From positions 21,667 through 85,666 of the forward strand of contig OMZI01000012.1 of the NCBI GenBank assembly GCA_900315485.1: DNA of 64,000 nucleotides, in the 5' to 3' direction. Of this stretch, positions 1 through 64,000 are shown in pieces. The translations under genes were made by a program, and so were the position numbers. Source of the DNA: an uncultured Eubacteriales bacterium (GTDB lineage: Bacteria > Bacillota > Clostridia > Peptostreptococcales > Anaerovoracaceae). The notes below the pieces were generated by a model. The model was not told the origin of the DNA. It made no database searches and worked only from the letters and a program-made list of their open reading frames with translations. The stretch's first letter is position 1. Each line of letters starts with the position of its first letter.

Positions 1-16
1 GTAATGTCCAGCTCCT

Positions 17-928
17 TCAGAGTGTCCCTGACGACCTGCATGTGAAGCTCTGAATTCTCATCAGATGCATCCACAACCTGTAGTATTTTGCCTCCTCAAG
101 AGTACTTCTGAAGGCATCTATGAGATTGTGCGGAAGCTTGTTTATGAATCCTACTGTATCTGTGAAAAGGACTGTCTGCCCGTCAGGCAGTACCGCAGTT
201 CTCGTGGTAGGGTCCAGCGTCGCGAACAGCTTGTCCTCAGAGAGCACTTCCGAAGATGTGAGTCTGTTCAGAAGTGTCGACTTACCGGCATTCGTATAGC
301 CGACGATCGCTGCAGTCGGAACTGCATTTGAGGATCTCTTCTTGCGGGTCGTATTCCGGGCACGTTTCATGTCCTCGATATCATCTGAGAGTATCTTGAT
401 CCTCTTCTGGATGACACGTCTGTCAGTCTCAAGCCTTGTCTCGCCCGGACCTCTTGTACCGATGCCGGCGCCAAGCCTGGACAGCGCATCTCCCATGCCC
501 CTCAGCCTCGAGTATCTGTACCTCAGCTGCGCTATCTCTACCTGCGTTTTGCCCTCTCTTGTTGTCGCGTGTGCGGCAAAAATATCCAGGATAAGCATGG
601 TCCTGTCGAGGACCTTGGAATCGATCAGGTCGGACAGATTCCGGAGCTGCGGCGGAGACAGCTCATCATCGCAGATGATGCCTGCCGCCTCCTGGACTTC
701 AAGCATCTCACGGATCTCAAGCGCTTTGCCCTTGCCGATATACGTGCCTCTGTCCGGATGCTGCAGATTCTGAACCACCTGGCACGCAGTCTCGCCGCCC
801 GCGGTATCCAGAAGCTCAGCCAGCTCATCGAGAGATCTCCATGCCTTCTCCTCATCGTCTGTCGAGACGGCGACGAGAATGTAGCGTTCTGCCTTTTCAA
901 TTCTCTCGTTAATTTCATTTATTCTCAT
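17..928 (-). CDS. hflX: GTPase HflX (apparently frameshifted near its end)
   Basis: HflX is a ribosome-associated GTPase that rescues or splits stalled 70S ribosomes. The N-terminal HflX domain (GKGK, then RGPGETRLE near residue 170) is followed by the GTPase domain with G1 GYTNAGKST and G3 DTVGF. The frame is good up to STLEEAKY; it then runs into an unrelated tail and a stop at 17. In another frame the expected continuation VVDASDENSELH is visible from about base 77 down to the window edge. Compared with the usual STLEEAKYADxxxHVVDAS, about 13 nt are missing. ATG at 928 is preferred to the upstream in-frame codon because the family-like MRINEINERIEKAE starts there. No clear Shine-Dalgarno site. 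G4 and G5 lie outside the window. Confidence 0.85.
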   Translation of the reverse strand: MRINEINERIEKAERYILVAVSTDDEEKAWRSLDELAELLDTAGGETACQVVQNLQHPDRGTYIGKGKALEIREMLEVQEAAGIICDDELSPPQLRNLSDLIDSKVLDRTMLILDIFAAHATTREGKTQVEIAQLRYRYSRLRGMGDALSRLGAGIGTRGPGETRLETDRRVIQKRIKILSDDIEDMKRARNTTRKKRSSNAVPTAAIVGYTNAGKSTLLNRLTSSEVLSEDKLFATLDPTTRTAVLPDGQTVLFTDTVGFINKLPHNLIDAFRSTLEEAKYYRLWMHLMRIQSFTCRSSGTL

Positions 929-990
929 GACAGTATGATAGCATACAAAAGCTGTCAAATTCTCGACTCTTAGAGTAAAATCTGATTAGT

Positions 991-2100
991 ATGGATAAGC
1001 AGTACCACAGTGCAAAACGTTTATTATGTATATCGGTCATATTACTCGCAGCTGCGGGATTTCTTTCTGCTGCGTCAAAGATGGTCCCGGGCTTCGCGCA
1101 GTGGTACAGCACGACCGTATACCCTGTTATTCAGGGCACCCTTGGAATGCTTTCAGGTCTAGCTCCGTTCTCAGTTGCCGAGATTCTGTGCATCCTTCTT
1201 CCCATTCTGATAATCATTGACCTTATCGCAGTTATAAGAAGATCAGACAGGATCAGCAATTACCATCCTTTCAGACGGTTCGGTTCTCATCTACTGCTGC
1301 TGGTTTCCGTGCTGTTATTCATGTATGAGGCTAACTGTGGCGTCAACTACTACAGAGAGCCGTTCGTCGACCGCAAAGCATTCGAGTCAGCTTCTTTTAC
1401 TGAAGAAGACCTCATAGAATTCTGCGAGTTTTCGATCAGCAAACTGCAGGAAAGTTCATCAGCAGTATCATCCGGCAGCACCTTCGATTACCCTGACAGA
1501 TCAGCCCTCGCTGCTGAAGCTGTAAGATCAATGACAAAACTGTCGGCTGAGTCTTCTCCTGCCTTTAATGACTATACGGCTCTTTCCGGATTCTATCCGC
1601 AGCCAAAATATCTGACATTCATGTCGGGACTGTTCTCCGGCATGGGCGTCAGCGGCATATACTCGCCTTTCACGGTCGAAGCCAACGTAAATGGTGAGAT
1701 GACAGGTCTTGAGAAACCGTTCACCTCATGCCACGAATTATCGCATCTGAAGGGTTTCATGAATGAAGGCGAAGCGAACTACATCGGATGGCTGGCCTGC
1801 ATAGGTTCAGATGATCCTGCCTTCAACAGAAGCGGCTGGCTCATGGCATGGATATACGCCGGCAATTCCCTATACGGTATCGACCCGGAGAAGTATACCG
1901 AACTACGCAAAAAGCTCCCTGATGATGTCATCAGAGAGCTTGATGAAAACCATGAGTTCTGGCAGTCGCATGAGACGCGCGCGTCAGAAGTACAGGACCG
2001 TGTGAATGATGCATACCTTAAGTCCAACGGTCAGAAGGACGGCATTCAGACATACGGTCAGCTCACAACGCTGATGCTGATGTGGTACGGTGCAAAATAA
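991..2100 (+). CDS. DUF3810 family membrane zinc-metallopeptidase-like protein
   Basis: 369 residues, divergent from hflX. Two or three N-terminal membrane segments (about residues 10-30, 58-80 and 98-112) are followed by an extracellular-type domain. The zinc-peptidase motif HELSH lies at residues 248-252, with a downstream glutamate in NEGEAN, as expected for a gluzincin-like site. The GVNYYREPF segment after the third hydrophobic stretch is typical of the DUF3810 family. Family members are predicted membrane proteases with no established substrate. The catalytic call rests on the motif; the cellular role is unknown. No strong ribosome site precedes the ATG. Confidence 0.8.
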   Translation: MDKQYHSAKRLLCISVILLAAAGFLSAASKMVPGFAQWYSTTVYPVIQGTLGMLSGLAPFSVAEILCILLPILIIIDLIAVIRRSDRISNYHPFRRFGSHLLLLVSVLLFMYEANCGVNYYREPFVDRKAFESASFTEEDLIEFCEFSISKLQESSSAVSSGSTFDYPDRSALAAEAVRSMTKLSAESSPAFNDYTALSGFYPQPKYLTFMSGLFSGMGVSGIYSPFTVEANVNGEMTGLEKPFTSCHELSHLKGFMNEGEANYIGWLACIGSDDPAFNRSGWLMAWIYAGNSLYGIDPEKYTELRKKLPDDVIRELDENHEFWQSHETRASEVQDRVNDAYLKSNGQKDGIQTYGQLTTLMLMWYGAK

Positions 2101-2125
2101 CAGCGCAGACAGTCCTTACTGTCAT

Positions 2126-2701
2126 CTATTCAACTACGAATCCGTCTGTTGTGCCGTCCATACCGGCTGCATTGCCTTCGTCAGTATCTATATGCATGAT
2201 TGCAAGCGATTCTTCAGGGTTAGTACGGATGACCACATCATCGAAAATCAGTGAACGCTCATCGGTCTTAATGCTGACCTTGACGATATCGTTCTTCTTA
2301 ACGCCCCACTCAGCTGCTTCTCTCTCGCAGACATGGATGTGTCTCTTAGCGATGATAGCACCTTCTTCTGCATCATATTCACCGCAGTCACCGATGATCT
2401 TGATAGGAGCGCTGCCCTTTGTATCTCCGGAGATCCTGATCGGAGGCTCAACACCGAGCTTTCGCGCATCAGTCTTCGAGAGTTCGATCTGAACAGGTCT
2501 GTAAGGTCCGAGAATAGCGACTCTCTTCATCTCACTCTTAGGGCCGACGAGAGTGACTCTTCTTGCATCCACGAATGCTCCGCCGCCGGTCAGATCCTTG
2601 ACCGAAGTCATCTCAGCATCCTCACCGAACAGCTTTTTGTATACTTCCTCAGACAGGTGTACATGTCTTGCAGATATTTCCACACTAACTTTCTTTTCCA
2701 T
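2126..2701 (-). CDS. pduL: PduL-type phosphate acyltransferase (phosphotransacylase)
   Basis: PduL enzymes exchange the acyl group between acyl-CoA and acyl-phosphate (acetyl or propionyl), feeding substrate-level ATP formation. The 191-residue protein has the two family histidine motifs, ARHVHL near the N-terminus and AKRHIHV in the second half, and the GPYR segment. The start at 2701 is chosen because AAAGGA lies about 7 nt upstream and MEKKVSVEISARHVHL matches family N-termini; the upstream in-frame start would only add a non-family leader. No microcompartment shell or dehydrogenase genes are beside it, so it is probably a general Pta substitute. Whether it prefers acetyl or propionyl cannot be told. 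Confidence 0.85.
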   Translation of the reverse strand: MEKKVSVEISARHVHLSEEVYKKLFGEDAEMTSVKDLTGGGAFVDARRVTLVGPKSEMKRVAILGPYRPVQIELSKTDARKLGVEPPIRISGDTKGSAPIKIIGDCGEYDAEEGAIIAKRHIHVCEREAAEWGVKKNDIVKVSIKTDERSLIFDDVVIRTNPEESLAIMHIDTDEGNAAGMDGTTDGFVVE

Positions 2702-2881
2702 TTCAGCGTCCTTTCTTTTGCAAATAGTAAGGGACAAACAATACCAATCCCTGCATCATCTGTCCCGTTTAGTATTTTAACGCTATTCACTCTGTGTGTC
2801 CACTCTCATCCAGTCTCTGATCCAGTCTGTATGCGTCGCCGCATAGAAGATCAAAATGTACACCGTTTATGTTATCTGTTC

Positions 2882-4459
2882 TTATGGCAGCCTGGTCCTT
2901 GCCGGCATGCTGTTGTATACCGGAATGATGAACCCGAGGGATTCCTTGTCGATCCCAAGCTTTGCGTAGGATGTTTTGGTAATATGAGCTTCGCTGTACG
3001 GAGCCATGATATTGGTCATGTACTGATGTGTTCCGGCGTTCTTGAGGCCGTTGGCCACATTGAATCTCTGCAGGTAGATAGTGTTCTGGTTCTTGTTGAT
3101 GTATCCGCTTGCGAGATATGATGCTCCGCCGTTTACAGCCTTGGCAGGTGTTGTCCATCCCTGCTTCTTGGCATATGCCAGGCCCTGAGCTACAGGGTTG
3201 GATCCGTATGCCCCGATATTGAACGGGTTGTATACGACGGTGCCGCCGGATTTTGAACCGTTCACTGATGCACTGTCTCCGCCAGTCTCCTGTCTGACTC
3301 TTGCAGCAAGGAATACAGGGCTGATCTTATACGTTTTGCCTGCAGCCATGAATACATTCGCGTTGAAGCCGTAGCTTGCCAGCTTGGTGCCGCTTATGAT
3401 CTTGTTTACAACGCTTACTGTCTGATACTCACCCTGGTATGCCAGGTTCTCAAACATATAGATCCTGTCCTCATTGAGGAAGTTCCTCGGATCCATATAG
3501 TAAGCTACGACAGTCGTGTTAGCATTGTACCAGCCAGGCTCGGCCTGACTTCTGTAAGTCGTTGACCTGTACGATGACGGATAGCTCTTCTGTACGAGAG
3601 ATACGTTCTTGGCGGTCTCTTTCTTCAGTACGTCATTCCAGTTCAGATCTGTCTTCTGTGCCACGAATACCCAGTTAGGATGCGCTGCATGAAGGGCTCT
3701 GAGGCTCTTCTTGTAATCCTCAGGGAAGCCCTGTCTTGTAAGGTAGGACTCAAACTGTGCATTGGACAGTGTGTTGATCGCTCCTGTTGTGGAGGTGACG
3801 ACCTGAGTGACCTGCGCCGGTGACGGCTGCGCTGAGCTTCCTGAACTTGAAGAGCTCTCATAATTTACAGCGCTTGCAGTGCTGATAACGCCTCCCGTTT
3901 TGACGGACTGAGAGCATACAAAGCTGAATTTTCCGTTGTGATAGATCCTGTACCAGACTTTGCTCCTGCCTCTTGTCGAATAAACAGGTCTCGAGTCAAG
4001 ATAGATCGTTACCTTGGTGCCCTTCTTGAGAGTACCTGCCTTCTTCATCCTGGTACCAGGTCCTTTGCGGATATTGACCTTGCTTTTGATCGTACCGGAT
4101 ACCAGTGAGTACTGCACATTGTCTACAAGATCAGCACGTATATAGCCTTTCTTGCCGTTTGATGCCTTGACATAGTACCAGATCTTGCTCTTTGAGGTGC
4201 TTGTCTTGCTCTTGTATATCTCCCTGTAGATAGTCAGTGAAGTGTTGTTGGCAAGTGTAGCAACTTTTCCGGAACTGGTCGTAGACGACTTCCTCAGATG
4301 TGCTCCGCCCGAGGCATTGACCTGACCTATGGCCTCAGGACTTGCAGCAGCAAAAGTATGTGCTGATAGTATCAGCATCATACCTGCCAGCAACATCACT
4401 ATGACCAGGGCATGGATCATCCCTTTTCTGTGAAGATTTAACGATGTGAATTGTTTCAT
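2882..4459 (-). CDS. Secreted SH3-domain N-acetylglucosaminidase-like cell-wall hydrolase
   Basis: 525 residues. A signal peptide (basic start, hydrophobic core about residues 14-37, then AAAS) leads to two SH3b-like repeats (about 42-112 and 114-190; the second contains VNIRKGPGTRMKK). A Ser-rich linker follows, then a C-terminal domain (about 230-525) with FLAARVRQETGG and YNPFNIGAYG, typical of bacterial glucosaminidase autolysins. The glutamate of RQETGG is the likely general acid. It probably cleaves the glycan backbone of peptidoglycan outside the cell. It is a single gene with no operon partner; a small HTH regulator starts just upstream on the same strand. Confidence 0.8.
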   Translation of the reverse strand: MKQFTSLNLHRKGMIHALVIVMLLAGMMLILSAHTFAAASPEAIGQVNASGGAHLRKSSTTSSGKVATLANNTSLTIYREIYKSKTSTSKSKIWYYVKASNGKKGYIRADLVDNVQYSLVSGTIKSKVNIRKGPGTRMKKAGTLKKGTKVTIYLDSRPVYSTRGRSKVWYRIYHNGKFSFVCSQSVKTGGVISTASAVNYESSSSSGSSAQPSPAQVTQVVTSTTGAINTLSNAQFESYLTRQGFPEDYKKSLRALHAAHPNWVFVAQKTDLNWNDVLKKETAKNVSLVQKSYPSSYRSTTYRSQAEPGWYNANTTVVAYYMDPRNFLNEDRIYMFENLAYQGEYQTVSVVNKIISGTKLASYGFNANVFMAAGKTYKISPVFLAARVRQETGGDSASVNGSKSGGTVVYNPFNIGAYGSNPVAQGLAYAKKQGWTTPAKAVNGGASYLASGYINKNQNTIYLQRFNVANGLKNAGTHQYMTNIMAPYSEAHITKTSYAKLGIDKESLGFIIPVYNSMPARTRLP

Positions 4460-4486
4460 AATCCCAAAAGCTCTACCTTCCTAGTG

Positions 4487-4699
4487 TTAACTCTGCTGCA
4501 TGAATCTGTTCTCATGAACGAAGAGTTCCTCCAGCGGCAGACCGAGAAGGTCGGCCAGATCAAGGGCGAGTTCAAGCGACGGCGTGCATCTGCCGTTTTC
4601 AATCGAGCTGATCGTCTGTCTGCTTACTCCGAGCATGTCAACAAGGTAGCTCTGCCCTATTTTCTTTTCTCTGCGAATCTGTGCTAATTTGTTTTCCAT
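4487..4699 (-). CDS. XRE-family helix-turn-helix transcriptional regulator (small)
   Basis: 70 residues, consisting almost only of a Cro/C1-type HTH: IRREKKIGQSYLVDMLGVSRQTISSIENG with the recognition helix around SRQTISSIE, then the fourth helix. The GVSRQTIS-IENG core is highly typical. Such stand-alone XRE proteins are common in Firmicutes next to small membrane proteins, but no such partner is seen here. It lies 27 nt upstream of the SH3/glucosaminidase gene on the same strand and might be cotranscribed with it. The target is unknown. Confidence 0.85.
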   Translation of the reverse strand: MENKLAQIRREKKIGQSYLVDMLGVSRQTISSIENGRCTPSLELALDLADLLGLPLEELFVHENRFMQQS

Positions 4700-4860
4700 A
4701 ATATCTACCTATCCTGTCGCAAAACAATAACTGCCCCGGGACGCATATAACCTCCCGAGATTAAGTGTTATCGTCATTCTAGGCATCGGGGTATTCAATG
4801 TAAACGAATCTTTACAGGTATTAAGCCGTACCTTAACAGCTTTAAAGAAGAGTGTTTTAA

Positions 4861-4895
4861 GGCAAAAGAAAAGATCCTGAACTTGTCAGGATCTT
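4861..4895 (-). terminator. Rho-independent terminator of the tRNA operon
   Basis: A perfect 10-bp stem (AAGATCCTGA / TCAGGATCTT) with a 5-nt loop is followed on the minus strand by a T-rich run (TTTTCTTTTG). It lies 4 nt after the CCA end of tRNA-Phe, the last gene of the array. Confidence 0.9.
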
Positions 4896-4898
4896 GGG

Positions 4899-4974
4899 TG
4901 GTGCCCAGACTCGGAATTGAACCAAGGACACGGAGATTTTCAGTCTCCTGCTCTACCAACTGAGCTATCTGGGC
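4899..4974 (-). tRNA. tRNA-Phe (GAA)
   Basis: Complete 76-nt cloverleaf. The GCCCAGA acceptor pairs with TCTGGGC, the discriminator is A, CCA is encoded, and the anticodon loop is CTGAAAA. It is the last gene of the tRNA operon. Confidence 0.97.
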
Positions 4975-4982
4975 ATATTGTC

Positions 4983-5058
4983 TGGTGGGCCATCTTGGGG
5001 TCGAACCAAGGACCGACCGGTTATGAGCCGGTTGCTCTAACCTCTGAGCTAATGGCCC
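4983..5058 (-). tRNA. tRNA-Met (CAT)
   Basis: 76 nt with encoded CCA. The GGGCCAT acceptor pairs with ATGGCCC and the anticodon loop is CTCATAA. The acceptor starts with a normal G-C pair, so it is not an initiator tRNA. It resembles clostridial elongator tRNA-Met, but a lysidine-modified tRNA-Ile2 cannot be fully excluded by eye. Confidence 0.9.
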
Positions 5059-5075
5059 ACGAGAGTCTGAGAAAT

Positions 5076-5152
5076 TGGTCGGGGTGGCAGGATTTGAACC
5101 CGCGGCCCACTGGTCCCAAACCAGTTGCGCTACCAAACTGCGCTACACCCCG
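5076..5152 (-). tRNA. tRNA-Pro (TGG), copy 2
   Basis: 77 nt with encoded CCA. Acceptor CGGGGTG / CACCCCG, anticodon loop TTTGGGA. Identical over its full length to the copy at 5168-5244. Confidence 0.97.
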
Positions 5153-5167
5153 ATTAAATATTCTCAA

Positions 5168-5244
5168 TGGTCGGGGTGGCAGGATTTGAACCCGCGGCCC
5201 ACTGGTCCCAAACCAGTTGCGCTACCAAACTGCGCTACACCCCG
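5168..5244 (-). tRNA. tRNA-Pro (TGG), copy 1
   Basis: 77 nt with encoded CCA, identical to its downstream neighbour, separated by a 15-nt AT-rich spacer. A tandem duplication of one gene. Confidence 0.97.
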
Positions 5245-5268
5245 AAAGTGATAACATATTCAATGAAT

Positions 5269-5344
5269 TGGCAGGGGCAGTAGGACTTGAACCCACGGCA
5301 CGCGGTTTTGGAGACCGCTGCTCTACCAACTGAGCTATACCCCT
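5269..5344 (-). tRNA. tRNA-Trp (CCA)
   Basis: 76 nt with encoded CCA and discriminator G. Acceptor AGGGGTA / TGCCCCT, anticodon loop CTCCAAA. Confidence 0.97.
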
Positions 5345-5348
5345 ATAA

Positions 5349-5442
<94 letters not shown>

Positions 5443-5473
5443 ATAGCTGCAAAAACGTTCACCAGTATGATCT

Positions 5474-5562
<89 letters not shown>

Positions 5563-5588
5563 ACAAACATAGCCGGGATAAGGTGAAT

Positions 5589-5664
5589 TGGTGACCCATC
5601 GGAGACTCGAACTCCGGACACCTTGATTAAAAGTCAAGTGCTCTACCGCCTGAGCTAATGGGTC
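5589..5664 (-). tRNA. tRNA-Lys (TTT)
   Basis: 76 nt with encoded CCA. Acceptor GACCCAT / ATGGGTC, anticodon loop CTTTTAA. Confidence 0.97.
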
Positions 5665-5669
5665 ACAAC

Positions 5670-5744
5670 TGGCTGGGGTAGCAGGACTCGAACCTACGAA
5701 TGACAGAGTCAAAGTCTGTTGCCTTACCGCTTGGCTATACCCCA
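5670..5744 (-). tRNA. tRNA-Gln (TTG)
   Basis: 75 nt with encoded CCA and discriminator G. Acceptor TGGGGTA / TACCCCA, anticodon loop CTTTGAC. Confidence 0.97.
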
Positions 5745-5780
5745 TTAACAGGATAGTCGTCAAACCGTAGTAAAAAAAAT

Positions 5781-5857
5781 TGGTGAGCCCACAGGGATTC
5801 GAACCCCGGACACACGGCTTAGAAGGCCGTTGCTCTATCCAACTGAGCTATGGACCC
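5781..5857 (-). tRNA. tRNA-Arg (TCT)
   Basis: 77 nt with encoded CCA. Acceptor GGGTCCA pairs with TGGGCTC (two G-U pairs), anticodon loop CTTCTAA. Confidence 0.95.
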
Positions 5858-5886
5858 ACGATGCCCAACTATGTGTTTTAAAAAAA

Positions 5887-5960
5887 TGGAGCGGATGATG
5901 AGAATCGAACTCACGCTATCAGCTTGGAAGGCTGAAGTTCTACCATTGAACTACATCCGC
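5887..5960 (-). tRNA. tRNA-Gly (TCC)
   Basis: 74 nt with encoded CCA. Acceptor GCGGATG / CATCCGC, anticodon loop CTTCCAA, discriminator T. Confidence 0.97.
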
Positions 5961-5965
5961 AAAAG

Positions 5966-6040
5966 TGGAGCGGAAGACGAGATTCGAACTCGCGACCCTC
6001 GCCTTGGCAAGGCGATGCTCTACCCCTGAGCCACTTCCGC
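5966..6040 (-). tRNA. tRNA-Gly (GCC)
   Basis: 75 nt with encoded CCA. Acceptor GCGGAAG / CTTCCGC, anticodon loop TTGCCAA. Its 5' end lies only 3 nt after a truncated tRNA-Tyr remnant. Confidence 0.97.
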
Positions 6041-6043
6041 ACA

Positions 6044-6102
6044 TCGAAAGCTGAGCTAACGGATTTACAGTCCGCCCCCTTTGGCCACTCGGGAATCCCT
6101 CG
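6044..6102 (-). pseudogene. Truncated tRNA-Tyr (GTA) remnant
   Basis: Read on the minus strand, the sequence begins CGAGGGATTCCCGAGTGGCC and continues through the D-arm, the anticodon arm GCGGA-CTGTAAA-TCCGT (anticodon GTA) and the start of the long variable arm, as in a normal tRNA-Tyr. It stops after CAGCTTTCGA. The T-arm, the 3' acceptor strand and CCA (about 30 nt) are missing, and tRNA-Gly follows 3 nt later. The first acceptor base is C rather than the usual G. As written it cannot fold into a functional tRNA. It could be real decay or a small assembly deletion. Confidence 0.85.
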
Positions 6103-6171
6103 AAATTTGTGTATATAGTCATCCGGCAGTTGGGTCACCGGAAAACTGGCAATTACTATTATGTGATTTTC

Positions 6172-6216
6172 ATCCGGAAGATGCAAGTACTTTTTAATAA
6201 ACTTGCATCTCCGGAT
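6172..6216. repeat. Long hairpin between tRNA-Thr and the tRNA-Tyr remnant
   Basis: Near-perfect inverted repeat: ATCCGG-A-AGATGCAAGT (6172-6188) against ACTTGCATCT-CCGGAT (6201-6216), with one bulged A and a 12-nt AT-rich loop. A second weaker dyad follows toward the remnant (CAGTT / AACTG around 6129-6152). This 117-nt spacer is much longer than the other spacers of the array. It could be an RNA processing site, an internal attenuator or a small palindromic insert. Confidence 0.75.
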
Positions 6217-6219
6217 TCT

Positions 6220-6294
6220 TGGAGCTGATGGAGGGAATCGAACCCCCAACCTGCTGATTACAAATCAGCTGCTCTACCGTTGAGCCACATCAGC
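6220..6294 (-). tRNA. tRNA-Thr (TGT)
   Basis: 75 nt with encoded CCA. Acceptor GCTGATG / CATCAGC, anticodon loop TTTGTAA, discriminator T. Confidence 0.97.
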
Positions 6295-6298
6295 AAAA

Positions 6299-6375
6299 TG
6301 GCGACCGGGAACGGGCTCGAACCGTCGACCTCCAGCGTGACAGGCTGGCATTCTAACCAGCTGAACTACCCGGCC
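6299..6375 (-). tRNA. tRNA-Asp (GTC)
   Basis: 77 nt with encoded CCA and discriminator G. Acceptor GGCCGGG / CCCGGTC with one G-U pair, anticodon loop CTGTCAC. Confidence 0.97.
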
Positions 6376-6380
6376 ACTTG

Positions 6381-6456
6381 TGGTGGACGCAATAGGGCTC
6401 GAACCTATGACCCCCTGCTTGTAAGGCAGGTGCTCTCCCAGCTGAGCTATGCGTCC
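6381..6456 (-). tRNA. tRNA-Val (TAC)
   Basis: 76 nt with encoded CCA. Acceptor GGACGCA / TGCGTCC, anticodon loop CTTACAA. First gene of the operon. Confidence 0.97.
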
Positions 6457-6485
6457 GCGTCCGTCTCTTTTTTTGACGCCCTATT

Positions 6486-6514
6486 ATATTAGCACAGCAC
6501 CTATAGCGTGTCAA
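6486..6514 (-). promoter_or_regulatory. Sigma-A promoter of the tRNA operon
   Basis: On the minus strand TTGACA (6509-6514), a 17-nt spacer and TAATAT (6486-6491) lie about 30 nt upstream of tRNA-Val. A TATAAT also overlaps three bases further downstream. Confidence 0.8.
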
Positions 6515-6533
6515 TCATTAATTTGACAAATTT

Positions 6534-7187
6534 TCAAAGTCTGATCCTTATGAGATTCTTTTCCTCTGACAGGATCTTCGCCTGCCCGCTTGTCAGGTTG
6601 GTCATCATGCCGCGGACCTCCCCTTCGTCCTCTGCAAGACATCTTATACCTGCTCTGACTACATCTGAGTATTCAGGATCCACGATCTCGAACTTCCACT
6701 GTCCTGCTCCGGTTCCCATTCCTGAACCTGCCATGTTCTGAAGCTTGCTGAGATATGAATAATCGAATTCATATCTAATTAGGGCGCTCTCCATGACATC
6801 ACATACGCCTGCAGCCTCAATGCCCAGCTTCGCAGATGCTGTATACGCCCTTGCAAGGCCGCCTGTGCCGAGTTTTATGCCTCCGAAGTATCTTGTTACT
6901 ACTACAGCAAGATTGGTGAGTCCTTCGCCGGCTATCAGCTTCAGCATCGGAAGACCCGAGGTGCCGCTTGGCTCGCCGTCATCGCTCGCCCACTGTACCT
7001 CCTGTTTTGCCCCTACGATGATCGCAGGCACATTGTGAGTCGCATCCCTGTACTCTTCCTTGACAGATGCGACATATTCTTTTGCCTCATCCAAAGAAGC
7101 CACAGGCATCGCATGCGCGATGAACCTGGACTTCTCCACTATGTATTCAGCTTCACCGTATTGGTATATCGATTTATATAAAGTCAT
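6534..7187 (-). CDS. yigZ: YigZ/IMPACT family protein
   Basis: 217 residues of the YigZ (UPF0029/IMPACT) family. The N-terminal domain shows the signature motifs VEKSRFIAH, THNVPA, SDDGEPSGTSGLPML and VVTRYFGGIKLGTGGL; the C-terminal ferredoxin-like domain (about 140-217) is typical of YigZ. The family is widespread and linked to translation or stress control in eukaryotes, but the bacterial role is not settled. It is the last gene after hslVU on the same strand, with a 45-nt gap, in the place where codY often sits in bacilli. Confidence 0.93.
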   Translation of the reverse strand: MTLYKSIYQYGEAEYIVEKSRFIAHAMPVASLDEAKEYVASVKEEYRDATHNVPAIIVGAKQEVQWASDDGEPSGTSGLPMLKLIAGEGLTNLAVVVTRYFGGIKLGTGGLARAYTASAKLGIEAAGVCDVMESALIRYEFDYSYLSKLQNMAGSGMGTGAGQWKFEIVDPEYSDVVRAGIRCLAEDEGEVRGMMTNLTSGQAKILSEEKNLIRIRL

Positions 7188-7232
7188 TAAAGCTCTTCGA
7201 GAATTATCACCTGAAGATTATATACATAATGC

Positions 7233-8663
7233 TTACAGGATATACTTATCTACGTCTACTTCCTTGACCTTCTCATGCAGCTTCTCCTGCACCATCTCTC
7301 TGTCTACCACAACATCTGTGATCGAAGGGTCAGGCAGGCTGTAGCTGATATCCTCGAGCAGGATCTCAAGGATTGTATGGAGTCTTCTGGCTCCGATGTT
7401 CTCTGTCTCCTCGTTCATGAGATAAGCCAGGCTTGCGATCTCATCGATGCCGTCTTCAGTGAACTCAAGATGGACTCCTTCTGTCTCCAGAAGTGCCTTC
7501 TGCTGCTTGGTTACAGCGTTCTCAGGAACTGTGAGGATCTTCTTGAAGTCTTCCTTGTCGAGATTCTTCAGCTCAACGTTAATAGGGAATCTTCCCTGAA
7601 GCTCAGGAATGAGGTCTGAAGGCTTGGAAACATGGAAAGCACCTGCTCCTATGAAGAGCATGTGATCGGTCTTCACAGGGCCGTATTTCGTGTTTACAAC
7701 GCTTCCTTCGACTATCGGAAGGATATCCCTCTGAACGCCCTCTCTGGATACGTCAGCGCCAGATCTCATCGAATTGCCGCTTGCGATCTTATCGATCTCA
7801 TCTATGAAGATGATCCCGTTCTGTTCAGCGTTCTGGAGAGCCTCGTCAGTCACCTGATCCATATCGATCAGCTTCTGCGCTTCCTGCTCTTTGAGGATCC
7901 TTCTTGCATCCCTGACTTTGCATTTCTTGCGCTTTGTCTTCTTAGGCATCATGCTGTCGAAGATATTGCCGATAGCGATCATGCCTTCGTTCTGCATGTC
8001 GAGCTGGTTGGTCTTAGGAACATCATCGACTTCGATCTCGATGAGCTGTTCTTCAAGAGCGCCGCTCTTAAGCTGCTCTCTCACCTGCTCCCTTGCCATC
8101 TGTATATCAGAGTACTCCTGGCTCTGCTCGTACTGAGCCTTCTGCTTCTCTTCGTACTCCTGCTTCTGAGTCTTGTAACCGAGGTTGCCGAAGATATTGC
8201 CGAGCTGCACTCCGCTGCCCTGCTTCTCCTCAGGTCCGCCCGGGATGATAGCCTTGACGATGATGTCCTCAGCTATCTTCTCAGCTATCTCAGAGTTCTC
8301 ATCCATCCTCTTCTGCTTGCTGAGTCTCATGCTGGCCTCAACAAGGTCTCTGATCATGGAGTCTACATCACGGCCGACATATCCGACCTCTGTGAACTTT
8401 GTAGCCTCGACCTTGACAAAAGGAGCATCCATGAGCTTGGCAAGTCTCCTTGCGATCTCAGTCTTTCCTACACCGGTAGGTCCCATCATAAGGATGTTCT
8501 TAGGAAAGATCTCTTCTCTCATCTCTTCAGACAGGAGGCTCCTTCTGTAGCGGTTCCTGAGAGCGATCGCTACGTACTTCTTGGCCTCGTCCTGGCCGAT
8601 GATGTATTTATCAAGCTCCGCAACTATCTGCTTAGGAGTCATGTTCTTGATATTGTCTGCCAT
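7233..8663 (-). CDS. hslU: ATP-dependent protease ATPase subunit HslU (ClpY)
   Basis: AAA+ unfoldase that feeds proteins to the HslV peptidase in the cytoplasm. 476 residues: N-terminal [17 protein letters not shown], Walker [10 protein letters not shown], the charged I domain inserted at about residues 110-240, Walker [12 protein letters not shown], sensor segment GRFPINVEL, and a C-terminal tail ending DVDKYIL, as needed to activate HslV. Its start overlaps the hslV stop by one base (TAATG), so the two are translationally coupled. Confidence 0.98.
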
Positions 8664-9214
8664 TATTCTGCCTCCCCGAGCTTCTCAACTGTGATATTGT
8701 CGTTGGTGAAAACGCAGATGCTCGATGCGATCTCAAGTGACTTTCTTACGATAGTCTCTGCATCGAGATCTGTATTGTCGTACAGAGCGACAGCTGCCGA
8801 ATATGCGTAGTTCCCGCCTGATCCGATGGCTACTACATCCTTGTCCGGTGCAATGACTTCACCATTTCCGGAGATGACAAGGAGATCCTCGGCATCAGCA
8901 ACTATCATGAGGGCTTCAAGGTTTCTCATGGCCTTGTCGGTCCTCCAGTACTGAGCGAGATCAACAGCAGCCCTCTTGAGGTTGCCTGCGTGCTCTCCGA
9001 GCTTGTTCTCGAACTTCTCTGTCAGGTTGAATGCATCAGCAACCGAGCCGGCAAAACCTGTCAGCACTTTGTCCTTATAGATCTTCTTGACCTTCTTGGC
9101 GCCGTTCTTCATTATCGTCGACTGGCCCATAGTTACCTGCCCGTCGCCGCCGATCGCAATGTCTCCATCCGGTCTTCTGACGCAGCAGATCGTTGTTGCA
9201 TGGAATTCTATCAT
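8663..9214 (-). CDS. hslV: ATP-dependent protease peptidase subunit HslV (ClpQ)
   Basis: Proteasome-beta-like peptidase of the HslVU complex, 183 residues. The motif [10 protein letters not shown] near the N-terminus, then [10 protein letters not shown] and the segment [10 protein letters not shown], define the family. The catalytic threonine (first T of ATT, residue 7) is preceded by six residues, MIEFHA, as in Firmicutes ClpQ/CodW proteins rather than the MTT start of Escherichia coli. Residue 2 is Ile, not the Ser used as nucleophile in the Bacillus subtilis homologue, so propeptide removal would be needed. AAGGAT lies 6 nt before the ATG. Confidence 0.96.
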
Positions 9215-9235
9215 TTCTTATCCTTTCATGATGCG

Positions 9236-9268
9236 ATGTGTCATTAGGGACGGTCCTTTTTGACACAT
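9236..9268. repeat. 33-nt palindromic repeat, family B, copy 1
   Basis: ATGTGTCA and TGACACAT form the ends of a 33-nt imperfect palindrome lying between topA and hslV. The minus-strand reading matches the copy at 15932-15964 at most positions (shared ATGTGTCAAAAAGG start and ATGACACAT end). Confidence 0.8.
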
Positions 9269-9283
9269 TTTCAGATAGTTTAT

Positions 9284-11410
9284 CTATTTTTCTCTGTACT
9301 TGCATTCAGGGTTGGAGCACTTTATGCTCGCATTTCTGCCCTTGCTCTCAACCAGCATGGATCCGCAGTCAGGGCACATCCTGCCTACAGGCTTGTCCCA
9401 GTAGGACACGTCACATTCAGGATAACCGCTGCAGCCATAGAATACTTTGCCTGACTTTCTGCCTCTCTTCTCCACGATCTCCTTGCCGCACTTAGGGCAC
9501 ATGATACCCGTGGACTTGATTATAGGCTTGGTGTTCTTACACTCAGGATATCCCGTGCATGCGAGGAAGTTTCCGAATCTGCCTTCCTTGATAGCCATAG
9601 GGCGTCCGCAGAGTTCGCATACCTCATCAGAGAGGACGACTTCCTTCTCTATTCTCTCGACTTCCTCATCAGCTCTCTTCAGCTCTTCACTGAAACCCTT
9701 ATAGAAGTCTGCTATGATGCTCTTCCAGTCTGCATCTCCCAGCTCTATGCTGTCGAGCTTGTCCTCCATCTCACCGGTGAACTGTACGTCAACTATATCC
9801 GAGAAGTAATCCTGAAGGATACCGATGACATCGAATCCGAGCTTGGTAGGCTGCAGGCTCTTCTTGACTCTCTTGACGTATCTCCTTGTTATAAGCACGG
9901 AAATAATGGAGGCATAGGTACTCGGCCTGCCGATATTCTTATCTTCCATCTCCTTGACAAGACTTGCCTCAGTGTATCTTGCAGGCGGCTGAGTGAACTT
10001 CTGCTCTGTAATGAGCTTCTTAAGATCGAGAACATCACCCTCACTGATCTCAGGTACCGTAACTTCACTGTCTCCGGCCTGGCTCTTGTATACTTTGCGC
10101 CAGCCGTCGAATGTCATCCTTGATCCGTTGGCCCTGAACTCATATCTGCCGTTCTCTATATCAACAGAAACAGTATCGAATTTTGCCGCTGCCATCTGTG
10201 AGGCAACGAATCTCCTCCAGATAAGGTCATACAGCTTGTACTGTTCAGCAGTCAGTGAATCCTTGATCATATCAGGTTCAAGGCTTATATCCGAAGGTCT
10301 GATCGCCTCGTGTGCATCCTGCATTGCCTTGTTCCTGTTGGCATAGTGGTTATTGGCTGTATACTCTTCTCCGTATTTCTCACGGATGAAGCCCTTTGCC
10401 ATTCCTCTCGCCTGGTCGGAAACTCTGACTGAGTCTGTTCTGATGTATGTGATGAGACCTCTTGCTCCGATACCCTTGAGAGTCACGCCCTCATAGAGCT
10501 GCTGAGCTATCTGCATGGTCCTTGCTGTCTGGAATCCGAGCCTTATCGAAGCTTCCTGCTGCAGGCTTGAAGTAGTGAAAGGTGCATATGGCTTAGTCTG
10601 CCTCTTGCCTTCCTTGATCGTCTTTACGATATATCTGCCGCCTTCAAGCTCAGCCTTTATCTTTTCAGTCTGCTCTGCCGATGTGACCTTGGCCTTCTTT
10701 CCGCTGATCTTACTCAGCTCCGCTATGAACTTTTTACCAAAATCAGCTGCAATATACCAGTACTCCTCCGGTATGAATGCATTGATCTCGTTCTCTCTGT
10801 CACAGATGAGCTTGAGAGCAGCTGACTGCACTCTTCCTCCGGAAAGGCCTCTGGATACCTTCTTCCACAGGAGTGGGCTTATCTGATAGCCTACGAGTCT
10901 GTCGAGAACTCTCCTCGCCTGCTGTGCATCAACAAGAGCGCGATCTATAGGCTTAGGATCCTTGATCGCCTCCTGTACCGTCTGCTTGTTGATCTCATTG
11001 AACATTACTCTGCAGTCTGCATTCTCATCGAGTCCGAGAAGATATGCAAGATGCCAGGATATCGCCTCTCCTTCACGGTCAGGGTCGGTAGCGAGAAGGA
11101 CGTTCTTAGCGGACTGTGCTTCCTTCTTGAGATCCTTGATCGTCTGTGCTTTGCCTCTTATGTTTATATACTCAGGTTCAAAATTGTTATCCACATCAAC
11201 GCCGAGCCTGCTCTTAGGCAGATCCCTAACGTGTCCGACGGAAGCCATTACCTTGTACTTTGACCCGAGATATTTACTTATTATCTTGGCCTTCGAAGGA
11301 GACTCAACAACAAGAAGAGTCTTGTCAGGAGCTTTCTTCTTAGCAGTCTTTCTGGTCGTCTTCTTTGCGGCCGTTTTCTTTGCAGTTGTCTTAGTAGCTG
11401 CTGTTGCCAT
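9284..11410 (-). CDS. topA: DNA topoisomerase I (type IA)
   Basis: Relaxes negative supercoils by cutting one DNA strand. 708 residues: an N-terminal tail of about 28 residues rich in Lys, Ala and Thr; a Toprim domain with LLVVESPSKAK and DPDREGEAI; the catalytic tyrosine in GLITYIRTDS (near residue 325); RPSTYASI; and three C-terminal four-cysteine zinc ribbons (CELCG, CPKCG, CPDCG, each closed by a C-x5-C-type pair). The cluster dprA-topA-hslV-hslU is classic for Firmicutes, but trmFO and xerC, often between topA and hslV, are absent here. The basic tail is an addition to the usual start and may bind DNA. Confidence 0.98.
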   Translation of the reverse strand: MATAATKTTAKKTAAKKTTRKTAKKKAPDKTLLVVESPSKAKIISKYLGSKYKVMASVGHVRDLPKSRLGVDVDNNFEPEYINIRGKAQTIKDLKKEAQSAKNVLLATDPDREGEAISWHLAYLLGLDENADCRVMFNEINKQTVQEAIKDPKPIDRALVDAQQARRVLDRLVGYQISPLLWKKVSRGLSGGRVQSAALKLICDRENEINAFIPEEYWYIAADFGKKFIAELSKISGKKAKVTSAEQTEKIKAELEGGRYIVKTIKEGKRQTKPYAPFTTSSLQQEASIRLGFQTARTMQIAQQLYEGVTLKGIGARGLITYIRTDSVRVSDQARGMAKGFIREKYGEEYTANNHYANRNKAMQDAHEAIRPSDISLEPDMIKDSLTAEQYKLYDLIWRRFVASQMAAAKFDTVSVDIENGRYEFRANGSRMTFDGWRKVYKSQAGDSEVTVPEISEGDVLDLKKLITEQKFTQPPARYTEASLVKEMEDKNIGRPSTYASIISVLITRRYVKRVKKSLQPTKLGFDVIGILQDYFSDIVDVQFTGEMEDKLDSIELGDADWKSIIADFYKGFSEELKRADEEVERIEKEVVLSDEVCELCGRPMAIKEGRFGNFLACTGYPECKNTKPIIKSTGIMCPKCGKEIVEKRGRKSGKVFYGCSGYPECDVSYWDKPVGRMCPDCGSMLVESKGRNASIKCSNPECKYREK

Positions 11411-11496
11411 AAATGTTTCTTCCTTATATATATGTAAAATGTCTTTCGGGAAAATACTTTACTATCCTGTGTATCATTTTGCAAGAAAATTTTTCT

Positions 11497-12363
11497 TCAC
11501 GCAATATATACTTTGCCTGCATACGTACTGAAGATACCTTTGATTTCCATGACCGTGACCAGCGCATTCAGTGATCCGGCGCTCATGCCGGTATCCTCTG
11601 CAAGCCGGTCAAGAGGAGCACCGTTGTATCTCGCAGCAGCATCATACACACGTCTTTCATCCGCGCCAAGCTGCATGACAGGATCACTTGTTTTGCCCGG
11701 ATCGATCCCGATGTGCCTTATGAGATCATCTATTACCACGAGCGGAAAGGCTCCGTCTCTTATGAGAAGATTACACCCGATGCTGAACTGGCTGTTGATG
11801 TTGCCCGGCACTGCATATACAGGTCTGCCCTGCTCCATAGCATGCTGTGCTGTTATAAGAGAGCCGCTGTTGACATTGGCTTCAATTACTGCTGTGCATT
11901 TACTCAGCCCGCTTATGATCCGGTTCCGCCTCGGGTACTTGTACTTCTCTGCCGGCTCATCAGGCTCATATTCACTGAGAACAAGCCCGCCCTTCTCAAG
12001 TCCTCTCATCATCAGAGCATAGTTCCTCTTCGGAGCCATTCTGTTTATTCCGCTCGCCAGCACACCTATAACTCTGCCGCCTGCATCAAGAGCCCCTTCA
12101 TGCGCGAATGCATCTATCCCGTATGCCAGTCCTGAGACAACCGGGATACCGCATTCGCCAAGTCTCCTGCCGACCATCTCCGCAACCGTTTTGCCGTATA
12201 GCGTGTATTTGCGTGATCCAACCACAGAGACTGACATCTCTTGCAGAAGAGATATGTCGCCTGCACAGTACAACTGTTTGGGCGGATCCGGTATGTCTCT
12301 CAGTAAGTCCGGATACTCATGCGAGGTTATATCTATTCTCTCGATATCTTTAATGGTACTCAT
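11497..12363 (-). CDS. dprA: DNA-processing protein DprA
   Basis: DprA binds incoming single-stranded DNA and loads RecA during natural transformation. The 288-residue protein has the Rossmann-like core: VVGSRKYTLYG, SGLAYGIDAFAHEGAL, VLASGINRMAPKRN, FPRRNRII-like YPRRNRIISGLS, EANVNSGSLITAQHAMEQGRPVYAVPG, and a C-terminal winged-helix-like domain. It lacks the N-terminal SAM/HhH extension of longer homologues. ATG at 12363 is chosen because AGGTGG lies 6 nt upstream; the GTG three codons earlier overlaps that site. The nearby comM supports a competence or DNA-uptake context. Confidence 0.96.
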   Translation of the reverse strand: MSTIKDIERIDITSHEYPDLLRDIPDPPKQLYCAGDISLLQEMSVSVVGSRKYTLYGKTVAEMVGRRLGECGIPVVSGLAYGIDAFAHEGALDAGGRVIGVLASGINRMAPKRNYALMMRGLEKGGLVLSEYEPDEPAEKYKYPRRNRIISGLSKCTAVIEANVNSGSLITAQHAMEQGRPVYAVPGNINSQFSIGCNLLIRDGAFPLVVIDDLIRHIGIDPGKTSDPVMQLGADERRVYDAAARYNGAPLDRLAEDTGMSAGSLNALVTVMEIKGIFSTYAGKVYIA

Positions 12364-12453
12364 CTTTTCCACCTATTGATTTATCAATGCGTTAATGATA
12401 TATTACACATGCGAGCAGAAGGCTTCGAAATGCTCTTGCGAAAGTGAGAGAGG

Positions 12454-12924
12454 TTAAGCCTCTGGTCGCTTTTTTATTTCTACTCTATGTAAATGGAATC
12501 TGTTTTTAATTTCCGTTTTCTTAATATCAAATCCTACGATACATTCCGTTCCCAATACTTCAGTTTCCGTTTCGAGATAATCATATTTTGATGTTTTCCC
12601 TTCGTGATAATTATCTATATTAGAATCTCTCACAGTAGCTTTTCTAAGCAGATCAGGTATCTCAGTTACAGTTGCCAGTTTTGCAATTTTAAACCACCTG
12701 GGTAGGTACTCATAGTGTCTCTTATCCCCAAAGGTCTCTTTTATCCCTCTTTTCCCGACATCAACAGCCATTCCATTTTCTTTAATCAGGACCTCACCAT
12801 AAAATTCCTCAGGTAGTGTGGCTAATACTCTTTTCTGGACATGAATGTAATCATTGATTCTTGTAATTCCAAAATACTCTAGAACCTCATGTTCCTGCTG
12901 AATGTAATCATCATTTGTCTTCAT
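12454..12924 (-). CDS. Orphan protein, possibly a mobile-element-associated (LPD/BECR-like) domain
   Basis: 156 residues, function not recognised. The central part (GKRGIKETFG, then LPRWFKIAKLATVTEIPDLL, and a C-terminal beta-rich FHLHRVEIKK) recalls small domains found at the end of large phage or conjugative-element polyproteins, including LPD3-like and BECR-fold nuclease-like domains. This likeness is by eye and weak. The gene is clearly richer in A and T than its neighbours and interrupts the usual comM-dprA arrangement, lying 15 nt after comM. No strong ribosome site. A horizontally acquired orphan is the best reading; a toxin-like or immunity-like role is possible but unproven. Confidence 0.65.
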   Translation of the reverse strand: MKTNDDYIQQEHEVLEYFGITRINDYIHVQKRVLATLPEEFYGEVLIKENGMAVDVGKRGIKETFGDKRHYEYLPRWFKIAKLATVTEIPDLLRKATVRDSNIDNYHEGKTSKYDYLETETEVLGTECIVGFDIKKTEIKNRFHLHRVEIKKRPEA

Positions 12925-12939
12925 ATTTAATTCTCTGTA

Positions 12940-14481
12940 TCACTCATTTACTTGATCGAGCATTCTATAGCTTAAGGCCTCTGCAAGGTGCTCTTCATGT
13001 ATCTCTCTGCTGCCTGCAATATCTGCAATCGTCCTTGCAACCTTCAAGGTCTTCTTATATGACCTTGGTGTCATCTTAAGAGCATCATAAGCCCTCTTCA
13101 TGAACTTCTCCTCAGCTGGCCCCAGCGCGCAGTACATATCTATCTCACTTTCAGACATGTCAGCGTTATACCCTGTTCTCCCGTTTCTATGGGCAAAACT
13201 AATTGCTCTCTCAACACTGATACGGACGCTGGCTGAATTCCGTCCATCTCCTTCTAATGGTCCTTCAGTCCTGAGGTCTTCGAACTCGACCTTCTCCATG
13301 CTGATGCGCATATCTATCCTGTCCATCATAGGACCGCTGAGCTTCTTTCTGTAGCGTTCAAGCTGTGCTTCTGAACACTTGCACATCCTTTTGCTGTCTC
13401 CGAAGTATCCGCAGGGACAGGGATTGGCCGCCATCACCAGCTGGAAATTGCAGGGAAAGACATAGCTGTCCCCCTTTCTGAAGTGGACTATCTTCTTCTC
13501 TTCAATAGGAGTTCTCAGAGCCTCAATGGTATTCGTATCGTATTCACAGACCTCATCCATGAAGAGGACACCATTATGAGCAAGAGTGATCTCTCCCGGC
13601 ACAGGAATGCTGCCGCCACCGACCAGGCCTGCTCTCCCTATAGTGCAGTGAGGATTCCTGAAAGGCCTTGTCAGCAGATCTTTCTGCGCGCGCGTCTTGC
13701 CTGCGGCTGAATATATCACTGCGGTCTCCAGGCACTCATCCTCAGTCATCGGCGGCATAATGCCCGGGAGTCTGCTTGCCAGCATCGTCTTGCCGCATCC
13801 CGGGCTTCCTACCATAAGGATTCCGTGTCTCCCTGCCACAGCGATAGTAAGAGCTCTCTTGGCGTTTTCCTGTCCTTTTATATCAGCAAAGTCTCCGGTT
13901 GAATGGCCAGCACTGGCTTCGATCACAACACCGTCCTCATCAACAGCTATACTGATGCTTTCTGCATTTCCTCCGCCGTTGATAATCTCAATGCATTCCG
14001 CCAGACTCCTCACCGGATATATTTCCAGTCCGCTCACAAGAGATGCTTCCGCTGCATTCTCTGCAGGTATTATCACCTTTCTGATCCCTGCGTCCTTCAT
14101 GCATATGATCATAGGCAGCACACCGCTGACACCGAGCACGCGACCCTCAAGTGACAGTTCACCTATGATCCCGTATTCCCATGCTTTGACCGCATCTATA
14201 TATGCACAGGAAGCCAGCACCCCTGCCGCGATCGGCAGATCAAGACCGCTGCCGTTCTTTCTGAGGCTTGCCGGTGTCAGACTGACCGTTATCCTGCCGC
14301 GCGGATATTCAAGATCAGAATTGATTATCGCACTCTTGATCCTCTCCCTTGACTCCATGACCATTGTTGAAGCAAGTCCAACTATGTATATCCCCGGCAG
14401 GCCCCTGGCAATGTCCGTCTCTACATATACTTCTGTCCCCTCAACACCTCTGAATACTGCTGTATGTATCCTGCTGAACAT
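12940..14481 (-). CDS. comM: YifB/ComM family Mg-chelatase-like AAA+ ATPase
   Basis: ComM is a hexameric helicase that promotes branch migration during transformation. 513 residues: an N-terminal Lon-protease-like ChlI domain (VYVETDIARGLPGIYIVGL), the AAA+ core with Walker A MVGSPGCGKT, Walker B VLFMDEV, GEITLAHNG, sensor RPFRNPHCT, the cysteine motif NPCPCGYFG with CKC, and a C-terminal helical domain with TPRSYKKTLKVARTIADI. GGAGG lies 5 nt before the ATG. It is 9 nt downstream of yraN, as in many bacteria. Confidence 0.96.
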   Translation of the reverse strand: MFSRIHTAVFRGVEGTEVYVETDIARGLPGIYIVGLASTMVMESRERIKSAIINSDLEYPRGRITVSLTPASLRKNGSGLDLPIAAGVLASCAYIDAVKAWEYGIIGELSLEGRVLGVSGVLPMIICMKDAGIRKVIIPAENAAEASLVSGLEIYPVRSLAECIEIINGGGNAESISIAVDEDGVVIEASAGHSTGDFADIKGQENAKRALTIAVAGRHGILMVGSPGCGKTMLASRLPGIMPPMTEDECLETAVIYSAAGKTRAQKDLLTRPFRNPHCTIGRAGLVGGGSIPVPGEITLAHNGVLFMDEVCEYDTNTIEALRTPIEEKKIVHFRKGDSYVFPCNFQLVMAANPCPCGYFGDSKRMCKCSEAQLERYRKKLSGPMMDRIDMRISMEKVEFEDLRTEGPLEGDGRNSASVRISVERAISFAHRNGRTGYNADMSESEIDMYCALGPAEEKFMKRAYDALKMTPRSYKKTLKVARTIADIAGSREIHEEHLAEALSYRMLDQVNE

Positions 14482-14490
14482 GGCTCCCTC

Positions 14491-14826
14491 CTATATACAA
14501 TCCTCAATAAGGTTGAAAGTAACCTCCGCCACATCGATGGAGTACGCCCTCCACATAAGTCTCCTCCTGGCCATGTATATCTCTGCCGAGCGCCTGATCG
14601 TGTTCTGCTTCTCTTCAGTAACGGCATCCGCCGGATATCCGTATTCATCGCTCGTCCTGGTCTTGACCTCTATAAAATGGACTACCCCGTCCCTGGCTGC
14701 GATGATATCTATCTCTCCTATTCTTGTGCGGTAGTTCCTCTCGAGTATCATGTAGCCTTCATCCTCAAGGATCTTTGCAGCGAATTCCTCGCCGGCATTT
14801 CCAACCATCTTGCAGTATCTTCTCAT
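14491..14826 (-). CDS. yraN: YraN (UPF0102) nuclease-fold protein
   Basis: 111 residues with the restriction-endonuclease-like core: GNAGEEFAAKILEDEGY, then RTRIGEIDIIAARDG and FIEVKTRT, giving the E-x-n-D-x-n-E-x-K pattern. The family is often next to comM or rnhB and is suspected of DNA processing. ATG at 14826 is preferred because GGAGGTG lies 5 nt upstream; the TTG six codons earlier precedes that site. Confidence 0.93.
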   Translation of the reverse strand: MRRYCKMVGNAGEEFAAKILEDEGYMILERNYRTRIGEIDIIAARDGVVHFIEVKTRTSDEYGYPADAVTEEKQNTIRRSAEIYMARRRLMWRAYSIDVAEVTFNLIEDCI

Positions 14827-14960
14827 GATCCACCTCCGGCTCAATTCTCAATAATCCCATACTCATGTGACGCCTTTTCACTTCCGGGTACGTAATGGTA
14901 GCATCCATCTGAAAATGTGTCGAACAGAATAATCACGGTTTCCTGCATAAATCACACCTT

Positions 14961-15020
14961 TGTAAAAAAGTGCAAAACAAAACAGCGGTTATCCGCCATA
15001 TTCCGCAGAAAACCGCTGTT
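14961..15020 (-). terminator. Terminator after the HAD phosphatase gene
   Basis: AACAGCGGTT (14981-14990) pairs perfectly with AACCGCTGTT (15011-15020). On the minus strand the stem is followed by TTGTTTTGCACTTTTTTAC. Confidence 0.85.
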
Positions 15021-15047
15021 ACCAGCCTATAAAACCGTCGGTGTCAT

Positions 15048-15875
15048 TCAGTCACAAAGCACGAACTTCTCTATAGCCTTAGCCACTCCGTCCTCGTCAT
15101 TTGATGCAGTTACATAGTCTGCATGCTCCTTGGTGCCGCCCCATGCATTTCCCATTGCTACTCCGAGACCGGCGTATTCTATCATGCCGATATCATTAGG
15201 AGCATCACCGCAGCACATGAGTTCAGAGCGGTCGACTCCGAGCATCTTAGTCAGCTCCTCAAGAGCATCCTTCTTACTCGTCTTAGGTCCGCCGATCTCG
15301 AGATTGTTAGGAAAAGATGACGTGATATTGGCTTCCGGTATAGCTTCTATCTCCGCCCTTGCTGCTTCAAGCATTTCAACGGTCCTGAAGCTGAAGTTCA
15401 CGTTCTCTATACGGTCCGCATTCTCAAGCATGACCTCTACGAGATTTTTGAGAGGCTTGCGGCTCCACAGAAGATACTCAGCGCTCCTGTACTCGCAGCC
15501 GTACTTCTTTATCTGCTCATAGAAGTCATAGTCCATATATGCCTGTCCGTCGTAGAAGAGCTCAAGCTGCACATCCATTTTCTTCGCGAGCTCAGCGATT
15601 CTCTTTATAGCTGCTTCGGACAGGAAAGAGTCAAACACGGATTCCCCTGTCTTTATATAGTTGATATGCGCACCATTGGATGTGATCGCATATTCTATCC
15701 ACGGGATCTCAGTAACGTTGTCAGGAAGCGATGTGAAAGGTCTTCCTGTAGACACTACGATGTGCACGCCTTTTTCAGCAGCCTTTCTGAAAGCCTCAAG
15801 TGTTCCCGGTGTTATTTCTCTTTTGCTGTTCAGCGCCGTTCCATCAAGGTCAAGCGCTACCATCTTAATGCTCAT
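15048..15875 (-). CDS. Cof-type HAD-IIB phosphatase
   Basis: 275 residues. HAD motif I DLDGTALN, motif II VVSTGRP, a C2B cap, motif III lysine in the PKTSKKDAL stretch, and motif IV CCGDAPNDIGMIEYAG. This subfamily hydrolyses sugar phosphates, FMN, PLP or similar small phosphates in the cytoplasm; the substrate cannot be told. AAGGAC lies 6 nt before the ATG. Single gene with its own terminator. Confidence 0.93.
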   Translation of the reverse strand: MSIKMVALDLDGTALNSKREITPGTLEAFRKAAEKGVHIVVSTGRPFTSLPDNVTEIPWIEYAITSNGAHINYIKTGESVFDSFLSEAAIKRIAELAKKMDVQLELFYDGQAYMDYDFYEQIKKYGCEYRSAEYLLWSRKPLKNLVEVMLENADRIENVNFSFRTVEMLEAARAEIEAIPEANITSSFPNNLEIGGPKTSKKDALEELTKMLGVDRSELMCCGDAPNDIGMIEYAGLGVAMGNAWGGTKEHADYVTASNDEDGVAKAIEKFVLCD

Positions 15876-15897
15876 TATTGTCCTTACTCCTTATCGT

Positions 15898-15928
15898 GAT
15901 GATAACGGGGACGGTTCTCACTGTCATC
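15898..15928. repeat. 31-nt palindromic repeat, family A, copy 1
   Basis: GATGA ... TCATC ends enclose a conserved CGGGGACGGTTCTCACTG core. Near-identical copies lie at 46787-46817 and, inverted, at 46964-46994. Confidence 0.85.
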
Positions 15929-15931
15929 ATT

Positions 15932-15964
15932 ATGTGTCAAAAAGGGCCTTACCCGATGACACAT
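15932..15964. repeat. 33-nt palindromic repeat, family B, copy 2
   Basis: ATGTGTCA ... TGACACAT palindrome 3 nt after a family A unit. It has the same size and ends as the copy at 9236-9268. The rest of the 265-nt gap up to trkA is AT-rich, with small dyads such as GGTGCATCATGCAC, and no convincing riboswitch. Confidence 0.8.
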
Positions 15965-16140
15965 TGTTAATTCGAAATCATTGTACACATTTAATTCGGA
16001 TTTTGATTGAAAATAACTATTCTTAGTATTACAATCTGTGGGTGCATCATGCACACCAGCATTGCAGATTATATATCTCATAAACAGATATTGCAAATAC
16101 ACAAGACATAGTTACATATAACCACAACGGAGCAACAGAC

Positions 16141-17508
16141 ATGAAAGTAGCTATACTCGGAGCAGGAAAGCTCGGAATAAGGATCACGGAAGCCCTTCTG
16201 GACGGCGATTATGATATCACGCTTGTCGACACTAATGAGGACAAGCTGAATGCGCTTTCCCAGCAGTACGATGTGATGACAGTCACAGGTGATGCCAAGA
16301 CAGTTGAGCTGTTAAGACAGATCAATGTCAGCACATTTGATTTTCTTTTCAGCTGTACTACATCTGACGACACCAATATACTTGCAGCATCCTTTGCAAA
16401 GTCGCTCGGCTGTCCTAAAGTCGCAGCCAGAGTAAGGGATCCTGAGCATATGAGCCAGATGGATTTCATCTGCGATCACATGAACATAGATTTGCTTGTA
16501 AACCCGGATACTCTCATCACATCTGAGATTTACCGCTATCTTATCGAAAAGTACACACTGAGCAACGGAATCTATACATCCAAAAATATCGGACTTATAG
16601 AGTTCGAGGCTTCGCGTTTCCCTCAGATAGTCGGACTCAACCTCATCAAATTCCGTGAGATCGTGCCTAATATGATAATGGTCGCTATCTCGCGCGGAGG
16701 AAAGCTTATCATCCCTCACGGCAACGATGTCATCAATCCGGGAGATCTGCTCTACCTCATGGGTAACAAGCAGGATGTATTCTCTCTTGCCAAAACTGTT
16801 CATGCTAGGCTCAGATCCTCTGACGCCCGCAAGGTCATGATCATCGGCGGAGGCAAAACGGGTTACTATCTTGCGAGAAGACTCGCAGAGTACGGCTCAC
16901 AGGTCAAGATCGTAGAGAAGGACAAGAAGCGCTGCCACTACCTCTCCGAGCGTCTCAGAAACGTAATGGTACTGAACGGTGACGGCGCTGACATTTCCCT
17001 TCTTGAGGAAGAAAACTTCGAGCAGATGGACGCCTTCGTTACAGCAACAGGATATGACGAGGAGAACATCCTTCTCGCTCTTACAGCCAAGAATCACGGT
17101 GTTGAAGACGTCATCTCCAAAATAAGCCACGAGAGTTACAATGACCTCATTTCTACTCTGGATCTCGACATGGTTCTGAATCCGCTTGACATAACAGCAT
17201 CCACAATGCTGAGAACGATCAGAGGAAGCAAGCGTGTCATCTCATCTGTCCTGCTCCAGGGTCAGGCTGAACTGATGGAATTCTATGTTGACAAAGGGAT
17301 GAGCTGCACCAACATACCTCTGAAGGATTTCAAGCTGCCTGAATACATCATCGTTGCAGCTGTCCACAGAGGGCTTGAGACGATCATACCTGATGGTAAT
17401 ACAAGGATGCTCCCTGGCGACAGAGTAGTCATCGTATGCCTGGTATCTCATATAGGATATGTAGAAAAGCTGTTCAAGCAGTCAACATTCCTTCACAAGC
17501 TTCCGTAA
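16141..17508 (+). CDS. trkA: Trk potassium uptake regulatory subunit TrkA
   Basis: Cytoplasmic NAD(H)-binding gating subunit of the Trk K+ uptake system. 455 residues with two RCK units in tandem: RCK-N at 1-120 with the Rossmann motif GAGKLG, TrkA-C at about 130-220, then a second RCK-N at about 228-350 with GGGKTG and a second TrkA-C at 365-450. The two-unit form of about 450 residues is typical for TrkA, in contrast to the single-unit KtrA. It starts a three-gene operon with two trkH genes. CGGAG lies 8 nt upstream of the ATG. Confidence 0.96.
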   Translation: MKVAILGAGKLGIRITEALLDGDYDITLVDTNEDKLNALSQQYDVMTVTGDAKTVELLRQINVSTFDFLFSCTTSDDTNILAASFAKSLGCPKVAARVRDPEHMSQMDFICDHMNIDLLVNPDTLITSEIYRYLIEKYTLSNGIYTSKNIGLIEFEASRFPQIVGLNLIKFREIVPNMIMVAISRGGKLIIPHGNDVINPGDLLYLMGNKQDVFSLAKTVHARLRSSDARKVMIIGGGKTGYYLARRLAEYGSQVKIVEKDKKRCHYLSERLRNVMVLNGDGADISLLEEENFEQMDAFVTATGYDEENILLALTAKNHGVEDVISKISHESYNDLISTLDLDMVLNPLDITASTMLRTIRGSKRVISSVLLQGQAELMEFYVDKGMSCTNIPLKDFKLPEYIIVAAVHRGLETIIPDGNTRMLPGDRVVIVCLVSHIGYVEKLFKQSTFLHKLP

Positions 17509-17531
17509 GCTGTTACAGGCGGCAATTATAA

Positions 17532-18998
17532 ATGAAGAAAAACGTTCTCGGTTTTTATGGATATTTTCTCATTTTTCTGGCAGGGTGCCTTATGGTTCCC
17601 CTCCTTGTTGCTTTATTGTACGGCGAAAATGACTGTGCCGTATCATTTCTTGTATCAATTGTCCTATGCGCCCTGCCGGGAATAATCATTTACAGCAGGA
17701 ACAGCACAGGATTTCAGGAAGGCCGACTCAAGGCCAGATACAGCTATCTTATAGTCACATCATCATGGATCATCGCTTCCGTCGCAGGAGCGCTTCCGTA
17801 TGTTATCTCCGGAAGCATCCCGGATTTTGCGGAAGCTTTTTTTGAGACCTGCTCAGGGTTCTCGACGACAGGCTCGACCATTCTTCAGGAAATAGAATCA
17901 CTTCCAAAGTCTATTCTCTTCTGGCGCTGCGCTACGCAGTGGCTCGGCGGCATGGGAATAATAGTTCTGTTCGTTGCGCTGCTTCCGAATTTCGGCATCA
18001 AGGCTCAGAACATTGCCGGCGCAGAGACCCCGGGGCCTATTTCAAGCAAAGTGTCTGCAAGGTTTTCTGAGACTGCGCGTCTTATGTACATGGCATATAT
18101 CATACTCACGGGTGTTCTTGTACTTCTCCTGCTGCCGGGCGGCATGAGTTTCTATGATGCAGTATGTCATGCTATGACAGCTATGGCTACAGGTGGATAC
18201 TCCACATACAATAACGGGATCGCTCATTTCAACAGCTACTATATCTACTGGGTGCTGACCGTCTTCATGTTCATAGCAGGAACCAACTTCAACCTGTTCT
18301 TTGTAGCCATTCAGGGCAGTCCGCGCAAAGCTCTTGCCGATGAAGAGTTCAGGTTCTATCTCCTGACTGTCATAACAGCTGTTGCTCTTGTAGTCATCTC
18401 TCTCATGACCGAAGGCGGTTATACGGATTTTGGAGCAGCACTTACTGATTCAGCATTTCAGGTAGTGACTCTGATGAGTACTACAGGCTATGCAACAGCA
18501 AATTACATAGAGTGGCCGGCATTTGCACAGATGATACTGGTCCTTCTGATGTTCACTGGTGCGAGCAGCTCATCGACTGCCGGAGGAATCAAAGAGATAA
18601 GGATCCTTATTTTCCTGAGGATGATCAAATTCGAAGTAAAACGGCTCCTCCATCTGAATATCGTAGACGATATCCGCTACAACGGACGCAGGATGATGCC
18701 TGAGACACTGACTTATATAATGACATTCATGACGACATACATACTCACCCTTGTTGCCGGCACCCTTCTCATTTCGCTTACAGGTGAAGGCAACCTCGTG
18801 TCTAATTTCACCGCTGTCCTTACCTGCATCAGCAATGTAGGACCGGGACTTGACATGGTGGGTCCTGAGTGCAACTTCCACTTCTACTCAACATTCAGCA
18901 AGTATGTGCTGTCGTTTATAATGCTTGCAGGAAGGCTTGAACTATCTACCTTCTTTATAATTTTCACACGTTATTTCTGGAAACCTGACAGAGTATGA
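17532..18998 (+). CDS. trkH: Trk potassium uptake membrane subunit TrkH (first copy)
   Basis: 488-residue pore subunit of the K+ uptake system, with about ten membrane helices in four M1-P-M2 repeats. The pore loops are visible: FETCSGFSTTGSTIL, MTAMATGGYST, LMSTTGYATAN and a fourth, LTCISNVGPGLDMVGP. SSSTAGGIKEIRI after the third repeat is a TrkH hallmark. It follows trkA by 23 nt and its stop overlaps the second trkH start (ATGA). Confidence 0.95.
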   Translation: MKKNVLGFYGYFLIFLAGCLMVPLLVALLYGENDCAVSFLVSIVLCALPGIIIYSRNSTGFQEGRLKARYSYLIVTSSWIIASVAGALPYVISGSIPDFAEAFFETCSGFSTTGSTILQEIESLPKSILFWRCATQWLGGMGIIVLFVALLPNFGIKAQNIAGAETPGPISSKVSARFSETARLMYMAYIILTGVLVLLLLPGGMSFYDAVCHAMTAMATGGYSTYNNGIAHFNSYYIYWVLTVFMFIAGTNFNLFFVAIQGSPRKALADEEFRFYLLTVITAVALVVISLMTEGGYTDFGAALTDSAFQVVTLMSTTGYATANYIEWPAFAQMILVLLMFTGASSSSTAGGIKEIRILIFLRMIKFEVKRLLHLNIVDDIRYNGRRMMPETLTYIMTFMTTYILTLVAGTLLISLTGEGNLVSNFTAVLTCISNVGPGLDMVGPECNFHFYSTFSKYVLSFIMLAGRLELSTFFIIFTRYFWKPDRV

Positions 18999-20470
18999 AA
19001 CTGACCAACAACAGAAAATTCTTCCTGAATATCTTCTCTGCGGTCATGATCGCATACGGTATCGCTGCGATGCCTTCTGTTTTCGCGGCTCTGTATTTCG
19101 GTAATGACAGATCACTGATACCACTTGCGATAGTATCATCAGCAACGATCATATGCGGAATCATCATACGTCATTTATATGACCTGAATGCCTCCGTTGT
19201 CCGCCCGAGGATGAACTACATGGCTGTTATGATGAGCTGGCTTGCCTCCATAGCGCTGACATCTGCGGTCTTCTATTTCAGCGTGGCTGAGTTCTCTGTA
19301 ACGACTGCGATATTTGAGGCAACAGCATGCCTCACAACTACAGGTGTCGGAAATCTCGGAATAGAAAGCCTGCCTGAATCACTCATGCTGTGGCGTTCAG
19401 TCCTGAGCTGGCTCGGAGGAGTCGGGATAATACTCATCGCTTTCAGTTTCATTTCAGGGAGACAGCTCAGCGGCCGCGCTCTTGTATCCGTTGAAGTTCC
19501 GGGGCCGGATTTTCTAAAGTCCACACAGACCTTCAGATACACATACAGGCATATTATCAGACTTTACGCAGTCCTTACAGCGGTTCATTTTGTGCTGCTG
19601 TGTATTGCAGGCATGACACCTTATACTTCCCTTCTGACAAGCCTGAGCAACATCAGCACTGCCGGGCTGCAGCATATCAGCAACGGTGATATAACAGCAC
19701 TTCCGGGAACCCAGAAGGCGATCATCGTCTTTTTCTCGTTCATTTCGTCGCTCAACGTCTCATTCCTTCTGATGATGTTCTTCCGGAGATCTTTCAGCTT
19801 CAGGAGAACTTCAGAAATAGGCGTATACACGTTAAGGGTCGTCATAACATCTGTGGTAATTGCTGCTGTACTCTGCTTCACAAGAGGCATGGGCGCAGCG
19901 TCAGCCGTCGCTGACGCACTGATGCAGACAGTATCATATCTGTCCACATCAGGCTACATCGTGTCTGGAAGCCGCTGCTGGCCGTTTATATGCGAGCTTC
20001 TGATTCTTCTTCAGATGTTTGTGGGTGCCTGCGCCGCATCCACCGCAGGCGGCATCAAGACTGCACGTATCCAGATAGGATTCAAGACCATGAGGTTCGG
20101 ACTTTTCAGGCATGTTCATCCGAATGCAGTCAGGCCCGTCAGGATCAACGGCGAGACCGTAAAACCCGAGCAGCTGGTCGGCACAAACATCTACATAGCA
20201 CTGTTCATGCTTGTTTACATCCTTGGCGCCCTGCTTCTGAGTCTGGACAATAAAAACGAGAGCGTTTTCGATGCGCTCAACTACTCCCAGGCCATGCTCA
20301 CCAATACGGGTACTACCGTTGCGGATATGACCAGAATCGGAGGATACAGTGGTTTTTCCCCTCTTTCGCAGATAGTAATGTCCATTGAGATGCTGTGTGG
20401 TAGACTGGAAATATATCCGTTCCTGATGCTATTCTTCAAGAGCTTCTGGAGGACTGACAGCAACAGATAA
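18995..20470 (+). CDS. trkH: TrkH-family potassium uptake subunit (second, divergent copy)
   Basis: 491 residues, same architecture as the preceding trkH but clearly diverged. Pore-loop regions read TTTGVGNLGI, LSNISTAGLQHI, YLSTSGYIVSG and TNTGTTVADM, so a selectivity glycine remains in each repeat. ASTAGGIKTARI is kept. It overlaps the first trkH by 4 nt and ends the trkA-trkH-trkH operon. Either the copies form alternative channels that share TrkA, or a mixed dimer; the sequence does not decide. Confidence 0.93.
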   Translation: MKLTNNRKFFLNIFSAVMIAYGIAAMPSVFAALYFGNDRSLIPLAIVSSATIICGIIIRHLYDLNASVVRPRMNYMAVMMSWLASIALTSAVFYFSVAEFSVTTAIFEATACLTTTGVGNLGIESLPESLMLWRSVLSWLGGVGIILIAFSFISGRQLSGRALVSVEVPGPDFLKSTQTFRYTYRHIIRLYAVLTAVHFVLLCIAGMTPYTSLLTSLSNISTAGLQHISNGDITALPGTQKAIIVFFSFISSLNVSFLLMMFFRRSFSFRRTSEIGVYTLRVVITSVVIAAVLCFTRGMGAASAVADALMQTVSYLSTSGYIVSGSRCWPFICELLILLQMFVGACAASTAGGIKTARIQIGFKTMRFGLFRHVHPNAVRPVRINGETVKPEQLVGTNIYIALFMLVYILGALLLSLDNKNESVFDALNYSQAMLTNTGTTVADMTRIGGYSGFSPLSQIVMSIEMLCGRLEIYPFLMLFFKSFWRTDSNR

Positions 20471-20471
20471 T

Positions 20472-20515
20472 AAAACAGACTGCTTTCCGGTTATCCGGAT
20501 ACAGTCTGTTTTTTA
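20472..20515 (+). terminator. Terminator between trkH2 and the convergent K+ channel gene
   Basis: AAAACAGACTG and CAGTCTGTTTT form an 11-bp stem followed by T residues on the plus strand. The minus strand also has a short T-rich tail, so it may work in both directions. Confidence 0.85.
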
Positions 20516-20538
20516 TTGTTGTAATTATACTGTTAATT

Positions 20539-21750
20539 CTAGAATGAAGGCTCTTCGATATAATTCTCCTTGCTCTCCTTGGTATACAGAAGAATTTTGT
20601 CTCCTGCCCTGAGAACAAGATCACCGTCCGGGATCAGCATATTGCCACCACGGTCTACGAGGATAATAAATGACTGTCTGGACATATCTATCTCTCTTAT
20701 CATCTTTCCGTTCCAGCTGTGGCTGCGCTTGAGCTCTACTTCCCTGAGATTCGTAAGGTAGTCGCCCTTGACTGCTTCAGCGCATATGATCAGCTTATCG
20801 CCTTCAATGACCTGTACATTTCCTCTAGGTATAATAGTCCTGTTTTCCCTTACGATAGCAGCGATGATGGAGGCTTTCGGCATTCCGAGTTCCCTGATAT
20901 ATCTGCCGTTCCATCTATCGTTGTGCCTGATATCCACCTCTATGAAATGAATGGCTTCCTCGCGCTGAACATCAGAAAGACGTTTTGCCCTCTGATATTC
21001 CTCAACGAATCCGGCGCTTATGATACCGGTAGGGATGGCAACCATGCCTACGCCGAGGAAAGTTATGAGGATACCGAGTATCTGTCCCATTACAGTAACA
21101 GGATATATGTCACCATAACCGACTGTAAGAAGAGTCGATGTCGCCCACCAGATGCCTGAAAAGGCATTCTTGAAAACATCAGGCTGCGCCTCGTGTTCCA
21201 CGCTGTACATGCACAGGCTTGATGCCAGAATGAGCAGAATGATGATGAAAACGGATGCCATGAGCTGTGTTTTCTTGCCCTGGATGACTTTACCGATGAT
21301 CCCCAGCGAGTCATAATACGCATTGATCCTGAACAGCCTGAAGATCCTGACTACTCTGAGCATTCTGAACACTGCTGCTCCGGCCGGAAAGAATACCGGC
21401 AGGTAGTACGGCAGGAATGACAGAAGGTCTATGATCCCGTAGCCGGAGAAAATATACGAAATGGCTGCATCCTGCTTGCTCTTGTGCGGATACAGTCTGT
21501 CCGAGGTGTACAGCCTCAGTATGTAGTCAAACGCAAAGAAAGCGACTGTCACAGCCTCAGTCCAGTGAAGCAGCTGATAATGTGCTTTATAGAAATCTTC
21601 AAATGTCATGGCAAAAGCCGTCGCGAGGTTGATGATCAGCAGCACTGTACTGAGGATGTCGTATCCCTGGTTCAGCTTGTCATCCACGACTCCGACAGAT
21701 ACCATTTTGAATAATCTGTCTTTGAATTTCGATTCCGCCTTCGCTTCCAA
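20539..21750 (-). CDS. Voltage-gated-type potassium channel with C-terminal TrkA-C domains
   Basis: 403 residues. Six membrane helices with an S4-like RMLRVVRIFRLFR (about residues 128-140), a pore loop with the K+ filter TVGYGD, and a conserved pore helix end (VAIPTGIISAGF). The cytoplasmic tail (about 255-400) holds two TrkA-C-like units (IREL ... IIPRGNVQVIEGDKLII and IREID ... LIPDGDLVLRAGDKILL). The protein is convergent with trkH2, so the region groups K+ uptake with a ligand-controlled channel. Cyclic di-AMP is a known TrkA-C ligand in Firmicutes, but binding here is only a possibility. Confidence 0.92.
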   Translation of the reverse strand: MEAKAESKFKDRLFKMVSVGVVDDKLNQGYDILSTVLLIINLATAFAMTFEDFYKAHYQLLHWTEAVTVAFFAFDYILRLYTSDRLYPHKSKQDAAISYIFSGYGIIDLLSFLPYYLPVFFPAGAAVFRMLRVVRIFRLFRINAYYDSLGIIGKVIQGKKTQLMASVFIIILLILASSLCMYSVEHEAQPDVFKNAFSGIWWATSTLLTVGYGDIYPVTVMGQILGILITFLGVGMVAIPTGIISAGFVEEYQRAKRLSDVQREEAIHFIEVDIRHNDRWNGRYIRELGMPKASIIAAIVRENRTIIPRGNVQVIEGDKLIICAEAVKGDYLTNLREVELKRSHSWNGKMIREIDMSRQSFIILVDRGGNMLIPDGDLVLRAGDKILLYTKESKENYIEEPSF

Positions 21751-21777
21751 ATTATGCTCCTGCTCTTTCCTGTTACC

Positions 21778-22668
21778 CTACATTTTATCCTCAACGAACT
21801 GTTTCTTGAGTCTGAAGGATTTGACCTCAAGCTCATAATCAGGATTATCGTTAGGGATCTCTATACCCTTGAGATCTGCAGCCGTCTTCAGCATTGTTAC
21901 GGCAAGCCACGGATTTGCAACAAGAACCGGCCCGAGAAGATTGGTGAATATAGCATTGTTATATACAACACCATCTATGCCGTCCTGTCCGTTGTTGCCT
22001 CTGCCATAGATGACTGAGCCGAATCTGCTGTAATTGGTGTTCTCATAGAACTCCACATCCGCCATCTGGATCTGTGTGCCGATGAGTTCCATGGAATATC
22101 CGCCGTATTCAGCTCTGATATCGAGGTCATTGCCGTAAACATATTCCCTCTCTTCAGAGATTGCCGGGATCATGCAGAGCCCGTCGATAGTCTCTCCGAG
22201 GCCGTTTGCTGAATCAGGATCGAATCTTCTTATCCTCTCTCCGAACATCGCCATTGTCGTTCCGGTTACAAGCATTACCTTGCCGTACGCGACGTACTCT
22301 GCAAGGCTTCTTGTATATGTGCCGATGTCCTTCATGACGGCTTCGAACGAGCTGATCTCTCCCGGTCCGTAGAACAGGATATCGTAGTCCAGCGGATTAA
22401 AGTCTCCCGAACCCAGATCGATCCTGTGGACCTTCGGCACGAGGCCGAGATTCTGAGCATAGCGTACAAGCGCCATGACATTTCCTCTGTCTCCGTGGAG
22501 ATACAGAGTGTCCGGATACATCCATGCGATGTCTATCTCCGGCTTCAGCATGCTGATGATCCTGGTCTTGTTCTTTTCGTCTCTTGCACCTTCTTCCCTG
22601 ATGATGTCCTCAACAGTCAGAAGCTGTGTATCTTTTCTGTTCTTATTCTTCTTGTTATTATCTTCCAT
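21778..22668 (-). CDS. gatD: GatD-like (CobB/CobQ-type) glutamine amidotransferase homologue lacking catalytic residues
   Basis: 296 residues, homologous along its length to GatD, which supplies ammonia to MurT for lipid II amidation. Shared segments include MYPDTLYLHGDRGNVMAL, LFYGPGE and GNNGQDGIDGVVYNN. The usual nucleophile motif C-G-G-Y-Q is replaced by GTTMAMFG (residues 136-143, Cys to Gly), and the usual TYLHGP is TNLLGP (residues 242-247, His to Leu). The start at 22668 lies 1 nt after the murT stop with the ribosome site inside murT. It keeps the fold and operon but should not hydrolyse glutamine in the normal way. Role: scaffold, regulator or ammonia-dependent partner of MurT. Confidence 0.88.
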   Translation of the reverse strand: MEDNNKKNKNRKDTQLLTVEDIIREEGARDEKNKTRIISMLKPEIDIAWMYPDTLYLHGDRGNVMALVRYAQNLGLVPKVHRIDLGSGDFNPLDYDILFYGPGEISSFEAVMKDIGTYTRSLAEYVAYGKVMLVTGTTMAMFGERIRRFDPDSANGLGETIDGLCMIPAISEEREYVYGNDLDIRAEYGGYSMELIGTQIQMADVEFYENTNYSRFGSVIYGRGNNGQDGIDGVVYNNAIFTNLLGPVLVANPWLAVTMLKTAADLKGIEIPNDNPDYELEVKSFRLKKQFVEDKM

Positions 22669-22669
22669 C

Positions 22670-24055
22670 TTACTTCCCTTTCCTGACCATTTCCTGAATA
22701 ATCTCAAACTTGTGAAGTGTGACGGCAAGATAAATATTCGTGTAGCCGCAGTCCTCGATTATATCGAGTATCTCTTCCTCATCACCGGTAGGTATGATAT
22801 CGACCCTGGACGGATCGACACCGCCGTACATGAAGCAGTTCGCTGCATCATATGCAACTGTATCAGTAACAAAATAGAACCGCTTTACGTTGGATCTGAT
22901 GAGCTGTGAATAGTCGCAGTCGAATGCGTAGAAGGTATTCATATAGAATGGATCTATATCGTTGACTGTATCCAGCCCGATGATCACTACCTTGTCTTCC
23001 TTGTCCGCTGCGATAGTATTGATAAAGTTCTGGAATGTCTCAGGATTCTCCTGCTTGAATCTCATGAACTTTATATGTCTGCCCTTATATGTTACCGACT
23101 CTATCCTTCCTGCAAGAAGCTTGAAGCTCTTCAGAGCCTCTGCGCACTGTGCTTCGGTGAGTCCTGCTATCTCCTTGCATGCAGCAGTGGCTGCAGCATA
23201 GTTATACAGCATATGAGGCGGATCATAAGGCATTGTGTATTCTGTTCCGTTGATGCGGAAAGTTCTTGCGGCAAAATCAGCATTTGTTGACCTGTAGTCT
23301 GCCTGTCTTCTGCGGCCTTCCTTAAGATTGCCGTTATTGTTCGTATATCCGCATTTATCGCAGTGGAATGAGCCGAGACTGTCATTGTTGTAGTAATCAA
23401 ATTTGATACTGCACTGGCACTTCGGACACGGAAGAGTCACGAATGTATCGTCCTTTCTGAAGGCCTGTGAGTGCTTCTCCGCACCGTAGAATACTGTCTT
23501 AGGAGCATAATCAGCCAGTGAACAGGATCTCGGTTCATCGCCGTTCAGGAAGACATTCATGCCGAATTTCTCAATGACTCGTCTGATCTTTCTGTAGATG
23601 TAGTCCGGATCTCCGTTTCGCTGCATCTGGTCCTTGAGGATGTTCGTAACGATCAGATTGTTGCAGGGAAGCTGCTCCCTGATCTGATAGAGATATCTCT
23701 CATCAGTCTCAAAGACAAAATAATCGGCCTTGACATTTCCGCCAAGCGAAGAAGCCTTGAGCAGAGATGTAGCAACTCCGGTTGTAAGGTTGGCGCCTTC
23801 AAGATTGGATACTACGCTGAAACCGTTATATCTCAGGATATGAGCGACAAGATTGGTAACTGTGGACTTGCCGTCAGTTCCTGTGATGAAAATCACCTTA
23901 TCGGCATCTATACCCTTGATATGGGCGATCAGTTCAGGATCAATGCGCATAGCAGTCTCACCTGCCCAGTTGGTCCCTCTGTTCTTCGCGATCAGACTTA
24001 TCGCCAGATTCCCGAGCTTTCCTACTGTAATGCCTGCAGTTGTTTTAAAACTCAT
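22670..24055 (-). CDS. murT: MurT-type Mur ligase family protein
   Basis: 461 residues. Mur ligase middle domain with P-loop ITGTDGKST (about residues 57-65), TNILKDQMQRNGD, a four-cysteine zinc ribbon (CPKC ... CDKCG, about 205-235) inserted as in MurT, and a C-terminal DUF1727 domain. The acidic residue corresponding to the aspartate that completes the MurT/GatD triad may be in AYDAANCFMYGG. MurT with GatD converts lipid II D-Glu to D-isoglutamine. Here it is coupled 1 nt upstream of a GatD homologue without catalytic Cys and His, so the true product is uncertain. Confidence 0.9.
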   Translation of the reverse strand: MSFKTTAGITVGKLGNLAISLIAKNRGTNWAGETAMRIDPELIAHIKGIDADKVIFITGTDGKSTVTNLVAHILRYNGFSVVSNLEGANLTTGVATSLLKASSLGGNVKADYFVFETDERYLYQIREQLPCNNLIVTNILKDQMQRNGDPDYIYRKIRRVIEKFGMNVFLNGDEPRSCSLADYAPKTVFYGAEKHSQAFRKDDTFVTLPCPKCQCSIKFDYYNNDSLGSFHCDKCGYTNNNGNLKEGRRRQADYRSTNADFAARTFRINGTEYTMPYDPPHMLYNYAAATAACKEIAGLTEAQCAEALKSFKLLAGRIESVTYKGRHIKFMRFKQENPETFQNFINTIAADKEDKVVIIGLDTVNDIDPFYMNTFYAFDCDYSQLIRSNVKRFYFVTDTVAYDAANCFMYGGVDPSRVDIIPTGDEEEILDIIEDCGYTNIYLAVTLHKFEIIQEMVRKGK

Positions 24056-24161
24056 AATTATCTATCAATTCCTTTTTTTATTATATTATTCATTTTCATA
24101 AGTATACCTTGAAAAGGCTTCTCTGTGTAGTAAAAAGACACGAATCGTCTTTCAAAAGAGA

Positions 24162-24189
24162 AAGACCGGACTCTTATGAACCCGGTCTT
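24162..24189 (-). terminator. Terminator after ispH-rpsA
   Basis: AAGACCGG / CCGGTCTT stem, about 12-nt loop, followed on the minus strand by TTTCTCTTTT, 22 nt after the fusion gene stop. Confidence 0.75.
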
Positions 24190-24211
24190 GAATACTTATG
24201 GAAAACGACGA

Positions 24212-26233
24212 TTATTCTTCGTCCTTTGCTTCCTCAGCAACCTCTGCAGCCTCTTCAGCTGGTGCCTCTTCTTCAGGAGCTGCTTCCTCTTCAGGAAGAG
24301 CTGCCTTGATGCTCAGGCTGATTCTTCTCTTTTCAGGGTCGATCTCCATGATCTTGACCTTGACTGTCTCGCCGACCTTGAGTTCATCACTTACGTTCTC
24401 AACTCTCTTGTTAGCGATCTCGGAAATGTGAACCAGTCCATCAAGTCCTGCTTCGAGTTCAACGAATGCACCGTACTCCTTGGTCTGAACAACCTTTCCG
24501 TCGAGTACATCGCCTACCTGGTACTTGTCCCCTACAAGAGTCCAAGGTTCAGGCTGAGTCTGCTTGAGTCCGAGAGAGATCTTGCCCTTTTCCTCGTTGA
24601 GTGAGAGGATCTTGACATTGATGATATCACCGATCTTGAGAACTTCTTCAGGGTGCTTGAGCTTGCCCCATGAAATCTCGGAAATGTGGAGAAGTCCGTC
24701 AACTCCGCCAATATCTACGAATGCACCGTAGTCGGTGAATCTCATTACCTTACCTTCAACTACATCGCCGACATTCAGATTGCTCCAGATCTCAGCAACT
24801 GCCTTACGCTTTTCCTCTACTAGTACTGTCTTGCGAGAGAATACTGCTCTGTTACGCTTTGTATCAACTCTGATAACTCTTACATCGACATTCTGTCCGA
24901 GGAACTCATCTGCGTTCTCAACATATCTGTCGGAAAGCTGGGACATAGGGATGAAACCTGTGATTTCCTTGTAAGCTGCGATAACACCGCCGTTTACGGC
25001 TCTTACCAGCTTAACGTTGATAACATCCTTATTCTCCATTGCTTCTTCGAGCTCAGTGTAGTTCTCTACTGCTACGAGTCTCTTCTTTGAGAGGAGGATT
25101 CCGCCTTCTCCCTCATCAGACTTGATAACCTTAGCCTGGATGTCATCGCCTTCCTTGAATACGTCAGAGAGTTTCTGTCCTTCTTCGAGAACAACCTCAT
25201 CAGCTCTGAGGATTCCGTCTTTCTTGCATCCCATGTTGACGATTACTGCATCGTCCATAACCTGATCAACCTTACCGTCAATAACATCGCCTGGCTTTGG
25301 TAAACGTAAAGATTTCTCAATGTCATCCATGAAATCCATCATCGGATTCTGTTCCATATTCTTAGTGACATTTTCGCTCATACTAGAAATAACCTCCTTG
25401 ATAATCCATTCGGGCGTAGACGCGCCCGCTATAACGCCAATTTTATTACTTTTTGAAGCTTGTTTCAATAGCTTATCGTCAGCATTTTCAATAAAAATGC
25501 TATTTTCACAATTATTTTTAGCTATTTCATACAACTTGCCCGAGTTGGAGCTGTGCTTATCTCCCACCACGACCATCATGTCAACTTGACGGGCCAGCTG
25601 ACGGCAGCTCTCCTGCCTGTCCCTCGTCGCGTTGCATATCGTCCTGCGCACATCATAGGTTTTGCCGGCTCTGTCAAACTCTGAAAGTATGTCTTCAAGA
25701 AGTTCTGCCTTGATGGTTGTCTGGCATACGATCACAGGAATGTCAGCATTTTTATGCCCGGAAACATACTCTGCAGCTTCTTCCGCATTGCCTATAACCT
25801 CTGCCTCATATCCGCACCAGCCGCAGGTGGCTCTGACCTCCTGATGGTTTCTGTCTCCTACCATGATCACAGGTCTTCCTGCCTCATGCGCTTCACTTAC
25901 GATATCATGTATCTTTTTGACAAAAACGCATGTCGTATCCACAAGTCTGATCCCGCGGCGCTCAGCTTCCTCATAGAACTCTCTCGGCTCACCGTGCGAC
26001 CTGACTATAACTGTATCGCCCTCCTCTGCTTCGGAAAGCGATCCGATCATTTTGACTCCCATCGACTCCAGCCGTGAAACGACAGCGCTGTTGTGGATGA
26101 GATGTCCGCAGGTAAAAAGCCTGCCCTTTCCGTCCTGCGCGGAGGCATGCTTCTCAGCTTCTGTAAAAGCCAGATTGATGGCTCTGTCTACTCCGAAACA
26201 GAATCCGGAGTGCTCTGCTCTTATGATTTCCAA
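24212..26233 (-). CDS. ispH: IspH fused to ribosomal protein S1 (HMBPP reductase / S1 RNA-binding protein)
   Basis: 673 residues. Residues 1-285 are IspH, the [4Fe-4S] reductase that makes IPP and DMAPP in the MEP pathway; the cluster cysteines are in GFCFGV, DTTCVF and ICNATRDRQ. The rest is an S1-like protein with four OB-fold S1 repeats, the last two being canonical (GAFVDIGGVDGLLHISEIS; GAFVELEAGLDGLVHISEI), and an acidic Glu/Ala tail. This fusion is known from Clostridia. The start is TTG, with AAGGAG 8 nt upstream. Whether the fusion links isoprenoid supply to translation is not known. Confidence 0.95.
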   Translation of the reverse strand: MEIIRAEHSGFCFGVDRAINLAFTEAEKHASAQDGKGRLFTCGHLIHNSAVVSRLESMGVKMIGSLSEAEEGDTVIVRSHGEPREFYEEAERRGIRLVDTTCVFVKKIHDIVSEAHEAGRPVIMVGDRNHQEVRATCGWCGYEAEVIGNAEEAAEYVSGHKNADIPVIVCQTTIKAELLEDILSEFDRAGKTYDVRRTICNATRDRQESCRQLARQVDMMVVVGDKHSSNSGKLYEIAKNNCENSIFIENADDKLLKQASKSNKIGVIAGASTPEWIIKEVISSMSENVTKNMEQNPMMDFMDDIEKSLRLPKPGDVIDGKVDQVMDDAVIVNMGCKKDGILRADEVVLEEGQKLSDVFKEGDDIQAKVIKSDEGEGGILLSKKRLVAVENYTELEEAMENKDVINVKLVRAVNGGVIAAYKEITGFIPMSQLSDRYVENADEFLGQNVDVRVIRVDTKRNRAVFSRKTVLVEEKRKAVAEIWSNLNVGDVVEGKVMRFTDYGAFVDIGGVDGLLHISEISWGKLKHPEEVLKIGDIINVKILSLNEEKGKISLGLKQTQPEPWTLVGDKYQVGDVLDGKVVQTKEYGAFVELEAGLDGLVHISEIANKRVENVSDELKVGETVKVKIMEIDPEKRRISLSIKAALPEEEAAPEEEAPAEEAAEVAEEAKDEE

Positions 26234-26255
26234 TTCAGGTTCTCCTTATGTGAAA

Positions 26256-26278
26256 GCCTGCCGGACAGACCGGCAGGC
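26256..26278 (-). terminator. Hairpin after the antiporter operon
   Basis: Perfect 9-bp stem GCCTGCCGG / CCGGCAGGC with a 5-nt loop. The following minus-strand run (TTTCACAT) is weak, so some read-through into ispH is possible. Confidence 0.55.
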
Positions 26279-26298
26279 AGTTATTGACTGTTGATCGT

Positions 26299-28065
26299 TT
26301 ATCTTGCCACTATTGCTGCAATTATCAGCATTGCAGCGAATACTGTAACTATGGCAGTTACTATGTCGCCGACAAGTCTGTCCTCATTCTCGAATGAGAA
26401 GTTCTTGATGCGTACGCTGCTGCTGGTTCTGGTCCAGAGAGTCGGATCTCCGAAGTGCAGTCTGAGGTATTCTGCTGCTCTGCCGCTGTGGATGCCGCAC
26501 CATCTGAAGATGCTTTCAATAACATGTGAGATCTTCAGCATCAGGGTGTTGAACGGTCTTCTGTAGAACCAGTCAAAATCCACGGTCACTTCGTCGTGCG
26601 GTTTCATCTTCTTCAGATAAAGGAAGAATGGTATCGATCCTCCGATGAAGATGGCGATGTATTCAAGAACATGTCCCATGTGATAAGGCTCTACGATCGT
26701 CTTATATGGCATAAGAGCGTAGAACTTATCCGGGAATATGCCGATCGCAACGGTAGCGGCTGTACCGAGAACCATAGCGAGGTTCATAGAGAACGGTACT
26801 TTCTTATCCACTTCTGAGACTGTCTCATCATCACAAGGTCCGAAGAAAACAAAGTAATTGATCTTCAGTGTGATGGACAGAAGTGTACCGACGCCGCCTG
26901 CAGTAAGGAGCAGAGCCGGGATAGTATAACCCGCCTCATGGACCGCATCCATGATAAGCGCTTTGCTCACAAATCCTGAAAGACTGGGCAGACCGGCTAT
27001 AGCGAGAGAACTGATAAGGAAACATCCCGCCGTGACAGGCATCTTCTTCGCAAGTCCTCCGAGCTCGGTGATATTGCTCCTGCCCGTAGCATATATGACT
27101 GCACCGGCACCCATCATAAGCACACCCTTGAACAGAATGTTGGTGAAAGCATGTGCTGTTGCGGCGTCTATTCCGATCGCGCCGCCGACACCTGCTGCAG
27201 CTATCATCATGCCGAGCTGGCTTACGATGTGATATGCCAGCAGTCTTCTGATGCCGTTTTCCATGATCGCCATACATGCACCATAGATAGCGACGATAGC
27301 TCCTATCCATACGAGGTCTGTCATGCCGCTCATCATCCTCAGCATCAGATAAATTGCAGCCTTGGTAGTGAATGATGAAAGATATACAGTTCCGGTTGCA
27401 GTTGATTCAGGATAAGCGTCCGGAAGCCATGCATGCAGAGGCGGGATAGCTGCGTTGACAGCAATTCCGATCGCTATCAGCCAGAAGCACGGCTCACCTA
27501 TGCAGTCTGAAAGATGACCGAGATTGTTGTCATAGTGGAACATGTATATGATAAGTCCCGCAAGCAGCATATTGCCGCCGAATGCGTGTACCAGTATATA
27601 TCTGAAGGATGCTCTCGCAGATGCCCTGTCATGCTTGCAGTAAACGACATACATCGATGCAAAAGCAGATATCTCCCAGAAAACGATCAGAGAAATACAG
27701 TCTCCTGCAAGTATGACGCCCATTACGCTGCCCGCATATACCATCGACATACCGCACTCATATCTGTGCTGGATGCCTATTCCGTATATTCCGTTGAGGA
27801 TCGCTATGATGCAGAACACCAGCATGAATGTCCATGCCAGACTGTCGAGGTGTATGAACTCCATCTGAATATACGGTGCAAGCTTATACGGAAGACTGCT
27901 GTCAGGTGTCATCTGCAGGAATGCCCACGCCGCAGTTACAGGCGCGATAATACTGAGAGGCTTTCTGAAGCCCCTCGGAAGAAGCATGACAAGAATACCG
28001 AACAGGATCATTATGATCCCCGGATGCAGTATAGTCATTAACTTGTCAGTTGTGAATCCTGCCAA
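26299..28065 (-). CDS. Proton-conducting antiporter-like membrane subunit (NuoL/NuoM/MrpD family), third copy
   Basis: 588 residues, about 14-15 membrane helices. Key features are FWEISAFASMYVVY (the conserved glutamate of TM5), PPLHAWLPDAYPESTATGTVYLSS, a conserved lysine in TTKAAIYLML and a histidine-rich ILFKGVLMMGAGAV segment. A C-terminal extension with an extra helix (about 440-588) is longer than in the two sister subunits. It is the last gene of the Mrp/Mbh-like operon, 33 nt after the gene for the acidic tail protein. Confidence 0.9.
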   Translation of the reverse strand: MAGFTTDKLMTILHPGIIMILFGILVMLLPRGFRKPLSIIAPVTAAWAFLQMTPDSSLPYKLAPYIQMEFIHLDSLAWTFMLVFCIIAILNGIYGIGIQHRYECGMSMVYAGSVMGVILAGDCISLIVFWEISAFASMYVVYCKHDRASARASFRYILVHAFGGNMLLAGLIIYMFHYDNNLGHLSDCIGEPCFWLIAIGIAVNAAIPPLHAWLPDAYPESTATGTVYLSSFTTKAAIYLMLRMMSGMTDLVWIGAIVAIYGACMAIMENGIRRLLAYHIVSQLGMMIAAAGVGGAIGIDAATAHAFTNILFKGVLMMGAGAVIYATGRSNITELGGLAKKMPVTAGCFLISSLAIAGLPSLSGFVSKALIMDAVHEAGYTIPALLLTAGGVGTLLSITLKINYFVFFGPCDDETVSEVDKKVPFSMNLAMVLGTAATVAIGIFPDKFYALMPYKTIVEPYHMGHVLEYIAIFIGGSIPFFLYLKKMKPHDEVTVDFDWFYRRPFNTLMLKISHVIESIFRWCGIHSGRAAEYLRLHFGDPTLWTRTSSSVRIKNFSFENEDRLVGDIVTAIVTVFAAMLIIAAIVAR

Positions 28066-28098
28066 CCGGCGTCCTCCCCGCTTTTCTTAAGATATCTG

Positions 28099-29025
28099 TT
28101 ACAGTTCACTGTCAGCAGCCTGTTCTTCAGCTGCTTCATTGATCAGGTCGAGTATTTCTCTCTTGGTAACTTTATCATGTAGCTCTATTCCCATTCCGAC
28201 GGCAATCTCTGTGAGCTCCTTCTTGTTCATGTGCATCGAAGGCTTGCGTCTTCTTTCCGTAAAGGCCTTTTCGAGGCTGTCACGTATCTCAGCATACGAC
28301 TCTGTCCACTCGCTGACAGGCTCGTTCTCCGCTGCCCTGGCCTTAGCCTCATCCATAGCCGCCTTAGCCTCTTCGAGTTCTTCAGCAGCCTCTTCCTCTT
28401 CTTTTCTCTTAGGTTTCTTAGTCCTGCTTGTCTTGGCCTTGATGCTGAAGCCAAATGTCTCTTCAGGAGTCTTCGGTTCTTCAGGTTCAGCTTCAGGTTC
28501 TTCAACTGCAGGTTCCGGTTCAGGCTCCGGTTCGGTTTCTTCCGGCACTTCCGGTTCAGGCTCAGGCTCTGCTTCAGTTTCTTCAGCCACTTCCGGTTCA
28601 GGTTCAGGCTCTTCAGTGACCTCTTCTGCCTCTTTTTCAGGCTCAGCCGCTTCTTCTTCATACTTTTCAGGCTCAGAAACTGTCTCTGCGACGTCCTCTT
28701 CCTGTTCCGTATGAACTTCTATGCTCTCAGCTATCGCATCAGGTACCTCGAGCATGATTTCTTCAGGTTCTGCTGCTTCAATATCACCGAGCTGAGCTTC
28801 AAGGTGTTTCTCCTCTATGATCTCACCTTCAGGGTTGGTCTCATGCTCTTTGGTGATACTGATGCCTCCGGCATTCAGCATGAGCTCCTCCTCCCTGAGT
28901 TCGCGGGCATTGTAATAGTCTGCAGGCCTTCTTATAAGGGCTTGCAGTATTATCTTGCTCATGATGATCAGAATTACTGAACATATGAACGCTATTCCCA
29001 GATACTCAAGAGTTTCAAGAAGCAT
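28099..29025 (-). CDS. Single-span membrane protein with Glu/Pro-repeat region and C-terminal HeH/Rho-N-like domain
   Basis: 308 residues, no recognised family. One N-terminal membrane helix (about 8-30) is followed by a very acidic region (about 60-200) with repeated EPEPEPE, EEPE and VPEETE units, a Lys/Glu-rich, probably helical stretch (about 200-250), and a C-terminal domain of about 50 residues (258-308: RRRKPSMHMNKKEL ... TKREILDLI). That domain looks like a helix-extended-loop-helix (HeH/LEM, SAP or Rho-N-like) unit. The same domain ends the MnhG-like subunit of this operon. The gene lies between two antiporter subunit genes, so it is probably an accessory subunit. Confidence 0.85.
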   Translation of the reverse strand: MLLETLEYLGIAFICSVILIIMSKIILQALIRRPADYYNARELREEELMLNAGGISITKEHETNPEGEIIEEKHLEAQLGDIEAAEPEEIMLEVPDAIAESIEVHTEQEEDVAETVSEPEKYEEEAAEPEKEAEEVTEEPEPEPEVAEETEAEPEPEPEVPEETEPEPEPEPAVEEPEAEPEEPKTPEETFGFSIKAKTSRTKKPKRKEEEEAAEELEEAKAAMDEAKARAAENEPVSEWTESYAEIRDSLEKAFTERRRKPSMHMNKKELTEIAVGMGIELHDKVTKREILDLINEAAEEQAADSEL

Positions 29026-29036
29026 TGCATCTGCAC

Positions 29037-30548
29037 CTACATATATGGCATGAATATCTGATTGCCGGCCATGACAGCCAGGTCAAACAGATGAAGTCCC
29101 GCATTAGGGAATACTCCAAGGATTATGGATATTACAGCTGTGATGATCAGCGGTACCAGCATTGCCGGAGCCGCCTCTCCGTATTTTTCAAACTCAGGAT
29201 TGTCGACATTCTTCTTGAATGCAACCAGCACCACCGGCATCAGGTATGTAAGAGCCAGAAGAGCGCTTGCAATAAGCGTGGCAACGAATACCGGCTTGCC
29301 CATTGCAACGGCACCCATAATGATATTCGCCTTGCTTACGAATCCGACGAAGAACGGGAATCCTGCGATCCCTATTGAAGCAGCCGTGAATGCGATCATC
29401 GTGTAAGGCATCCTTCTGCCTATACCGACCATCTCACGGATGTCTTTCTTATGTGTGGTAACGAATATAGCACCTGCAGCCATAAAGAGAGTGATCTTCA
29501 TGAATGCATGGGCAACTATGTGGTAAAGCGCTCCCGCAGTACTGTATGGAGTCAGGATGCATATACCGAGAACGATATACGACAGCTGTCCGACAGTCGA
29601 AAATGCGAGTCTTGCCTTGAGATTGTATTTTCTCATCGCGATAAACGATGAAACTATTATTGTAAACACGGCCATCCACGCCAGTATTTCAGCTCCCTTG
29701 CAGGCTTTCGCAGCCTCAGGACCGAATACATACAGCACCACTCTGAGAGTGCAGAAGGCTCCGGCCTTGACTACGGCTACTGCATGCAGAAGCGCGCTTA
29801 CCGGTGTAGGCGCGACCATCGCAGCAGGAAGCCAGCTGTGGAGCGGCATAACACCTGCTTTGACCATACCTGCTCCTACCATCATGAAGAACACGAGCAG
29901 CATCCACGGCATCGGCATCATATCAGGCTTGATAAATCCGCCCGGTGTGAATTCCATCGTGCCGGTGACTGCATAGACTATTACTATGCCTGCGAAGAAT
30001 ATCTGTCCGCTTATCAGAGTATATGCCAGATACTTTCTGCCTGACATCGTGCCTTCAGCATCCCTGTAGTGCACAACGAGCGGATAAGTTGCTACTGTCA
30101 GAACTTCAAAGAAGATGAAAAATGTTATCAGGTTGGCGGCAAAACAGAGTCCCGTAGCTGCGCACAGGCACATAGCGAATGCTGCATAGTAGCCTGTCTG
30201 GTTCTGCTCTCCGTGCCCTCTCATGTATCCGATCGAATAGATCGATGTCAGTATCCAGAGCGTGGATGCGACGCACGCGAAGACCATTCCCGCCGCATCG
30301 ACATTGAACGCGAAAGATACTCCCTTTACGATGCTGAAGAGTTCAAGTCTGATTTCCGTGCCCGCAAGAACAGCAGGGATCATTGAATATACGATGATGA
30401 TCTTAAGGACTGCTGCTGTGAGGGTTATTCCCTCTCTTGCATTAGGACGTATATGCTCGCCGAGAACATATATCAGGCCGGATGCAATGAGCGATACAAG
30501 GACAGCATACAGAGGTCTCAGTTCAAGTGCTGTGAGGTAGTTCATCAT
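29037..30548 (-). CDS. mnhD: Proton-conducting antiporter-like subunit (MrpD/NuoM family), second copy
   Basis: 503 residues, about 14 membrane helices. FFEVLTVATYPLV carries the conserved TM5 glutamate, and VKAGVMPLHSWLPAAMVAPTPVSALLHAVAVVKAG carries the conserved TM7 lysine and the family signature. It overlaps the preceding mnhD by 4 nt (ATGA). It is part of the Mrp/Mbh-like operon, where several MrpD-like subunits can carry H+ in exchange for Na+. Confidence 0.93.
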   Translation of the reverse strand: MMNYLTALELRPLYAVLVSLIASGLIYVLGEHIRPNAREGITLTAAVLKIIIVYSMIPAVLAGTEIRLELFSIVKGVSFAFNVDAAGMVFACVASTLWILTSIYSIGYMRGHGEQNQTGYYAAFAMCLCAATGLCFAANLITFFIFFEVLTVATYPLVVHYRDAEGTMSGRKYLAYTLISGQIFFAGIVIVYAVTGTMEFTPGGFIKPDMMPMPWMLLVFFMMVGAGMVKAGVMPLHSWLPAAMVAPTPVSALLHAVAVVKAGAFCTLRVVLYVFGPEAAKACKGAEILAWMAVFTIIVSSFIAMRKYNLKARLAFSTVGQLSYIVLGICILTPYSTAGALYHIVAHAFMKITLFMAAGAIFVTTHKKDIREMVGIGRRMPYTMIAFTAASIGIAGFPFFVGFVSKANIIMGAVAMGKPVFVATLIASALLALTYLMPVVLVAFKKNVDNPEFEKYGEAAPAMLVPLIITAVISIILGVFPNAGLHLFDLAVMAGNQIFMPYM

Positions 30549-32023
30549 AAGCCCACCCCCTCAAGCGTCATCAGGAGTATATCTATGATCCTGACATTGA
30601 AGAGACCAAGCCCGAGTATGGCAAGGAAGCACACAACTACAGGCAGAATGATGCTGACAGGAAGTTCGAATTCTTCGCTCTTCCATCTTTCCTTGAGGCC
30701 TGCGCTCTGGCGGATGAATACCTTCTCGATCAGTTTGAAGAAATATACTGCGTTGAGAAGACTGGAGATCACAAGCACTGCTATGTAGATCCATTCATGC
30801 CTTCCGGCTGCGCCGAGTGCGAGATACCACTTACTGAAGAATCCGACTGTCGGCGGGATACCTATCATAGAAAGCGACGCTATCACAAGCAGCCCGCATG
30901 TAAGCGGCATCTTCTTGTATATCCTGCCGAAGTTGTCTATATCCGCAGTTCCGTATTTATACCTGATGGCTCCGGTGCAGAAGAAGAGCCCGCCCTTCAT
31001 GAAAGCATGTCCGAGCATGTGAAGGAACGCTCCTGCAAGGGATATTGGCGTTCCGATGGCAAAACCGAGTGATATGTAGCCGATCTGTGCCACCGATGAG
31101 TATGCGAGTATTTTGCGTATATCTGACTGGCCCATGGCCATGATCGATCCGTAGAGCATGCCTATCACCGAGAATACTCCGAGAAGTATGAGTGACAGTC
31201 TTACGAATCTGAAATCTGTGCCGTATATGCAGAAGAAGAATCTGAACATTGCAAGTGCAGGCACTTTGCCCATGACGCCTGTGATCAGAGGTCTTGAGCC
31301 GGGTTCAGCATGAGCATATGCAGATGGCTGCCATCCGTGGAACGGGAACAGTGCCATCTTGATGCCGAACGCCGGGATCAGAAAGCACATTGCAACGAGC
31401 ATGGCGTTGTCATGTCCGCCCTCATTCAGTATCTTAGCCATGTCTCCCATGTTGAGAGTTCCGGTCGCTCCGTACAGGATACCGATGCCAAGAAGATAGA
31501 ATGTAGCTGCTATGGTTCCTACGAGCATGTATCTGTATGCCGATACTACGCCCCTGCTTCCGCCAAGAGATATGAGGCAGTATGCTGAAAGCGAGGTGAT
31601 CTCGAGGAATACATACAGGTTGAACACATCTCCTGTAGAAGTCATGCCGAGAAGTCCCGTGATCAGCAAAGCGATCTCTGCGTTGGCTGCAGCGATCATC
31701 ATAGGACGCTTTCTGTCTCCGAAGTTGCCTGCGAAGATAAGAGTAAGGATTCCTATGAGTGAGAATGCCACAAGGAGGACAGCATTCAGCGAGTCTATGA
31801 CGAGCTCTATGCCGTACGGCACTGCGTAATTGCCGATCGCATAATGAATAGGACCGTTCTTTACGACTTCGGTAAGCTGTATGACAGACAACACAAAAGA
31901 GCCCAGGCAGGCTATCTTGACCACAGCGTTGCCGAGGTGTCTGTTCACCTTAGTCAGCGCGAGGCAAGGAAGTGCTGAGCACAGCGGTAGCAGTATTACC
32001 AGTACAGGTATGTTAGCTGTCAT
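30545..32023 (-). CDS. mnhD: Proton-conducting antiporter-like subunit (MrpD/NuoM family), first copy
   Basis: 492 residues, about 14 membrane helices. FLEITSLSAYCLISLGG has the TM5 glutamate; KMALFPFHGWQPSAYAHAEPG and LAMFRFFFC follow. The helix with AFMKGGLFFCTGAI is typical of the family. It lies 44 nt after mnhC. Together with the two further copies it gives three antiporter-like subunits in one operon. Confidence 0.93.
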   Translation of the reverse strand: MTANIPVLVILLPLCSALPCLALTKVNRHLGNAVVKIACLGSFVLSVIQLTEVVKNGPIHYAIGNYAVPYGIELVIDSLNAVLLVAFSLIGILTLIFAGNFGDRKRPMMIAAANAEIALLITGLLGMTSTGDVFNLYVFLEITSLSAYCLISLGGSRGVVSAYRYMLVGTIAATFYLLGIGILYGATGTLNMGDMAKILNEGGHDNAMLVAMCFLIPAFGIKMALFPFHGWQPSAYAHAEPGSRPLITGVMGKVPALAMFRFFFCIYGTDFRFVRLSLILLGVFSVIGMLYGSIMAMGQSDIRKILAYSSVAQIGYISLGFAIGTPISLAGAFLHMLGHAFMKGGLFFCTGAIRYKYGTADIDNFGRIYKKMPLTCGLLVIASLSMIGIPPTVGFFSKWYLALGAAGRHEWIYIAVLVISSLLNAVYFFKLIEKVFIRQSAGLKERWKSEEFELPVSIILPVVVCFLAILGLGLFNVRIIDILLMTLEGVGL

Positions 32024-32067
32024 GCTGTCTGTTCCTTCTCCTTCTCAGTTGTTTTCTATCTGTAAAT

Positions 32068-32499
32068 TCACTCATCATCGCCCGGATGATGAAGCTCTCT
32101 GCGTTTCTTATCTCTTCTGGCCTGCTGAGCCTGTTTCTTCAGCAGATCATCCTCTTCAATGGTCCCGTACTTTTCCTTGATCCTCAGAAGAAGCGACAGA
32201 CCTACTCCCGTAGTACCAAGGCTGACTACGATAGCTGTAAGCATAAGTCCGTGCGGAAGCGGATTGATATACTCTGCCGCTTTGACCGCCTCATTCATCG
32301 CGACCGGGATCGTCCCCGGATCCTTCTGTCCGAGACACAGGAAGAAGAATATTACTGCGACCTGCATGACGTTCATGCAGATCAGCTTCTTCATGTAATT
32401 GTTGCACACTATAACACCCGCCACTCCGAGTGAGAGAAGCAGTAATGTAAGAAGATATATTCCTTTTGCTGCCAGGAAGGCATCAATCGTTGTCATCAT
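32068..32499 (-). CDS. mnhC: MnhC/NuoK-like subunit with charged C-terminal tail
   Basis: 143 residues. Three membrane helices (about 14-30, 35-58 and 82-106); PLPHGLMLTAIVVSLGTTGVGLSLLLRI is the MnhC/NuoK signature, with the conserved glutamate replaced or shifted as in MrpC. After residue 107 a charged tail (KKQAQQARRDKKRRE) extends beyond the usual length. It overlaps mnhB by 17 nt. Confidence 0.9.
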   Translation of the reverse strand: MMTTIDAFLAAKGIYLLTLLLLSLGVAGVIVCNNYMKKLICMNVMQVAVIFFFLCLGQKDPGTIPVAMNEAVKAAEYINPLPHGLMLTAIVVSLGTTGVGLSLLLRIKEKYGTIEEDDLLKKQAQQARRDKKRRELHHPGDDE

Positions 32500-33253
32500 C
32501 GAAGGAAATCCTCTCCATAAGTGCGTTAAGTATTGTAATTATCGTTCCGGCAACTCCGATGGTAACTCCTATCTCTACTGCAGTTATACCGAGAGAATGG
32601 AGCTCAGCCTGATGGACCGGAAGCGGCATTTTATTGTATTCGAGATACAGCCCTCCGCCGATGATCGATATGAATCCGGTAAGAGCATATATGAACGGAC
32701 CGATACCGGCCAGAGCAGCTGAATTATCCTTAGGAAGGTTGAAGATAGGTCTCTTCCTTCCTACTACCATGATATCGAGAAGATATGTCATGCCAATAAG
32801 AGCCCCTGCCTGGAATCCTCCGCCAAGGCTTATCTCCCCGTGGAAAAGAACATACATGGCATATATCAGGATGACAGGCTCGATAATGGATATCATTACG
32901 TCCTTGTTGACAGTCCTGTAGACAGGATTTCCGGATGTGTCCCTTAGTCTCTTGAGAGATGCCGGAGCCGGGATCCTGCTCTTAGGACGGTTAGCAAGTA
33001 TTATCACTACCGAGAGTCCTGCGAGGAACATTACGGTAGTCTCGAACATGGTATCGAAAGCCCTGTAATCGACGATGACCGCGGTAACCATGTTAGGAGA
33101 ATTGCACTCTTCAATAGCGTGCTCGATATAATAATCGGACACGTGAGTATTAGGGGCCGATGCAGGGTCCCCGATGGCCGGCAGTACATCGAATGCGATG
33201 AACGGCACGGTGATAGACACTATTAAGAGTATGATAGTGATCGCTCTTCTCAT
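32483..33253 (-). CDS. mnhB: MnhB-like subunit with N-terminal MbhE-like part
   Basis: 256 residues. The N-terminal part (about 1-95) has a membrane helix, a periplasm-type loop and a second helix ending near VDYRAFDTMFETTVMFLAGLSVV, the signature of the MrpA C-terminal/MbhE region. The rest is MnhB, with FHGEISLGGGFQAGALIG and further helices. ATG at 33253 lies 4 nt after the stop of the preceding gene; a TTG eight codons earlier would overlap that gene. Confidence 0.9.
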   Translation of the reverse strand: MRRAITIILLIVSITVPFIAFDVLPAIGDPASAPNTHVSDYYIEHAIEECNSPNMVTAVIVDYRAFDTMFETTVMFLAGLSVVIILANRPKSRIPAPASLKRLRDTSGNPVYRTVNKDVMISIIEPVILIYAMYVLFHGEISLGGGFQAGALIGMTYLLDIMVVGRKRPIFNLPKDNSAALAGIGPFIYALTGFISIIGGGLYLEYNKMPLPVHQAELHSLGITAVEIGVTIGVAGTIITILNALMERISFDDDND

Positions 33254-33257
33254 CTTC

Positions 33258-33497
33258 CTACTTGGTCTTACGGTCAATAGATCTCAGAATTATGATAAAG
33301 AATACTGTCGAAATGACACCGATGACTGCCTCGGTAAAGGCAACGTCAGGCGCACCCATGATGTTGTACAGCAGCATGGTCAGGAAACTGAAAGCGCAGT
33401 AAATCACAACAGAGGTCATCAGATCCCTGCCGAATATGATCGCGATCGTTATTCCTATCAGTCCTATAAGAAGGACAGCCTGGAGTATGAGTGTCAT
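33258..33497 (-). CDS. DUF4040/MbhD-like antiporter subunit
   Basis: 79 residues, two or three membrane helices. It carries the motif MGAPDVAFTEAVIGVIST, typical of the MbhD / MrpA-C-terminal family. In full Mrp complexes this piece is fused inside MrpA; here it is a separate protein, as in Mbh-type and some clostridial operons. A 42-nt gap separates it from the MnhG-like gene. Confidence 0.93.
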   Translation of the reverse strand: MTLILQAVLLIGLIGITIAIIFGRDLMTSVVIYCAFSFLTMLLYNIMGAPDVAFTEAVIGVISTVFFIIILRSIDRKTK

Positions 33498-33539
33498 TGT
33501 TTCTTTCTGTGTGTAATAAATGTTACGGACGGAAACGGA

Positions 33540-34217
33540 TTATTTATCCTTGTCTGCATAAATAAGGTCAAGTATGTCTCTCTTGGTTGCTCCTTCAGGT
33601 ACGCTGATCCCTCTGTTCTCTGCGGCCTTTATGAGTTCAGCCTTGTTCATACTCATTGAAGGCTTTCTTCTGCGCTTCTTCTTAGAAGCCTGCTTCTTTT
33701 CATCTTTGCCTTCAGATTTCTTCTCAGGTGCCTGTTTCTTTTCAGTCTTGACTTCAGGTTCTTTGTCAGGCTTATCCTGCTTGTCTTCCGGCTTATCTGC
33801 CTTTGTCTCTTCCTGTTTTTCTTCAGCCGGCTTATCTGCCTCAGCCTTTTCCGGCTCATCTTCCGGTTCAGGATCAGGAGAAACATACTCAGCCGCAGTC
33901 TCTTCGCCTGACATCCTGGTCCGGTAGCCGAGATAGTCCTCTTTATTGATAGCCGCTATCATCATAAGATTGGTGCCGATCGGGTTTGTCAGGACTATGA
34001 TGATGAATATCAGGAATATCTTGACTGAAAGAAGGCCGCCGTGAACTGCAGCCATCATACCTGCCAGAATAAGGAATGCTCCGAGAGTATCCCCAACGCC
34101 CTGGGCATGCAGCCTCGTGAAGAAGTCAGGGAGTGCAGCTATGCCTATGAGCGATGCCAGCATGAACAGGAGTCCAAGTATTATGAGAACGGCCGTAATG
34201 ATCATTGTAGCTGTCAT
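33540..34217 (-). CDS. mnhG: MnhG-like subunit with long charged C-terminal extension
   Basis: 225 residues. Residues 1-105 are MnhG: three helices and the motif ALPDFFTRLHAQGVGDTLGAFLIL. The usual family length is about 100-130. From about 105 to 181 a Pro/Glu/Lys linker follows (DPEPEDEPEKAEADKPAEE type), then a C-terminal RRRKPSMSMNKAEL ... TKRDILDLI domain (182-225) that matches the end of the 308-residue protein from the same operon. It overlaps mnhF by 4 nt. Confidence 0.92.
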   Translation of the reverse strand: MTATMIITAVLIILGLLFMLASLIGIAALPDFFTRLHAQGVGDTLGAFLILAGMMAAVHGGLLSVKIFLIFIIIVLTNPIGTNLMMIAAINKEDYLGYRTRMSGEETAAEYVSPDPEPEDEPEKAEADKPAEEKQEETKADKPEDKQDKPDKEPEVKTEKKQAPEKKSEGKDEKKQASKKKRRRKPSMSMNKAELIKAAENRGISVPEGATKRDILDLIYADKDK

Positions 34218-34480
34218 TTTTTCCGCCCTCCTATATACTTCGCAAGGATGACGGATGTCACAAATCCGAGGATCGAATAGCTGAGTGCTATGTCTATGAA
34301 CATGTCCTCCCTGCCGCCAACGAATCCGACAACAAGAATAAGCAGCACGATAACAGTGTTCATCGCGAAAACGTAGTTGAGCTTGTCAAGCAGCGCCTTC
34401 CTTCTGAACATCAGGACTACCATTGCTGCAAGTATCAATATGAGTGCCGCAAGCACATACTGCCAGAAGTTCGTCATCAT
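34214..34480 (-). CDS. mnhF: MnhF-like subunit
   Basis: 88 residues, three membrane helices; the DKLNYVFAMNTV and GFVTSVILAKYIGGRKK segments fit MnhF. Overlaps mnhE and mnhG by 4 nt each, showing tight translational coupling. MnhF is required for antiporter assembly in Mrp systems. Confidence 0.92.
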   Translation of the reverse strand: MMTNFWQYVLAALILILAAMVVLMFRRKALLDKLNYVFAMNTVIVLLILVVGFVGGREDMFIDIALSYSILGFVTSVILAKYIGGRKK

Positions 34481-35094
34481 ATGCTCTTCCTCCTGACTTT
34501 ATATTTCCTGCGTACAAGTTCCGGCCTTTTCTGCGGGATCTCACGTTTTACTTCCTTTTCATCTACCGGGCAAAACTCGATCGTCTCGCCGTACAGCCAT
34601 GCGACCTTGGCCTGCATGGACCCGTCAAGAAGGCCTTCGCGAAGTTCCCCGGTAAGTGCGTGAACAGAGAAAACCCCTTCATCCGTAATATCTATAGTTA
34701 TAGTTCCCGGTGTCAGAGTAATTGAATTGGCCAGCATGGATAATGCTGCAGGATTATCATAATCAGCCCTGAACCATGTGACCGAAGGATCCACCTTTTT
34801 CCTGTCAAATAGGGATATCCGGGCAACATAAATGGCCGACTTGGCGATCTGCACAAGCAGCCATGCAAAATACCCTATGAATCTGAATATGTTGACTCCG
34901 AGAAGATAATATTGTCTGTCTGTCTTAGCGCCGCGCATAGTAAGCGTTCTGAGGCATACTGCAGCTATCAGCATACTTGAAACAGCGCCGAGTATGAGGA
35001 ATTTAGGTTCCGTTTTTTCTGACATTACAAACCACAGCACCATCATCAGCACTGCCGTTCCTGTCCAGTTCAATACGGGATGATTATTCCGCAC
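34477..35094 (-). CDS. mnhE: MnhE-like subunit (first gene of the antiporter operon)
   Basis: 205 residues. Membrane helices at about 8-25, 30-48 and 68-90, followed by a soluble domain with LANSITLTPGTITIDI, the MnhE signature. Starts with GTG behind GAGGGG. The operon runs mnhE, mnhF, mnhG-extended, DUF4040, mnhB, mnhC, mnhD, mnhD, acidic tail protein, mnhD-like. No hydrogenase or Ech genes are attached, so it is read as a multi-subunit Na+/H+ antiporter and not as a membrane hydrogenase. Confidence 0.93.
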   Translation of the reverse strand: MRNNHPVLNWTGTAVLMMVLWFVMSEKTEPKFLILGAVSSMLIAAVCLRTLTMRGAKTDRQYYLLGVNIFRFIGYFAWLLVQIAKSAIYVARISLFDRKKVDPSVTWFRADYDNPAALSMLANSITLTPGTITIDITDEGVFSVHALTGELREGLLDGSMQAKVAWLYGETIEFCPVDEKEVKREIPQKRPELVRRKYKVRRKSI

Positions 35095-35230
35095 TACTCA
35101 TTTCCCCTCTGTTAACCTAAAGAATATACATAGTATACACTATCAGCGTCAGTTCTATCTACAGTAAAAAGCGGACATTTATACATACATGGAAAGCCTC
35201 TGACAATTCAAAAACTATCGTTCCCATATG

Positions 35231-35259
35231 TTTACAAACAGTTGTTCGAATGCTATAAT
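35231..35259 (+). promoter_or_regulatory. LexA-controlled promoter of the radical SAM-lexA operon
   Basis: TTTACA (35231-35236), 17-nt spacer, TATAAT (35254-35259). Overlapping the -35 box and spacer is CAAACAGTTGTTCG (35235-35248), one base off the CGAAC-N4-GTTCG SOS box of Gram-positive bacteria. LexA bound here would block RNA polymerase. In the leader, GGTGCTGCAGCACC (35306-35319) is a perfect 14-bp palindrome. Confidence 0.8.
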
Positions 35260-35340
35260 AATTTCATCTATAATACGGCATTACCGTATAATTACACACT
35301 ATCAGGGTGCTGCAGCACCTTCAGTATCGGGGAGTATTTG

Positions 35341-36171
35341 ATGAAGAAGGATTTTCCTAAGATTGGTCCTACAGTGACCATGTTTGTTCCTTATGACTGC
35401 AATAATGCATGTCCATTCTGCGTTAATAAGAAAGAGTATCGGGACACCTCTTCCTTTGACCTTAACAGATGTTTCCAGGCACTTGACCTCATGGACAGGA
35501 TCTTTCCGCACAACGATGTAGTTCTTACAGGCGGAGAGCCTCTGGCAGAGCTCGGTGCACTTCAGAACATCCTTGACCACATAGCAGACGGTCATCATAT
35601 CTACATCAACACAACCATGCCTGTAGGTGAAGGACAGACCATACAGGATGTTGCTGACATCCTCAACAAGTATGCTGACAGGATCAGCTGCATCAATGTA
35701 TCCAGACACCTCAAGCACTATGTCAAGGAATGTCCGGATGAGATATTCAAACTGTTCAAGTTCAGAACAAGAATCAACTGCGTAGTATTCGAAGATGCCA
35801 AGGATTCTGAGACCAGAGAAAAGCTCATTAAGTTCCTTGACAGATTCCAGGGCCATGAGATACAGCTCAGAGCCAACTATTCATATCTCACACTTGAGAA
35901 TGTGTTTGATACCGAGAATGACAACCTGTTCAAGCTGATATCTGAGATCTGCGAATACAAGTATCCTCTTGAGAAGGAACGTTTCAGAACAGGCTATGTT
36001 TTTGAAAGAAACGGCAGCAAGATCACCTATCATAAGACACTTCCGTTCGCCAAGGTAGACGGAGTCGTAGGAGACATCATAATCCGTCAGACCGGCCGCA
36101 TCTATGATGACTGGAACGAGTACGGACATGAACTGAATATAAACGATCTTGTAACACATCAGTATAAGTAA
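35341..36171 (+). CDS. Radical SAM protein of unknown function in the lexA operon
   Basis: 276 residues. CNNACPFC at residues 20-27 gives the CX3CX2C cluster motif for [4Fe-4S] and S-adenosylmethionine; VLTGGEPLAE is the SAM-binding GGE motif. The rest forms a short TIM-barrel-type domain without a clear SPASM or other extra cysteine domain. ATG at 35341 is chosen because GGGGAG lies 7 nt upstream; the longer reading starts before the promoter's likely transcript start. lexA follows 82 nt downstream on the same strand. No substrate can be named; the shared SOS promoter suggests a role in DNA damage or stress. Confidence 0.85.
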   Translation: MKKDFPKIGPTVTMFVPYDCNNACPFCVNKKEYRDTSSFDLNRCFQALDLMDRIFPHNDVVLTGGEPLAELGALQNILDHIADGHHIYINTTMPVGEGQTIQDVADILNKYADRISCINVSRHLKHYVKECPDEIFKLFKFRTRINCVVFEDAKDSETREKLIKFLDRFQGHEIQLRANYSYLTLENVFDTENDNLFKLISEICEYKYPLEKERFRTGYVFERNGSKITYHKTLPFAKVDGVVGDIIIRQTGRIYDDWNEYGHELNINDLVTHQYK

Positions 36172-36253
36172 CACACACTATCAGACATCAAATGAAAAAT
36201 CTGCCCTACCGGGATGAGGACAGTAGAGTTCAGAAATGAGGAGATGATTCATA

Positions 36254-36895
36254 ATGAAAAAGAGCGAACAGCGTCAGCAGGATATACTGAACTTCATGAA
36301 GAAGACAATCGCTGCCAAGGGATACTCTCCTACTGTCAGAGAAATATGTCAGGCTCTCAGCATCAAGTCGACATCTACAGTACACAGTGATATCAAGACG
36401 CTTGAGGATAAGGGTCTTGTTAAGAAGGACCCTTCCAAGCCACGTACCGTGCTTCCTGTTGATATGATGCCGGCTGCAGGTTCAAGAACGACAGAGGATG
36501 ACATCAACACTGTATCCCTGCCCGTGATCGGACAGGTAGCTGCAGGTGAGCCGATCCTTGCCGAACAGAATATTGTTGACCAGTTCCCTATGCCGGCAAG
36601 ATTCGTAGGTCCGGGAAACAACTTTATTCTGACGGTTCACGGCGACAGCATGGTCAACGTCGGCATCAATGACGGAGACTATCTCATCGTTCAGGAATCG
36701 CACGAAGCAAACAACGGCGAGATCGTTGTTGCACTGGTCAATGACGGATATGAATCAGGCGCAACGGTCAAGAGATTCTATAAGGAGTCAGACCACATCA
36801 GACTCCAGCCTGAGAATGATTTCATGGAACCTATTATTGCCAGAGACGTTACCGTAGTCGGTAAAGTTAAGGGTGTTTTCAGATATCTGAATTAA
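36254..36895 (+). CDS. lexA: SOS repressor LexA
   Basis: 213 residues. N-terminal winged helix (1-70) with SPTVREICQALSIKSTSTVHSDIKTL; self-cleavage site in VAAGEP (Ala-Gly, about residue 95); catalytic serine in HGDSM and catalytic lysine in ATVKRF. Autoproteolysis stimulated by RecA relieves repression of SOS genes. GAGGAG lies 7 nt before the ATG. The promoter upstream of the preceding radical SAM gene carries an SOS box, so lexA is probably autoregulated through that gene. Confidence 0.97.
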   Translation: MKKSEQRQQDILNFMKKTIAAKGYSPTVREICQALSIKSTSTVHSDIKTLEDKGLVKKDPSKPRTVLPVDMMPAAGSRTTEDDINTVSLPVIGQVAAGEPILAEQNIVDQFPMPARFVGPGNNFILTVHGDSMVNVGINDGDYLIVQESHEANNGEIVVALVNDGYESGATVKRFYKESDHIRLQPENDFMEPIIARDVTVVGKVKGVFRYLN

Positions 36896-36906
36896 ACACT
36901 TGCTAA

Positions 36907-37110
36907 ATGGCATCGCCATAAGTATTATTATGCCATACCATCGTGTGACCAAATATTTCACATGGTGTTATATATGCGGGCGTTTGCGGATCCGCTTCGA
37001 TTCCCTCCTTTCTTTTTACCTTGTTGAATCGAGCTCTACGGACCGGCATCAGCCCGCACTTTTTGTGCCGTACTGTAGAACTTTTCCCCTGCAGATACGG
37101 GCATTTTCTT
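36907..37110. other. Structured non-coding region between lexA and proC
   Basis: No gene fits here. Stems visible: ATGGC/GCCAT (36907-36919); ACCATcgTGTGA/TCACATGGT (36937-36966); and a long one with GCGGGC (36976-36981) against GCCCGC (37052-37057) and CGATTC (36998-37003) against GAATCG (37026-37031). The apical loop holds CCTCCTTTCT (37004-37013), which matches the anti-Shine-Dalgarno 3' end of 16S rRNA. A third hairpin, CTACGGACCGGCA/TGCCGTACTGTAG, overlaps the long one. Could be a small RNA, a leader element or the lexA 3' region. Strand unknown. Confidence 0.55.
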
Positions 37111-37120
37111 ATTATTTATC

Positions 37121-37148
37121 TTGACTTATCCTGCAAAGAATATAAAAT
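37121..37148 (+). promoter_or_regulatory. Probable proC promoter
   Basis: TTGACT (37121-37126), 16-nt spacer, TAAAAT (37143-37148). A small hairpin, CGCAGT-TTAG-ACTGCG (37159-37174), lies in the leader before proC. No T-box motif was found. Confidence 0.65.
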
Positions 37149-37237
37149 ATAATTGCAACGCAGTTTAGACTGCGGTTTAATAAAAGATAACCACTGCATA
37201 TAATAATTAAGGATATAGGAATTACGGAGGTACAATA

Positions 37238-38038
37238 ATGAAAATCGGATTTCTTGGTGCCGGTGCTATGGGCGGAGCCATCCTCTCAGGCGCACTCGAA
37301 ACAGGCGTTGTCAAAGCTGAAGATGTATACGTATACGATCTGAGTGAACAGATCAAAGAAAAATATAAGGCTCTCGGATGCAACATCGTCAGCGACAATG
37401 TTGAACTCGGTAATTCTTCAGATATACTTGTCTGCTCACTCAAGCCTCAGTATGCTCAGGGCGGACTTAAGCAGCTCGGAAATACGCTCGACGGAAAAGC
37501 TATGATCTCAATCATGGCCGGTGTCACTACAGATACTCTCCGTCAGTGGACTGAAGGAGACTTCAGACTCCTCAGGCTCATGCCTAACACCCCTGCTCTT
37601 GTTGGCGCAGGTGCTTTTGCACTTGACTCCAATACAGACCTTACTGAAGAGGAAAAGGAATTCGCAGAGAAGCTCTTCTCCTCCATCGGTATCGTAGAAT
37701 GGATGCCTGAACCTCTGATCGATACAGCATGCGGACTCTCCGGAGCCGGCCCTGCTTATATTTATCTCGTCATCGAGGCACTTGCTGACGGCGGAGTAAT
37801 GAAGGGCCTCCCAAGAGCCACAGCAATGAAGCTTGCAGCTCAGACTGTATATGGCGCAGCCAAGATGGTTCTTGAAACAGGCAAGCACCCTGGCGAGCTT
37901 AAGGATATGGTATGCTCCCCTGGCGGAAACACTATCGTAGGAGTCAACACCCTCGAGCAGCACGGTGTTCGCGGAGCTTTCATCGACACAGTCGGCAAAG
38001 CAACAGAAAGAGCTCAGGAGCTTGGCAAAACCAAGTAA
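37238..38038 (+). CDS. proC: Pyrroline-5-carboxylate reductase
   Basis: Last step of proline biosynthesis: NAD(P)H-dependent reduction of pyrroline-5-carboxylate. 266 residues: Rossmann motif GFLGAGAMGGAI at the start, then ILVCSLKPQ, VRLMPNTPALVG-type LRLMPNTPALVGAGA, and the C-terminal dimer domain signature LSGAGPAYIYLVIEALADGGVMKGLPR with SPGGNTIVGV. GGAGG lies 6 nt before the ATG. Single gene with its own terminator. Confidence 0.98.
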   Translation: MKIGFLGAGAMGGAILSGALETGVVKAEDVYVYDLSEQIKEKYKALGCNIVSDNVELGNSSDILVCSLKPQYAQGGLKQLGNTLDGKAMISIMAGVTTDTLRQWTEGDFRLLRLMPNTPALVGAGAFALDSNTDLTEEEKEFAEKLFSSIGIVEWMPEPLIDTACGLSGAGPAYIYLVIEALADGGVMKGLPRATAMKLAAQTVYGAAKMVLETGKHPGELKDMVCSPGGNTIVGVNTLEQHGVRGAFIDTVGKATERAQELGKTK

Positions 38039-38078
38039 CTGATACACTTATCAGACTATAAATAACCTTCCATAACAA

Positions 38079-38115
38079 AAGAAACCTCTGCCTCATGGCA
38101 GAGATTTCTTTTTAT
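38079..38115 (+). terminator. proC terminator
   Basis: AAGAAA-CTCTGCC pairs with GGCAGAG-TTTCTT around a TCAT loop, followed by TTTAT on the plus strand. Confidence 0.88.
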
Positions 38116-38176
38116 AATCTGTTTCTCATCAGCATCATGCAGACACGATGCTGTATCCTGCTGATCAAACGATCGT

Positions 38177-38632
38177 CTAGAACAGTGCTCCGGCTCCGTA
38201 CGTGAGCGTAGTCACGATTATTCCGGCAACAATTACACCTACGGTTATTGCAGGCATGGCTCTCTTGAGTCTCATGTTCATCATCGCAGCTACAAGTGCT
38301 CCGGTCCACGCTCCTGTTCCCGGAAGAGGTATAGCAACAAGTAACATCAGACCGAAGAACTCATATTTCTCAACGATCTCCTTGTTCTTATCCGCTTTGG
38401 CCTCAAGCTTTCTGACCATTCTGTCGAGTCCTTCACTCTTGGTACGCAGCCATTCAAAAACCTTACGCGTAAATACGACAAGAAACGGTATAGGCGCCAG
38501 ATTTCCGAGTACTGCAAGAACGAAAGCTTCAGGCACACTCAGTCCGGCAATGACACCGTAAGGTATCGCCCCTCTCAGCTCTACTACAGGCACCATGGCC
38601 ATAAGAAATGTAATGATTCTTGCTTTCAGCAT
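38177..38632 (-). CDS. Small multidrug-export-family membrane protein (Sm_multidrug_ex)
   Basis: 151 residues, four membrane segments. MVPVVELRGAIPYGV and the second half AIPLPGTGAWTGALVAA are the signature of COG2426/PF06695. A charged stretch between helices (about 60-88) is likely cytoplasmic. The family is annotated as small multidrug export proteins but transport is poorly documented; it is distantly related to DedA-type re-entrant proteins. Single gene, convergent with proC. Confidence 0.88.
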   Translation of the reverse strand: MLKARIITFLMAMVPVVELRGAIPYGVIAGLSVPEAFVLAVLGNLAPIPFLVVFTRKVFEWLRTKSEGLDRMVRKLEAKADKNKEIVEKYEFFGLMLLVAIPLPGTGAWTGALVAAMMNMRLKRAMPAITVGVIVAGIIVTTLTYGAGALF

Positions 38633-38712
38633 TAATATGATCTCTTTCTATAGTTTATTCTCAAGTCAGGATCATACAGGATCAACCTTAATCTGACCTT
38701 TACTTCTTCCTG

Positions 38713-40092
38713 TTATGCTTCAATAAGGAATGCCTTGTATCCCTTATATGCTTCATACAGATCAGCCTTGCTGATAGCTTCCCATGGCGCATGCATAGAC
38801 AGTACTGCGAGTCCGCAGTCAATTACCTGCATACCGTACAGTGAGAGAATATATGCGATGGTTCCGCCTCCGCCGACATCAACTTTGCCCATTTCAGAAG
38901 TATGGAATGCAACGTTATGCTTCTCAAGTATTGCTCGGAGCTGAGCGATGTACTCTGCATTGGCATCATTTGAACCGGACTTTCCGCCCGAGCCTGTGAA
39001 CTTGTTGAATACAAGGCCGTGACCGAATTTGGCAGCATTCATCTTTTCGAACTTTTCAGCATAAAGCGGATCATATGCAGCACTTACATCAGATGAGAGC
39101 ATACGGCTCCTGCGCAGGCATCTGGTGAGGTTGATCTCGCTGTATATGCCCATTCTGTCGAGCACCTCTCTCATGGTGTCCTCGAAGAAATGCGATCTCA
39201 TTCCGGTAGCACCGACACTTCCGATCTCTTCCTTATCAACGAAGAGTCCGCATGCAGTTGTCGTTACATCAGGGCAGTCAAACATCGCGATCGCTGACGG
39301 ATAAGCGCAGCATCTGTCATCATGACCGTATCCGAGGATCATGCTGCGGTCAAATCCCGCCTCCTTAGCTTTGCCTGCCGGAACAGCCTCAAGCTCTGCA
39401 GAGAGGAAATCATCCTCTTCAATTCCATAGTCCTCGCTCAGGATCTTAAGAACTGCTGCTTTGACAGCATCCTTTTCCTCGCCCTTCAAAGGAGCAGATC
39501 CGACAAGAATGTCGAGGTTCTCAGCCTCCACCACCTCAGAAGCAGTCTTCTGCATCTGAGCCTTGGCAAGATGGATAAGGATGTCGCTTACGAAGAATAC
39601 AGGATCATCATCCTTCTCTCCGATGCTGATCTTGACTGTGCTTCCGTCCTTAAGAGCAACTACTCCGTGCAGTGCAAGCGGAAGAGTCACATAATGGTAC
39701 TTCTTGATACCGCCATAGTAGTGAGTGTTCAGGTATGCAAGCTCATCACTTTCATAAAGAGGATTCTGCTTGATATCCAGCCTTGGTGAGTCAAGATGGG
39801 CACCAAGTATGTTCATCCCCTTCTTTACAATATCTTCCCCGATGTTGAGAAGCATCAGAGCCTTGCCCATATTGACGGCATAGATCTTGTCGCCCTTTTC
39901 GAGCTTCTCTCCGTTCGCAATGATCTCATCAAGATTCCTGTAGCCATGCTTCTCAGCCATCTCTACAAAAAGATCAGTGCACTCACGCTCAGTCTTGCCC
40001 TTGTTCAGGAAGTCTATATAGTCCCTGCTGAAACTGTTGACGTTCCTTATGTCTTCGCTGTTGTATGTAGTCCATACGTTATCGTGTATCAT
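38713..40092 (-). CDS. M18 family aminopeptidase
   Basis: 459 residues. Metal-site motifs of family M18: GAHLDSPRLD near residue 95, DKEEIGSVGATG near residue 285 (catalytic acidic residues and a zinc ligand), and a C-terminal histidine in LSMHAPWEA. Cytoplasmic dodecameric enzymes of this family release N-terminal acidic or neutral residues from peptides. Length matches clostridial aminopeptidase 1. Single gene. Confidence 0.94.
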   Translation of the reverse strand: MIHDNVWTTYNSEDIRNVNSFSRDYIDFLNKGKTERECTDLFVEMAEKHGYRNLDEIIANGEKLEKGDKIYAVNMGKALMLLNIGEDIVKKGMNILGAHLDSPRLDIKQNPLYESDELAYLNTHYYGGIKKYHYVTLPLALHGVVALKDGSTVKISIGEKDDDPVFFVSDILIHLAKAQMQKTASEVVEAENLDILVGSAPLKGEEKDAVKAAVLKILSEDYGIEEDDFLSAELEAVPAGKAKEAGFDRSMILGYGHDDRCCAYPSAIAMFDCPDVTTTACGLFVDKEEIGSVGATGMRSHFFEDTMREVLDRMGIYSEINLTRCLRRSRMLSSDVSAAYDPLYAEKFEKMNAAKFGHGLVFNKFTGSGGKSGSNDANAEYIAQLRAILEKHNVAFHTSEMGKVDVGGGGTIAYILSLYGMQVIDCGLAVLSMHAPWEAISKADLYEAYKGYKAFLIEA

Positions 40093-40179
40093 TATTCTCC
40101 TCCGGTATGTGAAGTGTAATGTTTCATGAATTTATAAGTGCGCCCTGCGGGCTGCACGCCAATGCGTATTATAACACGA

Positions 40180-40211
40180 TAAAAGGCCCCGCTCAATAAA
40201 GAGCAGGGCCT
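40180..40211 (-). terminator. Terminator of the hydCBA operon
   Basis: AGGCCC-GCTC / GAGC-GGGCCT with small mismatches and a 6-nt loop, followed on the minus strand by TTTTATCG, 50 nt after hydA. Confidence 0.8.
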
Positions 40212-40260
40212 ATTGTACATTACTTTTAATAACGAAGCTGTGGGTGAAAAAGACGAGTTA

Positions 40261-42027
40261 TTACTCGTGGTCAGCGTTCACCTTTCTTGCTACATAGCTT
40301 GTGTGCAGTGTGTGGTGAGCCTTCTCACTTCCATATGAACCGAAGTACTCATCATAGATCTTCTTGATGCTCGGATTCTCGTGAGATCTTCTGAGAGGTC
40401 TTGCGCTGTCAAGATCATACAGTCCCTTAGCTCTTACTTCACGAACATCGATGAAGTTCTTGATCTTAGATGGAACGATCGGCTGTCCGCCGCCGTTTAC
40501 GCATCCGCCCGGGCAAGCCATGATCTCGATGAATGTGTAGTTCTTCTCGCCTGACTTGACCATTTCGAGTACTTTACGTGCATTAGCAAGTCCGGATGCA
40601 ACAGCAACGCTGACTTCAAGATCGCCAACCTTGTAGCTTGCTTCCTTGACACCTTCAACTCCACGTACATCTGTAAACTCGAGCAGATCCTTGCCGAGTT
40701 CCTGACCTGTGATCCATTCAACAGCTGTTCTGAGAGCAGCTTCCATAACTCCGCCTGTTGCTCCGAAGATTACAGCAGCACCTGTGCTCTCGCCAAGAGG
40801 ATCATCATATCCCTCATCAGGGAGGTTCAGGAAGTCAATGCCGGCTTCGCTGATCATTCTTCCGAGTTCTCTTGTTGTCAGAGCGTAATCTACATCAGGG
40901 ATTCCAGGACCTGCTGCAGACTGGTCATCTCTGCCGCACTCGAACTTCTTTGCAGTACATGGCATGATCGATACAGAAACGATGTCCTTAGGATCTATGC
41001 CCTTCTTCTCTGCATAGTATGTCTTGACAACTGCACCGAACATCTGCTGCGGTGACTTGCAGGACGATACGTTAGGAAGAAGTTCAGGATAGTAATGCTC
41101 GATGAACTTGATCCATCCAGGTGAGCAGGAAGTGATCATCGGCAGTACTCCGCCGTTAGTAACTCTTCCGATCAGCTCGTTAGCTTCCTCAACGATAGTG
41201 AGGTCAGCAGAGAAGTTGGTATCGAATACAGCATCGAATCCGAGTCTTCTCATGCTGGCAGCAAGCTTGCCTTCTACCTCAGCACCGATTGGCATTCCGA
41301 AGCATTCGCCGAGTCCTACTCTGACTGATGGAGCAGCCTGAACTACTACATGCTTGGTAGGATCTGCAAGAGCAGCCTTAACAGCAGCTGTTGAATCGTT
41401 CTCGTGGAGAGCACCAACCGGGCATGCTACGATGCACTGTCCGCAGTTTACGCATGAAGTCTCAGCGAGAGGAAGTTCGAACGCACTGCTGATGTGTGTA
41501 GCAAATCCTCTGTCATTAGCGCCGATAACGCCGACACTCTGATACTTTTCGCATGCTGCAACGCATCTTCTGCAGAGGATACACTTGTTGTTGTCTCTTA
41601 CTATGGATGGTGAAGAAGCATCGATAACGAATTCATTCTTAGCACCTGCATAGTATTCTGTGTTGTCAACTCCGTATCTCTTGCAGAGAGCCTGGAGTTC
41701 GCAGTTTGTGCTTCTTACGCAGCCGAGGCAGTCCTGATCATGATCGGACAGGATCAGCTGCAGAGTTTTACGTCTGTAGTCCTTGATCTTCTCAGTGTTG
41801 GTATGTGCTACCATACCGTCTGTGCAAGGATATACGCAGGCAGCAACGAGAGCTCTTGCTCCTTCTACCTCACATACGCACATTCTGCAGGCACCGATTT
41901 CATTGATGCCTCTCAGATAGCACAGTGTAGGTACGTCGATGCCGGCCTTGTGGGCTGCATCCAGTAAGGTGGAACCTTCTGGTACAGTAACCGTAATGTT
42001 ATCAACTGTTACTTTGATATCTGCCAT
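40261..42027 (-). CDS. hydA: [FeFe] hydrogenase catalytic subunit of a bifurcating HydABC complex
   Basis: 588 residues. N-terminal [2Fe-2S] domain (CYLRGINEIGACRMC), a His-Cys3 site (HDQDCLGC), two [4Fe-4S] clusters (CILCRRC, CVNCGQCIVACPVGA), then the H-cluster domain with the three signatures TSCSPGWIKF, MPCTAKKFEC and ACPGGCVNGGGQP. HydA makes H2 from NADH and reduced ferredoxin together with HydB and HydC. ATG at 42027 is preferred since MADIKVTVD starts the 2Fe-2S domain and GAGGTG lies just upstream; it is 14 nt after hydB. Confidence 0.96.
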   Translation of the reverse strand: MADIKVTVDNITVTVPEGSTLLDAAHKAGIDVPTLCYLRGINEIGACRMCVCEVEGARALVAACVYPCTDGMVAHTNTEKIKDYRRKTLQLILSDHDQDCLGCVRSTNCELQALCKRYGVDNTEYYAGAKNEFVIDASSPSIVRDNNKCILCRRCVAACEKYQSVGVIGANDRGFATHISSAFELPLAETSCVNCGQCIVACPVGALHENDSTAAVKAALADPTKHVVVQAAPSVRVGLGECFGMPIGAEVEGKLAASMRRLGFDAVFDTNFSADLTIVEEANELIGRVTNGGVLPMITSCSPGWIKFIEHYYPELLPNVSSCKSPQQMFGAVVKTYYAEKKGIDPKDIVSVSIMPCTAKKFECGRDDQSAAGPGIPDVDYALTTRELGRMISEAGIDFLNLPDEGYDDPLGESTGAAVIFGATGGVMEAALRTAVEWITGQELGKDLLEFTDVRGVEGVKEASYKVGDLEVSVAVASGLANARKVLEMVKSGEKNYTFIEIMACPGGCVNGGGQPIVPSKIKNFIDVREVRAKGLYDLDSARPLRRSHENPSIKKIYDEYFGSYGSEKAHHTLHTSYVARKVNADHE

Positions 42028-42041
42028 AGTTCTCACCTCCG

Positions 42042-43919
42042 CTACTTTCTGCTAACTGCACCGAATGCGCAGTTCTCCATGCAGGCACCGCACTTGATGC
42101 ACTTCGATGTGTCGATAACGTGTGGCTGCTTGACCGCACCGGAGATAGCTCCGACCGGACAGTTGCGAGCGCACTTTGTGCAGCCTTTGCACTTCTCAGG
42201 ATCGATCTCGTAGTTCAGGAGAGCCTTGCAGACGCCTGCAGGACATCTCTTCTCTACGATATGAGCTTCATACTCATCTCTGAAGTGCTCGAGGGTTGAC
42301 AGAATAGGGTTAGGTGCTGTCTGACCGAGTCCGCAAAGAGCGTTAGCCTGGATGTAGTGTGCAAGTTCATCCAGCTTGTCGAGGTCTTCGAGCTCTCCTC
42401 TTCCCTCTGAGATCTTCTCAAGGATCTCAAGCATACGTCTTGTACCGATTCTGCAAGGTGTGCACTTACCGCAGGATTCGCTTACTGTGAATCCGAGGTA
42501 GAACTTAGCGATATCTACCATGCAGTTGTCCTCATCGAGTACGATCATTCCGCCGGATCCCATCATGGAGCCGATAGCCTTGAGTGATTCATAGTCGATA
42601 GGTACATCGTAGGACTTTGCAGGGATGCATCCGCCGGAAGGTCCGCCTGTCTGAGCAGCCTTGAACTTCTTTCCGTTAGGTACACCGCCGCCGATCTCTT
42701 CAACTACTTCTCTCAGAGTAGTTCCCATAGGAACCTCTACGAGACCTGTGTTGTTTACCTTGCCGCCGAGAGCGAATACCTTGGTACCCTTGGATGTCTC
42801 TGTACCATACTGGTTGAACCACTCAGCACCGTTCAGGATGATCTGAGGTACGTTGGCATATGTCTCAACGTTGTTAAGTACTGTCGGGGATTCGAACAGA
42901 CCCTTTACAGCAGGGAACGGTGGACGTGGATGCGGCTCACCTCTGTTACCCTCGATGGAGGTCATCAGAGCTGTTTCCTCACCGCATACGAACGCGCCGG
43001 CACCCAGTCTCAGGTCTATGTCAAAGTCGAATCCGGATCCGAAGATATTCTTGCCGAGTACGCCGTAGTCTCTTGCCTGAGCGAGAGCGATCTTAAGTCT
43101 GTCTACAGCGATAGGATACTCAGCTCTAACATAGATGTATCCCTGGTTAGCGCCGATAGCATATCCTGCGATAGCCATAGCCTCAAGGATAGCATGAGGG
43201 TCACCTTCAAGGATGGAACGGTCCATGAATGCACCCGGGTCACCTTCGTCAGCGTTGCAGGCAACGTACTTCTGTACCTCGCCTCTCTTGCCTGCTGCGA
43301 ACATCCACTTCTTTCCTGTAGGGAATCCAGCGCCGCCGCGGCCTCTGAGTCCGGAATCAAGTACTGTCTGAATAACTTCATCAGGAGTCATCTCATTGAC
43401 AGCCTTGTTGAGAGCCAGGTAACCGTCTCTTGCGATGTACTCATCGATGTCCTCAGGATCGATCTTACCGCAGTTCCTGAGAGCCATTCTGAGCTGATTG
43501 TTATAGAAGGCAGAATCAACATAGTGGATCTTCTCACCGTTAGTGAGTTCCTCAACCATGAGATATTCATCAACAGGAGTGCCGCCGATGATATGCTCGT
43601 TGAAAATTCTCTCAACCTGATCTACCTGAACTTCCTGATAGAAAATGTTTCCAGGATGAACTACCATGATAGGTCCCTTAGCACAAAGGCCCTGGCATCC
43701 TGTCTGAATTATCTGGATCTCATCCTTCTTGCCGGCAGCTTCTATGAGTCTCTTAAGCTCATCCATGATCTCCCAGCTGTGGTTGGATGTACATCCTGTA
43801 CCTCCGCATACAAGGATGTATGTCTTTTCAGCAGCTTCTGCAGTATCAGGATTGAATCTGATATCTATCTGTCCATGCTTAGCTGCCTTGATATCTTTTA
43901 ATTCCTGCAGTGTTTTCAT
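42042..43919 (-). CDS. hydB: NuoF-like flavoprotein subunit of the bifurcating hydrogenase
   Basis: 625 residues. N-terminal thioredoxin-like [2Fe-2S] domain (CGGTGCTSNHSW, about 38-130), NuoF core with the FMN/NAD motifs GRGGAGFPTGKKW and GAGAYICGEETAL-like GAGAFVCGEETALM, the SLBB part, the [4Fe-4S] site SCGKCTPCRIGTRR, and a C-terminal 2x[4Fe-4S] ferredoxin (CKGCTKCARNCPVGA, CIKCGACMENC). It is the site of electron bifurcation between NAD and ferredoxin. Between hydC and hydA with short gaps. Confidence 0.96.
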   Translation of the reverse strand: MKTLQELKDIKAAKHGQIDIRFNPDTAEAAEKTYILVCGGTGCTSNHSWEIMDELKRLIEAAGKKDEIQIIQTGCQGLCAKGPIMVVHPGNIFYQEVQVDQVERIFNEHIIGGTPVDEYLMVEELTNGEKIHYVDSAFYNNQLRMALRNCGKIDPEDIDEYIARDGYLALNKAVNEMTPDEVIQTVLDSGLRGRGGAGFPTGKKWMFAAGKRGEVQKYVACNADEGDPGAFMDRSILEGDPHAILEAMAIAGYAIGANQGYIYVRAEYPIAVDRLKIALAQARDYGVLGKNIFGSGFDFDIDLRLGAGAFVCGEETALMTSIEGNRGEPHPRPPFPAVKGLFESPTVLNNVETYANVPQIILNGAEWFNQYGTETSKGTKVFALGGKVNNTGLVEVPMGTTLREVVEEIGGGVPNGKKFKAAQTGGPSGGCIPAKSYDVPIDYESLKAIGSMMGSGGMIVLDEDNCMVDIAKFYLGFTVSESCGKCTPCRIGTRRMLEILEKISEGRGELEDLDKLDELAHYIQANALCGLGQTAPNPILSTLEHFRDEYEAHIVEKRCPAGVCKALLNYEIDPEKCKGCTKCARNCPVGAISGAVKQPHVIDTSKCIKCGACMENCAFGAVSRK

Positions 43920-43939
43920 GACTTACCCTCCATTATGCG

Positions 43940-44428
43940 TTACTCGTATTTAGCGAGGATACCGGCAACTCTGTCCGGTGTCATCTTGCCGTATACATCA
44001 CCGCCAACGATCATAACAGGTGCGAGTCCACATGCTCCGACGCAACGGCAAACTTCCAGTGAGAACTTGCCGTCAGGTGTACAGCCGCCGTCTTCGATTT
44101 TGAGAACTTTCTCGATCTCCTCGAGAATTGCTCCTGCGCCCTTAACGTAGCAAGCTGTTCCAAGGCACATGGAAACAACATACTTGCCCTTAGGCGACAT
44201 CGAAAACTGGGCATAGAAAGTAGCTACACCATAAATCTTCTCGATAGGAATACCGGTCTCATCAGAAATGATCTTCTGTACCTGGTAAGGGAGATATCCG
44301 TAGATTTCCTGAGCCTCCTGCATGATAGGCATCAGGGCACCCTTCTGGCCCTTGTACTTAGCAATCACTTCAAGGAGCTTAGCTTCCTGCTCTTTTGTTC
44401 CCTTGAAAGGAACTGTCGATACTTTCAT
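43940..44428 (-). CDS. hydC: NuoE-like [2Fe-2S] subunit of the bifurcating hydrogenase
   Basis: 162 residues, thioredoxin-like fold. Cluster motif: SMCLGTACYVKGA with the second pair in EVCRCVGACGLAPVM; the LPYQVQKIISDETGIP-x-x-KIYGVATFYAQF helix block is typical of NuoE. ATG at 44428 is chosen because AAGGAGG lies 8 nt upstream. It is the first gene of hydCBA; two possible promoters and Rex-like sites lie upstream. Confidence 0.95.
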   Translation of the reverse strand: MKVSTVPFKGTKEQEAKLLEVIAKYKGQKGALMPIMQEAQEIYGYLPYQVQKIISDETGIPIEKIYGVATFYAQFSMSPKGKYVVSMCLGTACYVKGAGAILEEIEKVLKIEDGGCTPDGKFSLEVCRCVGACGLAPVMIVGGDVYGKMTPDRVAGILAKYE

Positions 44429-44481
44429 CTGCTCGATCCTCCTTAAAATTACTACCTTCATCTACAAAGTATGGATGATTT

Positions 44482-44510
44482 ATTATCACATTTTTAAATA
44501 GAGTTAACAA
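44482..44510 (-). promoter_or_regulatory. Proximal hydCBA promoter with an overlapping Rex-like half-site
   Basis: Minus strand TTGTTA (44505-44510), 17-nt spacer, GATAAT (44482-44487). The -35 box lies inside TTGTTAAC, a half-site of the Rex consensus TTGTTAA-N4-TTAACAA. Confidence 0.6.
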
Positions 44511-44543
44511 TTATAGTTAGTCTTTTAACCCATACTCGCTATT

Positions 44544-44572
44544 ATTATAGATAAATTGTTAACAAACCACAA
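44544..44572 (-). promoter_or_regulatory. Distal hydCBA promoter with palindrome TTGTTAACAA
   Basis: Minus strand TTGTGG (44567-44572), 17-nt spacer, TATAAT (44544-44549). TTGTTAACAA (44556-44565) fills the spacer. The rest of the 400-nt gap up to the S66 gene is AT-rich, with repeated AACAAA runs and no gene. Confidence 0.6.
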
Positions 44573-44862
44573 CAGCGTTTTTCCGTATTATTCCCCTATC
44601 CAGAATAAAAAACAAATGCGAACAAACCCAATAAAATCACGCGTTTTGTTCTGTAAACAAACTTTATGAAAACAAATTGTGTTACCGCAACAGATTACGG
44701 AAACCGTTATTGTTTTGTCATAGTCTGACAATTAACAATCCAGTTGTTCCTTAAATAATCCAACATGCATGCCGCATTTCTTTAAAAATTCCTTAATGCT
44801 GGATTCATTCCCCTTCTTCGGCTATAATTCTGTAGTCAATAATAGATAACGGAGGAAATGTA

Positions 44863-45882
44863 ATGATATATCCTGAATTTCTGCAGGAAAATGATGTAAT
44901 AGGAATATGCGCACCAAGCGCAGGGGTCGGGAGCAAAACAGAATCTTTTGACATGTCTCTTGAAGTTCTTCACGAGATAGGACTTCATACTTACGAGACA
45001 GAAAGTGTAAGGAATGATGACTGCCCTTCTGCCGCTCCATGGATCAGAGGCGAAGAGTTCAATTCACTCTTTGCAGATGACGATGTAAAGATCGTAATGA
45101 GTGCATCCGGCGGAGACTATAACATTGAGATGCTTCCATATATAGATCAGGATCTGGTCAGAAGACATCCTAAATGGTTTTCAGGCTACTCTGATCCTAC
45201 ATGCATAGAGATGCTTCTTACGACCATACTTGACATAGCTACCGTGTACGGAGTCAATGCCGGTGCCTGGGACTGGAGACCGCTCCATCAGTTCCACGTC
45301 AATGCTCTTGAGATACTTACCGGAAATGTTGTTGACCAGGAATCATATGAATACTGGGCATCAGATAGTTACAATGAAGAGACGGGTGAATATGAGATGA
45401 ACGCTCCTGTTGAGTGGACTCTGCTCCGCACGTCTGACGGAGAGTTCTATGAGGATGATTATCTGGATGTGACAGGAAGACTTATCGGTGGATGCACTGA
45501 TGTCATTGACTGGATGATAGGTACTCCATACGAGGATCTTAAAGGATTCACAGACAGATATGCAGATGACGGCTTCATCTGGTTCTTCGACACCTTCGAG
45601 TACAATCCTATGACACTGATGTATTCGATGAACAAAATGAAGATGATGGGACTATTTGACAATGCGAGAGCTGTCATATTCGGCCGTGTATGCTTCCCGG
45701 GCGAAGCAACAGACATAGACTATCTCACACAGCTTGAAAGAGTATTCGGTGAAATGGATGTCCCTGTAATATGGGGAGCGGATATAGGCCATACGAAGCC
45801 TTCAATGACGCTGATAAACGGCAGCATGGGTCATCTTGAGTACAGTAACGGACATGCATTGATATCAATGGAACTTCGCTGA
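44863..45882 (+). CDS. S66 family peptidase (LD-carboxypeptidase / MccF-like)
   Basis: 339 residues. The S66 nucleophile serine is in FSGYSDPTCIEML (near residue 109), and the catalytic Glu/His pair lies in the C-terminal half (about residue 245 and GADIGHTKPSM near residue 307). SASGGDYNIEMLPYID is the oxyanion/substrate segment. LdcA enzymes trim the terminal D-Ala of muropeptides; MccF-type members inactivate microcin C-like compounds, and both share this fold. No recycling genes are adjacent, so the substrate stays open. GGAGG lies 7 nt upstream, and TATAAT (44823-44828) with a weak -35 sits just before the leader. Confidence 0.92.
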   Translation: MIYPEFLQENDVIGICAPSAGVGSKTESFDMSLEVLHEIGLHTYETESVRNDDCPSAAPWIRGEEFNSLFADDDVKIVMSASGGDYNIEMLPYIDQDLVRRHPKWFSGYSDPTCIEMLLTTILDIATVYGVNAGAWDWRPLHQFHVNALEILTGNVVDQESYEYWASDSYNEETGEYEMNAPVEWTLLRTSDGEFYEDDYLDVTGRLIGGCTDVIDWMIGTPYEDLKGFTDRYADDGFIWFFDTFEYNPMTLMYSMNKMKMMGLFDNARAVIFGRVCFPGEATDIDYLTQLERVFGEMDVPVIWGADIGHTKPSMTLINGSMGHLEYSNGHALISMELR

Positions 45883-45898
45883 AAAACGCGGATCAAAA

Positions 45899-45933
45899 AT
45901 GGGGACCGGATCATTCCGCTCCCCGTTTCTTTT
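45899..45933 (+). terminator. Terminator of the S66 peptidase gene
   Basis: GGGG(A)CCGGA / TCCG(CT)CCCC hairpin followed by GTTTCTTTTG on the plus strand, 16 nt after the stop. Confidence 0.75.
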
Positions 45934-45968
45934 GCCTTGCCGGTCATATGAAATGCAGTATTGGACAG

Positions 45969-46718
45969 TTATTGTTTTTTCTTCTTTCTGCGTTCCTTCA
46001 CCTTGTGTTCCTGCATTTCTTCCATGTAACCTGCAGTAATGATGCCTGCCGGAAGTGCTATGACTGCTATGCCGAAGAAAGCCGATATCATTGTGATCAG
46101 ACGCCCTATAGTTGTTGTCGGGATTATATCCCCGTACCCTATAGTTGTAAGTGAAACGGTCGCCCAGTATACAGCTTCGAAAAAACTGTCAAAAGAGTCA
46201 GGCTCAACATTCAGTACTATGATAGCGGAAGTGAAAATGTATGCCACGGTCATAGTTCCTACTGCGATCAGTGACTCTTTTGATCTCTTGATGACCGCGA
46301 TAATGATCTCAAAGTTTGTTGAATACCTGAACATCTTGAACACTCTGAACACTCTCAGAGCATTAGCCAGTCTGACAAGTCTCAGCAGTCCGAAGCCGCT
46401 GTTGATAACGATAAAGTGCGGCAATATTGATAACAGATCAATGATTGCCAGAAGTGTAAAAGGATACCTTATCACTGCAAACACGAACTGGTCATTAAGC
46501 TTATAATCCGCCGTCAGAAGCCTAAGTAAGTAATCAATAATAAATACTGTTACACATACCCTTTCGATTTCAAGCCACCCCGTCGACGGCTCTTTAAGAC
46601 ACAGCGGAATTATGCTGACGATTATGATGAACATGCTGAGCGCATCATAAATATGACTCAGAGTATCATCCGGCCCTGCGACCTCGATTATCTCATATAT
46701 TCTCTTTCTTATTCCCAT
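45969..46718 (-). CDS. Voltage-gated-type potassium channel (six-helix ion transporter)
   Basis: 249 residues. Helices S1-S6 with an arginine-bearing S4 segment (LLRLVRLANALRVFRVFKMFR), pore filter TIGYGD and an S6 with IALPAGIITAGYMEE, followed by a very basic tail (KERRKKKK). It has no RCK domain, unlike the K+ channel at 20539-21750. ATG at 46718 has AGAGG 7 nt upstream; the TTG seven codons earlier lies before that site. Single gene. Confidence 0.92.
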   Translation of the reverse strand: MGIRKRIYEIIEVAGPDDTLSHIYDALSMFIIIVSIIPLCLKEPSTGWLEIERVCVTVFIIDYLLRLLTADYKLNDQFVFAVIRYPFTLLAIIDLLSILPHFIVINSGFGLLRLVRLANALRVFRVFKMFRYSTNFEIIIAVIKRSKESLIAVGTMTVAYIFTSAIIVLNVEPDSFDSFFEAVYWATVSLTTIGYGDIIPTTTIGRLITMISAFFGIAVIALPAGIITAGYMEEMQEHKVKERRKKKKQ

Positions 46719-46786
46719 ACCATAACCTCTATACCTCAACTCATAGAAAGATTATAGAAATCATACTAATATATGCACAAGAAAAT

Positions 46787-46817
46787 GATGACAGCGGAGA
46801 CGGTTCTGACTGTCATC
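46787..46817. repeat. 31-nt palindromic repeat, family A, copy 2
   Basis: GATGACAGCGGAGACGGTTC start and GACTGTCATC end. A degenerate family B unit seems to follow (ends ATGTCT and TGACACAT, about 46824-46852). Confidence 0.85.
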
Positions 46818-46867
46818 TTTCAGAGACATATAATTCAGTCGCCCTGACACATTTATGCATAACCCAT

Positions 46868-46914
46868 TGAAAAAACCGGCATAAGCGTACAACTTCATGC
46901 ACGCCGATGCCGGC
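46868..46914 (-). terminator. hppA terminator
   Basis: CCGGCAT-x-GCGT and ACGC-x-ATGCCGG arms close a hairpin, followed on the minus strand by GGTTTTTTCAATG. It lies beyond the inverted repeat that directly follows the hppA stop. Confidence 0.8.
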
Positions 46915-46963
46915 TCTTGTTATTGTAGAGAAACGGTCAGTTGCCTGTTCCCATTACTTTCAG

Positions 46964-46994
46964 GATGACAGTCAGAACCGCCCCCGTTGTCATC
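46964..46994. repeat. 31-nt palindromic repeat, family A, copy 3 (inverted)
   Basis: The minus strand reads GATGACAACGGGGGCGGTTC then TGACTGTCATC. It abuts the hppA stop codon (46995-46997) and is inverted relative to copy 2, 177 nt away, with the hppA terminator between them. Confidence 0.85.
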
Positions 46995-49112
46995 TTACAG
47001 CAGGCTTACACTTGCGATGAGTCCAGCGAATACGATGGATACCATGGATACCAGCTTGATCAGGATGTTGATCGAAGGACCGGATGTATCCTTGAACGGG
47101 TCGCCGATAGTGTCGCCGACTACAGCAGCCTTGTGGTTGTCGCTGCCCTTGCCGCCGAAGTTGCCGGCCTCGATATACTTCTTCGCATTGTCCCATGCGC
47201 CGCCGGAGTTAGCCATGAAGATAGCCATGATGAATCCGGATACAGTAGCGCCGCAGAGCATACCTACTACTCCGAGACCGCCAAGGATCAGACCTGTGAC
47301 GATAGGAGCAGCGATACCTACGCATGCAGGAAGGATCATTTCCTTGAGGGAAGCCTTGGAGCAGAGGTCTACGCATCTTGCATAGTCAGCTTCAGCCTTT
47401 CCTTCCATGAGTCCAGGGATCTCCTTGAACTGACGTCTTACTTCTACTACTACACTCTGTGCAGCTCTGTTAACAGCACCCATTGTGAGAGCTGAGAACA
47501 GGAACGGCAGACAAGCACCGATGAAGAGTCCTACGAGCACCTTAGGATCGAGCAGGTTCAATGTGAGATCCTGTCCGTCCGGCATGTATACAAGGAGCTT
47601 TTCCTTGAAGTTAGCGATGAGAGCCAGAGCTGTCATTCCTGCAGAACCGATAGCGAAGCCCTTTCCTGTAGCAGCTGTTGTGTTGCCCAGGGAGTCAAGA
47701 GCGTCTGTTCTCTCTCTTACCTGAGGTTCAAGTCCTGCCATCTCAGCGATACCGCCGGCATTATCTGCGACCGGGCCGTATGCGTCAGTAGCAAGAGTGA
47801 TACCAAGTGTTGAAAGCATGCCTACAGCTGCAAGGGAGATGCCGTAGAGTCCGATGCTCGAAGGAGCAACGTCTACCGGGCAAAGTCCTGCGCAGTAGTA
47901 AGCGATGATGATAGCCGCACCTACGATAAGGATTGGAAGAGTTGTCGAAGCCATTCCTGTTCCGAGACCGCTTATGATGAGTGTAGCGGTACCGGTCTGG
48001 GATGACTCAGCTATCTTCTGTGTCGGCTTATAAGTATCTGATGTGTAATACTCTGTGCAGAGTCCGATCAGGACACCAGCAGCAAGCCCTGCGAGGATCG
48101 CAAGATACAGTCCGTAGAATTCCTTTCCGAACAGCCATGCTACGAGCACGAATGAGAATACGGCAGTTGCGATTGCGGCAAAGTTTGTTCCTCTTCTGAG
48201 AGCAGCCAGCAGGTTTTTCTGGCTTGCGCCCTCCTTGGTCTGAACGAGGAATGAACCGATTACGGAGAAAACTACTCCGACAGCTGCCATCAGAAGCGGG
48301 AGAGCTACAGACTTTACTCCGAGACCGCTTGACAGGAATGCAATAGCACCGAGAGCGCATGTGGATACCATGGATCCGACATATGATTCATAGAGGTCAG
48401 CGCCCATACCTGCAACGTCACCTACGTTGTCGCCTACGTTGTCAGCGATAACAGCCGGGTTACGCGGATCATCCTCAGGTATTCCTGCCTCAACCTTACC
48501 TACAAGGTCAGCTCCTACGTCAGCAGCCTTTGTAAAGATACCGCCGCCTACACGGGCGAACAGAGCCATTGAAGAAGCTCCCATTCCGAAGGTAACCATT
48601 GCAGCAGTGATGTTCTCGAGTGTTTCATGGAAAACGAGGTCGAGAAGTGCATACCAGAGTGAAATATCGAGCAGGCCGAGACCTACTACAGTGAATCCCA
48701 TTACCGAACCTGCAGAGAAAGCAACACGGAGTCCCTTGTTAAGGCTTTCCTGTGCAGCACAGGCTGTACGGTCATTGGCTCTTGTAGCAATGCTCATTCC
48801 GATATATCCGGAAAGGCCTGAGAAGAAACCTCCTGTAATGAAAGCAAACGGTACATACCAGGTCAGCTTATGAGCTGCAGCCATACCGCAGAGTACCAGG
48901 AACATGACAGCGAAGAAAATGATTACTGTACGGTACTGACGCTTGAGGAATGCACTTGCTCCTGTACGGACGAATCTTGAGATCTGCTTCATCCTGTCTG
49001 TTCCCTCATCTGCGTTCAGGACCTTCCTGGCCTGAGCGTAAGCGAAGAAAAGAGCAACCAGTGAAGCAAACAGACTGATCCAGTACAAATGTGATAACAG
49101 ATAGTCTTGCAT
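46995..49112 (-). CDS. hppA: Membrane-bound ion-pumping pyrophosphatase
   Basis: 705 residues, about 16 membrane helices. PPi-binding motifs [11 protein letters not shown], the nearby [16 protein letters not shown] and the C-terminal DNAKKYIE with [15 protein letters not shown] are all present. [16 protein letters not shown] has Ala in the position that marks K+-dependent enzymes (Lys marks K+-independent ones). It hydrolyses PPi to export H+ or Na+; the K+-dependent class includes Na+ pumps, so the ion cannot be fixed here. It starts behind AAGGAGG and a strong promoter. Confidence 0.97.
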
Positions 49113-49168
49113 AGAAATGCCTCCTTACAAATAAATCCCAAAAATATCCATAATTGCCCTTACATTGA

Positions 49169-49197
49169 ATTATAGAATTGTTCGACCGTCAGTACAA
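49169..49197 (-). promoter_or_regulatory. hppA promoter
   Basis: Minus strand TTGTAC (49192-49197), 17-nt spacer, TATAAT (49169-49174). About 55 nt of leader precede the ATG. The remaining gap up to ppdK (49198-49400) is AT-rich and holds no gene. Confidence 0.8.
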
Positions 49198-49407
49198 TGT
49201 ATGAGTCTTATGTTTATTTTTGTTTTTCAATATGTAAATGATAACAGAATTGTCTGCAATATCAAGGTGTCAGCGGTATCAATTATGTTTTTTTGACAAT
49301 ATTATTTTGAATGTTTTGTTTTTGTACACAATATTGATCCTCCATTTAAGTAAACATCACAACTATGCCTGAAGAGTACCGAACACGGTCCGGCGCTCCT
49401 GCCGCCA

Positions 49408-49445
49408 CGAAAAAAGATCCGGCGCATCAGATGCACCGGATCTTT
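49408..49445 (-). terminator. ppdK terminator
   Basis: Perfect 10-bp stem AAAGATCCGG / CCGGATCTTT, followed by TTTTTTCGTGG on the minus strand, 39 nt after the ppdK stop. Confidence 0.9.
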
Positions 49446-49483
49446 GGTTACATGTTCGGTTTATCAGTCAACTGACCGGTAAA

Positions 49484-52111
49484 CTATGCGTTCTTCTCTT
49501 CGATTGCAGCCTGTGCAGCAGCAAGTCTTGCGATAGGAACTCTGAATGGTGAGCAGGATACATAGTTGAGTCCTGCCTTGTGGCAGAAGTGTACGGATGC
49601 AGGATCTCCGCCGTGCTCTCCGCAGATACCGAGCTTGATGTTCGGTCTTGTCTTCTTTCCGCCTTCAACAGCCATCTTAACCAGCTTGCCAATACCGGAC
49701 TGGTCGAGTGACTGGAACGGATCGTTCTCGAGGATACCCTGAGCAACGTACTCCTTGATGATAGCGCCTGTATCGTCTCTGGAGAATCCGAATCCCATCT
49801 GTGTCAGGTCGTTAGTACCGAATGAGAAGAATTCAGCTTCCTCAGCGATCTCATCAGCTGTAAGTGCAGCTCTCGGGATCTCGATCATTGTTCCTACCAT
49901 GTACTTCATGTTCTGGCCGGACTCAGCGATCAGCTTGTCAGCTACCTCAACGATAGTCTTCTTGACGAACTTGAGCTCGTTTACGTGACCTACCAGCGGT
50001 ACCATGATCTCAGGAACGATATCAAGGCCTTCCTCAGCTCTTACTTCGAGAGCAGCGCTGATGATAGCCTTTGTCTGCATCTCAGCAATCTCAGGATATG
50101 TAACAGCAAGTCTGCAGCCACGGTGACCAAGCATCGGGTTGAACTCGTGGAGCTCGAGAGTCTTGTTTACGATCTTCTCATAAGGGATTCCGAACTGTTC
50201 GGATACTTGCTTGATGTCCTCATCAGTCTTAGGCAGGAACTCGTGCAGAGGCGGGTCAAGGAGTCTGATTGTAACAGGTCTCTCGCCCATTGCCTTGTAG
50301 ATGCCCTTGAAGTCTTCCTTCTGATATGGCAGCAGTCCGTCGAGAGCTTCTCTTCTCTCTTCAACTGTGTCAGCGAGGATCATTCTTCTGATTTTAGGGA
50401 TTCTCTCATCCTCGAAGAACATGTGCTCTGTTCTGCAGAGTCCGATACCCTCAGCGCCGAACTCAACAGCCTGCTTAGCATCTCTTGGGTTATCAGCGTT
50501 AGTTCTTACCTTGAGTGTTCTTGCCTCATCAGCCCACTCCATGATCTGACCGAAGTCGCCGGAGAGCTCAGGAGCAAGAGTCTTGATAGCCTCTACGTAT
50601 ACGTTACCGTCAGTACCGTTCAGGGAAATGCTGTCTCCTTCGTGGTAAGACTTGCCGCCTACTGTCATAGTCTTGTTGGCTTCATCAACAGTGATTTCCT
50701 TGCAGCCTGCTACGCAGCACTTACCCATTCCTCTTGCTACTACAGCAGCGTGGGATGTCATTCCGCCGCGGGCTGTCAGGATACCCTGTGCAGCTACCAT
50801 ACCAGCGAGGTCCTCAGGGCTTGTCTCTTCTCTTACGAGGATGACCTTCTTGCCTTCTTCAGCGAAAGCAGCAGCATCTTCTGTGGAGAATACGATCTGT
50901 CCTGTTGCAGCACCAGGTGATGCAGGAAGTCCCTTAGCTACAGGTGTAGCCTTCTTCAGCTCGTCTGCATCGAATACAGGGTGGAGCAGCTGATTGATCT
51001 GATCAGGCTCAACTCTCATTACAGCAGTTTCCTTGTCGATGAGACCTTCCTTAACGAGGTCTACAGCTACCTTTACAGCAGCAGCTGCTGTTCTCTTACC
51101 ATTACGTGTCTGCAGCATGAAGAGCTTACGGTCTTCTACTGTGAACTCCATGTCCTGCATGTCTTTGTAGTGGTTCTCAAGAGTATCAGCGATCTTCTCG
51201 AACTGTGAGTATACTTCAGGGAATGCCTCAGCCATCTCGGAGATAGGCTGCGGTGTTCTGATACCAGCTACTACGTCCTCACCCTGAGCGTTTACGAGGA
51301 ACTCACCGAAGAGCTTGTTCTCGCCGTTTGCCGGGTTACGTGTGAAAGCAACGCCTGTACCGGAGTTGTTTCCGCTGTTTCCGAATACCATGGACTGTAC
51401 GTTTACAGCTGTTCCGAGGGAATCGGAGATATCATACATCTTTCTGTAGAGGATAGCTCTGTCGTTGTTCCAGGATCTGAATACAGCCTTGATAGCCTCA
51501 AGAAGCTGATCCTTAGGCTCCTGCGGGAACTCTCTTCCGAGCTCTCTCTTAACTACTTCCTTGTATCCTGCGATGACTTCCTTGAGGTCCTCAGTTGTGA
51601 GCTCAACGTCGAATTCAACTCCTGCCTTCTTCTTCTGGCCTTCAAATACTTCGTCAAAGTTGGACTTCTTGATCTCCATTACGACATCACCGAACATCTG
51701 GATGAATCTTCTGTAGCTGTCGTAAGCAAATCTCTCGTTGCTTGTCTTCTTAGCTAGACCTTCTACTGCTACGTCATTGAGTCCGAGGTTGAGGATTGTA
51801 TCCATCATACCAGGCATCGAGATAGGTGCTCCGGATCTTACGGAAACGAGAAGAGGATTCTCGTTGTCACCGAACTTCTTGCCCATTACCTCTTCGAGCT
51901 CAGCGAGGTGCTCCCATACTTCATCGATTACTTCCTGAGCGAGAACGCCACCGTCTTCGGTGTACTTTCTGCATACGTCAGTGGTGATGGTGAAACCGAA
52001 AGGTACAGGAAGACCGATGTTGGTCATCTCTGCCAGGTTAGCACCTTTACCACCGAGAAGTGCTCTCATGTCCTTGGAGCCCTCATTGAATGAGTAAACA
52101 TACTTTGCCAT
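49484..52111 (-). CDS. ppdK: Pyruvate, phosphate dikinase
   Basis: 875 residues. N-terminal nucleotide-binding domain (LLGGKGANLAEM), central phosphohistidine domain with GGMTSHAAVVARGMGK (catalytic His), and C-terminal PEP/pyruvate TIM barrel (LCRTEHMFFE; GTNDLTQ; LGICGEHGGDP with the acid-base Cys region). It interconverts PEP, AMP and PPi with pyruvate, ATP and Pi. Lying next to hppA, it fits a PPi-linked energy scheme in which PPi made or spent in glycolysis is coupled to ion pumping. AAGGAG lies about 10 nt before the ATG. Confidence 0.98.
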   Translation of the reverse strand: MAKYVYSFNEGSKDMRALLGGKGANLAEMTNIGLPVPFGFTITTDVCRKYTEDGGVLAQEVIDEVWEHLAELEEVMGKKFGDNENPLLVSVRSGAPISMPGMMDTILNLGLNDVAVEGLAKKTSNERFAYDSYRRFIQMFGDVVMEIKKSNFDEVFEGQKKKAGVEFDVELTTEDLKEVIAGYKEVVKRELGREFPQEPKDQLLEAIKAVFRSWNNDRAILYRKMYDISDSLGTAVNVQSMVFGNSGNNSGTGVAFTRNPANGENKLFGEFLVNAQGEDVVAGIRTPQPISEMAEAFPEVYSQFEKIADTLENHYKDMQDMEFTVEDRKLFMLQTRNGKRTAAAAVKVAVDLVKEGLIDKETAVMRVEPDQINQLLHPVFDADELKKATPVAKGLPASPGAATGQIVFSTEDAAAFAEEGKKVILVREETSPEDLAGMVAAQGILTARGGMTSHAAVVARGMGKCCVAGCKEITVDEANKTMTVGGKSYHEGDSISLNGTDGNVYVEAIKTLAPELSGDFGQIMEWADEARTLKVRTNADNPRDAKQAVEFGAEGIGLCRTEHMFFEDERIPKIRRMILADTVEERREALDGLLPYQKEDFKGIYKAMGERPVTIRLLDPPLHEFLPKTDEDIKQVSEQFGIPYEKIVNKTLELHEFNPMLGHRGCRLAVTYPEIAEMQTKAIISAALEVRAEEGLDIVPEIMVPLVGHVNELKFVKKTIVEVADKLIAESGQNMKYMVGTMIEIPRAALTADEIAEEAEFFSFGTNDLTQMGFGFSRDDTGAIIKEYVAQGILENDPFQSLDQSGIGKLVKMAVEGGKKTRPNIKLGICGEHGGDPASVHFCHKAGLNYVSCSPFRVPIARLAAAQAAIEEKNA

Positions 52112-52141
52112 AAAATTTTTCTCCTTTATGTTATATAGAAT

Positions 52142-52168
52142 CAGTCATGACTGGTTTGTCATGACCAG
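52142..52168. repeat. Paired GTCATGAC palindromes between glyQS and ppdK
   Basis: GTCATGAC occurs at 52144-52151 and 52158-52165, 14 nt apart; the first is extended to CAGTCATGACTG. CTGGT/ACCAG can also close a hairpin over the second. Candidate operator for ppdK. Confidence 0.5.
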
Positions 52169-52175
52169 GGGATAA

Positions 52176-53612
52176 CTAGAATCTGAGTCTTTCCTCAATA
52201 TATGCTCTGACTTCGCTTACAGGAACTCTTACCTGCTCCATTGTGTCTCTGTCACGGATCGTTACCGAGTTATCTTCTGCTGTGTCAAAGTCGACGCAGA
52301 TGCTGAACGGAGTTCCGATCTCGTCTTCTCTTCTGTATCTCTTTCCGATCGAGCCGGATGCATCATACTCTACCATGAAGTACTTGCTGAGCTCTTCATA
52401 GATAGGCAGAGCTACATCTTCAAGCTTCTTGGAAAGCGGAAGCACAGCTGCCTTGTACGGAGCCAGTGCTGGATGCAGTCTGAGAACAGTTCTTACATCT
52501 TCTTTGCCCTTTCCGTCTACGAGCTTCTCCTCGTCATATGCATCCACAAGGAATGCAAGAACGAGTCTCTCGACGCCTACTGAAGGCTCGATGCAGTACG
52601 GAACGTATCTCTCATTGGTCTCAGGATCGAGATAGCTCATGTCCTCTCCGGAATGTGTCTGGTGAGCCATAAGGTCGTAGTCTGTTCTTGATGCTACGCC
52701 CCAGAGTTCGCCCCATCCGAACGGGAAGAGGTACTCTATGTCAGTAGTAGCATTGCTGTAGTGTGAAAGTTCTTCCTGTGTATGGTCTCTGAGTCTTGTG
52801 AACTTCTCACTGAGTCCGAGTGACTTCAGGAAATCAGCACAATAATCCTTCCAGTATGCGAACCAGTCAAGTTCAGTTCCCGGCTTGCAGAAGAACTCAA
52901 GCTCCATCTGTTCGAACTCTCTTACTCTGAAGATGAAGTTGCCCGGTGTGATCTCATTACGGAACGACTTACCAACCTGAGCGATACCGAACGGGATTTT
53001 CTTTCTTGCTGTTCTCTGAACATTCTTGAAGTTTACGAAGATACCCTGTGCTGTCTCCGGTCTCATATAGATCTCAGACTTGGAATCCTCGGTAACACCC
53101 TGGAAAGTCTTGAACATGAGGTTGAACTGTCTGATTCCTGTGAAGTCAGACTTGCCGCACTCAGGGCAGCAGATGCCTTTCTCCTTGATGAAGTTCTCCA
53201 TCTCTTCATTGGACCAGCCGTCAACGACGACTTCCTCTTCAGGAGCGTTCTCCTTGTACCAGTCTTCGATCAGTTTGTCAGCTCTGTATCTTGTCTTGCA
53301 GGACTTGCAGTCAACAAGCGGATCACTGAATCCGCCTACGTGACCTGATGCGACCCATGTCTGCGGGTTCATCAGGATCGCTGCATCAAGTCCTACATTG
53401 AGCTTGGACTCTCTGACAAACTTGCCCCTCCAGGCATCCTTGATGTTGTTCTTGAATTCAACTCCGAGAGGGCCGAAATCCCATGTGTTGGCAAGTCCGC
53501 CGTAAATCTCGGATCCAGGGAAGATGTATCCTCTGTTCTTGCACAGAGCAATTATCTTCTCCATAGTTACTGTTCTTTCAACATCAGGCATTCCTGTCTT
53601 GTCAATTGCCAT
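52176..53612 (-). CDS. glyQS: Glycine--tRNA ligase (single-chain, dimeric type)
   Basis: 478 residues, class II synthetase of the alpha2 type. Motif 1 around [19 protein letters not shown]; motif 2 [27 protein letters not shown]; motif 3 [13 protein letters not shown]; a CXXC-type zinc insert (CKSC; CPEC); and a C-terminal anticodon-binding domain (about 370-478). Charges tRNA-Gly, two of which are encoded at 5.9-6.0 kb. No T-box leader was seen upstream; it follows the DUF4342 gene by 5 nt. Confidence 0.97.
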
Positions 53613-53617
53613 AAATA

Positions 53618-54478
53618 TTAAATCTCCTCATCCTTAAATTCTTCTTCAGCTGCTTTGTCAGCATCAGCTGCGAAATCAGCGTCTGCCTTTTCCGCTCTCT
53701 CTGAAGCTTCCTTAGCTATTCCTTTTGCGGTGTCAGCTGCCTTTTTTGCAACCTTTTCGACGGTATCCTTGACCTCATCGATCTTGCCGCTCTTTTCAAG
53801 CTTGTCCCACAGAGTCATCAGCTTGGCTGTACCTGTTACGAAAGCCTCTCTGATGTCATCCACAGTTCCGCTCTCTCCTAGCTTGTTCCAGACTTCCTCT
53901 ACCTTGGCAGAGCCCTTGTCTCCGAGCTCCTGAAGCTTGTCAGATGTCTTATAAGCAAAATCTTCGATCTTGTCGCCGACCTCATCGAAATCATCAGCAT
54001 CTGCTCCGGTCCTGCCGAATGCCTTGTCAACGCTCTTCATTGCAGCGTCCATAGCCTTGTCATATGCTCCGATGACCTTGCCGTTGATATCGATAACTTC
54101 GCCCTTGTCATCAACGAATTCGATATCACACTGTGTTCCTACAGCAGCGATAATGCCGAGTATAGCGCCCCATGGAACAAGAGCTGCTCCGATAACCCCT
54201 GCTGTAAGCGGGAAGTTTACAATAGTCTTGTTGCCCTTTCTTACAAGGATCCTTGTGACATTGCCCTTCTCAACGATCTCTTTCATCTTGGCGAAGATCG
54301 GGCTGTCCTTGAGGCTGCCGCCGTCAACTGCGTCGTGTTCCTTGTTCATCTTCTCTTCGAGATCGATGATAGCGTCTACAACACTTCCGTCAGCCTTTTC
54401 AAGAGCTTCCTTAGCCTCTGCATAAGTTGCTCCGGTTCTGTCTTTTACAAGTTCAATTTTTTCCAGATTGATATCCAT
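53618..54478 (-). CDS. DUF4342 domain protein with UBA-like N-terminus
   Basis: 286 residues. Residues 1-45 resemble a UBA/EF-Ts-N helical bundle ([32 protein letters not shown]). A DUF4342 core (about 60-130) has a short hydrophobic segment ([26 protein letters not shown]), followed by an Ala/Asp/Lys-rich helical tail (about 150-286). The hydrophobic stretch could be a membrane hairpin. Function unknown. It is in the recO-glyQS run, 3 nt downstream of recO. Confidence 0.85.
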
Positions 54479-54481
54479 AAT

Positions 54482-55240
54482 CTATGCCTCCAGTTCTCCG
54501 GTGCCGCTGAGTACATCAACGTCGAGATAACGCTCTGTATACTCAGCCAGAATACGTCTTATCATGTCAGCCACATCGCTTTTGAGAGTGACTTTCTCAA
54601 ACGTTTTAAGTGGCTTGGACTGAAAATATCTAAACACATCAATAATAGCAAAGGATGGCTTGTAAATCAATGCATTACGGTCTGTTTTCTCCTTATTTGC
54701 ACAGTCATCACATATGATTCCGCCGGCTGAAACGGAGAACTGTCTGAACCCTCCTTCCGGATGCGGCCTGCCGCAGCTTACGCAGCAGTCAAGTTCGGGA
54801 CTTACGCCCAGAAGTCTCAGTGATCTGACGATAAATGCAAAAAGAAGTGTCTCGGAACTGCTTGATGTTTTTTCTATCGATTCGAGGAATTCGATCGAAA
54901 GATCGTAGAGTCCCGGCGCAGGCTCACCGTCTGCAGTCACCTTGTCCAGATATTCTATAAATGCCGAAGCAACCATGAATCTGTCAAGATCTTCTCCAAT
55001 AGAATAATAGCTCCTGCGTGCTGAGGCCGAGTTGATGCTGTATGAATCTCTTCCTTTGAACAGTTCGTATTCAGCGAAAGTAAACGGTCTCAGAGCAAGA
55101 GCTGACTTGCTGCGGCTCTTCTCGTTAATAGAAGTGCCTGCCGAAATCTTCCCGTACTGACGGGTGAATATTACGATCATGCGCCGGTTGCCGGCGATTT
55201 TGCGCTGTCTGAGCACAATTCCTTCAGTATTTATAATCAT
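54482..55240 (-). CDS. recO: DNA repair protein RecO
   Basis: 252 residues. N-terminal OB fold (MIINTEGIVLRQRKIAGNRRM), helical middle, zinc site CVSCGRP ... ICDDC. RecO loads RecA at gaps with RecR. The family start is MIINTEG, giving ATG at 55240; the GTG nine codons earlier is an alternative. It follows era by about 35 nt, as in many Firmicutes. Confidence 0.94.
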   Translation of the reverse strand: MIINTEGIVLRQRKIAGNRRMIVIFTRQYGKISAGTSINEKSRSKSALALRPFTFAEYELFKGRDSYSINSASARRSYYSIGEDLDRFMVASAFIEYLDKVTADGEPAPGLYDLSIEFLESIEKTSSSSETLLFAFIVRSLRLLGVSPELDCCVSCGRPHPEGGFRQFSVSAGGIICDDCANKEKTDRNALIYKPSFAIIDVFRYFQSKPLKTFEKVTLKSDVADMIRRILAEYTERYLDVDVLSGTGELEA

Positions 55241-55275
55241 GTGTCTGCATGAGCAGGAATTCTGCACTCCCGGTT

Positions 55276-56175
55276 TTATTCGTCTTTATAACCCCAGCTG
55301 CGTATTGTGCGCTCTGAGTCTCTCCAGTTCTCTTTTACCTTGACCCACAGGCTGAGATAGACTTTGCATCCGAGGAGATCCTCGATCTCACGTCTTGCCG
55401 CTTTGCCCACACCCTTGAGCTTGCTGCCGCCCTTACCGATGATGATAGACTTGTGTGATTTTCTCTCACAGTAAATGACAGCACCTATCTCTGTAAGCTT
55501 AGGTCCCTCTTCAAACGATTCTATCTCAACGAAAACCCCGTGAGGCACCTCGTCATCAAGGTAGTTCATGAGTTTTTCTCTGATGATCTCACTTACGATG
55601 AAGCGCTCCGGATGATCTGTGGCAATGTCATCAGGATAGTACATCGGACCTTCCTGCATATACCCTGCAAGGCGGTCCCTGAGCATTTCAACATTATCTC
55701 CCTTGAGTGCGCTGACGCCGTATATGTCGTCAAACAGCCCGGTCTCAGTGTATCTGTTGTACAGAGCAAGATACTCTTCAGGTCCCATGAGGTCCATCTT
55801 GTTTATGGCGAGCAGCTTCGGAGCCTCAACATTCTTAAGAAGTTCGAGGATGTTCGCATCACCTTTGCCGAAGCCCTTGGTGCCGTCTATCATAAGAAGG
55901 ACGACATCGACACCGCTGAGTGTATTGAGCGCAGTCTCATTTATAGCTGAGCCCAGTTTATTATGTGGCTTGTGGATACCCGGAGTGTCAAGAAAAACCA
56001 TCTGAAGCCCACCGCCCTCTTCATATGAGAGGTCGGTATATATCCCGGTGATCCTGTTCAGTGTCGTCTGCGGTTTGCTCGATGTGATGGCGATCTTCTC
56101 TCCGAGCATGCTGTTCATGAGAGTTGATTTGCCTACGTTAGGGCGTCCGATTATTCCAATAAATCCTGACTTCAT
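55276..56175 (-). CDS. era: GTPase Era
   Basis: 299 residues. G1 GRPNVGKST, G2 region with TT, G3 DTPG, G4 NKMD, and a C-terminal KH domain with IIGKGGSKLKGVGKAARREIE. Era assists 30S assembly at the 3' end of 16S rRNA. The stop-start junction with ybeY overlaps by 1 nt. Confidence 0.98.
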   Translation of the reverse strand: MKSGFIGIIGRPNVGKSTLMNSMLGEKIAITSSKPQTTLNRITGIYTDLSYEEGGGLQMVFLDTPGIHKPHNKLGSAINETALNTLSGVDVVLLMIDGTKGFGKGDANILELLKNVEAPKLLAINKMDLMGPEEYLALYNRYTETGLFDDIYGVSALKGDNVEMLRDRLAGYMQEGPMYYPDDIATDHPERFIVSEIIREKLMNYLDDEVPHGVFVEIESFEEGPKLTEIGAVIYCERKSHKSIIIGKGGSKLKGVGKAARREIEDLLGCKVYLSLWVKVKENWRDSERTIRSWGYKDE

Positions 56176-56675
56176 TATCTGTTAACTCCGATTGATCCAA
56201 GTATTTCTTCTTCGCGGGCTCTCATCACCCTTTTCTCGTCCTCTTCCATGTGATCGTATCCCATGAGATGAAGGATGCTGTGTGTGAAGAGATATACAAA
56301 TTCTCTCGTCACACCTGTTCCGAATTCCTCAGCCTGGCTGAGGACACGGTCGTAGCATATTACGACATCGCCAATAAGTGCTGTGACCTCTTCATCGCCG
56401 AGGTCATATGCCAGCTCTTCCATATCGTCATACTGAGGAAAGCTCAGCACATCAGTGACGCTGTCATTTCCTCTGTAATCGCGGTTGAGGCTTCTTATCT
56501 CCTCTGCATCAACGACTGTTACGCCTATCTCCGCATCAAGGTCCTCAGGCTTCATGGATTTTTCTTCCAGTACATCGGGAAACTCAAGGCTCAGCGCTTT
56601 TAGCGCAGCCTTCTCCATAAGCGACTTGATCTCGCTGTCAAGCCTTCCCTCTTCATCGCTGTAGTATATATTCAT
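56175..56675 (-). CDS. ybeY: Endoribonuclease YbeY
   Basis: 166 residues. The zinc-binding histidine motif HSILHLMGYDHMEEDE is complete, and LNRDYRGNDSVTDVLSFP is the second signature. YbeY takes part in 16S rRNA 3'-end maturation. Situated between phoH and era, the usual order. Confidence 0.97.
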   Translation of the reverse strand: MNIYYSDEEGRLDSEIKSLMEKAALKALSLEFPDVLEEKSMKPEDLDAEIGVTVVDAEEIRSLNRDYRGNDSVTDVLSFPQYDDMEELAYDLGDEEVTALIGDVVICYDRVLSQAEEFGTGVTREFVYLFTHSILHLMGYDHMEEDEKRVMRAREEEILGSIGVNR

Positions 56676-56687
56676 ATGACCGGTTTC

Positions 56688-57680
56688 CTACCTTGAACTG
56701 ACCTTATTGCCCTTTGATGTGCTCGTCCTTACCTTATTGTTGTTGTCATAGGACTCATAGGCCTTGATGATCCTCTTTACAAGTTCATGCCTTACTACGT
56801 CAACTTCAGTAAAATAATTGAAGCGTATGCCTTCAACTCCCGTAAGCACCTTCCTTGCCTCCTTGAGGCCGGACATAGTGCCGCTCGGGAGGTCTATCTG
56901 CGTGATATCTCCAGTAACCACTACCTTTGAATTGAATCCCATACGTGTAAGGAACATCTTCATCTGCTCTCTTGTAGTATTCTGGGCTTCGTCGAGGATT
57001 ATAAACGCATTGTCAAGGGTACGTCCTCTCATGTATGCCAGAGGAACGACCTCTATCACGCCTTTCTCTCTCAGCTTTGCAGCAGCTTCCATACCGAGTA
57101 CGTCATAGAGAGCATCATACAGAGGTCTTAGATACGGATCGACCTTTTCCTGCATATCACCCGGAAGGAAGCCGAGTCTCTCACCTGCTTCGACTGCAGG
57201 TCTTGTAAGGATTATCCTCTCTATCTCTCTGTTCTTATACGCGCTTATGGCCATGGCACATGCGAGATATGTCTTACCTGTTCCGGCAGGACCTATCCCG
57301 AATACCATGTCGGTATTCCTTATATTGTCAACATACTCTTTCTGCGCCTGGGTCTTCGGCTTGAGAGGCTTGCCCATATGCGTATAGCATATGATGTCCC
57401 TGGATGTGGATCCGGCATCAAAATTCTTTCCGCCCACTTCCATGTCTATTATGTAATTCAGCCTCTGCGAATCCAGCCCCGGCTCAATGTTAAGAGCTTC
57501 AATGAGTCTGCCGATAATGCGCATAGCAAGCTCGGCATCTCTGCCTTTTATTATCAGAGTGCCGTCTCTGACCGTCATCTCGGTCTCAGTGATCTTTTCG
57601 ACAGTCTTTACGTTGGAATCGTAATTGCCGAAGAGATCCTGGATGTTGATGTTTTCAGGTATGTCCAGTCTTAGTTCCAT
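56688..57680 (-). CDS. phoH: PhoH-family ATPase
   Basis: 330 residues. N-terminal small domain (about 1-110), Walker A GPAGTGKTYLA, Walker B FIILDEAQNTT, and the AYMRGRTLDNAF and GDITQIDLP segments. The family is thought to act in RNA metabolism and is almost always beside ybeY. Follows yqeY by 7 nt. Confidence 0.96.
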   Translation of the reverse strand: MELRLDIPENINIQDLFGNYDSNVKTVEKITETEMTVRDGTLIIKGRDAELAMRIIGRLIEALNIEPGLDSQRLNYIIDMEVGGKNFDAGSTSRDIICYTHMGKPLKPKTQAQKEYVDNIRNTDMVFGIGPAGTGKTYLACAMAISAYKNREIERIILTRPAVEAGERLGFLPGDMQEKVDPYLRPLYDALYDVLGMEAAAKLREKGVIEVVPLAYMRGRTLDNAFIILDEAQNTTREQMKMFLTRMGFNSKVVVTGDITQIDLPSGTMSGLKEARKVLTGVEGIRFNYFTEVDVVRHELVKRIIKAYESYDNNNKVRTSTSKGNKVSSR

Positions 57681-57687
57681 ATCTCTC

Positions 57688-58146
57688 CTAGAGTTTGCCG
57701 TTCAGGAAGTCCTTAACGATCTTGTTGACAGTAGAACCGTCAGCCGCATCCTTGAGTTCAGCCATAACGCTCTTCATCAGAACGCCCATGTTCTTCATGC
57801 CTTCCTCGATTCCGAGGTCTGCTGCTACAGCCTTGACCTTCTCTGCGATCTGCTCCGCACTCATCTCTTCCGGAAGGTATGCCTGAAGGATCTCGATCTC
57901 CTTCTTATATGCTTCTGTCATATCCTCCCTGCCTGCCTTGGCAAAGTCTGCAAGGGCATCCGTTCTCATCTTGACCTGCTTCTTGATGATCTTAACGATA
58001 TCTGCATCGTCAGTGAGTTCCTCTCTCTGGTCAACTTCGTGCTGCTTGATAGCTGCTCTCACCAGATTGACAGTTTCCTTCTTTACTGAATCATGGTTCT
58101 TCATGGCTTCCTTGTAATCTGCCATAAGCTGTTCTTTAAGTCCCAT
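57688..58146 (-). CDS. yqeY: GatB/YqeY domain protein
   Basis: 152 residues, all helical: a GatB-tail-like domain with LMADYKEAMKNHDSVKKETVNLVRAAIK-type N-terminus and the C-terminal MGVLMKSVMAELKDAADGSTVNKIVKDFL, with YLPEEMS in the middle. The family resembles the tRNA-binding tail of GatB; its own role is not clear. ATG at 58146 is chosen for GAAGGAG 8 nt upstream. The rpsU terminator lies just before it. Confidence 0.95.
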   Translation of the reverse strand: MGLKEQLMADYKEAMKNHDSVKKETVNLVRAAIKQHEVDQREELTDDADIVKIIKKQVKMRTDALADFAKAGREDMTEAYKKEIEILQAYLPEEMSAEQIAEKVKAVAADLGIEEGMKNMGVLMKSVMAELKDAADGSTVNKIVKDFLNGKL

Positions 58147-58203
58147 AGTTATTTCTCCTTCCCGCCTTCCGTCCATCTGCGGAAAGCTCCTTATAAAAGC
58201 AAA

Positions 58204-58230
58204 ATGCGAACGCCTTTCCGGAGTTCGCAT
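58204..58230 (-). terminator. rpsU terminator
   Basis: ATGCGAAC (58204-58211) pairs with GTTCGCAT (58223-58230), with TTTTGCTTTTA on the minus strand, 14 nt after the rpsU stop. It may also give partial read-through into yqeY. Confidence 0.8.
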
Positions 58231-58244
58231 CTGATATAAGCTAA

Positions 58245-58424
58245 TTAGTACTTGCGAGCCTTCTTACGGGCAGCCTCAGACTTTTTCTTACGTCTTACGC
58301 TAGGCTTCTCATAATGCTCTCTCTTGCGAAGCTCAGCCATGACGCCGTCGCGAGCGCAAGATCTCTTAAATCTCTTAAGAGCGCTTTCCAAGCTCTCGTT
58401 CTCTTTAACGATTACCTTTGCCAT
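58245..58424 (-). CDS. rpsU: 30S ribosomal protein S21
   Basis: 59 residues, found by translating the minus strand. The start [20 protein letters not shown] and a very basic end with [16 protein letters not shown] are textbook S21. GGAGGTG lies 8 nt before the ATG. Head of the rpsU-yqeY-phoH-ybeY-era-recO run; the promoter is at 58483-58511. Confidence 0.98.
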
Positions 58425-58482
58425 CTTCTTGTCTCACCTCCTGACGTCCTTGAATTACTGCAGTCTTAACCGCAACGCAGAA

Positions 58483-58511
58483 ATTGTACTACTGCAGTAT
58501 CAAAAAGTCAA
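58483..58511 (-). promoter_or_regulatory. rpsU promoter
   Basis: Minus strand TTGACT (58506-58511), 17-nt spacer, TACAAT (58483-58488), about 60 nt before the ATG. Confidence 0.8.
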
Positions 58512-58602
58512 CAGTAAAACAAATGTGGCGGTCTCATCTCTTCCGGGCGATGCGATGACCCGGCTGTATGCGGCAGGATTTCATTCTCCGCATTTCTGAC
58601 CA

Positions 58603-58685
58603 AATATATTGTACCACAATATATTCGGATTATTGAAGAAAAACAGCACAATATATTTGATTAATTCAGCAATTTACCTTATTAT
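58603..58685 (+). promoter_or_regulatory. Amidase promoter with ACAATATATT repeats
   Basis: TTGATT (58657-58662), 17-nt spacer, TATTAT (58680-58685). ACAATATATT occurs at 58616-58625 and 58648-58657 (touching the -35 box) and inverted at 58603-58612, forming a 23-nt palindrome with the first copy. Candidate operator. Confidence 0.55.
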
Positions 58686-58726
58686 AATATCCGTATAAAT
58701 ACGTTCGGACAAAACTGGAGATAAAC

Positions 58727-59650
58727 ATGCAGCTGAGCGATGCTGAGATCAGAGAGATACTGATCCGCAGAAAAAGAGAAAAAAAACGCAGACTCAGGAG
58801 GCGAAGACGACGGATGCTCATTATCCTCCTGCTGCTTATCGTGCTCATATTCGTTCTGGTCAGAGTGATCGGGCACGGCGGCAAAAGCAGCGATAAGGAT
58901 AAGAAGTCTGCTGATTCGGCTGCGTCCGGTGAAAACCGCGGAATCATATTTATAGACCCGGGTCACGGCGGAATGGATTCAGGATCTGACGATGACAACG
59001 AAAGGTATGAGAAAGACGATACTCTCAAACTGGGTCTTGCCGTCAGGGATCACCTTCAGGCTCTTGGCTTCAAGGTAGCGATGTCCCGCACCGAAGATGA
59101 AATGGTAGACAGAACAGAGCGCGGCGAGATGGCCAACAAGGCTGGTGCACAGTTCTTTGTCTCCATACACAGGAACAAAGCTGACGGAGGCGGTCAGGGA
59201 GTCGAAGGATTCATCCCTAAAGAGGATGATGCTGAGTCAAGGCTCCTCGGCGAGAACATAATGCATTTCCTCGGAAAAGCAGGTTTCGAAGAGAGGACGA
59301 TAAGAGCAGGAACTCTTGTCAGCTCGGCTGAAGATTACGAGGAAAACGCTGCAGCAGAGATGCCTTCTGTGCTTATAGAAGTCGGATTCCTCAGCAGCGC
59401 AGATGACAACTATCTGTTCGACAACAACCTCGACAAGAACGCGAAGGCGATCGCAGATGCGATCAACTATACATTCATGACATTGTACGAGCCGGAAGCG
59501 GCTGCAGAGTATGAGCAGATGATGGCTCAGACAGAAGCCGCATGCGAGCAGATCATGAAATCAACGAATGATGCACTCAGCGGAGCATCTGCAGCATTCG
59601 ATGGAACTGAAGAAGGTACAGATTCCGGCGGCGCAGATCCGCAGGCCTGA
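58727..59650 (+). CDS. N-acetylmuramoyl-L-alanine amidase (Amidase_3, membrane anchored)
   Basis: 307 residues. A very basic cytoplasmic start (RRKREKKRRLRRRRRR) and one membrane helix (about 30-46) lead to an Amidase_3 domain (about 73-250): DPGHGG carries the first zinc His, a Glu follows, SIHRN carries the second His, and LIEVGFLSS carries the catalytic Glu. It cleaves the amide between MurNAc and L-Ala outside the membrane. A C-terminal Glu/Ala-rich tail (about 258-307) is without assigned function. GGAG lies 6 nt before the ATG. Confidence 0.95.
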   Translation: MQLSDAEIREILIRRKREKKRRLRRRRRRMLIILLLLIVLIFVLVRVIGHGGKSSDKDKKSADSAASGENRGIIFIDPGHGGMDSGSDDDNERYEKDDTLKLGLAVRDHLQALGFKVAMSRTEDEMVDRTERGEMANKAGAQFFVSIHRNKADGGGQGVEGFIPKEDDAESRLLGENIMHFLGKAGFEERTIRAGTLVSSAEDYEENAAAEMPSVLIEVGFLSSADDNYLFDNNLDKNAKAIADAINYTFMTLYEPEAAAEYEQMMAQTEAACEQIMKSTNDALSGASAAFDGTEEGTDSGGADPQA

Positions 59651-59661
59651 CTTTATAAACC

Positions 59662-59696
59662 AAGACCGGAAGCCGCTCAGGCTTCCGGTCTTTTCA
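59662..59696. terminator. Bidirectional terminator after the amidase and PyrK-like genes
   Basis: Perfect 13-bp stem AAGACCGGAAGCC / GGCTTCCGGTCTT with a 5-nt loop; T-rich on the plus side (TTTTC). It lies between two convergent genes. Confidence 0.9.
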
Positions 59697-59725
59697 ATTA
59701 TCATGATTCAGTTGTAAACAGTATA

Positions 59726-60451
59726 TCAGCTGCTCATCTCATTCCATCTGATCTCATTCTTGTCATATACCGGCCCGTCATTTATGGAGCTTGTATCCCC
59801 GAGTCTTGTCGGTACGATGAGCTCCCCTTCCGGTTCTGATGTCGTGAGCATCTGATTGCTGAGGCTGAACTGCCCCTGGCTGCATCTCAGAACAAGTTTC
59901 TTCAGCATCTGCAGAGATCCGCTTGCACATACATAATTCGCATCATGTATCACATCAGCCGCAGTTCCTTCTCTGCCGTTGCTGCCGTCCAGAGTCAGGA
60001 CCTCTATCTCATTACAGATGGTGCGGAATGATTCGACCATATATATGTCAGATTTTGTATCATATCCGAGAACAGCCTTAAAGCTTTTACCTCTTGTAAG
60101 AAGACATCTGGCAAGTTCGAGCATCTCGGCTACTCCGGCACCGTCTGCCACAAGATATGCACCGTCCGGTACGGCATCGACATCGAATCCGTTTCCAAGA
60201 CCTGTAAGTGATCCCACCTCTGTTCCGATTTCTGTCGAAAGGAGCTGTTCCCCCTCCTCACAGTCTGCTCTGAAAACTACAGAAAATCTGTTGCTGTCAT
60301 AATCACAGACCGGAAAAGGTCTTACAAGTCCGCCCGCTTCTATCATGGCAAACTGCCCCGGCCTCTTGAATCTGCAGTCGTCTGTGCTGAATGTTATCTT
60401 GTATACATCGTTTGCAAGATGCTCCTTGTGAGCTACTTTACTTTTATTCAT
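59726..60451 (-). CDS. PyrK-like flavin/NAD oxidoreductase lacking its [2Fe-2S] cysteines
   Basis: 241 residues, resembling PyrK, the electron-transfer subunit of dihydroorotate dehydrogenase B. FAD-binding domain 1-90 with RPFPVCDYD; NAD-binding part with LVADGAGVAEMLELA; C-terminal SLSNQM ... DGPVYDKNEIRW. In PyrK this last segment contains four Cys for a [2Fe-2S] cluster between SLE-x-x-M and DGPVF; here the stretch MLTTSEPEGELIVPTRLG has none. No pyrD or pyrimidine gene is adjacent. It probably has another partner or has lost the cluster. Its start overlaps the RDD gene end by 8 nt. Confidence 0.82.
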   Translation of the reverse strand: MNKSKVAHKEHLANDVYKITFSTDDCRFKRPGQFAMIEAGGLVRPFPVCDYDSNRFSVVFRADCEEGEQLLSTEIGTEVGSLTGLGNGFDVDAVPDGAYLVADGAGVAEMLELARCLLTRGKSFKAVLGYDTKSDIYMVESFRTICNEIEVLTLDGSNGREGTAADVIHDANYVCASGSLQMLKKLVLRCSQGQFSLSNQMLTTSEPEGELIVPTRLGDTSSINDGPVYDKNEIRWNEMSS

Positions 60452-61241
60452 CTACATCACCCGTCCTTGCATTGACTGTGTCATATTCAGTCTTGTCAGC
60501 AGCTTCTGCCGCTGCATGTTTTGCTGTTTCTACCACAACATCTGCGACGTCAAGCACGCTGTCCGGAAGCTCTGTCACTGAAGGCTGCTCTGTAACATCA
60601 GCCTGTACGGCAGGTACTGCAGCTGCCTGTTCAGGAGCAGGTTCATTCGCCGGAGCGGCTGCCGGAACAGGTGCAGATTTCGGTGCAGGTCTGGCAGCTG
60701 CGGATCTCCGGGCATCTGCCTCATGCATAGCAGCGGATTCCTTCAGGTCAACTACATACGTATCGAGGATCTTGTCATGCCATCCTCTGTTCCTTTCATC
60801 TATAAGTATCCAGATGAACCCGAGGAGAAACACCGATCCGGATGCTGCCTTTACGAACCACTCTCTGAAAAGCATCTTCCAGAACCCTATCGGCTCGCCG
60901 TCCCTGCTCGATACTACCTCCAGTCCGAGAGCAGCTTTGCCTATCGTCTTTGACTTATTGAAAAATACGAGCTGTATTACTACATATGCGATGCTGAGTA
61001 TCAGGGATATGATCAGAGCTGTAGTGGTACCGGCAGTCAGTCCGCCGTTATATCCATATCCATAGCCATAACCGTAACCGAATCCGTAACCGTAGCTGTT
61101 GTATGCGAGTTCATTCGCAATAATGATGATCATTGCAATAAACGCTATGAAGCAGGACACTGCAGGAATGACCATATCTATGCAAGCTGCGCCGAAACGT
61201 TTGCCTCTTGACGCCAGCTTCATTGCTTTTCTTCTGCTCAT
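60444..61241 (-). CDS. RDD-family membrane protein with YG-repeat loop
   Basis: 265 residues. N-terminal RDD motif near RGKRFGAACIDMVIP, helices at about 15-40, 68-92 and 115-135, and WHDKILDTYVV. Between helices an aromatic loop of alternating YG/FG units (about 45-62) is unusual. The C-terminal part (about 165-265) is Ala/Pro-rich and soluble. RDD proteins are linked to ion or metabolite transport in a few cases; the role here is unknown. ATG at 61241 has AGAGG 8 nt upstream. It reads into the PyrK-like gene. Confidence 0.85.
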   Translation of the reverse strand: MSRRKAMKLASRGKRFGAACIDMVIPAVSCFIAFIAMIIIIANELAYNSYGYGFGYGYGYGYGYNGGLTAGTTTALIISLILSIAYVVIQLVFFNKSKTIGKAALGLEVVSSRDGEPIGFWKMLFREWFVKAASGSVFLLGFIWILIDERNRGWHDKILDTYVVDLKESAAMHEADARRSAAARPAPKSAPVPAAAPANEPAPEQAAAVPAVQADVTEQPSVTELPDSVLDVADVVVETAKHAAAEAADKTEYDTVNARTGDVDE

Positions 61242-61354
61242 TAACATTTCCTCTCTACTGCTGCTGAACGTCACTTCAACAGTCATTTAAGTGAATTCAA
61301 CAATATTATACTATATCGTTGGTTAATTTTTTGTATAAATAATATACAATCAGC

Positions 61355-61386
61355 AAATCAAAGCCCGCTCAATTATACAAGCGGGC
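61355..61386 (-). terminator. Terminator after the isc genes
   Basis: GCCCGCT (61363-61369) pairs with AGCGGGC (61380-61386), followed by TTTGATTTG on the minus strand, about 95 nt after nifU. Confidence 0.65.
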
Positions 61387-61479
61387 GAATGGATTTTGTT
61401 ATTAATAATCTTGATATTCTGACCACGTAGTATAGAAAACTTGCCGGCGGCGGAGATGATCCGCCATATGGATGCTGTA

Positions 61480-61899
61480 TCAGTCCTCGTGCGGCTCAAA
61501 ACCTACAAGGCTCTCAGGCATCTCCCTGCCGCTTCTTGTGTAGTAGTCGACAAGAGCAGCCTTGATAGCATCCTCAGCGAGAACTGAGCAGTGGATCTTT
61601 CTTGCAGGAAGTCCGTCAAGAGCCTCTACTACTGCCTTATTTGTAAGCTCAAGAGCTTCATCAAGTGTCTTGCCCTTGATAAGTTCAGTTGCCATGGAGC
61701 TTGTAGCGATAGCGCTGCCGCATCCGAATGTCTTGAACTTTACATCAGAGATCTTATCGTCTTCTATCTTGAGATACATCTTCATGATGTCTCCGCAGAG
61801 AGGATTTCCTACTTCGCCGATTCCGTCAGCATCTTCGATGACTCCTACATTGCGAGGGTGCTCAAAATGATCCATTACCTTATCTGTATACAGTGACAT
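61480..61899 (-). CDS. nifU: Fe-S cluster scaffold protein NifU/IscU
   Basis: 139 residues. Three scaffold cysteines: NPLCGD, FGCGSAIA and KIHCSVLAEDA; an aspartate follows Cys-Gly, as usual. It assembles [2Fe-2S] or [4Fe-4S] clusters with the cysteine desulfurase encoded upstream. It is the last gene of iscR-nifS-nifU, 59 nt after nifS. AAGGAG lies about 8 nt upstream. Confidence 0.96.
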   Translation of the reverse strand: MSLYTDKVMDHFEHPRNVGVIEDADGIGEVGNPLCGDIMKMYLKIEDDKISDVKFKTFGCGSAIATSSMATELIKGKTLDEALELTNKAVVEALDGLPARKIHCSVLAEDAIKAALVDYYTRSGREMPESLVGFEPHED

Positions 61900-61958
61900 T
61901 TCTTGTCTCCTTTCACCTTATATATCTACATTTCAGTTATATTCTGCATTTAGTCTGA

Positions 61959-63161
61959 TCAGGCATGTTCAGGAATGCAGTGTTCTCTCTTGCCTGTAAG
62001 AAGGTCTTCCCAGTATGGCGACATCGATCTGTAGTATTCAACTACCTGATGTACCTTCTCGATTATGTAATCGACCTGCTCTTCATCATTATTGATGTCA
62101 AGGCTGAATCTCAGGGAACCATGTGCTGCTTCCACAGGAACTCCCATTCCTGTGAGAACATGTGACGGGTCAAGGGATTCGCTGGTGCATGCTGATCCGG
62201 ATGAGCATTCGATGCCGTACATATCGAGATGCAGGAGAAGGCTCTCACCCTCTACTCCTTCGAATGACCAGTTGACATTTCCCGGAAGTCTCTTGACAGG
62301 ATCACCGTTGAGCTGGGAATAAGGAATGTCCTTAAGACCTGCGATCAGTCTGTCTCTCAGCGCTCTGACTTTGCTCATATTGGCATCCATATTGTCACAG
62401 CCTTCCTTCAGTGCTGCTGCCATTGCAGCGATACCAGGAACATTGACTGTGCCTGCTCTCTTTCCTCTTTCCTGAGCTCCGCCCTCAATTACATTCACAA
62501 GACGGATGCCGTTGCGTGCATACAGGATGCCTACGCCCTTAGGTCCGTGGAATTTGTGGCCTGACATCGACAGCATGTCGATGTTCATAGCCTGAACATC
62601 TATAGGGAGATGAGCAGCAGCCTGTACAGCGTCTGTATGGAACAGAACGCCCTTTTCCTTGCATAAAGCTCCGATCTCAGGGATCGGCTGTATAGCGCCC
62701 ATCTCATTATTTGCAAACATTACGGATACAAGTGCGGTATCTTCTCTTATCGCATCCTCAACATCCTTAACATCTACGATGCCGTTGCTCTGAGGCTTGA
62801 GGTATGTGACTTCAAAGCCTTCCTTCTCAAGCTTTGCCATCGTATGCAGGATTGCATGGTGCTCGATGTTGAGTGTGATGAGATGCTTTTTGCCTTTGCG
62901 TGCAAGGCCTCTTGCAGCGCTCAGGAGAGCCTGGTTATCAGCCTCCGAGCCGCCGGAAGTAAAGTAGATCTCATTAGGATTCTTCGCATTGATACAGGAT
63001 GCCACGATCTCTCTTGCTTCATCGAGGACTTCCTGTGTACGCTGACCGTCGCTGTGCAGGCTGTTAGGGTTGCCGTTGTAATTGTCAAGGCACTCTATCA
63101 GCTTGTCTCTTGCAGTCTTGCTGAGATAAGTAGTTGCCGCGTTGTCCGCATATACCTTCAT
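61959..63161 (-). CDS. nifS: Cysteine desulfurase (NifS/IscS type)
   Basis: 400 residues. PLP lysine in SMSGHKFHGPKG; substrate-binding YFTSGGSEADNQAL; catalytic cysteine in SSGSACTSES. It releases sulfur from cysteine for cluster assembly and is the usual partner of NifU. Follows the Rrf2 regulator gene by 18 nt. AAGGAG lies 7 nt before the ATG. Confidence 0.97.
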   Translation of the reverse strand: MKVYADNAATTYLSKTARDKLIECLDNYNGNPNSLHSDGQRTQEVLDEAREIVASCINAKNPNEIYFTSGGSEADNQALLSAARGLARKGKKHLITLNIEHHAILHTMAKLEKEGFEVTYLKPQSNGIVDVKDVEDAIREDTALVSVMFANNEMGAIQPIPEIGALCKEKGVLFHTDAVQAAAHLPIDVQAMNIDMLSMSGHKFHGPKGVGILYARNGIRLVNVIEGGAQERGKRAGTVNVPGIAAMAAALKEGCDNMDANMSKVRALRDRLIAGLKDIPYSQLNGDPVKRLPGNVNWSFEGVEGESLLLHLDMYGIECSSGSACTSESLDPSHVLTGMGVPVEAAHGSLRFSLDINNDEEQVDYIIEKVHQVVEYYRSMSPYWEDLLTGKREHCIPEHA

Positions 63162-63179
63162 CTTCTCTTCTCCTTAATA

Positions 63180-63632
63180 TTATTCAGAATCACACTGATC
63201 GCAGTAATCTCCGAGCATCTTTTTACGATTACCCTTAATTATGTCATCCAGAGTGATTTTGCTCAGATACTGTTCAATGACTTTATCAAGTCCCGCCCAC
63301 AGAGGAAGCGTGCTGCATGTCGCAGCCTTCTCGCACTGCACTCCGTCCTGCATTATGCAGTTTACCGGTGCAAGGGTCCCCTCTGTCAGGAGCAGAATTT
63401 CATTGATACTGTATTCCTCCGGTGATCTTGCCAGTTTATATCCGCCGTTCTTGCCCCTCAGACTCTGGAGCAGGCCTCCTTTGTTCAGAATGGAGATGAT
63501 GCTCTCGAGATATTTCATTGAGAGGTTCTCACGCTCAGCTATATCTGAAAGAGATACATAGCCTCCATCGGACAGCTTTGCCAGATCAACCATTACTGTC
63601 AGAGCATATCTGCCCTTGGTTGAAACCATCAT
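63180..63632 (-). CDS. iscR: Rrf2-family Fe-S-sensing regulator (IscR-like)
   Basis: 150 residues. Winged-helix DNA-binding domain (VSTKGRYALTVMVDLAKL, then LSDIAERENLSMKYLESIISILNKGGLLQSLRGKNGGYKLAR). Cys in GVQCEKAATCS and the NCIM segment gives the three-cysteine pattern expected for a bound [2Fe-2S] cluster. The C-terminus adds a CDQC pair beyond the usual length. It heads iscR-nifS-nifU, and a palindromic operator overlaps its promoter, consistent with autoregulation. Could also sense cysteine supply, as CymR does. Confidence 0.94.
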   Translation of the reverse strand: MMVSTKGRYALTVMVDLAKLSDGGYVSLSDIAERENLSMKYLESIISILNKGGLLQSLRGKNGGYKLARSPEEYSINEILLLTEGTLAPVNCIMQDGVQCEKAATCSTLPLWAGLDKVIEQYLSKITLDDIIKGNRKKMLGDYCDQCDSE

Positions 63633-63707
63633 TGTGATGCCTCCTGTTCTCTGCCGTGAAGCCTCCAGAAGCCGCTCTTTCAGCTGCTGTCTGTCACGAC
63701 CTTATAA

Positions 63708-63736
63708 ATCCTACCACCGTGGTAGGAATAAGTCAA
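63708..63736 (-). promoter_or_regulatory. isc operon promoter with Rrf2-type operator
   Basis: Minus strand TTGACT (63731-63736), 17-nt spacer, TAGGAT (63708-63713). The perfect 17-nt palindrome CCTACCAC-C-GTGGTAGG (63710-63726), extended by AT on each side, covers the spacer and -10. Confidence 0.85.
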
Positions 63737-63739
63737 CAT

Positions 63740-64000
63740 AATTATGCAGATACCGTTAAAGCTTTCAATAAAAATACCGTCCTCAGCCCTTTACGAAAAA
63801 CTCTTTCGCGCTTTACTTAAATGATTCATATAAATATAATATATTCGGTAAATTTTGGGATCATAGGGAACTGGAACCAAAACGATATGAAGAAACAACT
63901 ACATAGGCTCTCGGAATCTTGACGAATCATGAGCCTAATAGTTGCCAAACGGCGGCATAAGCGAACCTTGACAAGTGAATATTATCCAAAGTGAAAAGTG
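63740..64000. other. Non-coding, partly structured window end
   Basis: No gene fits the last 260 bases. A strong two-part stem is visible: CAACTA-cat-AGGCTC (63896-63910) against GAGCCT-aa-TAGTTG (63931-63944) with a 20-nt loop. The region resembles the start of a structured RNA or mobile intron, but I could not identify a class; the window ends inside it. Confidence 0.4.

Follow-up and report, generated by a model that had tools for sequence, protein, structure and literature searches.

The window, a 64,000-nucleotide stretch of the genome of an uncultured Eubacteriales bacterium, contains an operon with a complete Mrp/Mbh-like set by Pfam (E, F, G, MbhD, MbhE+B, C, D1, D2, X, and D3). The genes and the features within two of their products are as follows.

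34477 to 35094, minus strand: MnhE (PF01899)
34214 to 34480, minus strand: MnhF (PF04066)
33540 to 34217, minus strand: MnhG/MrpG-like subunit, 225-aa ORF (PF03334, E = 3e-18, residues 11 to 89)
33543 to 33704, minus strand: MnhG tail (residues 172 to 225), basic cassette KKQASKKKRRRK and then the HeH domain
33258 to 33497, minus strand: MbhD/DUF4040 (PF13244)
32483 to 33277, minus strand: MbhE+MnhB fusion (PF20501+PF04039)
32068 to 32499, minus strand: MnhC (PF00420)
30545 to 32023, minus strand: MnhD-like D1 (PF00361)
29037 to 30548, minus strand: MnhD-like D2 (PF00361)
28099 to 29025, minus strand: X, 308-aa ORF, a derived DYY protein between D2 and D3
28840 to 29025, minus strand: X core (residues 1 to 62), membrane helix and RRPADYY motif, from sequence comparison and AlphaFold
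28285 to 28839, minus strand: X acidic linker, AlphaFold low confidence at about residues 73 to 206, net charge −55 over 187 counted residues
28252 to 28305, minus strand: second recurrent short motif, TESYAEIRDSLEKAFTER, of the X linker, predicted helical
28102 to 28260, minus strand: X tail (residues 256 to 308), ERRRKPSM cassette and then the HeH domain and protein end
26299 to 28065, minus strand: MnhD-like D3, 588 aa, adjoining X (PF00361; NF009310, E = 1.2e-161, under the curated cutoff)

E, F, G, B, and C genes occur together with MnhD-like genes, and by gene content the operon is of the Mrp/CPA3 type; Na+/H+ antiport is its predicted activity. Because many NCBIfam equivalog cutoffs were not reached, no named equivalog is claimed for it. 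The operon has the same Pfam core subunits as Mrp/Mnh/Pha (CPA3) antiporters and the Mbh/complex I membrane arm but differs from them in having three MnhD-like subunits, the DYY protein, and the HeH tails that X and MnhG carry. When 13 genomes were left out one after another, D2 and D3 of the window retained 24/24 and 25/25 conserved charged residues, respectively, among which the ion-pathway residues of MnhD-like subunits presumably lie.

In several phyla, a small membrane protein (“DYY”) is encoded with an MnhD-like gene on either side; X is a derived form of this protein. It lies directly upstream of D3 and has a membrane helix and the DYY residues. X has one transmembrane (TM) helix, whereas most DYY proteins listed outside the host family look two-helix; a Pfam scan of two DYY small proteins matched no family. 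In the AlphaFold model of the X core, a helix spans residues 2 to 31, and the opening three ten-residue blocks average pLDDT values of 91, 96, and 83. No tail was found on DYY proteins at the loci read in other phyla.

MnhG has a membrane core (about residues 1 to 95), followed by a charged linker and the C-terminal HeH tail. The MnhG and X tails aligned without gaps over 39 residues, 23 of them identical (59%), with a BLOSUM62 score of 108 (shuffled sequences, n = 5,000: mean, 22; standard deviation, 4.3; maximum, 48). An earlier note on this DNA had claimed a common tail with about 60% identity over 38 positions, and we found 61% over 38. The two ORFs lie at the positions that it gave, and the long charged linkers that it described are also present. 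A six-frame scan of the window with the motif pattern matched these two tails only.

AlphaFold predicted two helices (12 to 21 and 32 to 43) in the last 45 residues of MnhG, with a mean pLDDT of 87, and gave mean values of 93 to 96 for X residues 261 to 300. The tail is thus predicted to adopt a helix-extended-loop-helix fold of the HeH/SAP/Rho_N type, as the earlier note had proposed; with two confidently predicted helices, disordered tails without a common fold, which would have counted against that proposal, are not what the models give. By AlphaFold, the X linker is predicted to be mostly unstructured. Foldseek matches of the tail to the PDB had no significant E-value (best, 0.34); HeH/SAP folds are among those ranked highest, and the top rows (T4 endonuclease VII, CDNF bound to BiP, Rho, Tho1, and SAP) mix protein binders with nucleic acid binders. 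The Rho_N (PF07498) cutoff of 24.9 bits was not reached, with 18 bits for the X tail and no match for the MnhG tail. A Rho_N scan of 17 tails from Mrp subunits (Mrp tails) gave 9 matches at E ≤ 1 (best E, 0.00046), and Pfam matches of Mrp tails to Rho_N/SAP/HeH-type domains were weak. A sequence search of solved structures with two tail alignments returned Rho's RNA-binding domain as the sole related match (E = 0.42). Rho_N, SAP (PF02037), and HeH/LEM (PF12949) domains resemble the tails in having an extended loop flanked by two short helices, but in the Mrp tails a basic RKPSM-type cassette is added, and long, mostly acidic linkers connect them to membrane proteins.

The literature search yielded no Mrp system with such tails, in agreement with the earlier note; no description of HeH tails on Mrp systems was found, including in passages of PMC5703873. 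Among the open-license PMC papers listed, no title or abstract opening described HeH tails of bL21, RDD, or Mrp proteins, in searches in which some long query phrases match little.

Each tail is found again in further genomes of the host genus (X, 18 tails across 17 genomes; MnhG, tails across 6 genomes, of which G010 has its tail on an apparently misjoined contig). This recurrence argues against an assembly artifact. On the G010 contig, a secreted-looking repeat protein runs into the MnhG linker within a Pro-Glu repeat. The apparent misjoin leaves an MnhG tail without its core and makes one of two X/D3 ends doubtful, and a reading of two tandem Mrp operons in this genome was rejected. Among resolved operons, the tail was present on X in 12/15 and on MnhG in 5/14. 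X lacked a tail in G013, G027, and G034 (3 of the 15 genomes retrieved without the tail as the query); the antiporter therefore does not need it. Joining subunits, a role suggested for the tails in the earlier note, is unlikely as a general job given the 5/14 and 12/15 counts and is also countered by G064, in which the X tail persists while MnhG and D1 were not found.

The module is not confined to the antiporter. In the host genus, it also ends bL21, bS20, RDD membrane proteins, and a two-TM (TM2) protein. On account of these hosts, antiporter-specific tails were rejected; that the tails are an antiporter feature, as the earlier note's proposal implies, is not supported, and the wide spread through unrelated proteins that the note had named as weighing against its proposal was observed: bL21 carries the tail in 43/47 genomes of the genus. 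RDD proteins carry it in at least 17 genomes and bS20 in 5. The 98 distinct segments comprised 18 X, 6 MnhG, 42 bL21, 5 bS20, 17 RDD, 2 TM2, and 8 others, with three assigned to their class by hand. Merging of segments identical in the last 150 residues concealed the G012 bL21 tail, so that the 42 bL21 segments correspond to 43 genomes. In the host family at large, 29 of the best 30 matches, which were read, were bL21 tails, and the remaining one was X of the window. An alcohol dehydrogenase-like match (L076) was dismissed as chance.

The whole HeH domain could be aligned across six classes, with seven invariant positions over 18 tails, and a profile built from X and MnhG tails also retrieved bL21 tails. 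The bL21 tail of this family and the bS20 tail, carried by five of the genus's species, are thus the same module as the Mrp tails but have ribosomal hosts and short A/K/E-rich linkers. In the tree, 23 distinct Mrp tails formed one clade (SH-aLRT, 98.7; UFBoot, 100) that stands apart from the bL21, bS20, RDD, and TM2 tails. MnhG tails nested within it together with the X tail of G029, with weak support (74.8/43). By these computations, the X and MnhG tails are of common origin. Similar modules stand at the ends of phage protein families. Both window tails matched the end of the profile of phrog_3281, an endonuclease VII-like phage family (E = 1e-6 and 2.5e-8), whose C-terminal end resembles them in a phage nuclease context without a membrane anchor.

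The reading that we favor, and to which we give about an even chance, takes the tails to be a docking module in the cytosol, of the bL21-tail type and carried on a long acidic linker, that ties the membrane complex to a ligand. X would serve an Mrp-type complex with three MnhD proteins as its small DYY subunit. In the host genus, X would have been extended by a long acidic spacer, then by a short basic cassette and a two-helix HeH domain of the kind carried by the family's bL21. MnhG would have acquired a copy of the Mrp-type tail in some species. The spacer would hold the HeH domain off the membrane, and the domain would bind a cytosolic ligand, so that the membrane complex is tied to it. We infer that the tail faces the cytosol and that it binds some ligand, be it protein, RNA, or the ribosome. 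It may derive from bL21, and its ligand may be related to that of the bL21 and RDD tails.

If the ligand were RNA or DNA, the HeH domain and basic cassette would tie the complex to the nucleoid or polysomes. The fold class, which includes Rho_N, SAP, and endonuclease VII, is consistent with such a tether, and the 12 residues preceding the HeH domain were net positive in 20/21 Mrp tails tabulated (range, 0 to +9). Strongly basic low-complexity stretches also follow the HeH domain of X (+16) and MnhG (+28) in G008, and in G029, MnhG includes a net-basic region of 293 residues (+21) that has no HeH domain. The HeH part, however, carries almost no net charge in any class (−2 to +4), and the other hosts on average have no basic cassette (mean charge before the HeH domain: bL21, +0.3; bS20, −1.8; RDD, −2.6; TM2, −2.5). 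Nucleic acid should also be repelled by the acidic linker. Nucleic acid binding is therefore not favored by net charge, and we regard this tether as unlikely.

G064 serves as a natural experiment on the tail. At the syntenic place, this genome retains only D2-X-D3; the locus lacks E, F, G, MbhD, B, C, and D1, and D1 and MnhG were not found elsewhere in the genome (83% complete). Its D2 keeps 8/24 and its D3 13/25 otherwise invariant charged residues (28/49 lost, including four D2 losses that stem from a shorter start). In a comparison of 14 of the X-tailed genomes, the X tails were more alike than D2 in 12/13 pairs with G064, the exception being the G064-G008 pair, versus 3/78 pairs among the other 13 genomes. 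Between these 13, as ordinary lineages, the tail is the less conserved of the two (mean identity, 57% versus 82% for D2; 78 pairs), a point against the favored reading. Measured from G022, tail dN was 0.141 (G064) and 0.191 (G029), whereas D2 dN rose from 0.104 to 0.410, D3 dN from 0.103 to 0.434, and X core dN from 0.108 to 0.543. The G064 X tail is hardly changed despite antiporter decay, and selection on the tail therefore seems to be separate from ion transport, in one lineage represented by a metagenome-assembled genome (MAG). Recombination with a relative, for instance G022, might have renewed the G064 tail; the G064 and G022 tails are 89% identical over 36 residues.

These data bear on whether the cassette and HeH domain instead fold back on the linkers or other subunits to regulate or assemble the antiporter. 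Acidic linkers and basic cassettes do occur in the same chains, and one operon encodes both tailed subunits. The correlation of linker acidity with cassette charge is weak, however (Spearman −0.37, p = 0.10, 21 tails), ribosomal and RDD proteins carry the same module, and the G064 tail is conserved though seven subunits are missing from its locus and D2 and D3 have decayed. An internal element of this kind is improbable.

Where computable (six comparisons), tail dN/dS was 0.07 to 0.35; comparisons with saturated dS yield no ratio, and the G035 and G010 X tails are outside this set and inside the tree, charge, and identity sets. Linkers are very variable between genomes. Linker dN exceeded tail dN in every pair with both computed, and linker dN/dS in close pairs (0.17 to 0.32) was little above the tail values, which weighs against the favored reading. 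In closely related pairs, the tail is under purifying selection by these computations. This selection, together with the tail's persistence in G064 as the remaining chain diverges, makes a sticky mobile module copied by chance and kept mainly as harmless the least probable explanation, despite the patchy occurrence on MnhG, RDD, bS20, and TM2, the very variable linkers, and the phage families that end in similar modules.

The docking module could be extended, as a speculation that we hold improbable, to membrane complexes and ribosomes meeting on one ligand via the same module, which would link ribosomes or nascent chains to the membrane at Mrp or RDD proteins; the decayed antiporter of G064 would then be a pure membrane anchor for the module. 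If ion transport complexes and ribosomal proteins are indeed tied by the module to a shared partner, this would be a new way to organize the membrane and translation machinery. The G064 remnant suggests how a transporter can shed the parts for transport yet retain a domain appended to it, a route to new function seen at its halfway point. The 40-residue domain is also a clean experimental handle for deletion, swapping, or use as bait.

Across the 47 genomes, both X and RDD tails were present in 3, X tails only in 14, RDD tails only in 14, and neither in 16 (Fisher p = 0.045 one-sided and 0.062 two-sided, uncorrected for kinship between genomes). Because the genomes are related and a fourth with both tails is likely, an either-or distribution was rejected as a claim. 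The probable fourth genome is G025, where adjacent RDD and HeH frames occupy a single stretch but differ in reading frame. The second short motif of the X linker was present in 10/21 X proteins by a pattern composed after the sequences had been viewed; a slightly different pattern, used for the shuffling control, gave 9 observed matches versus 0 in 500 rounds of linker shuffling.

The antiporter operon is complete, Mrp/Mbh-like and on the minus strand, in the order MnhE, F, G, MbhD, MbhE+B, C, D1, D2, X, D3, where D1 to D3 are MnhD-like subunits and X is the 308-residue acidic membrane protein; the genome that holds it is a 2.52-Mb draft (completeness, 85.6%). The C-terminal ends of MnhG and X form an ungapped alignment of 39 residues, 23 of them identical, that scored 108, versus a maximum of 48 in 5,000 shuffles. 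The identity of about 60% that the earlier note had read between the two tails is correct. An ORF at 24212-26233 (minus strand), which we take to resemble IspH (LytB) fused to S1-like repeats, has an acidic end.

The tail is not specific to the antiporter. A profile built on the tails of X and MnhG (Mrp tails) matched 45 of the 47 genomes of the window's genus, and, after three initially unsorted segments had been assigned by position, the 98 distinct segments comprised 18 X, 6 MnhG, 42 ribosomal protein bL21, 5 ribosomal protein bS20, 17 RDD-family membrane protein, 2 two-TM protein and 8 others. Tails on bL21 occurred in 43 genomes, and Pfam confirmed L21, S20 and RDD as hosts, with one example of each. 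An all-class profile, A4, matched 90 of 120 genomes of the family, where the best 30 loci were 29 bL21 tails and the window's X; at E 1e-5, a threshold that would miss diverged relatives, it matched none of 198 other genomes of the phylum. At E 1e-12 the Mrp profile matched 16 of 247 genomes of the order, and all matches in that sample at E 1e-22 or better belonged to the window's genus. The idea that the tails belong to antiporter operons, for which the earlier note had suggested an HMM search as the check, is thus not supported. The plain reading, with its direction judged from this distribution, is that the module is native to bL21 in the family and spread to other proteins in the genus.

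The two-helix HeH/SAP-type fold anticipated for the tail was predicted by AlphaFold, which placed helices at residues 12 to 21 and 32 to 43 of the 45 C-terminal residues of MnhG (mean pLDDT, 87). The top Foldseek match in the PDB was T4 endonuclease VII (TM 0.72 over the query), followed by the CDNF C-terminal domain with BiP, Rho, Tho1 and SAP, all at E-values of at least 0.34. In the model of full-length X, confidence was high for the membrane helix and for residues 261 to 300, pLDDT was mostly below 60 over residues ~73 to 206, and further helices were predicted at 207 to 234 and 244 to 257. The long charged linkers described earlier were confirmed, being acidic before 19 of 21 Mrp tails (net −5 to −88); the exceptions were X of genome G011, at +11, and X of G060, with almost no linker. 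Ten of 21 X proteins, among them a tail-less one (G027) and that of the operon remnant in G064, contain a second short motif, approximately DEIRKSLEEAY.

X has a single membrane helix followed by RRPADYY. A search with a D3 alignment, from which the best 80 of at least 570 confirmed relatives were taken, included Clostridia, Selenomonadales, Chloroflexi, Deltaproteobacteria, rhizobia, an archaeon and others. In most such loci with a listed ORF, the D2-D3 gap encodes a short membrane protein that has a DYY-type motif close to its end, while some gaps had no ORF above the 40-residue limit or a sole listed ORF in the wrong frame. Since a DYY-type protein is encoded at this position in most of the loci with a listed ORF, X is, as judged from sequence, derived from such a protein; two hydrophobic stretches are usual in those loci (judged by eye), in contrast with the one helix of X. 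By eye, the HeH tail was absent from all 40 MnhG ends listed from outside the genus (loci L094-L160) and from all listed X-position proteins there. The closest named records among the matches listed were metagenome-assembled genomes that carry the names uncultured Clostridiales bacterium, uncultured Clostridia bacterium or Mogibacterium sp. (goat and sheep gut).

D3 was present in 15 of 60 genomes searched (the window's own counted), every one in the window's genus, and 12 of these carried the X tail; the tail-less X proteins of G013, G027 and G034 have just 62 to 97 residues. Five further genomes with X tails (G060, G062, weak at 31.6 bits, G063, G064 and G067) came from the tail search itself and are excluded as a test of X-tail frequency. 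Among the 14 genomes in which MnhG was resolved, five have the tail on it (the window's own, G001, G007, G008 and G035). A sixth, G010, has the tail part alone, on a contig (L025) that looks wrongly joined inside Pro-Glu repeats, where a secreted-looking repeat protein runs into the MnhG linker. All six also have the X tail. MnhG of G029 (L022:8088-9254, minus strand) has a 293-residue repetitive end rich in Lys, Arg, Ser and Asn, without HeH and with a net charge of +21 after residue 95.

A tree of 84 distinct tails placed the 23 Mrp tails in one clade (support, 98.7/100), inside which the six MnhG tails nested with the G029 X tail at weak support (74.8/43). The simplest reading is that X gained the tail once and that a copy passed later to MnhG, the second step being less certain. 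The tail-less X of G013/G034 and of G027 may represent losses or separate gains of the tail elsewhere, which are indistinguishable because support at the deep nodes of the operon tree is 53 to 80.

The relative G064 keeps a remnant of the operon:

L218:7245-10781, D2 (465 aa), X (170 aa) and D3 (534 aa), with E to D1 absent from the locus

Flanking gene order is that of the window; the flanking genes are presumably radical SAM, LexA-like, ProC-like and aminopeptidase-like. In this genome (83% complete), a D1 search returned D2 and D3 alone, and an MnhG profile that matches in G022 and G029 gave nothing above the cut-off. Of charged residues invariant in other genomes, G064 keeps 8 of 24 in D2 and 13 of 25 in D3 (28 of 49 lost), four of the sixteen D2 losses being due to a shorter start. 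In leave-one-out controls over 13 genomes, complete genes kept 24/24 to 24/28 (D2) and 25/25 to 25/27 (D3), and cut genes kept 17/24 (G034 D2) and 17/17 (G028 D3). D2 and D3 of G064 look relaxed but not dead, since all three ORFs, X included, are intact and dN/dS against G022 is 0.18 for D2 and 0.20 for D3, compared with 0.02 to 0.10 for other pairs. X-tail identity exceeded D2 identity in 12 of 13 G064 pairs (the exception being G008) versus 3 of 78 other pairs, although the pairs, having branches in common, are not independent. Taken at face value, this suggests that the tail was retained for something other than ion exchange. The tail may also have been transferred from a relative, because it is 89% identical over 36 residues to its nearest counterpart, that of G022.

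The best reading of the tail is that it docks onto a cytosolic ligand, as a small folded unit that would be held on a long acidic spacer, because a predicted folded domain on such a spacer appears to outlast transporter decay and is common to ribosomal and other membrane proteins. It is a guess that all hosts share one ligand. The neutral HeH of Mrp tails (−2 to +3) speaks against simple electrostatic binding of nucleic acid, but the basic, RKPSM-type cassette in the 12 residues preceding it (net 0 to +9) may still allow such binding.

Mrp systems and HeH/SAP domains are already known kinds, and we rate HeH tails on Mrp proteins as an unusual, testable twist. A 2017 review (PMC5703873) notes a different arrangement of the mrp clusters in anaerobes and, in the portions covered, has no mention of HeH-type tails on Mrp; for MBS/MBH and complex I the source was PMC7684303. 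As the earlier note had supposed, no described Mrp system with such tails is evident in the literature searched, in the portions covered, nor is a description of HeH tails on RDD or bL21 proteins.

RDD proteins were read in 11 X-tail genomes. Nine, including the window's, had an extended tail without HeH, and two (G021 and G063) had HeH on both X and RDD, with G060 a third such case. The overlap pattern of X and RDD tails over 47 genomes gave no result once kinship and genome G025 were weighed. The window's RDD protein (60444-61286, minus strand) has a Gly/Tyr-rich loop, and its orthologues in related genomes end in HeH. HeH-tailed bS20 was seen in five genomes of 1.1 to 1.4 Mb (G011, G013, G027, G060 and G062; L050, L054, L065, L173 and L177). 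Some weaker A4 matches in the family fall in frames of 400 to 780 residues. The layout is reversed in a 340-residue frame (L077), with an HeH-like module at the N terminus, then an acidic linker, and one hydrophobic stretch. In the window's own genome, a 479-residue frame on contig C42 (L063) combines a weak HeH-like N terminus with an S1 RNA-binding domain.
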